Shown piece by piece: positions 1 to 41,690 of a stretch of DNA of 41,690 nucleotides. This DNA comes from Deltaproteobacteria bacterium. GTDB lineage: Bacteria; Desulfobacterota; Desulfobacteria; Desulfobacterales; SpSt-501. Below the pieces are notes generated by a model. That model ran no database searches. It saw nothing but the letters and a program-made list of their open reading frames with translations, and had not been told where the DNA came from. Positions within the stretch are counted from its first letter, which is position 1; each line of letters opens with the position of its first letter. The stretch covers positions 1 through 41,690 of the forward strand of contig JACRCN010000064.1 of assembly GCA_016219005.1 (NCBI GenBank), read 5' to 3'. The position numbers were made by a program, and so were the translations under genes.

Positions 1-29
1 AAGCCGACGAATGTGATACGCTTTTTCAT
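1..29 (-). CDS. 5' end of a gene running off the left edge
   Basis: An ATG at 27-29 on the minus strand opens a frame reading MKKRITFVG before the window ends. It is preceded by a perfect AAGGAGG ribosome binding site at 36-42, six bases from the start. The lysine/arginine start followed by hydrophobic residues would fit the beginning of a signal peptide, but nine residues cannot identify a product. The strong ribosome binding site is the main reason to believe the call. Confidence 0.5.
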
Positions 30-134
30 GACCTGCCTCCTTGGTTGTGGCTCTGTATAGGGTTATTCCAGATTCCTATATAACCCACGTTGCAAGGGGC
101 AGGTCACTCCGTTTTTTAACTGTCAGCCATAATG

Positions 135-175
135 TCTAATCCCAACGTCCTTGCCATCCTGGCGATGTTTGGACA
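135..175. repeat. 41-bp repeat, copy 1
   Basis: This 41-bp segment recurs in direct orientation at 4560-4600 with a single difference (CTGGCGATG here, CTGCCGATG there). In the minus-strand frame reading SKHRQDGKDVGIR the difference is synonymous, which may mean both copies derive from one former coding sequence. It lies in the non-coding stretch left of the antiporter gene; the two copies bracket the antiporter and the M6 protease. Confidence 0.7.
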
Positions 176-216
176 CGCAAACTCAACATAATTTAGAGAG
201 GAATGATTAAAAAATA

Positions 217-1431
217 TTAACTGCCACTGCTTGATGCACGGGCGGCATACAGGCGTGAGAGCGGGACCGCAGACATTCCATGCAGGAAAACGCTCAGCAA
301 TACAGTTAGCACTATTACCGACATTATCCGTTCATGCCCTGCCAAGCCCAGCTCGTTAACCACTATCAGCAAGTACAGCACTGAGGCAATCCCACGCGGT
401 CCAAACCACCCGATAAGGCCGACCGACCGCCAATCCAATCGGGTTCCCTTGAGGCAAACCGCAACCGGCACCATGCGGATGACGGTCAGGCTCAAGATAG
501 CATACAGCCATGCCTGCGCATCCCAATACATCGCCACCGCCGGCACCGCGACCAGCCCGAATATCAGGAAGACAAACAGCGCCAACTGCTGGCCTTCCGC
601 CTCCCCGAATTCCTGGATGCGTTCGCGTACGATCGGCGTGTGGGTGCCCAACATCAGGCCGCCGAAGAATGCGGCGATGAAGCCGTTGCCATGAAAGATT
701 TCAGCGAGGGCATAGGACAAAACCGCCAGAGACCAAGCGGTCAATCGTTGAAAAGTCGGGTTCATCCACCCGGATTTGGAAGCCTTGTCGACCAACCGTC
801 CCCCCAGCCATCCCACCAGCGCACCCAGCAGCGGACCGAAAAGAAACTGTTTCAGCGTGAAAACGATCCAATACTGAGCGCCCAGCTCCTCCGCTGTAGC
901 AGATGAAAGCACGGCAATGCATGCCAGGATTGGAGGCAACGCGATGCCGTCATTGAGCCCGCTTTCGACATTAATCGCTTCCTTGATGTTTTCCGGAATG
1001 TCCGGGTTTGTCACGACCGGTTGGCCCAATGCGGCATCCGTCGGGGAGAGAATAAACGCCATCAAGGCCAGCGCCCATGGATTTACATTGTCGAAAAGCG
1101 GCACGGCCAGTGCCAGGCCCAGGCCCATGGTCAGCGGCAGGCCGATCAACAGCAGCCGAAATGGCACCCCTTTTTCTCGAATCAATGAGTGCAGATTTAT
1201 GGTGGATGCATCGACAAACAGTACGAGCACAAGAGTTATTTCCGCCAGAATTCTAACCAGCGGGGCATTGATTCCTTCTTTCAGGTAGCCGAGCCCGATT
1301 GGGCCGGCGACCATGCCGACTGTAACGAATACCATTGCCGCCGAAATCGGCGATCGCTCCGAAGCAAGGGAGAACAATCCAAATCCAAAGATCAACAAGG
1401 CGGCAAAAATGAAAATAGGATAGTCATGCAT
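217..1431 (-). CDS. Na+/H+ antiporter, CPA1/NhaP family
   Basis: This 404-residue polytopic membrane protein should exchange Na+ or K+ for H+ across the inner membrane, serving pH and salt homeostasis. Hydrophobic helices run through the whole length. CPA1 signatures are present: SPTDAALG at residues 129-136, with the ion-site aspartate, and ESGLND at 156-161, carrying the Asn-Asp pair typical of electroneutral CPA1 exchangers. A GWFGPRG motif lies near the C-terminus. I start at 1431 (MHDYPIF); an upstream frame extension to 1512 reads through a decayed porin tail and lacks membrane character. There is no long cytosolic C-terminal regulatory domain. Ion specificity cannot be read from the sequence. 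Confidence 0.88.
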   Translation of the reverse strand: MHDYPIFIFAALLIFGFGLFSLASERSPISAAMVFVTVGMVAGPIGLGYLKEGINAPLVRILAEITLVLVLFVDASTINLHSLIREKGVPFRLLLIGLPLTMGLGLALAVPLFDNVNPWALALMAFILSPTDAALGQPVVTNPDIPENIKEAINVESGLNDGIALPPILACIAVLSSATAEELGAQYWIVFTLKQFLFGPLLGALVGWLGGRLVDKASKSGWMNPTFQRLTAWSLAVLSYALAEIFHGNGFIAAFFGGLMLGTHTPIVRERIQEFGEAEGQQLALFVFLIFGLVAVPAVAMYWDAQAWLYAILSLTVIRMVPVAVCLKGTRLDWRSVGLIGWFGPRGIASVLYLLIVVNELGLAGHERIMSVIVLTVLLSVFLHGMSAVPLSRLYAARASSSGS

Positions 1432-2123
1432 AAACAAGGCCTTTTCGTTGTGACCGAATTTAAAAACTGACACTGGTCTCCAGCACCAGCGCCAGTGCTT
1501 TGCCGATGTCACTGAACTCGTTCGGATGAAAGGTGTACTGGATACGCGCGTGACATAGAACCAGGGGCCCGCCTGGAATTTATGGCTGATATCAATGACC
1601 GTCTCGGTCCCTTTACCATTCAGTAGGGCATTTTAAGATTACTTGATCAAAGGTGCAAGATTTTCTGTAATTCAGACAGGATTCGAGTCAGGCACGCTAT
1701 CCAAACCCGAAGCGTGGCGAAAAAATTTAAATCATACCTGAACCTTCAGAAGCCCCAGCCTTACAATAACTCCCCATTATCTTGCTACAAGGTATCTCGT
1801 CAGATCAGAGGGGCGGTCCTGTTTGGGTGGTCTTGCTATCTTCAGCTTTCAGAAGATACTTTTCGTAGGGCCTCATTGCGTAATGAAATACATTATAGAC
1901 CTTATTCCTTCCTATGTCTTTTCGAATTACAAATGATGTAACTTCTGAGAATACCTACTTTACTTCTTGGCAGCCTTATTTGAATGGCAACTATAAGAAA
2001 ACAATTGTTCCCCGAATAGAAGGGCAGGCAGCGTAAAGGATAAGAGCCGACTGTTTGAATATCGTAGTACCGAGCCACAATCGCAAGGGAGCGGATTGGG
2101 GCCACAAGCATGGAGGTGAGGAA
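1432..2123. other. long non-coding stretch left of the M6 protease gene
   Basis: About 690 bases hold no intact gene that I can support. The left 200 bases contain the decayed porin tail described separately. The remainder, about 1640-2110, is AT-richer than the flanks. Short open frames here, one of 75 codons at 1714-1941, have no recognisable domain or ribosome binding site. The end of the stretch supplies the ribosome binding site of the protease gene. Confidence 0.6.
1460..1634 (-). pseudogene. C-terminal remnant of an outer-membrane porin (OprB-like)
   Basis: Read on the minus strand, two adjoining frames together give a porin-like tail. The first reads GTETVIDISHKFQAGPWFYVT and the second, after a frame change near 1550, continues QYTFHPNEFSDIGKALAL and ends ETSVSF at a TAA stop (1460-1462). 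Alternating hydrophobic residues, the GPWFYV..QYTFHPN pattern and the terminal phenylalanine are typical of the last two beta-strands of OprB-type carbohydrate porins. Only about 58 codons survive, with an in-frame stop directly upstream, so this is a relic. The antiporter's extended reading frame overlaps it. Family assignment is by eye. Confidence 0.45.
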
Positions 2124-4415
2124 ATGGCAACACCATTCATCGGCAAGACGTTCACATTCACTCAACCTGACGGAACCAAGATTCAGGTGCGTGGCTGGGG
2201 CGATCAACACTATGCGGTGTTCGAGACTCTGGATGGATACACCATCGTCAAGAATCCCAACACGGGATTTTTAGAAATCGCCCAGCTATCGAACAATGGA
2301 ACCGCGCTGGAACCAGCCGCCGGCCCTCAAGGCAACTTGGATGGTGCTCGCGCTGGGGTACGGCCCGGCCTGCGAACCGACCGTGAGACAGCTCGTGCCC
2401 GTGGCTTAGAGGGAGCGCTGCGATTGGGTGGCCGACGGTGCGATCAGCGACGCGAGCAACACAGGAATCTGGCCCGAGCGGCTCGTACTTTGCGTGGCCC
2501 CGTGTTCGCGCCCCCGCAAGGCGCGACCGTCGGTGATTTCGTCGGACTCTGCCTCTTAATCGATTTTTCCGACGAAATCGGCACGATTTCCCGAAACGAA
2601 GTCGACAACTTCTGCAACCAACAGGGGTACTCGGGTTTCGGCAACAACGGGTCCGTCTCCGACTATTTTTTCGCCAATTCCCTCGGCCGCTGCCGTTATA
2701 CGAATATCGTGGTACCCTACTACCGGGCACAACACCCCAAGTCGTATTATACGAACCCCAGCATATCGCAGGGCGTCCGTGCCCGGCAACTCATTGTTGA
2801 AGCACTCGCCCATCTGAAAGCCAACCATTTCGATTTCACGCCGTTGACTGCCGACAACGACGGTTTTGTATACGCCATGAACGTCTACTATTCCGGTGAG
2901 GTCGTCAACAACTGGGCTGAAGGATTGTGGCCGCATGCGTGGCATTTAGAGACACCCATCTTGCTGGCACCCGGCAAGTCTGCTTTTGATTATCAGTTTA
3001 CCGACATGAGCCACCAACTCAGTCTTGGTACATTTTGCCATGAGAATGGGCACATGTTGTGCGACTATCCGGATTTGTACGACTATGGGAACGAATCGAG
3101 CGGCGTAGGGGCCTATTGCCTGATGTGCGCCGGCGGCAACATCAACGAAAAGAACCCGACTCACATCTCCGCCTACTTGAAACGATTGTCGGGATGGGCC
3201 AACAGCGTGACGACCATTCAGCACAACCAAGAGGTTGTGCTCCCCGCTGGTCAAAACGATTTTGCGATGTTTGCAAAAAACAGCGGCGAATACTTCATCG
3301 TCGAAAACCGGACGAAGCACGGCCGCGACGTGTCTCTCCCGGACGAAGGACTTGCGATCTGGCATGTGGACGAGGACGGGAATAACAGCAACGAACAAAG
3401 GACCCCCGCTCAACACTACGAGCTTTCCCTGGAACAGGCGGATGGAGCCTTTCGCCTGGAAACCACGCCGAATCAATTCGGGGATTCAACCGACCTCTAT
3501 GGTCAGGCGAACAAACGATTCGCTGATACAACATTTCCCAACAGTAAATGGTGGGATGGAACGGCTTCCAATCTGGACATCTCAGAGATTACCGGACCGG
3601 GAGACACTGTAAGCTTTCGAACCAAACTGTCTGAGGATGGCGCGAACTCGCAAACAATCCGACGCGAGTCTAACCCGGGGCGGAACATCCCAGACAATCA
3701 AGTAGGTGGAGTGACGGATACCATCACCATCGATCAGGCTGAGATCATTGCGAGCGCCAAGGTGTCGCTCGACATTACCCATACCTATAGGGGCGATCTG
3801 CAAGTCACTCTGCTGACTCCATGGGGTGCTGCCGTCCTGTTGCAGCAACGGAACCAGGGGGGCAGTGCCGATCACATCCAACGAACGATCAACGAGTCGG
3901 ACCTGCCGGCTCTGGCAACCTTCCGCGGCCGCAGCACACAGGGCGAATGGCGGCTTTCTGTTCAGGATTTGGCAGCGGCGGATGTGGGCGTACTCAACAG
4001 TTGGGCTGTGGAGTTCACAACGGCCGGGACACCGCAGGGGCAGATCGTGTTGGAAGAGGCGCCGGGCACACACATCCCCGACAACAACGCGGCGGGGATC
4101 CAACGTTCTCAGACGTCCAATGCTCCCGGCTTAGTCGGCAGCGTGGAGGTGTCCGTGGATATCTCCCACAGCTATATTGGCGATCTGCAAGTCAGCTTGC
4201 GGGCACCGGCTGGCACGGAGGTAATCCTCCATAATGAGACCGGAGGATCCGGTGATAACCTGGTAAAGACCTACACCTCGGCTACCACCGCAGCGCTTGG
4301 GAGCCTTGCAGGACAACCGATCAGCGGGACATGGCGGCTGAGTGTCTCGGATCGCGCAGACCAAGATGTCGGCAAGCTAAATAGTTGGCGCGTGGTGATT
4401 CATCCTGCTCTGTAA
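2124..4415 (+). CDS. M6-family metalloprotease with two C-terminal P domains
   Basis: This 763-residue protein is a zinc endopeptidase of the immune-inhibitor-A type. The zinc site HENGH at residues 306-310 sits in the M6 context (FCHENGHMLCDYPDLYDYG). The N-terminus (TFTFTQPDGT, then DGYTIVKNP) matches the propeptide-like start seen in such enzymes. After about residue 510 come two tandem P-type beta-sandwich domains, each with IPDN near the start, a (T/S)Y.GDLQV strand in the middle and W.L.V.D.A..D.G.LNSW at the end. The start at 2124 follows GGAGGTGAGGAA; an earlier in-frame ATG at 2055 has no such site. No classical signal peptide is visible, which is odd for a protease expected to act outside the cell. 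The gene stands alone. Confidence 0.85.
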   Translation: MATPFIGKTFTFTQPDGTKIQVRGWGDQHYAVFETLDGYTIVKNPNTGFLEIAQLSNNGTALEPAAGPQGNLDGARAGVRPGLRTDRETARARGLEGALRLGGRRCDQRREQHRNLARAARTLRGPVFAPPQGATVGDFVGLCLLIDFSDEIGTISRNEVDNFCNQQGYSGFGNNGSVSDYFFANSLGRCRYTNIVVPYYRAQHPKSYYTNPSISQGVRARQLIVEALAHLKANHFDFTPLTADNDGFVYAMNVYYSGEVVNNWAEGLWPHAWHLETPILLAPGKSAFDYQFTDMSHQLSLGTFCHENGHMLCDYPDLYDYGNESSGVGAYCLMCAGGNINEKNPTHISAYLKRLSGWANSVTTIQHNQEVVLPAGQNDFAMFAKNSGEYFIVENRTKHGRDVSLPDEGLAIWHVDEDGNNSNEQRTPAQHYELSLEQADGAFRLETTPNQFGDSTDLYGQANKRFADTTFPNSKWWDGTASNLDISEITGPGDTVSFRTKLSEDGANSQTIRRESNPGRNIPDNQVGGVTDTITIDQAEIIASAKVSLDITHTYRGDLQVTLLTPWGAAVLLQQRNQGGSADHIQRTINESDLPALATFRGRSTQGEWRLSVQDLAAADVGVLNSWAVEFTTAGTPQGQIVLEEAPGTHIPDNNAAGIQRSQTSNAPGLVGSVEVSVDISHSYIGDLQVSLRAPAGTEVILHNETGGSGDNLVKTYTSATTAALGSLAGQPISGTWRLSVSDRADQDVGKLNSWRVVIHPAL

Positions 4416-4511
4416 CGGCCGGGTAGTTTAGAACCGGCCTTGGTCGTCTGGGCGGCTTCGTGCATCTGTATTTTTGTTAACTTTGCCAAAAAGCAACCCG
4501 ACTCAGAGTAC

Positions 4512-4527
4512 GTATATCGGCGATTGA
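4512..4527. repeat. 16-bp repeat, copy 1
   Basis: The sequence GTATATCGGCGATTGA occurs here and, identically and in the same orientation, at 17488-17503. Both copies lie in non-coding DNA, one before and one after the redox gene cluster. Confidence 0.6.
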
Positions 4528-4559
4528 GGTAACCATTCCTTAAACTGCACCTTTGTACA

Positions 4560-4600
4560 TCTAATCCCAACGTCCTTGCCATCCTGCCGATGTTTGGACA
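4560..4600. repeat. 41-bp repeat, copy 2
   Basis: Direct repeat of 135-175 with one mismatch. It falls inside a 100-codon minus-strand open frame of unknown meaning (4503-4805) and lies 33 bases from the 16-bp repeat copy at 4512-4527. Confidence 0.7.
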
Positions 4601-4810
4601 AGGCACGAAGTCCAATCCTCACCGGTTTGTCGATCTCACTTTTCGGCGGTTCGGGCACTTGCTGTGCGTTATTCCACCGACATCCGCTCGTCGGCTTTGC
4701 AGGCAATCGGGTCAAGGCTGACCGGATGCAACGGGTGTGCTTTTGATGCCTCCTGAAAATCTTGAGTTTATTGACTTCATCATCTTGCGCCAGTAAGATC
4801 GTCATATCCC

Positions 4811-4856
4811 TTCCGGAGTCACAATACCGAGGCTTTTGAAGCCGCTTCCGGAGTCA
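4811..4856. promoter_or_regulatory. paired 11-bp direct repeats before the Tat-AKR gene
   Basis: TTCCGGAGTCA occurs at 4811-4821 and again at 4846-4856, 35 bases apart, with a small GGCTT/AAGCC hairpin between them. The second copy ends 24 bases before the start codon at 4881. The arrangement could be an operator for a regulator such as the AraC protein of this window, or a small local duplication. I see no clear promoter hexamers. Confidence 0.35.
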
Positions 4857-4880
4857 ATCCATCGCAAGGAGAAATCCAAC

Positions 4881-6125
4881 ATGTCCGGCGAGAAGGGAAT
4901 TCTATCAAGGCGAGAGTTCATTAAAGCCGCAGGTGCAGCCGGTTTAGGATCTGCACTCGTACCCTTAAGGTCTCTGACCGCGGCGGACGCCGGCACTTCA
5001 ACGACGGGGTCGGAGCAAATGGTTGTGCCTACGCGGCCGTTTGGCAAGACAGGGGTGGACGTTTCCATCCTTTCACTGGGCGGCGTCTTGAAGGACACCG
5101 ACCAACTCGTTTTCCGGCAGGCTTTTAAATCAGGAATTACCTATTGGGATACAGCCGATTCATATGGATGGGGAAGCAACGAAAAGGCTATCGGGAACTA
5201 CTTTGCCAAGTTCCCGGGCGACAGAAAAAAAGTGTTCCTGGTAACCAAGACCGCCAGTTCAAACGCACAAGAATTGTCCGATAAATTGAATACCTCGCTT
5301 CAGCGAATGAATACTCCCTATATCGATATGTATCTCATTCATTATGTAAGCGATGTCAGCAAGGAGTTGACCCCAGAAGTCAAAGCGTGGGCCGAGAGTG
5401 CCAAATCCAAAGGAACAATTCGTCTATTCGGGTTCAGCGCCCATAAAAATATGGAAAACAGCATGCTGGCGGCAGCCAAACTGGGATGGGTCGATGGGAT
5501 CATGATGAGTTATAACTACCGGCTGATGGTAAAGGATGAAATGAAAAGAGCAGTGGATGCCTGTGCCAAGGCCGGCATCGGGTTGACCGCGATGAAGACG
5601 CAGGCCACCTTCTCGGCCAATTTTTACGCCTCGATCGGATCCGAGACCGATGATGCACTGAAGATGACGGAGAACTTCCTGAAAAAAGGATACACCACCG
5701 AACAGGCCAAGCTCAAGGTGGTTTGGGAAAATACCCATATAGCCAGCATCTGCTCGGCCATGCCGAATATGACGATCCTCCAGGCCAATATTGACGCAGC
5801 GCTGAATAAGCAGCGTTTATCCGAGGGTGACAAGCAACGGCTGGAACAATATGCTCGAGAAACGGCTCCCGGCTACTGCTCCGGGTGCGCTCATATCTGC
5901 GAATCAGCGGTCGACCTGGGCGTCCCGATCAGCGATATATTGCGCTGTTCCATGTACGCTCACGGCTATGGCTGTCGGGATATGGCGTTGAGCCTATTTA
6001 ATAGGTTGCCGACCGGCGCCAGAGATAATGTCTTTAAGGCCGACTATTCGAAGGCAGAAAAATCCTGTCCCCAAAAAATCCAAATCGGCAGAGTCTTAAA
6101 AAGGGCATGCGAGGATTTGGGATAG
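4881..6125 (+). CDS. Tat-exported aldo/keto reductase with C-terminal Fe-S-like motif
   Basis: The protein has 414 residues. A twin-arginine signal (SRREFIKAAG, residues 9-18) suggests export of the folded protein or anchoring in the membrane. An aldo/keto reductase barrel follows, with the tetrad Asp90, Tyr95, Lys123 and His154 intact (WDTADSYG, VTKT, YLIHYV). The C-terminal 90 residues carry CSGCAHIC, a C-x2-C-x3-C pattern, with two more cysteines downstream (ILRCSMY, GYGCRDM), suggesting a 4Fe-4S cluster. Such enzymes may take electrons through the cluster rather than from free NADPH. The start at 4881 follows AAGGAG; an upstream ATG at 4836 would displace the Tat signal. It converges on the redox operon, whose last gene ends 27 bases away. 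Substrate unknown. Confidence 0.82.
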   Translation: MSGEKGILSRREFIKAAGAAGLGSALVPLRSLTAADAGTSTTGSEQMVVPTRPFGKTGVDVSILSLGGVLKDTDQLVFRQAFKSGITYWDTADSYGWGSNEKAIGNYFAKFPGDRKKVFLVTKTASSNAQELSDKLNTSLQRMNTPYIDMYLIHYVSDVSKELTPEVKAWAESAKSKGTIRLFGFSAHKNMENSMLAAAKLGWVDGIMMSYNYRLMVKDEMKRAVDACAKAGIGLTAMKTQATFSANFYASIGSETDDALKMTENFLKKGYTTEQAKLKVVWENTHIASICSAMPNMTILQANIDAALNKQRLSEGDKQRLEQYARETAPGYCSGCAHICESAVDLGVPISDILRCSMYAHGYGCRDMALSLFNRLPTGARDNVFKADYSKAEKSCPQKIQIGRVLKRACEDLG

Positions 6126-6151
6126 CCGAAAGTGTTTTGAAAATGATCACA

Positions 6152-6871
6152 TTACTTTTGGCTTCGAGCCGCTATGACTTTTTCCAGGACGGCTGATGCA
6201 TTATCCGCTTCTTTTTTTCCGACTTTCAATTCGAGCACTGATATCAAGCTCCTCATCTGTGCCAGGGTCAACCCTACATTAAACCCCACGTTGAAATGGC
6301 CTTGGAGTTGGGGATTGACGCCGGCCATGCTGGCCAAGGCTGAAATGGTTGCTATCTCTCTGCTCTGGAAATCCAGGTTGTCGCGTCCGAAGATATCCCC
6401 GAATAGGTGCCCTTTCAAAAACTTGTCAATGGCGGGAGCGAAAGCAATATACTTTCCGGTGGCCGGCGCCCCTATCAGCCTTGTCTGAATTTCCGTTCCG
6501 AGATCGATGATGCTTTTGTTGGCAGGCATAGGGCTTGGTTCTTTGCCAAGCTCGTCCTTGATGCCTTTCTGCTCCCGTTCTTCCATGACGCCTATGAAGG
6601 TGTTGATACCGTTCAGACTCCGTGGAAAGCCGGCGTAGGCATACAACTGCACGAGAATTTCCTTGATCTCGTTGACCGTGAGCCCGGCCTCCAGGCCTTC
6701 ATTCAGGGCTGTTTTCAGTTTTTCCTGGTCGCCATTGGCCGTAAAAGCCGAAATGGCAACGATGCCCTGTTGTTTGGGGCTTAACGCTTGAGTATTCACC
6801 GTCTGTGCCTCAGCAATGGTTACAATGCTCAGCATCAAGGCAAGTGTAACTGCCAGAATCGTTGTGTTCAT
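6152..6871 (-). CDS. secreted two-domain carboxymuconolactone decarboxylase-family protein
   Basis: The protein has 239 residues. A signal peptide (MNTTILAVTLALMLSIVTIAEA) precedes two copies of the alpha-helical CMD fold, roughly residues 30-105 and 145-232. The first carries GLTVNEIKEILVQLYAYAGFPRS, the second IATISALASMAGVNPQL; only parts of these are quoted as landmarks. CMD proteins include true decarboxylases and AhpD-like peroxidases, but no CxxC pair is visible, so AhpD-type peroxidase activity is unlikely. The start at 6871 follows AAGGAG. It is the last gene of the minus-strand operon and starts 11 bases after the cupin stop. CMD plus cupin is a common pair in aromatic or quinone metabolism clusters. 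Exact role unknown. Confidence 0.82.
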   Translation of the reverse strand: MNTTILAVTLALMLSIVTIAEAQTVNTQALSPKQQGIVAISAFTANGDQEKLKTALNEGLEAGLTVNEIKEILVQLYAYAGFPRSLNGINTFIGVMEEREQKGIKDELGKEPSPMPANKSIIDLGTEIQTRLIGAPATGKYIAFAPAIDKFLKGHLFGDIFGRDNLDFQSREIATISALASMAGVNPQLQGHFNVGFNVGLTLAQMRSLISVLELKVGKKEADNASAVLEKVIAARSQK

Positions 6872-6882
6872 GATCAACTCCT

Positions 6883-7377
6883 TCATTTGCCGTTGTATTG
6901 TTCGTCACTGACCTTTTCCATCCATTCAACGTTTTTGCCATCAAGTGTTCCCGTGATGGCGATATGAGTCATGGCGGTGGTGGGGGAGGCTCCGTGCCAA
7001 TGCTTTACCCCTGGCGGACACCAGATCACGTCGCCCGCCTTGATCTCATCGACCTTGCCTTCCCATTCCCCGGTTCGGCCGACACCGGCCGTGACGAGCA
7101 GGTGCTGCCCTTTCGGGTGAATATGCCATGCAGACCTGGCGCCGGGCTCGAAGGTGACATAGGCGCTGGAAAAGGGTGCCGAATCATTTGCTGGAAACAG
7201 GGGGTCGACACGCACATTCCCGGTAAAATACTCGGCAGGCCCTTTGACGGAAAGCTGAGAGCCGGCCCGTGAGATTGTTTGCGATTTTTTAATTGCCTCG
7301 GCGGCAACTGCCTGGCTTTCAAAAGTGCCTGTTGATAAGAGCAAAGAGATCGAAAAAAGCATTGCTGTGAATTTCAT
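6883..7377 (-). CDS. secreted cupin-domain protein
   Basis: This 164-residue protein has a cleavable signal peptide (MKFTAMLFSISLLLSTGTFESQAVAA), then a single small beta-barrel cupin. Metal-binding-type residues appear in WHIHPKGQHLLV, around residues 83-94, and a later HWHG supplies further histidines. GDVIWCPPGVKHWHG is the second cupin motif. The family contains isomerases, oxygenases and binding proteins, so chemistry cannot be assigned. The ribosome binding site is GAGGGGATGAAAA-ATG. It lies 80 bases after the aldo/keto reductase and directly before the CMD gene. Both have signal peptides, so they probably work together in the periplasm. Confidence 0.85.
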   Translation of the reverse strand: MKFTAMLFSISLLLSTGTFESQAVAAEAIKKSQTISRAGSQLSVKGPAEYFTGNVRVDPLFPANDSAPFSSAYVTFEPGARSAWHIHPKGQHLLVTAGVGRTGEWEGKVDEIKAGDVIWCPPGVKHWHGASPTTAMTHIAITGTLDGKNVEWMEKVSDEQYNGK

Positions 7378-7457
7378 TTTTCATCCCCTCTATACAATGA
7401 TTGTGGCAGTGGATAACTCTCAGTTCTTTTTGCCCCTTTTCTTTTCATGACAGTTGC

Positions 7458-9528
<2,071 letters not shown>

Positions 9529-9553
9529 GGATTTATCCTCCTATAATTAGCGT

Positions 9554-10648
9554 TCAGTTCAAGCCTTTTTTTTCTACAAATTTGGACATCAGGTCAGCTA
9601 TTTCGAGATTGTTCAGGTCCGAGAATGGAAAGTGTGTGTTGCCGCGAATGCCTATCTCGGGCAGATGCACTACGGTGACATCACCGCCGCGTGCGTTCAG
9701 TGCGTCCCTCCATAGCCTTGCCATCTCCAGGCGCACACGCCATTGGTCTTGGCCGGGGTTTGTCGAAGGTTGCTCTGGAATATAATCCCCGTAATAGATG
9801 ACAATCGGAATCTTGGTGAGCTTCATGAAATCGGATAAAGGTACGCCAACCGCCTCAAGCGTACCCCCGGAACTATGCATCGGAGAAGGCACTTCATCTT
9901 CCAGGAAAATGAAACCACTTCCAGGTTCATAGGAGACGACGGCTCGCACATTCGTGCTTTTAATCACAGTGCGCCAGCCCATGCCTCCGCTGTGCGAATG
10001 GGTGACAAGGATGCCTGGCCCAATCTTTTTGAATAGTGCAGCAACGGCGTCTGAGTTAACGTCGATATCGATAGGACCCGTGTCAGGCGTCATCTGACGA
10101 AAGTATTGCTCCAGAGCGTCCGGGTTATGAGAGAATTGCACGCCAGGAAAGAAGTTCGGCCAGATTCCGATGCGAAAAATGTTGAACCATCTTTGTTCAT
10201 CGGGCACAGGCGTCAAAGTGCTCGGTTGGGTGCTGCGTCCAGCATTGCCACGACGAGGCTGGTCAACCAAGTAGACCCCGAAGCCCCGGCGCAGGAAGAT
10301 GTTCTGATAACCCTCGCGTCCATCCGGTGTTGTTTCCCACGTCTTCGAGAACTGCCCGTAGCCATGCCAGAGCACGAGAGGTAATTTGCGAGCGTTCGCA
10401 GGAATCTGGTAAAACACATAGGCGTGATCGCCGTGGAACGTTTGTCCTTCAGGGGACATTTTGACAGGATCGAACGTGCCGGGGCTCGTGACCACCGTTC
10501 CGCCGACGGCAAAACTGCCTTGCTCCTGGATAATTAGCGACCCCAGTTTGCCTTTTACCGTGGCCGTTGAGCACGCTGCCACCATAAAGAAAACGGCAAG
10601 CATGAGCGTGACGAATGTTTTTTGGTATATCATCTTCATTAAGTTCAT
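9554..10648 (-). CDS. lipoprotein alpha/beta hydrolase
   Basis: This 364-residue protein has a lipoprotein signal with lipobox VAAC (lipidated Cys26), so it should be membrane-anchored outside the cytoplasm. An alpha/beta hydrolase fold follows. LVLWHGYGQ near residues 91-99 gives the oxyanion region, VTHSHSGG near 215-222 holds the probable nucleophile Ser220, and GNTHFPF near the C-terminus supplies the probable catalytic histidine. An ester or lactone is a reasonable substrate class, but nothing fixes it. AAGGAG stands seven bases before the start at 10648. The gene sits between the AOR and the alcohol dehydrogenase and may feed a released alcohol or acid to them. Confidence 0.8.
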   Translation of the reverse strand: MNLMKMIYQKTFVTLMLAVFFMVAACSTATVKGKLGSLIIQEQGSFAVGGTVVTSPGTFDPVKMSPEGQTFHGDHAYVFYQIPANARKLPLVLWHGYGQFSKTWETTPDGREGYQNIFLRRGFGVYLVDQPRRGNAGRSTQPSTLTPVPDEQRWFNIFRIGIWPNFFPGVQFSHNPDALEQYFRQMTPDTGPIDIDVNSDAVAALFKKIGPGILVTHSHSGGMGWRTVIKSTNVRAVVSYEPGSGFIFLEDEVPSPMHSSGGTLEAVGVPLSDFMKLTKIPIVIYYGDYIPEQPSTNPGQDQWRVRLEMARLWRDALNARGGDVTVVHLPEIGIRGNTHFPFSDLNNLEIADLMSKFVEKKGLN

Positions 10649-10702
10649 TAAGCAACTCCTTGAGAACGCTTCATTACTAAATAACGAGGAAACGGCCTGG
10701 CA

Positions 10703-12505
10703 TTAGATAGAATCCAGGCTGAGTTCTTTTATCCTTGATTCCCCAGGCTTCGTGGTTTCAGTGTCCCATCCACGATCTTTGTAGTACTGGGTTAGCATGA
10801 CATTGAATTGGTCCCGGTTGAGCACTGAGCCCTTCTTCGGGCCGACTGTGAAAGCATCTTCGAAAAAGCGGTCTGGAAGCCAGTCATCTTCACGGCGGAA
10901 CCCCTCGCGATAATTAAAGAGCTTTTCCAGGTTGAAAACCCTTTCGCCGGTTTTCATGAACTCTGTTTTGTCGTACTCGCGGCCGGTTATCGCGCGGAGC
11001 AGGTCCAGTGTCGGCTCATTCAGCGCCGTTTCGATGGCGGCGAAATAGCACAGGCCCGTTGAATCCTGCATGGCCCGTGTGTTCTGTATGGCCGCGTCAT
11101 TTCCGTTCAGGTGGCACGCCCCCCTGTTTGCGGTTATGTAACAAAGCGCTCTGGGCGGGTTTGCCTGGATATTGTGCGCGGCCAGTTCATGCCCCTTCAC
11201 GTGGATGGCAAACTTCTCACTGCCCTGTCCGATCTGCCGGGAAAGGGCCTTCACACCTTTGGAGGCGAGATCCCCCACACCGTTCCGGAGAGCGATCTTA
11301 TCGATCATCGCAAGAGTTGCATCGACACTTCCCCATTGAAGATCGATCCCATCCAGAAATTTCTGGTCGATCATCCCTTTCTCATAGGCTTCCATAAGAA
11401 ATCCTATGACGTTTCCGGTCGAAATTGAATCTATGCCAAGATCGTCGACGTTGTAGTTCGCTTTCAGCATCCCGGCCATATCGGATATCAGAAGGTTTGA
11501 GCCCAGCATCGTGCCGCCTTCATACTCAGGGCCGTCATGGACGATGCCTCCGTAATTGCCCCGTGTCAGCCCGCTCTTTTTGCAGGCCAGCGGGCAGCAG
11601 TAGCAGGCAACGTTTCTTACCCAAACATCGCGCTTTGCAGCATCGCCGCCGATTTTGTCGGCCTCCGGAAATGTTCCCTCGCGATAATTCCGGACAGCCT
11701 CGAGCCCAGCATTACTGAGGTGGACAATGCCCCTTGCAGTCCCCTGCTCCACCATCGCCTTTGTGTGAGGCGAGTTCTTGAGGACCAGTCTGGCGTTTTT
11801 CAAGGCAGCAAGAAACCTCTTGTGGTCGGCAACGCCCGGCTGTCCGGACCCCCGCACCGCGATCGCTTTCAAGTTCTTCGAACCCATTACACAACCAACG
11901 CCACCCCGGCCTGCTGCCCGCGCCGAGGTATGAAGTATGCTGGCATACCGGACGAGATTTTCCCCAGCCGGTCCAATGTAGATCATCTTGAATCTCCGGT
12001 CCCCAAGTTCCTGCAGGATTGCTCTGTCAAAGGAATCCGTGCGCATGCCTCGGAACTTTTTGGCATCGCGAATTTCCACCTTGCCGTCGTCGATAGTGAC
12101 GTAGCAGAGATCGTTGGCCTTTCCTGAAATCAGGATTCCGTCATAACCTGCAAACCGGATTTCGGGGCCAAAGAATCCGCCCACGTTCGAGTAGGAAACG
12201 GTTGAGGCGCAGGGGTAATCGGATCTTACCGGCGATGTCATGGGTGATTTTGTAACCACGCAGGTCCTGGAAGCGGCCGGGACAGGAAGGCCGGAAAATG
12301 GCCCGGGCATAAAGATAAGCGGGTTATCAGGAGATAGCGGGTCAACGCCTGGCTTTTTCAGGCGGTCCCAAAGGATTTTCATTCCGAGACCCCGCCCGCC
12401 GACGAATTGGTCGAGGTCTTTGGGTTTGAGGGCCACCTTTTCAATCTTTCCGCTCGATAGGTCGATATCCAGTATTGCGCCGTAGTATCCTGGTTTCCCG
12501 CTCAT
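10703..12505 (-). CDS. aldehyde:ferredoxin oxidoreductase family enzyme (W/Mo pterin)
   Basis: A 600-residue AOR-family enzyme, which typically oxidises aldehydes to acids or runs in reverse using a tungstopterin and a 4Fe-4S cluster. The N-terminal domain is clear: GGRGLG near residue 37, PGPFSGLPVP near 68, then a TSARAAGRGGVG landmark. The cluster ligands are CYCCPLAC (C-x2-C-x3-C) in the middle and a late cysteine in STGLCYF. It has no signal peptide. AGGAGG precedes the start, and the first four bases overlap the ferredoxin gene's end, implying translational coupling. The AOR-plus-ferredoxin pairing resembles BamB/BamC and YdhV/YdhY of known systems. Metal and substrate cannot be told. 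Confidence 0.9.
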   Translation of the reverse strand: MSGKPGYYGAILDIDLSSGKIEKVALKPKDLDQFVGGRGLGMKILWDRLKKPGVDPLSPDNPLIFMPGPFSGLPVPAASRTCVVTKSPMTSPVRSDYPCASTVSYSNVGGFFGPEIRFAGYDGILISGKANDLCYVTIDDGKVEIRDAKKFRGMRTDSFDRAILQELGDRRFKMIYIGPAGENLVRYASILHTSARAAGRGGVGCVMGSKNLKAIAVRGSGQPGVADHKRFLAALKNARLVLKNSPHTKAMVEQGTARGIVHLSNAGLEAVRNYREGTFPEADKIGGDAAKRDVWVRNVACYCCPLACKKSGLTRGNYGGIVHDGPEYEGGTMLGSNLLISDMAGMLKANYNVDDLGIDSISTGNVIGFLMEAYEKGMIDQKFLDGIDLQWGSVDATLAMIDKIALRNGVGDLASKGVKALSRQIGQGSEKFAIHVKGHELAAHNIQANPPRALCYITANRGACHLNGNDAAIQNTRAMQDSTGLCYFAAIETALNEPTLDLLRAITGREYDKTEFMKTGERVFNLEKLFNYREGFRREDDWLPDRFFEDAFTVGPKKGSVLNRDQFNVMLTQYYKDRGWDTETTKPGESRIKELSLDSI

Positions 12506-13242
12506 TTTAAACCTCCTAAATCAGCTGTTCCGTACCAATTCTTGGCAAGCTCAGCAGCGATCTTCTCAGGTGCAAGGCCGTAGTATTTCCGGTCGGGCTT
12601 TACCTCGGCATATGAGAGCGCCTCGAAGGGGCACCATTTGACGCATTGTGGATCACCGCTGCAAAGCGTGCAGATGCCCTCAGGCCTTTCCGTTGCAGGA
12701 TCGATGCTGATTACACCGATTCTTTGCGCAGCACAGGCTTCGGCACAGCTCCAGCAACCGATGCACCGGCCGGCATCGTTGTGTACGGTGTGAGTCGTTT
12801 CATCGCGATAGAGGGCGCGTCTGCCGGTTTTGGGGTCTGGCTCGACCGGGCACGCATTTACGCAGGGGGTATCGGCACACATTGCACACACATTCGGGAT
12901 ATCCACCTCGGGGTTGTAGCTTGCGACCCGAATGTTTGAATAGCGCGGATTCCCGAGTCCGGGCAGCTTCTCTCCCCCGATTGTCACAGGCCGGTTGTGC
13001 GACGAACAGACCGCTTCACAAGTCCGACATCCGGTGCATTTGCCGTAATCGACAAGAACCATCTTAAGGACAGGATTTCTCGAATCGGCCAGTACCGCCG
13101 CATGGATTCCAAATTGGCCAAACAAGACCAGCGCGCCTCCCCCTATCCCGACGCTTTTAATGAATTCTCGCCGGCTAAGGTTTGCCCGTTCATTAGAGCC
13201 GGTCTTTTCCTTTTTCATCCTATCCATGATCGCCTTTGTCAT
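12502..13242 (-). CDS. Tat-signal polyferredoxin, electron partner of the AOR
   Basis: A 246-residue protein opening with a twin-arginine signal (SRREFIKSVG, arginines 24-25) and then four cysteine groups, each fitting a 4Fe-4S cluster: CTGCRTCEAVC, CAMCADTPCVNACP, CIGCWSCAEAC and CTLCSGDPQCVKWCP. This is the HybA/DmsB/YdhY-like arrangement of electron-transfer subunits. I start at 13242, after AAGGAG eight bases away; an in-frame ATG at 13278 lacks a comparable site. It overlaps the AOR gene by four bases. The partner AOR has no signal, so either the ferredoxin carries it through Tat or the signal acts only as a membrane anchor; the sequence cannot decide. Confidence 0.88.
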   Translation of the reverse strand: MTKAIMDRMKKEKTGSNERANLSRREFIKSVGIGGGALVLFGQFGIHAAVLADSRNPVLKMVLVDYGKCTGCRTCEAVCSSHNRPVTIGGEKLPGLGNPRYSNIRVASYNPEVDIPNVCAMCADTPCVNACPVEPDPKTGRRALYRDETTHTVHNDAGRCIGCWSCAEACAAQRIGVISIDPATERPEGICTLCSGDPQCVKWCPFEALSYAEVKPDRKYYGLAPEKIAAELAKNWYGTADLGGLK

Positions 13243-13283
13243 GTGTTCCTCTCCTTGAATGGGTGCCGCTGTAGGCATAAGCG

Positions 13284-14960
13284 CTAATCAAAGAGTCCCC
13301 CGCCCGTGCGCTGGACCGCCAGCATTGTCACGTCGTCGTAGCGGGGGGCCACGTCGATGAAGCTGAAGACGGAGGATTTGACCCGCTCGATCAGTTCCCC
13401 GGCCGAGGCGAAGGGCTGAGTGATAATCGCCTTCAGGCGGGATCGCGTGAACAGTTCGTCCACCGGCGAGCGGGCATCGGTGACTCCATCGGTGTAGCCG
13501 ACCAAAATATCCCCTTGCTCGAGCTGAACCCGGCCGACGCGGTAATCCGAATCCGGGAACATCCCAACGGCGGGGCCTGTGGGTTCGATAACGCTTTTGA
13601 TTCCGGAGCTGTTTTTGACGTACAGCGGCTCGTGGCCGGCATTGATGTATTGCATGGTTCCGCTCTGGGGATCGAGAATGCCAAAGAACAGGGTGGCAAA
13701 CATGGCTTCCCGATCATGGTTGCGGGCGATGTAATTGTTGGTGAGCGATACGGCCTTCAACCCTCTGGGGGGATCGATGATTTCCCCACGCGCACCGGCT
13801 TTGGAGTCGGACCCGATCCCGATGGAAGCCTGCTGGGCAAACACCCGGATCAGACTGCGGAAGAGCGCCATATAAAGCGCCGAGCCGACCCCTTTGTCGC
13901 ATACATCGGCGATCACCAGCCCGATAGAACCGTCGGGCAGCTCGAACGCGTCGTAGAAGTCTCCGGAAACCCGTCCGGCAGGGTAAAAGCAGGCGGCGAT
14001 CTCCCAATTCCTAAGCTGTGGCAGCTGCTGCGGCAGGAACTCCTGCTGGATCGCCCGGCCTTTCTCCATTTCGAACTCGATCAGTTTGACACGCTGCCAT
14101 TCCCTCAACCCGTCGATCATGGTGTTGAAGCTCTGGGCAAGAGAGCCGACCTCGTCGGCAGAAACTATCGAGGCTTTTTGGCTGAGATCCCCGCGCGCCA
14201 CGGCTGAAGCCAGTTCGGAGATTTCTTCAATAGGGCGGGAGATCCGTCGCGCGAAATAGTACCCCACAAACCGCGCAATGAGCAAAGCAACGACTAGAAA
14301 ACAACTGAATGAGACTATTTGGCGGTGAATCACACCGCCAAGCCCCTCACGGAACGCCGTCAGCCGGACAACGTATTGGTTGACATCGTGTCTGCCGGTG
14401 ATGTCGACAAACATCGAAAAGGTGTCTTCGCTGCAAAACAGAGCGGGTATTGCGCTGGAGACGAACTCTTCCTCCCCGCCCGCCTCGGCCTTGAAGTGGC
14501 CTGTCAGGGCGCGCACGAGTTTCGAGAACTCATGGAACTTCAGTTTTGCAAGAGAATCATCGGACGACTCTCTTTTCCGCAGCGTACCGAACTCGTCAAG
14601 ATAGAGGAGATACCATGGGCCGTTTTCGGTCGATCTGGTGTAGAGAGCGATATCGGACACCGAATAGAAGATGGCGGAAAAATTGGCGAGCGTCCGGGTG
14701 AGGTCGGTGAGCCCGGGAAGCGGGCCGTCGACGCTGTGCCAGATGAAATCCGGCTTGGAGATTCCCTCGATCTGCATGACCTGGTTTCGGATCAGCTGCG
14801 CGGTGACCCTGGTGAAGTGCTTTTCCGAGGACCTGATGTACAGAAGCGCGGTGGCTGTAAAGACCACCAGACCGAATAAGATAAAATAGACGGTGATGCG
14901 TCGGGCGAGAGATGGCTGCCGGAGTTTGCAGTGGCGGCGCAGATACTCGATGGGTTTCAT
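13284..14960 (-). CDS. membrane PP2C phosphatase: sensor, HAMP, SpoIIE (RsbU type)
   Basis: A 558-residue signalling protein. A first membrane helix lies near residues 22-44, an extracytoplasmic sensor region runs to about 210, a second helix to about 235, then a HAMP linker (FARRISRPIEEISELASAVA as landmark) and a SpoIIE/PP2C serine phosphatase from about 300 to the end. Phosphatase metal motifs are visible: GRVSGDFYDAF, VIADVCDKGVG, INAGHEPLY and GYTDGVTDA. RsbU-type enzymes dephosphorylate anti-anti-sigma factors; none is encoded here. I start at 14960 (ATG) with AGGGG upstream, though a GTG at 14966 is possible. It stands 41 bases before the ferredoxin start, so it heads the redox operon. 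Confidence 0.87.
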   Translation of the reverse strand: MKPIEYLRRHCKLRQPSLARRITVYFILFGLVVFTATALLYIRSSEKHFTRVTAQLIRNQVMQIEGISKPDFIWHSVDGPLPGLTDLTRTLANFSAIFYSVSDIALYTRSTENGPWYLLYLDEFGTLRKRESSDDSLAKLKFHEFSKLVRALTGHFKAEAGGEEEFVSSAIPALFCSEDTFSMFVDITGRHDVNQYVVRLTAFREGLGGVIHRQIVSFSCFLVVALLIARFVGYYFARRISRPIEEISELASAVARGDLSQKASIVSADEVGSLAQSFNTMIDGLREWQRVKLIEFEMEKGRAIQQEFLPQQLPQLRNWEIAACFYPAGRVSGDFYDAFELPDGSIGLVIADVCDKGVGSALYMALFRSLIRVFAQQASIGIGSDSKAGARGEIIDPPRGLKAVSLTNNYIARNHDREAMFATLFFGILDPQSGTMQYINAGHEPLYVKNSSGIKSVIEPTGPAVGMFPDSDYRVGRVQLEQGDILVGYTDGVTDARSPVDELFTRSRLKAIITQPFASAGELIERVKSSVFSFIDVAPRYDDVTMLAVQRTGGGLFD

Positions 14961-15157
14961 ATTCACAACCCCTTTGGTTTTGGTAGACTCTTGCCTACCG
15001 ATTTTAAGTGTTAGCTTGGTTCATGGTTACCTTATAAATCAGGATAAATGATGACAGGTAGACCAATTCTGCTTATTTCTTGCCTAATCGTCCGGGATTA
15101 GATAAACGGACTGTACCGGGATTCTGGAACCTGATTGTTGGGAAAGGGGGGCTACCT
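14961..15157. promoter_or_regulatory. divergent regulatory region between redox operon and AraC gene
   Basis: These 197 bases separate two outward-facing transcription units and must hold both promoters. A GGTAG/CTACC inverted repeat lies at 14982-14986 and 14995-14999, and GGTAGAC recurs at 15057-15063. TATAAA at about 15033 could be a -10 for the AraC side, but I find no convincing -35. These are candidate binding sites for the adjacent AraC protein. Confidence 0.35.
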
Positions 15158-16102
15158 ATGCGAAGGCAAGCCGTTAATCAGTCACTTGAAAATAACAGCA
15201 TGGAAAGCGCACTCGAAGCTTTGGCAACGAGCATTGCCCGATGGACTACCGAGTGCGGCCGGCTTGAAACCGAGATTTCATCCCTGGCGCTTGCCCGTCT
15301 GGACGCTCCTACAGAGCCAATTAGCCATATGTACGAACCGAGCATCTGCCTGGTCGCACAAGGGGCCAAACGGGTGCTGCTCGGAGGCGATACGTATGTG
15401 TATGACGTGCGCCATTTTTTGATCACGTCCGTGGACTTGCCCACGGTTGTACAGGTCACCAAAGCGAGTCGGGAGAAGCCTTGCCTGAGTCTTTTGTTGA
15501 AACTTGATCGACGTGAGATTTCACAGCTGATGGTGGACAGCCATCTTCCCCCGCCGCATGCGCAGCAATCAAGCCGTGGAATGGCGACCGGCGAGGTTAC
15601 GTTGCCGCTGCTCAGTGCCTTTCAAAGGTTGATCGACTTGCTGGCTGAACCGAAGGATATCCCCATTCTTGCGCCGATCATCCAGCGGGAAATTCTTTAC
15701 CGCTTACTTGTTGGCGATCAGGGCACGCGTCTGCGCCAAATAGCGTCGGCAGGAAGCCAGAGTCAACAGGTAGCGCGGGCGATCGATTGGTTGAAAAGCA
15801 ACTTCACACGGCCTTTGCGTATCGATGACCTCGCCTCCCAGGTCAATATGAGTCCATCGACCTTCCACCATCATTTCCGAACGTTGACGGCCATGAGCCC
15901 GCTGCAGTACCAAAAATGGCTGCGTTTGAACGAAGCGCGGCGTTTGATGCTTACCGAGAACACGGATGCAGCTACTGCGGCATTTAACGTGGGCTACGAG
16001 AGCCCTTCCCAATTCAGCCGAGAATACAGCCGGTTATTTGGCGCGCCTCCATTACGCGACATCACGAACCTCCGTCAAATTGCTCCTATTGCGAGAGCAT
16101 AG
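15158..16102 (+). CDS. AraC-family transcription regulator (AraC_N type, YqhC-like)
   Basis: A 314-residue regulator. The N-terminal half (ISHMYEPSICLVAQGAKRVL as landmark, residues 62-81) is the AraC_N domain typical of YqhC-like proteins. The C-terminal hundred residues carry two helix-turn-helix motifs: IDDLASQVNMSPSTFHHHF, and AAFNVGYESPSQFSREYSRLFG. In E. coli, YqhC activates an alcohol dehydrogenase (yqhD) and an aldo/keto reductase (dkgA) in response to aldehydes; here the divergent operon encodes both enzyme types, so control of that operon by toxic aldehydes is a good guess. I start at 15158, after AAAGGGGGG; an in-frame ATG at 15080 has no such site. The GAF-SpoIIE gene follows after 38 bases. 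Confidence 0.88.
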   Translation: MRRQAVNQSLENNSMESALEALATSIARWTTECGRLETEISSLALARLDAPTEPISHMYEPSICLVAQGAKRVLLGGDTYVYDVRHFLITSVDLPTVVQVTKASREKPCLSLLLKLDRREISQLMVDSHLPPPHAQQSSRGMATGEVTLPLLSAFQRLIDLLAEPKDIPILAPIIQREILYRLLVGDQGTRLRQIASAGSQSQQVARAIDWLKSNFTRPLRIDDLASQVNMSPSTFHHHFRTLTAMSPLQYQKWLRLNEARRLMLTENTDAATAAFNVGYESPSQFSREYSRLFGAPPLRDITNLRQIAPIARA

Positions 16103-16140
16103 GGCAATAAATGGGGTCTGCGTCGCTATAGGATTTCGTG

Positions 16141-17439
16141 ATGAACCACGACGAATGCCAGCACTATATCGATCCGGTTTCAAGCCGTCTCAGGAAGCTC
16201 ACCGAAGCTAACCGCTCACTGGCGGAAATAGAATCCCTGGACGACCTTTTCCCGCGGCTCATGGATCTTGCCAAGGAGGTGACGGCTGCAGAAGCCTCCC
16301 TGCTATGGCTCTATAATTCAGAGAGCCACTTCCTGGAAGTCATCTCGATCAGTGACGATCGATTTGGAGACAAAGCAGCTGAACTTTATAAGGGTTCGGT
16401 AAAGCTGAGGATAGGTGAAGGAATATCCGGTTGGGTTGCTCAAAACCGCAAGGCCGTCATAGTCGAGGATGCGCAAAGTGAACCCAGGTTTTCCAAACAG
16501 GCAGACAAGCAGCGGGGTTTAACTACCAGAACATTAATCTGCGTCCCACTTGTCTACCGGGAAGAACTCCTGGGTGTACTCAGCGTTCTCAACTCGATGA
16601 ACAAGCCTTTCTTCGACAAGGAAGACCTCGCGATTCTGGAAAGCTTCGCCGATCTGGCAGCCGTAGCCATAGTCCGGTCGAGGCTGCTGGAACATCGGAT
16701 AGAGCAGGAGAGATTTCGAGCTGAACTAAGTGCTGCGGCAAAGATCCAGAAGCTATTTTGGCCAAAAATACCAGAGATAGGAGAAGGGAGTCATGTTTGG
16801 GGTTTTTCAGAGCCGGCCCTCTCTGTTGGGGGGGATTTATATGATGTGATACCAATGCCCGACGCGAGCTGGCTGTTATATGTTGCTGACGTCGCTGGAA
16901 AGGGGCTACCTGCAGCACTGATGATGGCAGCACTTTCAGCCAAAATCCGTAGCATAGCGCCTCTTCAAAACGAGGTTCACAAACTAGTGGCCAATGTAAA
17001 CAAAGAGATGCATGAACTCATGTCAGAAGAGGGTTTTTTCGCCACCATGGTCATGAGTAGATATTGGCCCAGAACAGGAAAAGTGCATATCGCACGGGCC
17101 GGGCATCAATATCCATTGTGGGTTATGAATAATGGATTTCAGGAGCTTTCCAACATCCCCGGGATTCCGATAGGTATTGAATTCGGGGCTGAGTACGAAA
17201 AGGCGGAATTTGTTTTATCACCCGGAGAAGCGATTCTCTTGGTAACGGACGGAATCACTGAGGCAGAAAATGAAAAAAGTGAGTTGTTCGGTAATGACCG
17301 TTTAACGGACTATCTCAAACTTGCTACCGGTCCCCCCTGGGCACAAGGTTTATTGGAAAAAATCGATTCTTGGCGCGGCGACGCTGTGATGAACGACGAT
17401 TTGACCATATTGGAACTCTGGCGTGATCCTCAGGGGTAA
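16141..17439 (+). CDS. cytoplasmic GAF-SpoIIE (PP2C) phosphatase
   Basis: A 432-residue soluble protein. A GAF domain lies at about residues 25-180 (landmarks IGEGISGWVAQN, LICVPLVYREELLGVLSVLN), then a short coiled linker, then a SpoIIE-type PP2C phosphatase. Metal-site motifs are present: SVGGDLYDVI, YVADVAGKGLPAALMMA, ARAGHQYPLW and LVTDGITEAENE. It should dephosphorylate a serine or threonine partner in response to a small molecule or redox signal bound by GAF. An AGGA site precedes the ATG at 16141; the GTG at 16138 is less likely. It lies 38 bases after the AraC gene and is probably co-transcribed. With the HAMP-SpoIIE protein, the cluster holds two phosphatases of the same output. Confidence 0.88.
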   Translation: MNHDECQHYIDPVSSRLRKLTEANRSLAEIESLDDLFPRLMDLAKEVTAAEASLLWLYNSESHFLEVISISDDRFGDKAAELYKGSVKLRIGEGISGWVAQNRKAVIVEDAQSEPRFSKQADKQRGLTTRTLICVPLVYREELLGVLSVLNSMNKPFFDKEDLAILESFADLAAVAIVRSRLLEHRIEQERFRAELSAAAKIQKLFWPKIPEIGEGSHVWGFSEPALSVGGDLYDVIPMPDASWLLYVADVAGKGLPAALMMAALSAKIRSIAPLQNEVHKLVANVNKEMHELMSEEGFFATMVMSRYWPRTGKVHIARAGHQYPLWVMNNGFQELSNIPGIPIGIEFGAEYEKAEFVLSPGEAILLVTDGITEAENEKSELFGNDRLTDYLKLATGPPWAQGLLEKIDSWRGDAVMNDDLTILELWRDPQG

Positions 17440-17790
17440 TCTTTTCAGGAATACACCCAAGCACAAGCACGTTTCATAGTTGAAGGTGTATATCGGCGAT
17501 TGATAGAATCGTGGGGATTATTTGAATTTTTGGCAGTATCCTTCAGGTAATCGCAAGCAAACGGCTTACTGGAAAATTGCGGATATCATCCTCCATAGGA
17601 GAAGGTCGGATAGACGAAGTTTCTTATGATATACCCCACCCTAAGCGGGTAGATCAAAACGAATACTATTGATAGCATACCGGAGCTATAAAGAATCGAA
17701 TCGTAAGGCGCTGTTCTTTATGGAGAGCGGGCTATTGCCCTGCAGTCACTTAACATTAGTGTTGATCTGATTTCCTCACACTGGTATGTA
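17440..17790. other. non-coding stretch after the GAF-SpoIIE gene
   Basis: About 350 bases of AT-rich sequence without a supportable gene. It holds copy 2 of the 16-bp repeat at 17488-17503 and, just beyond its end, an intrinsic terminator. The GC content changes from the lower left side to the high right side across this and the next 600 bases. Confidence 0.5.
17488..17503. repeat. 16-bp repeat, copy 2
   Basis: Identical to 4512-4527 (GTATATCGGCGATTGA), same orientation. The two copies are 13 kb apart and flank the redox and regulator cluster. Confidence 0.6.
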
Positions 17791-18051
17791 TTATAGGTAG
17801 TCAGACATATCCCGGGCCGGTTTTGCCGGCCTCTTTTTTGTGGGGGCGTCAGGCGTTTTCAGTGGTCCTGATTCCAGCGGCATCCGCAACCTGCCGTTTT
17901 GTGAACTATCCGGACCGGCGGCATTAAATTCCGCGACGGCCGGAAAAACCGTCTGCCGGAATACCGGTGCGTAAGCCGGGCCCGCGCGCGAAGAACTGCG
18001 TTGGAAATAATAACTGCTTGAATTATTTAATAGATCGCTAATTATATGCAT
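17791..18051 (-). CDS. possible small protein, 86 residues, unknown
   Basis: An open frame starting at ATG 18051 (MHIISDLLNNSSSYYFQ...) with a weak AGGTG site six bases upstream. The mid part has GC-rich third positions resembling coding sequence, and the end reads KKRPAKPARDMSDYL. I recognise no domain. Its last 30 codons overlap the opposite-strand terminator at 17815-17839, which weakens the case, although terminators can lie inside a convergent gene's tail. Confidence 0.3.
   Translation of the reverse strand: MHIISDLLNNSSSYYFQRSSSRAGPAYAPVFRQTVFPAVAEFNAAGPDSSQNGRLRMPLESGPLKTPDAPTKKRPAKPARDMSDYL
17815..17839 (+). terminator. intrinsic terminator, plus strand
   Basis: A perfect six-pair stem (GGCCGG / CCGGCC) with a TTTTG loop is followed at once by TCTTTTTT. 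The form is typical of rho-independent terminators. The nearest upstream plus-strand gene ends 376 bases earlier (GAF-SpoIIE), so it ends either a long 3' untranslated region or a separate small RNA. Confidence 0.75.
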
Positions 18052-18107
18052 TGTTGGCACCTGGTTTGCATCATAGGCAGCGAAACGCCGGTGGGATCAA
18101 AAAAAGA

Positions 18108-18137
18108 TTGACACCGTCCCGAACGTCAGGCTACAAA
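18108..18137 (+). promoter_or_regulatory. sigma-70-like promoter of the NlpC/P60 leader
   Basis: TTGACA at 18108-18113 and TACAAA at 18132-18137, 18 bases apart. Transcription would begin near 18144, which is the start of the structured segment. Confidence 0.45.
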
Positions 18138-18283
18138 TATAACTTCGGGCATGCCACATGGTGGGACGCAGGTGACGCTCCCAGGTGCGGCAGGCGCGGG
18201 AGGCAAGGGTTACATCCCATCGGGCGGCGGATTTCCGCCGAGAGCTATTCGGAGGGCACCAGGCGCAAGGCAGCAACTGCGCC
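18118..18283 (+). ncRNA. structured 5' leader, candidate riboswitch
   Basis: Multiple helices can be drawn. They include CCCGAA/TTCGGG (18118-18123, 18144-18149), CGTCA/TGACG (18124-18128, 18173-18177; would form a pseudoknot with the first), CCAC/GTGG, CTCCC/GGGAG around 18178 and 18198, GGCGGA/TCCGCC, and GGCGCA/TGCGCC (18262-18267, 18278-18283). The stretch AGGG...TCCC followed by CCGAGAGCTATTCGGAGGGC resembles the 3' part of the ydaO/yuaA (c-di-AMP) riboswitch, whose conserved core contains CCGACAGCTAAC. That class often controls cell-wall hydrolases. The segment GTGGGACGCA instead recalls the GEMM-I (c-di-GMP) class. Assignment is by memory, so class is uncertain. Confidence 0.35.
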
Positions 18284-18379
18284 AGTTCGGGACGATACGT
18301 TCAAGTACCGAGGTTAGAAACTTTGATCGACGCACATCGCGCATCGCCTTACGAACTTGTGTTCGAGGAACTTTCCGGG

Positions 18380-19717
18380 TTGTCCAGGGGCAGCGGGCTA
18401 TTTCTGGCCGGGTGCCTTTTTGTATTGGTTTTTCTTGCGGGGCCGGCATTCGCCGCCCCGAATCAGCCGTCAGAAACGAATCCGCCCGGTTGCGCGGTCG
18501 TCAATAAGGCGCCGGCCAAGGCTAAACCCAAGGTGCAAGCGCTGTCCAAGGCCAAGCCCCCGGCGCAGGCCCCTTTAAAGGGCAAGACCACCGCCTCCAA
18601 GGCTAAGCCCAAATCCGGAACCAAAGCGGCCGTCGCCGCGAAAACAGTCGCCAAGGCCCAGGCCATCACGGCGGAGATTTCCCCAGCCCTGCCGGATAAC
18701 CTTGAAAATGAAATCAGCAAGTTTTTTGGAATCAGCTACCGCCTGGGGGGGGAAGGCCCCGCGGGGATCGACTGTTCGGCCCTGGTCAAGAAAGTGTATT
18801 CCGACGTGTTCGGGATCAGCCTGCCGCGCAGTTCCTCCGAACAAAGCCGGCTTGGAAACCTGGACAATGTCGCCCGCGATGAACTCAAGACCGGGGATCT
18901 GATCTTCTTCGGTCAAAACCGAAAACGGGTCAATCACGTCGGGATGTATCTCGCGGGCGGGCACTTCCTGCATGCGGCGCGCAGCGAAGGGGTCACGATC
19001 TCCAAACTCGACGAGAGCTACTGGAAATCGCGTTTCATGTTCTCCAAGCGTATCCGAGGTCTGGAGACGGTTGAGGAGCCGGACGACGTTATGGGTTTTG
19101 AGAAGGACCTGGCGCGCGATTCGGCCTCCTTCGCGTTCTCCGACTTCGGGGCCGGCGGCTTGCTCAGCTCCCTGGAGGCGGGCGTCCGGGTGCACGACTC
19201 CCTGGAGTTGGCCCTGAGCGGCTTTTTCCAGAAAACCCTCTCGGACAGCGACCCGTCCGCGGACAGCTTAACGGCCGTATCCTCGATGCTGCCCGATTCG
19301 AAAGAATCAGAGAGCGGTTTCCGCCTTGCCGCCATCCTGTCTCCGGCGGAATGGTTCAAATTTACGCCGTCGGTGACCAAGATCGACAGTGCCGGTGAGC
19401 ATTCGGGACGCGAGCGCGATCAACGTCAGAAGATCGGCCTGGAGTCCTGGATGGTCCTGCCGTCCACCCAGATGGCCGTTTTCATGGGCGCCCATGCCAA
19501 CAACCAGGAAAACCTGCTTCAGAACCCCACGGCGGTGTCACCGGACTGGCAGACACTCAACTTCGCCATGGGGCTGCATTATACGTTGTCCGACTCGATG
19601 CGTCTCTCCCTGTGGGGCACGCACGCCTACACCACGGACGCGAAACCGGGTGATGACCCTGTCCGGCGAAGCAGCATGCTGGAGGACGTGGCGATCCAAT
19701 TGGACGTCAAGTTCTGA
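18380..19717 (+). CDS. NlpC/P60 peptidoglycan hydrolase with barrel-like C-terminus
   Basis: A 445-residue envelope protein. The TTG at 18380 after GAGGA yields a clean signal peptide (LSRGSGLFLAG...AGPAFA). A Lys-Ala-Pro-rich linker of about 60 residues follows, then an NlpC/P60 cysteine-peptidase domain with Cys132 (GIDCSALV), His186 (RVNHVGMYL) and His195 or His198 (HFLHAA). Such domains cut peptide cross-links of peptidoglycan. The last 150 residues alternate hydrophobic and polar residues (FRLAAILSPAEWFKFTPSV, LNFAMGLHYTLSDSM) and end in VKF, as in outer-membrane beta-barrels. This is an unusual combination. It is preceded by the candidate riboswitch. Confidence 0.8.
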   Translation: MSRGSGLFLAGCLFVLVFLAGPAFAAPNQPSETNPPGCAVVNKAPAKAKPKVQALSKAKPPAQAPLKGKTTASKAKPKSGTKAAVAAKTVAKAQAITAEISPALPDNLENEISKFFGISYRLGGEGPAGIDCSALVKKVYSDVFGISLPRSSSEQSRLGNLDNVARDELKTGDLIFFGQNRKRVNHVGMYLAGGHFLHAARSEGVTISKLDESYWKSRFMFSKRIRGLETVEEPDDVMGFEKDLARDSASFAFSDFGAGGLLSSLEAGVRVHDSLELALSGFFQKTLSDSDPSADSLTAVSSMLPDSKESESGFRLAAILSPAEWFKFTPSVTKIDSAGEHSGRERDQRQKIGLESWMVLPSTQMAVFMGAHANNQENLLQNPTAVSPDWQTLNFAMGLHYTLSDSMRLSLWGTHAYTTDAKPGDDPVRRSSMLEDVAIQLDVKF

Positions 19718-19900
19718 TCCCGCCCCCGTCGATCCTCGCGTGCCCAAGCCGTGATCCAGGCCCTGAAGCCGATCATCGTCACCATGGCTTACGAGGACAG
19801 ATGCAAGAAAGAGCACCCGCCGGGCGCCAAGCAGCTTCTATTCCGTCGGCACTGAAACGGCGCCATCCATTTCACCCATGAGCCCACCGAACGGTGCCGT

Positions 19901-20248
19901 TTACTCCGACGTAAGCCGGGTGTCGCCCGCGATGAAGGGCGTGCAGCGCACGCCGACGCTTCCCTTCTTCACCCAGATCCGCATCATGGTGAGGGTGTTG
20001 CCGTCCACGTCCGCGATGCTCGGGAGTTCCTCCGCGAACGCGATGTCGGATTTCTCGAACTCGAAGTAAAAGGTGTTGGCGCTGTAAGGGTCGGCCACCA
20101 GCACGATCTTGTCCGGGGCATAGGGGTGCTTGCGGGGGCTTCCGGCGAAGGAAACGTTTTCCATCCGCAGCGCGCGGATGTCTTTCGGCCGGCGATAGGC
20201 CTGGACCGGAAAAGTAACAGTCTCTTGCAGGGGGTTCGACTTTTGCAT
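19901..20248 (-). CDS. conserved hypothetical protein, 115 residues
   Basis: A soluble protein without signal peptide or membrane segment, opening MQKSNPLQETVTFPVQAYRR. Landmarks are FAGSPRKHPYAPDKIVLVAD near residues 34-53, NTFYFEFEKSDIAFAEELPS, and MMRIWVKKGSVGVRCTPF near the end. The pattern looks like a conserved family of sulfate-reducing bacteria, but I cannot name a function. AGAGG lies seven bases before the ATG at 20248. It converges on the P60 gene, whose stop is 183 bases away; between them I see no feature. Confidence 0.75.
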   Translation of the reverse strand: MQKSNPLQETVTFPVQAYRRPKDIRALRMENVSFAGSPRKHPYAPDKIVLVADPYSANTFYFEFEKSDIAFAEELPSIADVDGNTLTMMRIWVKKGSVGVRCTPFIAGDTRLTSE

Positions 20249-20470
20249 GGTTCAACCTCTGGCGGATGGTTGGAAAACCGGGAAAAGCGTGTTACACATC
20301 CGGTCAAAATGTAAAACCAACCTGCCGCTGCGCGGCACGGGAGTCGATCGTTCTTTATGGGCCTCAAGCGAAGCGCTCCTCAAGCTCCGCAGGAACACTG
20401 CTCAAGGCTCGGCACGCCGCTCCCATCGCCGGCAAGCGGCAGCCCCATTCGTAGCAAAGGTTTTCTCGAT

Positions 20471-20809
20471 ATGCAACCGCTCACCGGTTCCCAGGCGAAA
20501 TACCTGCGCGGCCTTGCGCATGGCCTCAATCCGGTCGTGTTCGTCGGGCACAAGGGCGTTACACCGGCCGTGCTCGATTCCGTTCACGAGGCGCTCGCCG
20601 CGCACGAGCTGATTAAGCTCAAGTTCATCGATTGCAAGGACCGGCGCCTGAAAGCGGCTATGGCCGCCGAGATCGAAGCGCAGACCGACAGCCGCCTGGC
20701 GGGGCTGATCGGGCATACCGCCATTTTCTACCGCAGGCACTCCGACGCTGAAAAGCGCCGGATCACCCTCCCGGGCAGCCCACGCCCGTCCGCGGCATCA
20801 ACCGGCTGA
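20471..20809 (+). CDS. yhbY: YhbY-type CRM-domain RNA-binding protein
   Basis: A 112-residue protein with the CRM (YhbY) fold: LTGSQAKYLRGLAHGLNPVV at the start, then VGHKGVTPAVLDSVHEALAAHELIKLKF and a DSRLAGLIGHTAIFYR end. The GxxG-like loop (GHKG) is the RNA contact of the family. YhbY acts with pre-50S ribosomal particles. It is about 15 residues longer than the E. coli protein because of a basic tail. I start at 20471 with AAAGG ten bases upstream; a frame opening at 20357 adds a sequence without family similarity. It converges with the transglycosylase gene 15 bases later. Confidence 0.88.
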   Translation: MQPLTGSQAKYLRGLAHGLNPVVFVGHKGVTPAVLDSVHEALAAHELIKLKFIDCKDRRLKAAMAAEIEAQTDSRLAGLIGHTAIFYRRHSDAEKRRITLPGSPRPSAASTG

Positions 20810-20824
20810 AAAACCGGACCGTCC

Positions 20825-21967
20825 TTACGGCCCCGGTTTGCCGGAGCTGCCCACTGCCTTCACGTGGATCACGAGCCGCTGGCCGGGCTGAATGGGCTTT
20901 TTCGCTTCCAGGCGGTTCCACCCCACGATGTCCGCTACAGACACGTTGAAGCGCTCGGCGATGGCTGTGAGGGTGTCGGCCTCCTTGATCACGTAGACGA
21001 TCGCATCCCCCTTGTCGTTCGCAGGCGGCATCAGCGGCATCAGCTGCGCCAGGCGTTCGATCAACCCGCTGGCCGAACCCGCAGGCACCAGGATACGGTG
21101 CGTCCCCGGGGCCAAACGGTAACCGCGGATTTCCGGATTCAAGTCCTTGATGATTTTGACGGAGGTGTTGGCCGCCTGGGCGACGGCGAGCAGCGGCGTC
21201 TCCCGGGCGATGTCCAGCGCGATGTGTTCGGACGGCTGTGCCGGGTAGATGTCGTCGGGCCTCAGGTGAAACCCGTAGCGGCCGGGGTCGGACAGGATGG
21301 TCTTCGCTGCAAGGATCCGAAACAGGTAGCGCTGGGTTTCCAGGGACAGGTACAGGCGGTAGTAATCGCCGCTGGCCTGGGCGGCGACCTCTTTGCGCAG
21401 CCCGTTTTCGCCCATGTTGAAGGCCGCGACCGCGAGCGTCCAGGACCCGAACATCTCCCGCAGCTCCCGCAGATATGCCAGCGCTGCATCGGTGGCGGCC
21501 AGCAGGTTGCGGCGCTCGTCTTTTTCCGGGTCGATCGTGAGGCCGTATTTGCGGCCGGTGGGCTCGATGAACTGCCAGAACCCCATGGCGCCCTTGGGCG
21601 AGCCGGCGTGGGGCCGGAGCGCGCTTTCCACCACGGCGACGTATTTCAGGTCCTGCGGCAGGTTGCGTTTGCGCAGGGCGGCCTCGATCGGCGCCAGGTA
21701 CTGGCCGGAGCGTTTGATCCACATGATCACCTGGGGCGCGTTCCACAGCACCAGGAGCATTTCCCGTTCCATCCGTTCGCGCACGTCCGGGTCGTGGAGG
21801 GGGACCGGCTCCCCGCAGAAGTCGAGCGGGCCGCGCACGCGGGCCGCCTCGATCAGAGGCGTGAAGTCGAGCGGCGGGCCGGTATAGACGGGCTGCGCCA
21901 CGGCGCTCGCGGCCATCATGGCTACGGCCATTGCAGCGATGAACGGAATCTTCAGACACGTGCGCAT
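20825..21967 (-). CDS. membrane-bound lytic transglycosylase with LysM, MltD-like
   Basis: A 380-residue periplasmic enzyme that cleaves glycan strands of peptidoglycan to 1,6-anhydro products. A signal peptide (MRTCLKIPFIAAMAVAMMAASAVA) is followed by an SLT domain with catalytic Glu114 in VVESALRP, the GAMGFWQF motif and AFNMGENGLRK. A C-terminal LysM repeat (YVIKEADTLTAIAERFNVS, residues ~327-345) binds glycan. The signal peptide lacks an obvious lipobox, unlike E. coli MltD. The start at 21967 follows GAGG. A longer reading frame begins at 22186 inside the neighbour and is not credible. The GDT1-like gene ends 20 bases upstream, so both are in one unit. Confidence 0.88.
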   Translation of the reverse strand: MRTCLKIPFIAAMAVAMMAASAVAQPVYTGPPLDFTPLIEAARVRGPLDFCGEPVPLHDPDVRERMEREMLLVLWNAPQVIMWIKRSGQYLAPIEAALRKRNLPQDLKYVAVVESALRPHAGSPKGAMGFWQFIEPTGRKYGLTIDPEKDERRNLLAATDAALAYLRELREMFGSWTLAVAAFNMGENGLRKEVAAQASGDYYRLYLSLETQRYLFRILAAKTILSDPGRYGFHLRPDDIYPAQPSEHIALDIARETPLLAVAQAANTSVKIIKDLNPEIRGYRLAPGTHRILVPAGSASGLIERLAQLMPLMPPANDKGDAIVYVIKEADTLTAIAERFNVSVADIVGWNRLEAKKPIQPGQRLVIHVKAVGSSGKPGP

Positions 21968-21987
21968 GACGCCGGCCTCGACCCGGT

Positions 21988-22266
21988 TCAGGCCCGCACG
22001 GCGCTGTAAATGGTCCACGCGCCCACGACCAGGAAGAAGATGCCGGCGCAGATCTTGATGGTGGCCGGCGAGATGAGGCGGCTCAGCCCGGCCCCGAGCA
22101 GCACGGCGATGAGGGAGCTCAACACCAGGGCACCGGCGGAGCCCAGGAAGACCGAGAGCCGGGAATCGCAGTCGGCCGAAAAGCAAAAGGTTGCAATCTG
22201 AGTCTTGTCACCCAGCTCGGCCAGGAAAACCAATCCGAACGTGGTCAGCAGAAGCTTTAAATCCAT
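21988..22266 (-). CDS. half-size GDT1/UPF0016 (TMEM165) membrane protein
   Basis: A 92-residue membrane protein with three hydrophobic helices and the family signature ELGDKTQIATF at residues 17-27. UPF0016/GDT1 proteins carry Mn2+ or Ca2+ and normally have two such motifs in about 190 residues; this one has a single repeat and must dimerise or pair with another half-protein. AAGGAG sits before the ATG at 22266. It is transcribed with the transglycosylase that follows. Confidence 0.85.
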   Translation of the reverse strand: MDLKLLLTTFGLVFLAELGDKTQIATFCFSADCDSRLSVFLGSAGALVLSSLIAVLLGAGLSRLISPATIKICAGIFFLVVGAWTIYSAVRA

Positions 22267-22390
22267 AATGCTCCTTCAGGTGGTTTGTGGCGCATGTGGT
22301 CGCTTTTAATGAAACAGGGCGGATGCTGCGATGAATGGGTTAGCGGCAGTGTCTCAGGCGTTTCATCCCAGCGTGTGCCTTGCTCCGCAT

Positions 22391-23260
22391 TCACAGCCTT
22401 CTCATAAACTCCGGCTTCAAGGCGATGTTGCCGGCCAGCGCCCGGTCGATCAGCTCCAGCACGGCGGTCTTGTCTTTCGGAAGCCGGGCTGCGATCGGCA
22501 AGTAGTTGGAGGCATGGTTGGCATGAAAGAGCCCCTGGGAGAGGCAGGTTTCGGCGATCATCGTTTTCAGTTCGGCCAGCATTTCCGCAGGCTCGAGCAG
22601 GGGGAAACACCCCGCTCGGTGGTCTTCGTAAAGCGGTGTTCCGGGGATGAGCATCAGGCTGAGCGCACCCACGTAGTCCGGGTCGATGGCGGACAGCACC
22701 CGCCCGGTTTCACGTGCGTGCACGAGGGACCGCTCCCGGCCTGCGATCCCCAGGAGGACCGTGATGGACAGCTTGAAGCCGGCCTGCCGGGCCTTGCGCC
22801 CCGCGGCGATCATGTCCTCCGGGCCCGCGCCCTTGCGGATCGCTTTGAGGGTGACCTCGTCCCCGGACTCGAGGCCCATGTAGAGGATGCCCAGGCCGCG
22901 GGCACGCAGTTCTTTCAGATCCTCCGGACTCTTCAGCCTGAGACTCTTGGCATTTGCGTAGGTGCCGACGCGCGTCACCCAGGGCAGGTGGCTGCGGATC
23001 TCGTCCAGGATGCGCAGCAGCCGCCCCTGGGGTACGATCAGGGCGTCGCCGTCGCACAGAAAGACGCGGCGCTGCCTGCGGCAGTGGGCGGCGGCGAAGC
23101 GGATGTCTTCCAGAATGACCTCATCGGGCTTGATGCGAAACCGCTCGCCCTGGTACGTGCCGCAAAAAGTGCACTGGTTGCGCGAGCATCCCACGGTAAT
23201 TTGGAGCAGGATGCTGTTGGCCTCGCTGGGCGGTCGGATGATGTTGCCTTCGTAATGCAT
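22391..23260 (-). CDS. radical SAM protein
   Basis: A 289-residue enzyme with the cluster motif CSRNQCTFC (Cys25, Cys30, Cys33), spacing C-x4-C-x2-C rather than the usual C-x3-C-x2-C. This spacing occurs in the B12-free, HemN-like radical-SAM group. A radical-SAM barrel follows (landmarks FLCDGDALIVP, LYMGLESGDEVTL, TVLLGIAGRERSLVHARET). No second Fe-S site or methyltransferase domain is visible. A GGAG lies 11 bases before the ATG. It stands alone, 124 bases from the GDT1-like gene. Product unknown. Confidence 0.85.
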   Translation of the reverse strand: MHYEGNIIRPPSEANSILLQITVGCSRNQCTFCGTYQGERFRIKPDEVILEDIRFAAAHCRRQRRVFLCDGDALIVPQGRLLRILDEIRSHLPWVTRVGTYANAKSLRLKSPEDLKELRARGLGILYMGLESGDEVTLKAIRKGAGPEDMIAAGRKARQAGFKLSITVLLGIAGRERSLVHARETGRVLSAIDPDYVGALSLMLIPGTPLYEDHRAGCFPLLEPAEMLAELKTMIAETCLSQGLFHANHASNYLPIAARLPKDKTAVLELIDRALAGNIALKPEFMRRL

Positions 23261-23349
23261 CGTGGCTTGGGCTCCGTTGAAATGTGTTGAAGCGGCTTCC
23301 TAGGAAGCCCGGTTGCCGCTTTGGGCTTCGGCCCGCCTGCGCGGCGGCC

Positions 23350-23655
23350 TCAGACGCCACCCGGTATTTCCGTGGAGGGGTCGTCCGCATGTTCGCCGCA
23401 ACATTGCCCGGCCGTGAGGTCGTTGCGGAGAAAATCGTAGAGCCTGCCGGTGTAGGCGCACTGAACCGCAGCTCTGATTTTGGTCATGAGATACTCTTTG
23501 AGCGCCGCCTCCCCGTCGAGGTGCAGGCGAAACGCCAACAGGCGCTGCAGGCTCACGTCGTCCTGGTCGCGATCCGGCACCATGCGCATCAGGCTCTGCA
23601 GCATCGCCCGCAGCGGGCCGTCCTTTTCTTCGATGGCAATTACCTTCCGAGTCAT
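23350..23655 (-). CDS. hypothetical protein, 101 residues
   Basis: A small soluble protein (MTRKVIAIEEKDGPLRAML...) with predicted helices and three cysteines near the end (VQCAYTG, GQCCGEH). I recognise no domain. AGGAG precedes the ATG at 23655 and the gene points toward the radical-SAM gene's upstream side. It may be co-transcribed with the two small genes at 23684-24311. Confidence 0.6.
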   Translation of the reverse strand: MTRKVIAIEEKDGPLRAMLQSLMRMVPDRDQDDVSLQRLLAFRLHLDGEAALKEYLMTKIRAAVQCAYTGRLYDFLRNDLTAGQCCGEHADDPSTEIPGGV

Positions 23656-23683
23656 GCAATGGCTCCTTCGGATGGCCGGCCCG

Positions 23684-23908
23684 TCACTGGTTCCCGAAGC
23701 CGTTACCGGCCCCGCAGTCCGGGCAGTCCCACGTGATGGCGTTGCAGGACATGCCCCACAGGTTGTCCTGCATGCAGTCCTGGCATATGTTGAACCCGCA
23801 GCGGCACGTCCAGCAGAACGAGAAGGTTTTGCGGCAGCAATGGCAGGCGGGCTCGCGCTGCCTGCGGTGCCGGCGTTTATAGGGTGACGTTGCCGAAGAG
23901 TCTTTCAT
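23684..23908 (-). CDS. small cysteine-rich zinc-ribbon protein
   Basis: A 74-residue protein with nine or more cysteines in pairs: PACHCCRKTF, CWTCRCGFNICQDCM, SCNAITWDCPDCG. The pattern predicts two zinc ribbons and recalls a small conserved family of sulfate reducers with WGMxCN..W.CPDCG. The start is uncertain: ATGs at 23941, 23914 and 23908 are in frame. I choose 23908 by weak preference. The gene overlaps the 3' end of the CoA-binding gene by about 30 bases. Function unknown; zinc binding is inference. Confidence 0.6.
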   Translation of the reverse strand: MKDSSATSPYKRRHRRQREPACHCCRKTFSFCWTCRCGFNICQDCMQDNLWGMSCNAITWDCPDCGAGNGFGNQ

Positions 23909-24311
23909 GTTCATGCTTGATGCAGCGGTCCATGACGACATCGATGCCGGCCGCGGTGAGCAGGCCGGCTGCCTCCGGGTTCGCGATGCCCGCCTGCATC
24001 CAGAAGACGAGTGGCCTCAGACGCAGGGCCTCGCGGGCGTGGGCCAGGATTTGCTCCGGGCTGCGGAACGCGTCGATGATGTCGACCGTGCCGGGCAGAT
24101 CGTCCAGCGACGGATAGGCCTTTTCACCCAGGATCTCGACTTGCGCCGGCCGCACGGGAATGATGCGGTAGCCGTGGTCTTTGAGATACGCCGCCACTTG
24201 GTAAGAATCGCGGTCCGGTTTCGGGCTCAGCCCCAGAAGCGCGATCGTATGGGCGCGGATCAGCACCTCGCGGATGCGGCGGTCGTCGGTGAGGATCTGC
24301 CCTGTTCCCAT
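23877..24311 (-). CDS. CoA-binding domain protein, YccU family
   Basis: A 144-residue Rossmann-like CoA-binding (CoA_binding_2) protein. Landmarks are ALLGLSPKPDRDSYQVAAYL near residues 27-46, then RIIPVRPAQVEILGEKAYPS, DIIDAFRSPEQ and QAGIANPEAAGLL. The HEHERLF end is also seen in the family. Its role in cells is not settled; it binds a CoA-like nucleotide. I start at 24311 with AGGGA upstream. An extension to 24500 has a proline-rich, non-family N-terminus. It is divergent from polA. Confidence 0.82.
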   Translation of the reverse strand: MGTGQILTDDRRIREVLIRAHTIALLGLSPKPDRDSYQVAAYLKDHGYRIIPVRPAQVEILGEKAYPSLDDLPGTVDIIDAFRSPEQILAHAREALRLRPLVFWMQAGIANPEAAGLLTAAGIDVVMDRCIKHEHERLFGNVTL

Positions 24312-24431
24312 GCGGGTTCCCTTCTTGCCGTGCGTCGGCGGGGGTGGTATAGACGACGGTGGCCGAAACTCGGGCCACCCATGACGTTTGATCTGAACAA
24401 AAATTCTAATGCAACCCCAACAGGGTGTCAA

Positions 24432-24465
24432 CCGGCTTTGCCGGAGTCGGACCCCCGTGCGGGGG
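24432..24465 (+). other. two tandem hairpins before polA
   Basis: CCGGC-TTT-GCCGG (24432-24444) and CCCCC-GTGC-GGGGG (24452-24465) stand 26 bases before the polA start. No T-run follows, so these are not classic terminators; they could shape the polA leader. Confidence 0.35.
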
Positions 24466-24490
24466 ACATCTCGCCCGAGGTCGTGGAGGC

Positions 24491-27169
24491 ATGCAACCAC
24501 AGCGCACGGTCTATCTCATCGACGGCACCGCCTACATCCATCGCGCGTATCATGCGATTCATGGCCTAACCAACTCCCAGGGGCTGCCGACCAACGCCGT
24601 TTTCGGGTTCACCCGCATGCTGATCAAGCTCATGGCGGAGCGCACCCCCGAATACGCGGCCATGTTTTTCGATGCCCGCGGCCCGACCTTCCGCCACAGC
24701 ATCTTCCCGCGCTACAAGGCGAACCGCCCCCCGATGCCCGCGGACATGGCCCTCCAGATCCCCTACATCAAGGAGATCACGGCCGGCTACCGCCTGCCGA
24801 TTTTCGAGATGGCCGGCTACGAGGCCGACGACCTCATCGGAACCCTGGCGCGGCGTCTGGAGCAGGAAGATTTTGCGGTCGTGATGGTGACCGGCGACAA
24901 GGACTTCGTGCAGCTGGTCACCGGGCGGACGAGCATCTGGGACCCTATGAAGGAGACGAGCACCGATCTTGCCTCCGTCAAAGAGCAGCTGGGCGTCGAT
25001 CCGGCGCAGATGGTGGATGTGATGGGCCTCTCCGGCGACACCGCGGACAACGTCCCGGGGGTGCCGGGTATCGGCCCCAAGACGGCTCTCGAACTCATCC
25101 GGGATTTCGGAAGCCTCGAGAATCTGTATGCCCGCATCGAATCCATCGCCCGCAAGAAGCAGCAGGAGAACCTGCTGCAGTTCAAAGATCAGGCGTTTTT
25201 AAGCCGCCGGCTGGTGACCATCCACACGGATGCACCGGTCGCGCCGGACCTGGAGGCGCTCAAGGTTAAACCGCCCGATGCCCCGAAGCTGGCGGCGCTG
25301 TTCAAGACCCTGGAGTTCCGACAGCTCCAGCAGGCCCTGCCGCAGCGGGCGGACCTGAGCCGGAAGGACTACCGGGCGATCCTCGACGCGGCCGCGCTGG
25401 CGGACCTCATCGCGCGCCTCACGGCCGCCGGGACGGTTGCCATCGACACTGAAACCACCTCCCCGGACCCCATGCGGGCGGAGCTGGTCGGCCTGTCCTT
25501 TGCCATCCAGCCCGACGAGGCGTTCTACATCCCCTGCGGGCACTTCTACCTCGGGGCTCCCCGGCAGCTCGACCGCGGCGACGTGCTGCAGCAGCTCAAG
25601 CCGCTGCTCGAAGACCCGGCGCGGCCGAAGGTCGGCCAGAACATCAAGTACGACTGGATCGTGCTGGCGCGCCACGGAGTCGAGCTGGACGGTGTCGTGT
25701 TCGACACCATGCTGGCCTCCTATCTGCTGGATCCTTCCAAGCGCGCCCACAACCTGGACCAGATCGCCCTGGATTTTCTCGATCACAAGACCATTTCCTT
25801 CGACGAGGTGGTCGGCAAGCGCAAGGACCGGCCCACTTTTGCGCAGGTGCCCCTGGAGGAGGCGGTCCCGTATGCCTGCGAGGACGCCGACGTCACGCGC
25901 ATGGCCCATGCGGTGCTCGCGCAGCGGTTGCGCGAGGTCGGCCTGACCGAGCTCATGCACACGGTGGAGATGCCGCTCATCCCGGTTCTCAAGCGCATGG
26001 AGATGCGGGGGGTCAGCGTGGACGTCGACCGGCTGCACGGGCTGTCCAAGCACTTCGCGCACCAGTTGGGGGTTCTGGAATCCTCCATCTGCGGGCTGGC
26101 CGGCGAGCCCTTCAACATCCACTCGAGCCAGCAGCTCGGCTCCATCCTGTTCGAAAAGCTCAAGCTGCCGGTCCAGAAGAAGACCAAAAAGCGCACCGGC
26201 TATTCGACCGACGTGGACGTGCTGATGACCCTGGCGAAGCTGCACGAGCTTCCGGCGCAGGTGCTCCAGCACCGCACCCTGGCCAAATTGAAATCCACCT
26301 ATGCCGACGCGCTGATCGGGCTGGTCCATCCGCAGACCGGCCGCATTCACACCTCGTACCACCAGACGGTGACCGCCACGGGTCGGCTGTCCAGCTCCGA
26401 CCCGAACCTGCAGAACATACCCATCCGCACCGAGGAGGGGCTGGAGATCCGCCGGGCGTTCGTGCCCCGCGACGGATGGGTGCTGCTGTCGGCCGACTAC
26501 TCGCAGATCGAGCTGCGCATCCTGGCGCACTGCTCCGCCGACGAGGTCCTCATTCGAGCCTTCCGGGACGAGGAAGACATACACACCCGCACGGCCTCCG
26601 AGGTGTTTCAAGTCGAGCCGTCGCGGGTCACTCCCGAGCTGCGGCGACAGGCCAAGGCCATCAACTTCGGGATCATCTACGGAATGAGCGCTTTCGGGCT
26701 GGCGCGGCAGCTCGAGATCAGCCAGAAGATGGCCAAAGTGTACATCGACCATTATTTCGCGCGCTACCCGGGAGTGCAGCGGTTCCTCGACCAGACCATC
26801 GCGGAGGCACGGCAGACCGGCCAGACGAGCACGCTGCTCGGCCGCCTGCGACGGTTGCCGGACATCGCAAGCGCCAACGTGGTGGTGCGTCAGGCCGCCG
26901 AGCGCACCGCCGTCAACACCCCCATCCAGGGCTCGGCGGCCGACCTGATCAAGTTGGCCATGATCCGGATCGACGCGGCGTTGTCACGGGAGCGGTTCCG
27001 GGCGGCCATGCTGCTGACGGTTCATGACGAACTGGTGTTCGAGGTGCCCCCGGAGGAGGTGGGTGCGGTGGCCCGACGGGTGGCGGAGATCATGGAAGGG
27101 GTCTGGGACCTGAGGGTGCCGCTCAAAGTCAACGTGGCCACCGGCGCCAACTGGGCCGAAGCGCACTGA
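24491..27169 (+). CDS. polA: DNA polymerase I
   Basis: An 892-residue repair and lagging-strand polymerase. In order: a 5'-3' exonuclease domain (residues ~5-290, landmarks YLIDGTAYIHRAYHA, GYEADDLIG, VTGDKDFVQLV), a 3'-5' proofreading domain (AIDTETTS, VFDTMLASYLLD, YACEDADV, so the acidic residues are retained) and a family A polymerase with motifs ADYSQIELRILAH, RRQAKAINFGIIYGMS and TVHDELVFEVP. All key residues appear intact. The start at 24491 has GAGG and GGAGG upstream; an earlier ATG at 24425 adds a low-complexity segment. It stands alone in its unit; the next plus gene is 509 bases on. Confidence 0.96.
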   Translation: MQPQRTVYLIDGTAYIHRAYHAIHGLTNSQGLPTNAVFGFTRMLIKLMAERTPEYAAMFFDARGPTFRHSIFPRYKANRPPMPADMALQIPYIKEITAGYRLPIFEMAGYEADDLIGTLARRLEQEDFAVVMVTGDKDFVQLVTGRTSIWDPMKETSTDLASVKEQLGVDPAQMVDVMGLSGDTADNVPGVPGIGPKTALELIRDFGSLENLYARIESIARKKQQENLLQFKDQAFLSRRLVTIHTDAPVAPDLEALKVKPPDAPKLAALFKTLEFRQLQQALPQRADLSRKDYRAILDAAALADLIARLTAAGTVAIDTETTSPDPMRAELVGLSFAIQPDEAFYIPCGHFYLGAPRQLDRGDVLQQLKPLLEDPARPKVGQNIKYDWIVLARHGVELDGVVFDTMLASYLLDPSKRAHNLDQIALDFLDHKTISFDEVVGKRKDRPTFAQVPLEEAVPYACEDADVTRMAHAVLAQRLREVGLTELMHTVEMPLIPVLKRMEMRGVSVDVDRLHGLSKHFAHQLGVLESSICGLAGEPFNIHSSQQLGSILFEKLKLPVQKKTKKRTGYSTDVDVLMTLAKLHELPAQVLQHRTLAKLKSTYADALIGLVHPQTGRIHTSYHQTVTATGRLSSSDPNLQNIPIRTEEGLEIRRAFVPRDGWVLLSADYSQIELRILAHCSADEVLIRAFRDEEDIHTRTASEVFQVEPSRVTPELRRQAKAINFGIIYGMSAFGLARQLEISQKMAKVYIDHYFARYPGVQRFLDQTIAEARQTGQTSTLLGRLRRLPDIASANVVVRQAAERTAVNTPIQGSAADLIKLAMIRIDAALSRERFRAAMLLTVHDELVFEVPPEEVGAVARRVAEIMEGVWDLRVPLKVNVATGANWAEAH

Positions 27170-27234
27170 GCATCAGCGTCCGTTGTGTGCGCCATATCCG
27201 GTGGGTCATGGCGCGGTTCGGAATCTCACGGAAG

Positions 27235-27453
27235 TCAGCGCTTCCCACCCGGCGCCTTTTGCCCCGTGCCTGGAGCTGTAGTTTCGTGCGCTTTGTCCGG
27301 CGGCGGCACGCGGGTCTTCACCGTCTCGTCGACGGTTTTGTAGATGCTTTGGAAGGTTTCGGCAAACCCGCTCGGGGAAAGCCGGCCGCACTCGATGAAC
27401 TTGACCACGATTTCCTTGGCGGCCTTGAGGATGTGTTCGTCCATGGATGCCAT
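27235..27453 (-). CDS. conserved small protein, 72 residues
   Basis: The protein MASMDEHILKAAKEIVVKFI... is helical and soluble, with landmarks CGRLSPSGFAETF and SIYKTVDETVKT, and a proline/lysine-rich tail. It resembles a small conserved protein of sulfate-reducing bacteria of unknown function. AGGAG precedes the ATG at 27453. It converges on polA, whose stop is 65 bases away. Confidence 0.65.
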   Translation of the reverse strand: MASMDEHILKAAKEIVVKFIECGRLSPSGFAETFQSIYKTVDETVKTRVPPPDKAHETTAPGTGQKAPGGKR

Positions 27454-27573
27454 CAGCGTCTCCTCTTTTGAAACGGCCGTCGCGAACGGCGTTTTCCCGT
27501 GCGCTAACAGAAAGAGCGGCACCTGTCAACCGTGCCGGGGCTTGGCGCCGGCGGCCTCGGGTGCGCGACCGGT

Positions 27574-27602
27574 TTGACAATCGCCCCCTTTTTTTCTATT
27601 TT
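27574..27602 (+). promoter_or_regulatory. sigma-70 promoter of the lipoprotein gene
   Basis: TTGACA at 27574-27579 and TATTTT at 27597-27602, 17 bases apart. Predicted transcript start is near 27609, about 70 bases before the lipoprotein start codon at 27679. Confidence 0.6.
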
Positions 27603-27678
27603 CACCGGCGCGTGTTGCCGAAACCATTCCGCGGCCCGGCGGTGCCCGGCCATGACATCGTGAAACAGGGTGTGCGCT

Positions 27679-28638
27679 ATGCCGTCAGCCGATCGACCTG
27701 CCGCTGAATCGAAAACCAAAGGCTCGGGGCTCGTTCTGGTGTTTCTGCTGCTGTGGGTCTTGGCGGGCTGCTCGGCCGCGAAAAAAACAGCCGACGCGGT
27801 CGCGGAAACCTCCAGCGACGTGGTCGACTGGGTCCTGCCGGTGGGCAGGGTCGATCTGCGGCAGACGGTCGCGCTGATCGGCGTCGAATCCTCCCTGCCG
27901 TCCGTGCAGGCCGGTTTCGCAGACCACTTCAGACAGGCGCTGCCGGGGTTTCTCAAAAAGGTTTGCGGTGAGGCCGTGATCGAGGCGGCGGCGGAGGTTG
28001 TGAAAACGCCCCCGCGGCTGCCTTCCGGCTTGCTCGACGGTTACGCCCTGGCGGTTTTAGGCCGCCAGCGCGGGGTGAACTTTTTTCTGATCGGGACCCT
28101 GGTCGACGTGCGGGTCAAGGACGAACTCAAGGGCTTCTGGCTGTGGAAGGACACCCGCTATTCCATCCAGACGGTCGTGCGGCTCGAACTCGTCGATTCC
28201 GCGACCGGGGCTAAGATCCTGGACGACACCTCCCGCACCGAGACGGAGATCGACAGCCTGAAATACGAGGAAATCGAACAGTTCAAGAATATCCAGTTCA
28301 CCGACCTGACCTCGGCCGTCACCACGCTGTTCCGCAATGGCAGCAAACTGGCCTGCAGCGCGATGCACAGCCTCCCCTGGCGGGGTTTTGTGGTCGCCGC
28401 CGAGCGCGGCCGCATCACGCTTTCCGCCGGGAGCAGGGCGGGGCTCACCGTCGGCAGAACGCTCGAGGTCTTCGGCACCGGCCCCGCCTTCACCAGCAAG
28501 GACGGCCAGCGCTTCCTATCGGTCGGCGACAAGATCGGTGAAGCGACGCTCACCACCGTCTTGGAGGACCGCGCAGAAGCCGCGTTCGGCGGGGGGGAAC
28601 GCCTCAAAGAGGGCGGTACGGTGCAGGTCAAAAAATAG
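27679..28638 (+). CDS. lipoprotein of unknown function
   Basis: A 319-residue protein with a hydrophobic segment and lipobox-like LAGC (LVFLLLWVLAGCSAAKK), suggesting a lipid-anchored envelope protein. The body has a VALIGVESSLPSVQAGFADH strand, then YALAVLGRQRGVNFFLIGTL, YSIQTVVRLELVDSATGAKILDD and a C-terminal basic segment with GSRAGLTVGRTLEVF. The middle resembles the flagellar/secretion FlgT-like or TolB-like lipoprotein groups that handle a repeated nucleotide-free fold, but the match is loose. It has its own promoter. The start at 27679 is chosen over GTG 27670. The dihydrouridine synthase converges five bases after its stop. Confidence 0.75.
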   Translation: MPSADRPAAESKTKGSGLVLVFLLLWVLAGCSAAKKTADAVAETSSDVVDWVLPVGRVDLRQTVALIGVESSLPSVQAGFADHFRQALPGFLKKVCGEAVIEAAAEVVKTPPRLPSGLLDGYALAVLGRQRGVNFFLIGTLVDVRVKDELKGFWLWKDTRYSIQTVVRLELVDSATGAKILDDTSRTETEIDSLKYEEIEQFKNIQFTDLTSAVTTLFRNGSKLACSAMHSLPWRGFVVAAERGRITLSAGSRAGLTVGRTLEVFGTGPAFTSKDGQRFLSVGDKIGEATLTTVLEDRAEAAFGGGERLKEGGTVQVKK

Positions 28639-28643
28639 GTATT

Positions 28644-29603
28644 TCAGTTCTCCCGCCCGAAGGCCTCTATCAATTCATACGCCTGATCCATGCATGTGAT
28701 TTGACCTGCCGCGCTTCGCAGCACGGCGCCGTTTCGCATCCCTTTTACAAACCAGCCCAGGCGGCGCCGTATCAACCGGGTAGCGGTTTTCCGCCCGAAG
28801 CACTCCACGGTCAGTTGGGTATAGCGCCGCAGGACCTTGAGGCGGTTGGCGATGGTGTCGGCTGGAACGGCTTTCCCGTGCAGGCGCAGCCCGATCTCGG
28901 TGAAGATGCGCGGGTAGCCGATTGCCTGGCGGCCGACCATGACCGCGTCGCAGCCGGTTTGGGAGAGCATCCGCACGGCGTCGTCGGCGCAGGCAATGTC
29001 GCCGTTGCCGATGACGGGAATGGAAAGATGCCGCTTCAGGGCGGCAATGACCTCCCAGTCCGCGCGGCCGCTGAACTTCTGGGAGGCTGTGCGCGGGTGA
29101 ACCGTGACGGCGTTGACCCCGCAGGCCTCGGCGATCTCGCCGAGGGCGAGGGCCTGCCGGCCGGAACCGTCCCAGCCGCTTCGGATCTTGATCGTGAGCG
29201 GAATGCGCACCGCGTGTCGCACGGCCCGCAGCAGCGCTTCGGCGCGCTGCGGTGTCCGCATCAGGGCCGCCCCCGAACCCGTCTTGATCACTTTCTGGAC
29301 CGCGCAGCCGAAGTTGATGTCCAGCAGGTTCGCGCCGGAGCCCTCCACGATGGCCGCCGCCTCCGCCATCACGGCCGGGTCGGAACCGAAGAGCTGGACC
29401 GCGAGGGGTTTTTCCGCCGGCAGGCTCCGCAGCAGGTCGACAGCGTTGGGGGAGCCGTGGACCAGGCCGTCCGCGCTCACCATCTCCGAGCAGACCAACC
29501 CGCACCCGGCCTCCTTCGCCAGCAGCCGGAAGGGCAGGTTGGTGATGCCGGCGAGCGGTGCCAGCATGACGGGGTTCTCCAAATGCAGGGGGCCGATGTT
29601 CAT
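28644..29603 (-). CDS. dusB: tRNA-dihydrouridine synthase
   Basis: A 319-residue FMN enzyme that reduces uridine to dihydrouridine in the tRNA D-loop. Landmarks are MLAPLAGITNLPFRLLAKE, DINFGCAVQKVIKTGSGAAL (residues ~95-114), KIRSGWDGSG, VTVHPRTASQKFSG and PVIGNGDI. The active-site cysteine Cys100 is present, but the usual GCP reads GCA here. The length is that of DusB. The start ATG follows directly from an unremarkable leader. It converges with the lipoprotein gene. The Dus subgroup is judged by eye only. Confidence 0.9.
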   Translation of the reverse strand: MNIGPLHLENPVMLAPLAGITNLPFRLLAKEAGCGLVCSEMVSADGLVHGSPNAVDLLRSLPAEKPLAVQLFGSDPAVMAEAAAIVEGSGANLLDINFGCAVQKVIKTGSGAALMRTPQRAEALLRAVRHAVRIPLTIKIRSGWDGSGRQALALGEIAEACGVNAVTVHPRTASQKFSGRADWEVIAALKRHLSIPVIGNGDIACADDAVRMLSQTGCDAVMVGRQAIGYPRIFTEIGLRLHGKAVPADTIANRLKVLRRYTQLTVECFGRKTATRLIRRRLGWFVKGMRNGAVLRSAAGQITCMDQAYELIEAFGREN

Positions 29604-29689
29604 GGTCGGAAGACGGTTCCTGGTTCAAGACTCATGGTTCTATCAGGGTGTTGAAAAAAAACGCGCCTGAGGCCGTGATCCGGCGCCGT

Positions 29690-30547
29690 TCATCGGTTCG
29701 CATAGCAATAGAGACAGCCGTGTCCGCACGGGTGGAGGTGATAGGAGCCGATGTCCACCGCCACCCGGCATTCGCACCCGGCTCGGACGCGCTGCCCGGT
29801 GTCGCGCCGGAGCGAAAGCTCGCCGCCGAAGAGTTCCATCAGCAGGCCGTTCGGGATGCAGGCCCCGGCCTGGACGGTCGATCCGGCGGGCAGCGCGGCG
29901 AGTAGTTCCTTTTCGCAGCAGGCGAACAGCCGGATACCGCGGGCGGCCAGCAACGCTTCCATGCGCAGCAGGACCCCGGCCTGTTCTTCGAGCGCAACTT
30001 CCACGAATGCAAAATCCGCCAGGCTTGACGTCCTCCGGCCGATTTTCGGGTAATGGTCCATGACGCTGGCGGTGCAGCGACGGATGCCCGCGGCGGCGGC
30101 GGCGGCCGCAATGCGCGTGAGGTCGCCGAGGTTGTCCCGGATCTGCGCGCCGTTGCGGCGGAAGAGGCAGACCGGGTCGAAACGCCAGTTGACGGCGCGC
30201 GGCCCATAGGTTCCGCAGAGATGCCGAAGCTGCTCTATCCGCGGCGCGAGCGGGGGCACCCGGGGCTCGAGCACACGGTCTTCCGAGGTGATGGTGAACT
30301 GGAAGAACAGGTGGTAGCCCATTTTCTGCAACCGCGGGCCGAAACCGCCGTCGATGAACGGGCCGAAGTTCTTCGACCAGAATACGATGGTGTGCACGGG
30401 CGGAGTCGTGGCCGGGACCCGGGTGACTTTTCGGTTGTGGGGGTTGACCACCTCGAATTCGCCCCGGGCGATTCCCTCCATGAACCACGGCATGTAAAAG
30501 GCGGGGATGTCGGTGCGCCGCGAGGCGGAGAGGACGATTTTTTTCAC
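29690..30547 (-). CDS. DUF1848-family protein
   Basis: A 285-residue protein with the DUF1848 opening KKIVLSASRRTDIPAFYM, then TIVFWSKNFGPFI, WRFDPVCLFRRN, and a cysteine-rich end (CECRVAVDIGSYHLHPC, HGCLYCYANR). The last motif suggests an Fe-S or metal site. The family's biochemical role is unknown. The start is GTG at 30547; no strong ribosome binding site precedes it. It lies 21 bases after the small gene 30569-30901 on the same strand, so the two likely share a transcript. Confidence 0.85.
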   Translation of the reverse strand: MKKIVLSASRRTDIPAFYMPWFMEGIARGEFEVVNPHNRKVTRVPATTPPVHTIVFWSKNFGPFIDGGFGPRLQKMGYHLFFQFTITSEDRVLEPRVPPLAPRIEQLRHLCGTYGPRAVNWRFDPVCLFRRNGAQIRDNLGDLTRIAAAAAAAGIRRCTASVMDHYPKIGRRTSSLADFAFVEVALEEQAGVLLRMEALLAARGIRLFACCEKELLAALPAGSTVQAGACIPNGLLMELFGGELSLRRDTGQRVRAGCECRVAVDIGSYHLHPCGHGCLYCYANR

Positions 30548-30568
30548 GCTGATAATGTTCGCATCCGG

Positions 30569-30901
30569 CTATCGCTTCTTGAGGTCGGCAAGGGAGATCA
30601 CCTTGGCGCCGGCGGGGTCCCTGGCCGGCGCTTTGGGTTCCGGCAGTGTTGCGGGGGCTGCGGTCTCCTCCGGCACCTGTACCTTTTCCAGGCGCATTCG
30701 CTTGCCGTTCATGGTGAACTCAGCGCCGTCGATATACGCATCCCTCAGGATCCACGTGACGACCTGCACGGGCATCTGCAGCAGCAGCAGCCGGACGTGG
30801 TACCAGTTGGGCTTATGGTCGGGTTCGATCCCTTCGATCCGTGCAAAGGCGAGCGGCTTGTCTTCGAAATGGATCAGGACAATGTCTTTTTCTCCGGCCA
30901 T
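30569..30901 (-). CDS. conserved hypothetical protein, 110 residues
   Basis: The protein MAGEKDIVLIHFEDKPLAFA... has a compact beta-rich half (WYHVRLLLLQMPVQVVTWIL, AEFTMNGKRMRLEKV) and a low-complexity Ala/Pro/Glu tail ending ISLADLKKR. I recognise only a conserved-hypothetical look. It starts at ATG 30901 and is followed 21 bases later by the DUF1848 gene. Confidence 0.65.
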   Translation of the reverse strand: MAGEKDIVLIHFEDKPLAFARIEGIEPDHKPNWYHVRLLLLQMPVQVVTWILRDAYIDGAEFTMNGKRMRLEKVQVPEETAAPATLPEPKAPARDPAGAKVISLADLKKR

Positions 30902-31117
30902 GTCACCCCATCAGTTTCTTTGCGGATTGCGCCTCATCCGGCCGAGCGATAGGTCATGCAACGGGATGCGGTCGGCGTTGAAGCGCTTCATCCTTAATAT
31001 CTATATACCCGATCCGGGAAAAATTCCAGACCGGAGCGCGCGACAGGACCGGCGTGCCAGGCAAGCCCGGCTTTCGGCTGCCACGTCCGGGTGGCGCGGC
31101 GGGTTGCTTTAGTTTTT

Positions 31118-31146
31118 TTGCTTTTTAGCCGATAGTGTAATAGAAT
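31118..31146 (+). promoter_or_regulatory. promoter of the TPR-protein gene
   Basis: TTGCTT (31118-31123) and TAGAAT (31141-31146) are 17 bases apart; the -10 matches five of six consensus bases. The start codon lies at 31179, after AAAAGGGG. Confidence 0.55.
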
Positions 31147-31178
31147 TATCCTATCTCGATTAGCAAAAGGGGACATCT

Positions 31179-31664
31179 ATGATGCCACGGCAAATCGTTT
31201 TCGCAAGGTGCATGATCTGCTTTTTAAGCATCGCCTTCCTGGCGCTGCCGGCGCTGCCGGCCATGGCGGCCGGCAATACCGCGGTCAAATCCCAGAAAGC
31301 CGCAGCCGGTCCGGAGTCGAGGGATGCCGAGACCTGGTTCCGCAAGGGTGCCCTCGTTGCCACCTATGGCAACAATAAAGCGGCCGTCGGCTATTTTACG
31401 AAGGCCATCGCGTTGGACCCCAACCACGGCGGCGCCTGGTTCTCGCGGGGCGTCTCCTACGGCCAGCTCGGCCTTTACCCCCAGGGGATCGAGAGCATCA
31501 ACCGGGCCATTGCCATGGAGCCTCAAAACGGGCTTTATTATTACGGCAGGGCCAGGGTGATCCTGCTGTCCGGCGACCGGGAAAAGGCCCGGGAGGATTT
31601 CCGCCGAGCCGCCGACCTGGGGGACGAAGACGCGCAGAGGTACCTGAAGAAAAATCCGAAGTAG
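31179..31664 (+). CDS. secreted TPR-repeat protein
   Basis: A 161-residue periplasmic protein. The signal peptide MMPRQIVFARCMICFLSIAFLAL..PAMAA precedes about three tetratricopeptide repeats (AETWFRKGALVATYGNNKAA, AWFSRGVSYGQLGLYPQG, LYYYGRARVILLSGDREKAR as landmarks). Such repeats form a protein-binding scaffold; there is no catalytic domain. ATG at 31179 and 31182 are both possible. AAAAGGGG stands upstream. It ends eight bases from the converging hybrid-kinase gene. Confidence 0.8.
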   Translation: MMPRQIVFARCMICFLSIAFLALPALPAMAAGNTAVKSQKAAAGPESRDAETWFRKGALVATYGNNKAAVGYFTKAIALDPNHGGAWFSRGVSYGQLGLYPQGIESINRAIAMEPQNGLYYYGRARVILLSGDREKAREDFRRAADLGDEDAQRYLKKNPK

Positions 31665-31672
31665 AAGCCTTT

Positions 31673-34636
31673 TTACGCCACAATCACTGCCTGGGATCGC
31701 TTCCCGTCGATCTTGATGGTGAGCGGCTTGGCCAGCCGGATGTGCCTGAGATAGGTGGTGGCTGTTTCCGTGCGTTGCGCCAGCAGCCAGTCCCAGTCGA
31801 TGAAATCCGTCCCGTTGCCCGCGGTGGTCAGGTAGCTGATGTCCAGGGACGTGATGTTGTGAAAGAAGTGCGATCCCTGGGACGGGTCGGCTCGGAGGGC
31901 CTCGGTGGTTGTCTCCACCATGGCTTTGACCCCGGAAATGTCGGTCCACTTCACCGGGATGCCGAGCCAGCGGTCGGCCGAGCCCCAGCGGCCGGGACCG
32001 ATTAGCAGGTACCTGCGCTTCTGAGCCTCGAGTAGCTTGTTGATTCGCCCCACCTCCGCTGCAATGTCGATCGTGCGCGCCGCATTGAAGGTGTCCGGGC
32101 TGACGAAGACGATGTCCGCGATGTCGTTGACCTCCCCGTTGCCCAGGGCCATCGTGGAGTAGCAGAAGGCCCGTTTGATGTCCTCCGACAAGATCTTGAT
32201 CTCCAGCTTCTGCCGGGCCACGGCCATCGGGCGGATCTGCAGCAGGTCGAGATAGGGTTTCCGTCCGGCTTCCAGGTTGACCGCGAACTCGATCTCCACC
32301 GGGCACCCCATGCCCCTGCGGCCGATCTCCAGGATGTCTGCAAGGATCTCGGGCAGCGGAAATGCCTGGTATTTAAGTATGTTGGCGAAGGTGACGACCG
32401 GGAAGCCGCCGCTCTGGGCTCCGTCGCGGATGCGGTGCTCCTGGGGGTAGTAGGTGCTCGAGATCGCCTGCACGCATGCGTTGTCGTGGAAGTCGTCGAC
32501 GGCCAGCCGCGCCAGCGTGGGGTCTTCGCCGATGCTCAAGTTTTCCGGGAAATCGGTCAGCTTCAGCGCATAGAGGAAGCGTTGGGCGTTCTTCAGGATG
32601 TCGTCCACGGTGGAGAACTGGGGCAGAAACTGGGGGTACTTCGGCGAGAAGCGCAGCGAGGCACCGCCCCCCACCACGGTTTTGCCGAGGCCGAGCGCGA
32701 TGTGAGCGATGCCGTCCTCCGGCTTCATGTAGCCGATCGGGTAGAAGTTATAGGACTGAACCACCCCCGCCAGGGTTGGGTAGAAGTAGTCGCCGCAGGC
32801 CGCGCCGGTCAGGTGCTGGATGACCACCGCCATTTTTTCCTCCTCGATGCGGTGGTAGGTGCTCCGGGCGAAGGCTTTGGGGCTTTCGAAATAGGTCGAG
32901 GCATAGACCAGCTTGACGGCGGTGATCAGCCGCGCCAGGCGCACGGCGGGGTCGGGGTGGTTGTTGGGGAGCATGATCGTGCGGTAGATCCCGGCAAACG
33001 GCTGGAACTGAGCATCCTCGAGCAGGCTCGACGAGCGCACGGCCAGCGGGCAGGCCGTGTGCTCCATGAAGACCGACAGGCTCTGGGTGAGCCAGTCCGG
33101 GAAGCGGGCGGCCATGCAGGCGTCGGCGATCTCTGCGTCGCCGGCCTCGCGCGTGGCGAATTCGGCAAGGCGGTTTTCGCCGATGAAGGCGTCGAAGCCT
33201 TCCGTGGAGACGGCGACGGTTTTGGGGATGCGGATGTCCACGTCCTTGTACCGGGCTTGAATCTCCGGGTGCTGCTTGAGCAGGGTTGAAATGAATGCCA
33301 GGCCCCGGGCCTTCCCGCCCAGGGAGCCGCGGCCGATTTTGATGAAATCCGCGTCCGGGTCGAAACCGCCCGTGGTCATTTCGGTGATGATGCCCTTCTG
33401 CCGTCCCATGCGGCGCTCGGCGATGCATTGCACCAGGTGGGCTTTCAGGGCCTCGGTGCTCGGGAAGTCGCTGACCTTCAACGGCTTCAGTTTCGAGGCC
33501 AGCATGACCTCGGAGCGGGCCATGAACCAGCTGGAGAAGTGGTTGCGCCGGGCGTGGTGCTCCACACACTCGTCCGGGAGGGTGGGCAGCAATTTTTCCA
33601 TGGCGCGCAGGTTCGAGGCGCGGGCGATTTCGCGGCCGTCGTCCGGGTGGCGGAAGACGAAGTCTCCGAAGCCGAGGTACTGCATGAAGAAGTCATGGAT
33701 CTCGGCGTTCAGGGTCGGAGAATTCTTGTTGACGAAGACCGCCGGGATGTGGCGAGCCCTTTCGCGGTTGGCTTCCTCCGAACTCAGGTTGAGCAGCGGC
33801 AGGTCCGGGTTCTCCGAGCGGATTGTCTCGAGCAGGGAAAAGCCCGCTTTTTCGTCCGCCACGCCGTTGCGCGGGAAGCGCACGTCGCAGAGCACGCCCA
33901 GGAGATAAGGCTGGTAGCGCCGGTAGAGTTCCATGGCCTCTTCGTAGGATTCCGCCACCAGGACCTTCGGCCGGGCGCGCATACGGAAGATGCGGTGCTC
34001 GTCGTTGACCGACTCCTCCATGGCGGCCTGGGTCTGGGTGACGATCACCTTGTAGAGAATGGGCAGGAGCGCCGAGTAGTGGACGGGCGAGTCCTCCACC
34101 ACGATGATGACCCGCACCTTGGCCCGTTCGGTGTCGTAGGCCACGTTCATGCGGTCCTCGAGGTTCTTGATGAGGGCCAGCAGAAGGTCGGAATTGCCCT
34201 GCCACACGTAGACGCGGTCAATGGACTGGCGGTCGAAGGCTTTGTGGTCGAGTACGTGCTGCCCCGTCTTGTGCACCAGGAGGAATACCGGCAGCTCCGG
34301 GAAGTTGTCCTTGATCGTGCGGCCCAGCACGTAGGCGTCCGTGTCGTCCACCAGCGGCATGGTGATCACGAGGTCGAACTTCTTGCGCCGCAGGGCGTCG
34401 AGCGCCTCGGCGGATGTAGACACCCAGGTGAGCATCGGCGGCCGGGAGAGGTTGAGGCCGCGGTACTCGTGGATGATACGCTCGGCGAGCCGGCCCTCCT
34501 CCTCCATGATAAAGGCCTCGTAGGGGCTGCTGACCAGCAGGATGTCGGTCACCTTGCGCGCCATTAGCTCGTGAAACACCTTGAAGGACAGGTCGAAGTC
34601 TTCGCGGCTGGCGATCAGCGGGAATGGGGCGGTCAT
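31673..34636 (-). CDS. receiver-domain / PEP-synthase N-domain hybrid protein
   Basis: A 987-residue cytosolic protein. Residues ~28-160 look like a receiver domain without a phosphoacceptor (FDLVITMPLVDD). Residues ~174-315 form a second receiver with all key residues: Glu181-Asp182, Asp251 in GVLCDVRFP, Ser285 and Lys304. A 110-residue spacer follows, then a PEP-synthase/PPDK N-terminal ATP-grasp domain (GRGSLGGKARGL near 436-445; CPLAVRSSSLLED near 529-541; PFAGIYRTIM). The phosphohistidine swivel and PEP-binding domains of true PEP synthase are absent. I infer an ATP-dependent transferase or ATP-binding switch controlled by phosphorylation. Substrate unknown. Confidence 0.85.
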   Translation of the reverse strand: MTAPFPLIASREDFDLSFKVFHELMARKVTDILLVSSPYEAFIMEEEGRLAERIIHEYRGLNLSRPPMLTWVSTSAEALDALRRKKFDLVITMPLVDDTDAYVLGRTIKDNFPELPVFLLVHKTGQHVLDHKAFDRQSIDRVYVWQGNSDLLLALIKNLEDRMNVAYDTERAKVRVIIVVEDSPVHYSALLPILYKVIVTQTQAAMEESVNDEHRIFRMRARPKVLVAESYEEAMELYRRYQPYLLGVLCDVRFPRNGVADEKAGFSLLETIRSENPDLPLLNLSSEEANRERARHIPAVFVNKNSPTLNAEIHDFFMQYLGFGDFVFRHPDDGREIARASNLRAMEKLLPTLPDECVEHHARRNHFSSWFMARSEVMLASKLKPLKVSDFPSTEALKAHLVQCIAERRMGRQKGIITEMTTGGFDPDADFIKIGRGSLGGKARGLAFISTLLKQHPEIQARYKDVDIRIPKTVAVSTEGFDAFIGENRLAEFATREAGDAEIADACMAARFPDWLTQSLSVFMEHTACPLAVRSSSLLEDAQFQPFAGIYRTIMLPNNHPDPAVRLARLITAVKLVYASTYFESPKAFARSTYHRIEEEKMAVVIQHLTGAACGDYFYPTLAGVVQSYNFYPIGYMKPEDGIAHIALGLGKTVVGGGASLRFSPKYPQFLPQFSTVDDILKNAQRFLYALKLTDFPENLSIGEDPTLARLAVDDFHDNACVQAISSTYYPQEHRIRDGAQSGGFPVVTFANILKYQAFPLPEILADILEIGRRGMGCPVEIEFAVNLEAGRKPYLDLLQIRPMAVARQKLEIKILSEDIKRAFCYSTMALGNGEVNDIADIVFVSPDTFNAARTIDIAAEVGRINKLLEAQKRRYLLIGPGRWGSADRWLGIPVKWTDISGVKAMVETTTEALRADPSQGSHFFHNITSLDISYLTTAGNGTDFIDWDWLLAQRTETATTYLRHIRLAKPLTIKIDGKRSQAVIVA

Positions 34637-34681
34637 TGAAAATCTCCAGGAAAAAGCGTCCGTACTTTCTATTTTCTGACC

Positions 34682-34710
34682 ACTATAGAGGTGTGTTCGC
34701 GGAATTTCAA
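34682..34710 (-). promoter_or_regulatory. sigma-70 promoter of the hybrid-protein gene
   Basis: On the minus strand, TTGAAA (34705-34710) and TATAGT (34682-34687) are 17 bases apart. Transcription would start near 34675, about 40 bases before the ATG at 34636, which has GGAG eight bases upstream. Confidence 0.6.
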
Positions 34711-34732
34711 GAAAACCGAGAAGGTGCGGCGG

Positions 34733-35650
34733 CTATTCCGGGCCGACCCGCTTTCCCTGCCAGGAATCCCGCCGCTCCAGTTCGGCCCGGATCATGTTCA
34801 GCGTTCCGGCCTTGTCGCGGCACCAGGCCGGCGCCGCCCACTCCCCCGGGTGAGGGTCGCCGGTGAGGCGCTGCACGACGACGGCGGGGGGGAGGCGTTC
34901 GAGGAAGTCGCAGGCAAGCTCCGCATACTCCTGCTGCCCGAGGCAGCGGAATTCCCCGGCCTGGTGGAGCGCCTCCAGCCGGGTGCCCTTCACCACGTAG
35001 AGGGCGTGCAGCTTGACGCCGTCGATCCCGGCTGCGGAAAGGCGCCGGGCGGTGAAATGCATGTCCGCGCGGCTCTCGCCGGGCAGGCCCAGGATGACAT
35101 GCGCGCAGATTCTGACCCCGCGGTTCCGGGTGGCCGCCACCGCCCTGAAAAAGCAGGCGGCGTCGTGGCCGCGGTTGATGCGGGCCAGGGTGGCGTCGCG
35201 GGCGGACTGCAGGCCGTACTCGATCCAGATCAGCCGGTCGCGGGCGTAGCCCTCGAGCAGATCCAGCACCGGCGCCGGCACGCAGTCCGGGCGGGTTCCG
35301 ATGGCCAGTCCCACCACGTCTGCCACGGCAAGGGCCTCCTCGTAGAGGGCCTTGAGCCTTTCGACGGGCGCGTACGTGTTGGAGAACGCCTGGAAATAGG
35401 CAATGAACTTTTCGGCGCGGTAGCGGCGGGCCAGCGCTTTTTTGCCGGTGGTCAACTGCTCGGTGATCGAAAGCCCGCGGGCGTGGGCGCCGGTCCCCGA
35501 CCCCCGGGCATTGCAGTAAATGCACCCGCCCGTGGAAACGGACCCGTCCCGGTTCGGGCAGGTGAGGCCTGCGTCCACCGTGATCTTTTGAACGCGGCAG
35601 CCGAAAAGCCCGCGCAGGTAGGTGTTGTAGTCGTAATAGCGGTTCTGCAT
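34733..35650 (-). CDS. radical SAM protein, TIGR01212/YhcC family
   Basis: A 305-residue radical-SAM protein with the family's long cysteine spacing: Cys31, Cys43 and Cys46 (TCPNRDGSVSTGGCIYCNARG region), that is C-x11-C-x2-C. Landmarks YFQAFSNTYAP, LAIGTRPDCVP, WIEYGLQSARD and ILGLPGESRADM are those of YhcC. The YhcC group is widespread and of unsettled function. I start at ATG 35650; a GTG at 35665 would put the mnmG promoter's -35 inside the coding region. The gene is divergent from mnmG. Confidence 0.85.
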   Translation of the reverse strand: MQNRYYDYNTYLRGLFGCRVQKITVDAGLTCPNRDGSVSTGGCIYCNARGSGTGAHARGLSITEQLTTGKKALARRYRAEKFIAYFQAFSNTYAPVERLKALYEEALAVADVVGLAIGTRPDCVPAPVLDLLEGYARDRLIWIEYGLQSARDATLARINRGHDAACFFRAVAATRNRGVRICAHVILGLPGESRADMHFTARRLSAAGIDGVKLHALYVVKGTRLEALHQAGEFRCLGQQEYAELACDFLERLPPAVVVQRLTGDPHPGEWAAPAWCRDKAGTLNMIRAELERRDSWQGKRVGPE

Positions 35651-35656
35651 GGCGGC

Positions 35657-35685
35657 TTGACCCACTCAACCGGGCCCGGTATAAT
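35657..35685 (+). promoter_or_regulatory. near-consensus promoter of mnmG inside an inverted repeat
   Basis: TTGACC (35657-35662), 17 bases, TATAAT (35680-35685). A perfect 13-bp inverted repeat (ACTCAACCGGGCC at 35664-35676, GGCCCGGTTGAGT at 35688-35700) spans the spacer and -10 region. The -10 lies in the repeat's loop. The left arm starts 14 bases before the divergent YhcC-type gene's ATG. An operator reading is natural; no regulator gene is near. Confidence 0.65.
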
Positions 35686-35700
35686 CCGGCCCGGTTGAGT
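35664..35700. repeat. 13-bp perfect inverted repeat (possible operator)
   Basis: Two perfect 13-base arms separated by 11 bases that contain TATAAT. Neither strand has a T-run next to the repeat, so it is not an intrinsic terminator. Placement over the mnmG promoter points to a repressor site or to a structure in the 5' region of the divergent transcript. Confidence 0.7.
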
Positions 35701-35844
35701 GTGCCCGGGGATGAACGTGTTTTGACATCATGGGTTTCGGTGAATTGACTCGATCGGATCGGCGCGTCGTCCCAGCGCAACCGAGTGTCGCATCTTTACC
35801 ACACTTTGATCAGACCTCGCAAACGGCTGTAACAGGCAGGCCCC

Positions 35845-37716
<1,872 letters not shown>

Positions 37717-37794
37717 CGCGTTGCACGCAGGGAAGGCTTTTCTTTTTTCTTCCCGCGAGAGGCGAAGCGCTTCAGTGCGGCCGGCTTTGAATGC

Positions 37795-37823
37795 TTGACA
37801 GTCGAGTGCGATCAACTTATTGT
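37795..37823 (+). promoter_or_regulatory. sigma-70 promoter of the CbpA-type gene
   Basis: TTGACA (37795-37800), 17 bases, TATTGT (37818-37823). Downstream, GTATC (37822-37826) and GATAC (37840-37844) form a short inverted repeat that could bind a regulator. Confidence 0.65.
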
Positions 37824-37860
37824 ATCAATTAAAATATTCGATACTTCAGGAGTCTGTCGC

Positions 37861-38772
37861 ATGGCAGAAGATTACTACAAGACGCTGGGCGTGGGGCGCG
37901 AGGCCACCGATGAGGAAGTCAAGAAGGCTTACCGCAAGCTGGCCATGAAATATCACCCCGACCACGCCAAAGGCGACAAGGCGGCCGAAGAGAGATTCAA
38001 GAGAATCAGCGAAGCCTACGCCGTGTTGAGCGACAAGGAGAAACGCCGCGAATACGACACCTTCGGCTCCGAGGGGTTCCAGCAGCGCTTCTCGCAGGAG
38101 GACATTTTCCGGGGCTTCAACATCAACGATATCCTGAGGGAGTTCGGCTTCGGGGGGGGCGCGTCTTTCGGCGGCGCTCAGGCGGGCGGCGGCCGGCGCA
38201 CTTACGGCGCGGGCTCCCCGTTCGGGCCCCGGGCACACCCGCAGCAGATCAAAGGGGATGACCTGATCTACGAGCTGCCGCTCACGCTGCGCGAATCCGC
38301 GTTCGGGACCACCAAGGAGCTCACGATGCAGCACCAGGGGGGCCCGGAGCGGGTCACCGTGAAGATCCCCAAGGGCATGACCACCGGCAAAAAGCTGCGT
38401 CTGGCCGGAAAGGGCAACCCGGGGCCTTTCGGCGGGCCGCGGGGTGACCTCTACATCCAGGTCGTCTTGATCGAGGACCCGGTGTTCAGCATCGAGGACC
38501 AGGATCTCACCACCCACCGGGAGATCAAACTCACGGAGGCCCTGCTGGGGACGACCATCTCCGTGCCAACCCTCGATGACAAGCAGTACAGCCTCAAAAT
38601 CCCGCCCGGCACCAAGAACGGGACCAGGATGCGGCTGACCGGGCACGGGCTGCCCTCCATGAAGGGCGGCAAGAAGGGGGACCTCTTCGTCCGCGTTCAC
38701 ATCCAGATTCCCAAGCACCTCACCCACGAACAGAAAAAACTGGTCGAGGATCTCGCCGAGACCGGCATTTAG
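37861..38772 (+). CDS. cbpA: DnaJ-like co-chaperone, CbpA type
   Basis: A 303-residue J-domain co-chaperone that would stimulate DnaK ATPase. The J domain lies at residues 4-70 with the essential HPD at 32-34 ([11 protein letters not shown]). A Gly/Phe-rich linker ([16 protein letters not shown]) follows, then two beta-rich C-terminal substrate-binding domains. There is no cysteine zinc-finger region, which marks CbpA rather than DnaJ. AGGAG stands eight bases before the ATG at 37861; the open frame to 37795 contains the promoter. No dnaK or grpE is in view. Confidence 0.93.
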
Positions 38773-38848
38773 GGAGTCGGCTGAGCCCACACACTTTCCA
38801 ACCTTCGGGTATTCATGCCTTTTCGCATTCCCACCGCCGCTCCGGAAT

Positions 38849-38877
38849 TTGACTTTGATGGCGATTCGGGATAAAGT
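38849..38877 (+). promoter_or_regulatory. probable promoter of the hpt-zinc-ribbon unit
   Basis: TTGACT (38849-38854), 17 bases, TAAAGT (38872-38877); the -10 matches four of six bases. The start codon of the phosphoribosyltransferase is at 38943. Confidence 0.45.
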
Positions 38878-38942
38878 TATCTATATAAGATTAAACCGCC
38901 CAGGGCCTGCACCAGTGGCCGTGAGAGGATTTTGCTGACTGA

Positions 38943-39464
38943 ATGACGCCTGAATTGATTCCGGTCCTCTCGGCGGAGGAAATCGATCTGCTGGTGAGCG
39001 ACCTCGCACAACGGATTTCTTCCGATTATCAGGGCCGAGACCTCGTTCTGGTCGCTGTTTTGAAAGGAGCGTTTATCTTCCTTTCCGATCTGGTTCGGAA
39101 GCTTACCATTCCGGTGAAGATCGACTTTATCCAGGCGGCCAGCTATGGCAGCCGTGCCACGTCCTGCGGCCAGATCCGGTTGGCCAAGGAGATCGGGGTC
39201 GACATCAAGGGCTGCGACGTCCTGCTGGTCGAAGACATCGTCGACACGGGGCTGACGATCGATTATCTGCTCGACTACCTGCGGTCGTTTCAACCGCGCA
39301 GTGTCGCTGTATGCGCGTTGATCGACAAACCCGAACGCCGGGAGCGGGAAGTGCCTGTGGCCTACGTCGGCCGCGGGGTCGAAAAGGGATTTCTGGTGGG
39401 ATACGGTTTGGACCACGCCGAGGACTATCGGCACCTGCCCGGCATCTTCCACCTCAAACTTTAA
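38943..39464 (+). CDS. hpt: hypoxanthine phosphoribosyltransferase
   Basis: A 173-residue purine-salvage enzyme that makes IMP (and often GMP) from base and PRPP. The PRPP loop DVLLVEDIVDTGLT lies near residues 92-105 with Glu97-Asp98. The flexible loop reads ASYGSRATSCGQIRL and the base-contact end DKPERREREVPVAYVGRGVE; the C-terminus is as in bacterial Hpt. The ATG at 38943 has only AGAGGA thirteen bases upstream, a weak site. The zinc-ribbon gene starts 16 bases after the stop, so they form an operon. Confidence 0.93.
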   Translation: MTPELIPVLSAEEIDLLVSDLAQRISSDYQGRDLVLVAVLKGAFIFLSDLVRKLTIPVKIDFIQAASYGSRATSCGQIRLAKEIGVDIKGCDVLLVEDIVDTGLTIDYLLDYLRSFQPRSVAVCALIDKPERREREVPVAYVGRGVEKGFLVGYGLDHAEDYRHLPGIFHLKL

Positions 39465-39480
39465 TCAGCGGAGTTCAACC

Positions 39481-41559
39481 ATGATCGTACACTGCGAAGG
39501 CTGTGAATCGGGTTTTCATGTGGACGAGCACCTGATCAAACCCACGGGTTCAAAGGTCAGATGCTCCAAATGCCGCCACGTTTTCATGGCGTACGCCCCC
39601 CCGGCTCCGGCTGACGATGCAGAGGAGCCCCTCATATTGAGCGATCCGCTGTCGGCCACCGAAACCGTCCCGGGGCCGGTGGAGTTGTCGGAAGACGACT
39701 TTAAGCTGGACGAGGCCTTCGGCGAAGCAGCCGGCGCAGAGCCGGAACTTTTAGACGTGGAAGACCTTCTGGCGGATGAACCCCCGCCGAAAGAGGCATT
39801 AAAGGCGAGCGCAATCGGCGATGAACTCGATCTGGATCTAATGCCGGCCGCGGCGGATGACGTAGGCGACACATTGCCGTCCCTGGACGAACTTGAAATC
39901 GACCTGTCCATGCTGGAAGGGACGGCGGAGACGACCGAGGCGGCCCCGGGAAATGATGCCCCGCAAAACGAAATCGAGATGGACCTCGACCTCGAGTCTC
40001 CGGCGCTCGAACGTGCCGAAACCGGCGGTGCCGCCGGCTCCGTTGCCGAGCCGAAGCCTGCGCCCGAAGCGGCGGTTCAGGCCGGTGACGCGTCGAGCGT
40101 TCTGCTGGACGAACTGGATTTAGAGCTGGAAATGGCGGAGACCAAACCCGCCACCCTGCCCAAAGACGCAGGCGTAAGTGCCAAATCCTTGGACATCGAC
40201 GAGATCGACATCTCCGACCTCGAGAACATGCTCGACGATCTGGGGGCGCCGCCGGCGGGGACCGCCCCTCCGGCCGCGGAGGGGATCGAGCTCGATCAGG
40301 ACTTGGAACCGAAAGCCGTCGCGCCGGTCGAAGTCGCGCAAGCGACCGACACGCTTGATCTCAACATGTTTGCGGAGGACCTCAAGGCGACCGGGGCTCC
40401 CGACTCCGCCGTCCGTGATGATGGCCTGGACTTCCCCCTTGATCTCGAGCCGGAGACCGGGCCCGTCCAGGTGGAGGTCTCCGCTGAGGCGTCGGCCGAG
40501 GCCGATGAGCTGGACTTCTCTGATATCTCCGCCATGCTGGAGCATGAAGACAAGCCCGTCGCCGCGGCCACAGACGAGTCGCTGGAAGACGTCGACCTGG
40601 TCATCGAGGACATGCCGGCCGCCGCCGAATCCGGCGAGGATTTGATGCTGGACCTCGAAACGCTTCTGGATGAGGGCCATGGCCCCGCCTCCGCCGGAAA
40701 ACCGGACAAGGCCACCGAGGAACTCGATCTGGAGGTCGTGCCGGCGGAGGGGCTGGACAGCACCGACCTGGAAATCGAGTTGGAACCGGAGGCAGCTGTG
40801 CCCCCGGTCCATCGGCTGCCCGCTGCAGCGGCCGCCCAAGCCTCCGTGGCGGCTGCGGCCCGGGCGGCGGTGGCCACCGACAATTTCTCCACGGAAGAGT
40901 TTACCAATGTCGGCGCGCCCGGGGCGACCAGTGTTTTGGAAGCCGAGCCTGTCGCCGAACCGGCCGCCAAGAAGAAGCCGACGGCGGTCGAACCCCGGCG
41001 TGCGGGGTTCCGCAAACCGCTGCTGGCGGTACTGGGAGTATTGGTGCTCGTCATGGCGGCGCTGATCCTCCCGCGCAGCCTCGGCATCAACATCCCGTTC
41101 CTGAGCGAGATGGACATCGATATCCCGTTCATCAGCGACCTTTTCAAGTCCGAACCCGAGGACAGCGCCGGAAGGCTCAAGCTCGCCCTGGTGCCGGAAG
41201 GCATAGCGGCGGAGTTCATCACCAATTCATCCGCCGGAATGCTCTGTGTGGTCAAGGGACAGGTGCGGAACAACTACAACCAGCCCCGCAGCAGCATGCG
41301 GGTTACCGTCAAGCTTTACGCGGCGGGCAATGCCGTGCTCAAGACGGCCACGGTCTTCGCGGGCAACATGCTGTCGAACCAGGAACTGTCCTCCCTGGAC
41401 CTGATCGCCATCAACGCCCGCCTGATGAACCGCACCGGCGCCAACAACATGAACGTGGGCGTCAAACCCGGCCGGACCGTGCCGTTCATGGCGGTGTTCA
41501 GCAACCTACCGGCCAGCTTGGAGGAATACAGCGTGGAGGTGGCCGACTCGACTCCGTAG
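39481..41559 (+). CDS. zinc-ribbon, acidic-repeat, DUF3426 membrane protein
   Basis: A 692-residue protein. An MJ0042-type zinc ribbon (Cys5, Cys8, Cys28, Cys31) opens it. Then about 470 residues are acidic and low in complexity, with recurring motifs such as EIDISDLENMLDD, ELDFSDISAMLEH and LDLETLLDEG. One membrane helix (PLLAVLGVLVLVMAALIL, ~residues 512-530) leads to a periplasmic DUF3426 domain of about 140 residues. I infer a membrane scaffold with a cytoplasmic tail that offers repeated short binding sites. GGAG lies seven bases before the ATG. It follows hpt by 16 bases; the tRNA gene follows. Confidence 0.8.
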   Translation: MIVHCEGCESGFHVDEHLIKPTGSKVRCSKCRHVFMAYAPPAPADDAEEPLILSDPLSATETVPGPVELSEDDFKLDEAFGEAAGAEPELLDVEDLLADEPPPKEALKASAIGDELDLDLMPAAADDVGDTLPSLDELEIDLSMLEGTAETTEAAPGNDAPQNEIEMDLDLESPALERAETGGAAGSVAEPKPAPEAAVQAGDASSVLLDELDLELEMAETKPATLPKDAGVSAKSLDIDEIDISDLENMLDDLGAPPAGTAPPAAEGIELDQDLEPKAVAPVEVAQATDTLDLNMFAEDLKATGAPDSAVRDDGLDFPLDLEPETGPVQVEVSAEASAEADELDFSDISAMLEHEDKPVAAATDESLEDVDLVIEDMPAAAESGEDLMLDLETLLDEGHGPASAGKPDKATEELDLEVVPAEGLDSTDLEIELEPEAAVPPVHRLPAAAAAQASVAAAARAAVATDNFSTEEFTNVGAPGATSVLEAEPVAEPAAKKKPTAVEPRRAGFRKPLLAVLGVLVLVMAALILPRSLGINIPFLSEMDIDIPFISDLFKSEPEDSAGRLKLALVPEGIAAEFITNSSAGMLCVVKGQVRNNYNQPRSSMRVTVKLYAAGNAVLKTATVFAGNMLSNQELSSLDLIAINARLMNRTGANNMNVGVKPGRTVPFMAVFSNLPASLEEYSVEVADSTP

Positions 41560-41572
41560 GCAGGAAATTTGA

Positions 41573-41602
41573 TTGACAAGTTCCCCGGTTTGTCGCTATA
41601 TG
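41573..41602 (+). promoter_or_regulatory. promoter of the tRNA gene
   Basis: TTGACA (41573-41578) and TATATG (41597-41602) or CTATAT (41596-41601), 17-18 bases apart. The predicted start falls a few bases before the tRNA. Confidence 0.55.
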
Positions 41603-41611
41603 GCCGGTGCT

Positions 41612-41688
41612 GGCGATGTAGCTCAGTTGGTCAGAGCATGCGGCTCATATCCGCAGTGTCCGGGGTTCAAATCCCTGCATCGCCACCA
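41612..41688 (+). tRNA. tRNA with CAT anticodon, probably elongator tRNA-Met
   Basis: A complete cloverleaf can be drawn. The acceptor arms are GGCGATG and CATCGCC, the D-arm GCTC/GAGC, the anticodon arm TGCGG-CTCATAT-CCGCA (anticodon CAT) and the T-arm CGGGG-TTCAAAT-CCCTG. CCA is encoded at 41686-41688. The paired first base argues against an initiator. The GTGTC variable region looks like elongator Met; tRNA-Ile2, which also has a CAT gene anticodon before lysidine modification, cannot be excluded. Confidence 0.93.
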
Positions 41689-41690
41689 AC

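Follow-up and report, generated by a model that had tools for sequence, protein, structure and literature searches.

A family of tandem-receiver ATP-grasp proteins often encoded beside glutamate dehydrogenase, with a candidate role in regulation

Locus and gene

The window analysed is a stretch of 41,690 nucleotides from a Deltaproteobacteria bacterium (contig JACRCN010000064.1). On its minus strand, the ORF at positions 31,673–34,636 starts with an ATG at 34,636 and encodes 987 amino acids followed by a TAA stop. The features of the gene, its product and its surroundings are listed below; counts of 69 refer to the rows of the main alignment described in the next subsection.

31,179–31,664, plus strand: TPR protein gene, convergent and downstream; neighbour conserved in close relatives
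31,673–34,636, minus strand: whole gene, 987 aa, with receiver 1, receiver 2, helical linker, ATP-grasp domain and C-terminal swivel-like domain in this order
34,139–34,552, minus strand: receiver 1, residues 29–166, degenerate, with M93 at the phospho-acceptor Asp position and W145 at the catalytic Lys position
33,659–34,117, minus strand: receiver 2, residues 174–326, complete, with a long helix (184–206) and a further helix (212–219) between strands 1 and 2
33,884–33,886, minus strand: D251, phospho-acceptor position of receiver 2 (69 of 69)
33,725–33,727, minus strand: K304 of receiver 2 (69 of 69)
33,347–33,658, minus strand: helical linker, residues 327–430, with the invariant H361
32,201–33,346, minus strand: ATP-grasp domain of the PPDK/PEP-synthase type, residues 431–812
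31,676–32,200, minus strand: C-terminal domain, residues 813–987, predicted phosphohistidine swivel fold, motifs GPGRWG and QGSHFF.N; no convincing Pfam match
31,868–31,870, minus strand: H923, candidate phospho-carrier, first residue of the predicted helix 923–930
34,682–34,710, minus strand: promoter-like site TTGAAA-17-TATAGT directly upstream of the gene; a consensus match only, which fits the ATG at 34,636
34,733–35,665, minus strand: radical SAM protein gene, upstream on the same strand; neighbour conserved in the clade of the window copy

A GGAG motif about 7 nt upstream of the ATG at 34,636 also fits this start. Two such promoter-like sites were found in the 5 kb searched, compared with a mean of 0.7 in shuffles. 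The sole match in Rfam was a tRNA.

Extent of the family and alignments

The ORF is genuine. It is a member of a large, conserved and widespread family that occurs in bacteria and some archaea. Homologues with the same architecture were found in 42 of the 58 genomes of the same-order sample (own genome included), at a total of 62 loci, and 16 of these 42 genomes carried two or three copies. A scan of named genomes in GTDB confirmed at least 586 relatives, and the 80 best of them were retained. An ORF with its architecture in so many same-order genomes and with this number of confirmed relatives is beyond chance.

According to title and tree label, the best 80 of the at least 586 relatives come from Thermodesulfobacteriota, Myxococcota, Bacteroidota, Ignavibacteriota, Chlorobiota, Calditrichota, Acidobacteriota, Gemmatimonadota, Planctomycetota, Thermoplasmatota and others; many of the named loci are MAG contigs, and single phylum labels may be wrong. 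With the window protein as query, which reaches close relatives only, no relative was confirmed in IMG/VR, and on this search a viral origin was rejected. No PADLOC model matched the protein at E up to 0.01, and a role in anti-phage defence was rejected.

The main alignment consisted of 69 rows selected from 120 loci. The 80 named loci had been selected with two motifs as a filter, the GGK motif of the ATP-grasp domain and a motif that includes H923, so residue invariance in the 69 rows is partly an effect of selection. A second alignment of 21 rows was drawn from loci found without the motif filter, and K442, D251, K304 and H923 were invariant there too. The tree was calculated from 105 rows, omitting eight duplicate or superseded loci, two rows shorter than 850 aa and six variants with an alternative N-terminus. 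The alignment of the C-terminal domain contained 67 of the 69 rows; it excluded L120, which is truncated at the end of its contig, and L040, which has an insertion and is extended at the C-terminus.

Receiver domains

An earlier note on this gene, made by reading the sequence, had described a tandem receiver head with one degenerate and one complete domain. Both halves of this description were confirmed, the first receiver being degenerate and the second complete. In receiver 1, the fold is present and the chemistry is absent. Its model matched the PmrA receiver with a Z of 13.3 over 120 residues. In the columns assigned by motif reading, the Asp position was occupied by Met in 47 of 69 rows and by Asp in none (Thr, Ser, Val, Leu, Ile, Phe or Ala in the remaining 22), and the Lys position was Trp in all 69.

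Receiver 2 was found by Pfam as Response_reg with an E of 4.2e-6 (best stretch 215–294; 27.3 bits, below the cut-off of 30.2). The model of residues 175–323 matched the ComE receiver with a Z of 16.0 and an rmsd of 1.7 over 125 residues. E181 (68/69), D182 (66/69) and S285 (68/69) were nearly invariant. D251 and K304, on whose conservation the note had staked its receiver assignment, were present in 69 of 69 rows each, with the numbering as originally given. The two-component control that had been suggested is possible, but none of the 30 window ORFs submitted to Pfam was recognised as a histidine kinase.

Linker and ATP-grasp domain

The helical linker showed a weak likeness to DUF5752 (E 0.0087, below the cut-off) and a family-profile match to OrfY (4cso; E 0.0012). 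No function was obtained from these likenesses, and a literature search on OrfY found nothing.

The assignment of the next domain as ATP-grasp of the PEP-synthase type held up, with a Pfam match to PPDK_N over residues 438–812 (E 2.5e-32). K442, R534, E783, Q800 and R802 were each present in 69 of 69 rows of the partly motif-selected alignment; we take them to correspond to K22, R92, E323, Q335 and R337 of PPDK. The PPDK_N match ends at 812, and the C-terminal domain follows directly, with no domain between them. The PEP-binding part is missing, as the note had stated: PEP-utilizers_C gave no match at E up to 10, and the 175 residues remaining after PPDK_N are too few for it. With neither a PEP barrel nor PF00391, an ordinary PEP synthase was ruled out.

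C-terminal domain

The note had also stated that the protein lacks the phosphohistidine swivel. This is probably wrong, since structure prediction gives the last 175 residues a swivel-like fold. The full-length AlphaFold2 model, built with the 69-row alignment, had a pLDDT of 87.9 and a pTM of 0.82, and the model of the C-terminal part alone (808–987) had a pLDDT of 91.4 and a pTM of 0.90. In the structural ranking of the C-terminal model, the 17 best rows all belonged to PPDK, RPH, pyruvate kinase or enzyme I-type chains. Places one to six were taken by PPDK 375–508 or RPH 755–865 with Z values of 7.0–7.3 over 110–121 residues, where rows within 1 Z are ties and a Z below 8 falls in the range of the tool's warning on common arrangements. 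The top row was the PPDK central domain 375–508 (Z 7.3, rmsd 3.3, 121 residues), and the RPH His domain 755–865 reached a Z of 7.2. Pyruvate kinase C-terminal domains, which are related to the swivel domain, reached 7.0 and 6.8, one of them tying with the top rows. The isolated PPDK carrier domain followed with 6.7 and the enzyme I rows with 6.3 to 5.5, the latter tying with the first unrelated row (LdcA, Z 5.6).

The whole model was aligned over 419–987 both to PEP synthase 2ols (359 residues, Z 26.4) and to PPDK 1dik (352 residues, Z 18.9), these ranges giving the first and last residue only. The alignment to RPH 5hv1 comprised 283 residues and ended at 809. The 352–359 aligned residues, compared with 283, suggest that the C-terminal domain was matched in part.

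H923 was present in 69 of 69 rows of the partly motif-selected alignment and in 21 of 21 rows from unfiltered loci. Among 12 tandem copies, it was present in 11, and the remaining one stops short of this position. Only two histidines were invariant in both alignments, namely H923 and H361 of the linker.

Foldseek alone gave nothing at E ≤ 0.001 for the C-terminal model, and its top rows were other folds. At the sequence level, the relationship was not seen. PF00391 was found in none of the 67 C-terminal members at E up to 10 (HMMER filters on); Pfam as a whole returned nine scattered families, each in at most two members, with a best E of 0.0071. When the C-terminal profile was aligned to the swivel segments of relatives by hhalign, only the last strand was covered, and not significantly (E 0.06 with 11 segments, two of them false; E 0.14 with 14 clean segments). 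Profile alignment on trimmed stretches did not place H923 on the catalytic His. Against the PDB, the C-terminal profile yielded five weak hmmsearch matches to unrelated entries (E 0.16 to 0.69).

We nevertheless consider the C-terminal 175 residues likely to be a swivel domain, because of the predicted fold (C-terminal model, structural ranking and whole-model alignment) and because of their position in the chain after the ATP-grasp domain. The invariant H923 at the start of a predicted helix adds weight to this assignment. The hidden His-swivel that the note had named as a possible objection is therefore probably there in the fold, closest to the phosphohistidine domains of PPDK and RPH and with one invariant His, and not in the sequence.

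Glutamate dehydrogenase context

Clustering of the neighbouring ORFs gave glutamate dehydrogenase (GDH) as the single dominant partner of the family; ELFV domains were found in three examples. Among the named loci (best 80 of at least 586 relatives), GDH was located within 1.5 kb in 48, in 45 of them on the same strand, and 36 of the 80 had it on the same strand at a distance of at most 300 nt. Five more loci had GDH farther off. It was absent from 18 loci despite flanks of at least 1.6 kb on both sides and from 9 more in which one flank was short.

At positions ±1, GDH made up 48 of 144 ORFs, versus 13 of 464 at positions ±2 to ±6. Considering only same-strand ±1 neighbours of these best 80, GDH was found in 38 loci and a mixed cluster (receivers, kinases, tandem family copies) in 10; the clustering lost L105 and missed some GDH loci found by tblastn, so that the counts differ. 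Each half of the tree contains GDH-linked loci, which belong to many phyla; the label was assigned by hand and includes GDH up to about 3 kb away.

In the same-order sample, GDH was found within 2.5 kb in 19 of 62 loci (same strand in 16). All 46 genomes carrying the family or a distant variant had a GDH, versus 7 of the 12 non-carriers (Fisher p 1.7e-4, with kinship among the genomes ignored). Presence was defined as E ≤ 0.001 to one GDH query and includes sequences of ~34% identity (G026, G036). In the seven genomes with GDH and without the family, some GDHs were 77–81% identical to the query (G031, G039).

A different N-terminus was seen in six distant PPDK_N proteins, all of which carry the GPGRWG and G-T-H-F motifs in their C-terminus. 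GDH was located within 2.5 kb in four of them, twice on the same strand. Their N-terminus appeared KaiC-like to us on reading; Pfam at E ≤ 0.001 gave no name to it in the three scanned.

Other genes of the same metabolic area were also observed. In five loci, the upstream same-strand gene belonged to a cluster of which the three members checked by Pfam had a glutamate synthase domain, and a few other loci had genes of the 2-oxoacid:ferredoxin oxidoreductase type upstream. Partly narrow queries of the open-access literature, judged by title and start of abstract, found neither a description of the family nor the GDH link.

Comparison with known systems

Like PEP synthase and PPDK, the protein has a PPDK_N ATP-grasp domain followed by a swivel-like domain, with a structural match over 419–987 of the model. 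Unlike them, it lacks the PEP/pyruvate barrel, its swivel-like domain is unseen by Pfam, and two receivers and a helical linker are placed in front. Foldseek ranked RPH first for the full model (E 4.7e-11). RPH combines an ATP-grasp with a His swivel, the latter being predicted here; as far as the sources seen describe it, RPH also has a rifampin-binding domain, whereas none is found here.

In its second receiver, with acidic pair, Asp and Lys, the protein resembles two-component response regulators. PleD, a response regulator with two receivers, was represented among the Foldseek matches, but the output here is an ATP-grasp/swivel unit and not GGDEF.

The nearest experimental precedent we encountered, by analogy and from the parts of the report available to us, is VadK (Rv1127c). 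It is described as a shortened PPDK of ~50 kDa that autophosphorylates on His, was pulled down together with methylcitrate-cycle enzymes and is proposed to act as a regulator by interacting with enzymes of central metabolism (PMC13400623). Judged by this description, both proteins have an ATP-grasp and no PEP domain, and the His domain of VadK has a candidate counterpart here, assigned by fold only. They differ in that the portions seen describe no receivers for VadK and that VadK acts on the methylcitrate cycle. The ATP-grasp structure of HpeI (9goj) was among the top structural matches. From what we saw of its description, HpeHI is a dikinase split into two proteins that acts on small phenols (PMC12167813), in contrast to the single protein found here.

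Proposed function and alternatives

GDH ties carbon to nitrogen metabolism. As the gene often adjoins GDH, the family protein is probably a regulator of glutamate metabolism and not itself a metabolic enzyme. At somewhat better than even chances, we favour an ATP-driven regulatory phosphohistidine kinase of the glutamate/2-oxoglutarate node, receiver-gated and VadK-like, because a PPDK-type ATP-grasp and a predicted, diverged swivel fold are combined with a pseudo-receiver and a complete receiver and there is no substrate-binding barrel. In such a kinase, ATP would charge H923 on the swivel in the manner of PEP synthase and rifampin phosphotransferase. Receiver 2 may gate the swivel through the phosphorylation state of its D251 or may itself take the phosphate. 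The phospho-swivel would then dock on or phosphorylate an enzyme of the glutamate/2-oxoglutarate node, GDH first of all.

The phosphate could also stay within the protein and pass from ATP to H923 and on to its own D251, with PPDK-type chemistry replacing a histidine kinase and phosphorylated receiver 2 altering the binding of GDH. The parts for such a phosphorelay are present: domains of the phospho-donor and the phospho-acceptor type without a substrate domain, and D251, K304 and H923 in 69 of 69 rows each, with all three retained in the 11 tandem copies long enough to include H923. That none of the 30 scanned window ORFs was recognised as a histidine kinase points in the same direction. However, the receiver could use an unlinked kinase or a small phosphodonor, and we know of no case of phosphoryl transfer from a swivel to an Asp; we regard this relay as rather unlikely.

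Direct phosphorylation of a glutamate/2-oxoglutarate metabolite by H923, with the receivers as an on/off switch, is distinctly doubtful, as an acceptor-binding domain is absent and the swivel-like domain directly follows the ATP-grasp and ends the protein. In favour of such an RPH- or HpeHI-like dikinase are the best PDB matches of the ATP-grasp domain, which were RPH and HpeI by fold (by family profile RPH, with HpeI fifth), and the precedent of a two-part small-molecule dikinase in the part of the HpeHI report seen (PMC12167813). Conversely, the PPDK-like core could be catalytically silent, bind ATP as an energy sensor and act only by docking to GDH or other partners. The C-terminal domain is indeed far from PF00391 in sequence, and GarA, a GDH regulator acting by binding, provides a precedent. 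The ATP-grasp residues and H923, however, were kept in 69 of 69 rows, which is unusual for a dead enzyme and makes a silent regulator very improbable.

ATP-grasp/swivel kinases are an already known kind. New here are the link to GDH and the unusual receiver head on what is probably such a kinase; the lasting gain is a specific candidate target for a kinase under receiver control. We know of no described control of GDH in anaerobes, for example sulfate reducers, Ignavibacteria or many Bacteroidota. A large family placed beside GDH across phyla, which combines a receiver with a probable ATP-driven phospho-carrier unit, is a direct candidate for this controller. If the regulatory kinase reading is true, the idea of PPDK-derived regulatory kinases raised by VadK would extend to many phyla. 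If the phosphorelay is true, it would set the activity of GDH and of adjacent enzymes of glutamate/2-oxoglutarate metabolism across many bacterial phyla and in some archaea.

For the window copy itself, the target is less certain than for the family, because its clade follows a radical SAM gene and is not beside GDH. GDH was not among the window ORFs scanned, nor was it found on the 20 kb around the second copy in the same genome (L021). In the clade of the window copy, mnmG lies beyond the radical SAM gene on the other strand. In one relative (L039), the radical SAM gene, the family gene and GDH follow each other in series, and thus the radical SAM context and the GDH context are joined in a single gene row.

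The linker and longer copies of the family gene
Within the linker between receiver 2 and the ATP-grasp domain (residues 327-430), a weak match to DUF5752 was found at window positions 33404-33562, about residues 359-411. The match was stronger in relatives (E 1.6e-5; 4.2e-6 in the long copy of locus L116). Because the weak window match gains strength in relatives, the linker may, judged from sequence, be a degenerate DUF5752 domain. The family profile also matched OrfY (4cso) with an E-value of 0.0012.

In six Bacteroidota/Chlorobiota loci (L110, L116, L083, L101, L114 and L119), the family gene was directly preceded upstream by a second, longer copy of about 1150-1270 aa. The key residues of the longer copies were those of the family gene, except for Lys at the position of the ATP-grasp residue R802.

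Longer copies
L110:4485-7943
L116:4530-7982
L083:4479-7934

Genomic neighbourhood
In the window's clade, the family gene comes after a radical SAM gene and is flanked by this gene and mnmG. A cytidylate-kinase-like gene (identified by Pfam on one member) recurred upstream in L103, L032, L085, L094 and L097. In four of these it is the adjacent gene, on the opposite strand, and in the fifth it lies two genes upstream.

Flanking genes
Window 34733-35665: radical SAM gene
Window 35845-37716: mnmG
L103:6854-7786: cytidylate-kinase-like gene

Glutamate dehydrogenase (GDH) fragments lay at contig edges in two genomes of the window's genus. Their break points at matching residues suggest that several near-identical GDH copies broke the assembly.

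GDH fragments
Genome G000: C46:4-135
Genome G004: C129:4-135, C27:4-135, C52:1-189, C60:1-189

For Desulfovibrio, a passage of PMC4001038 gives a gene list tied to nitrate resistance that includes a histidine kinase, an NtrX-like regulator and a PPDK-like gene in which a mobile domain is recognised. The product of this last gene is a further PPDK-like protein encoded close to two-component genes.

Elsewhere in the window, positions 6152-14966 hold a series of minus-strand genes.

Genes at 6152-14966, minus strand
Carboxymuconolactone decarboxylase family
Cupin
Aldo/keto reductase
Zinc alcohol dehydrogenase
Aldehyde:ferredoxin oxidoreductase
Ferredoxin-type
HAMP-SpoIIE phosphatase
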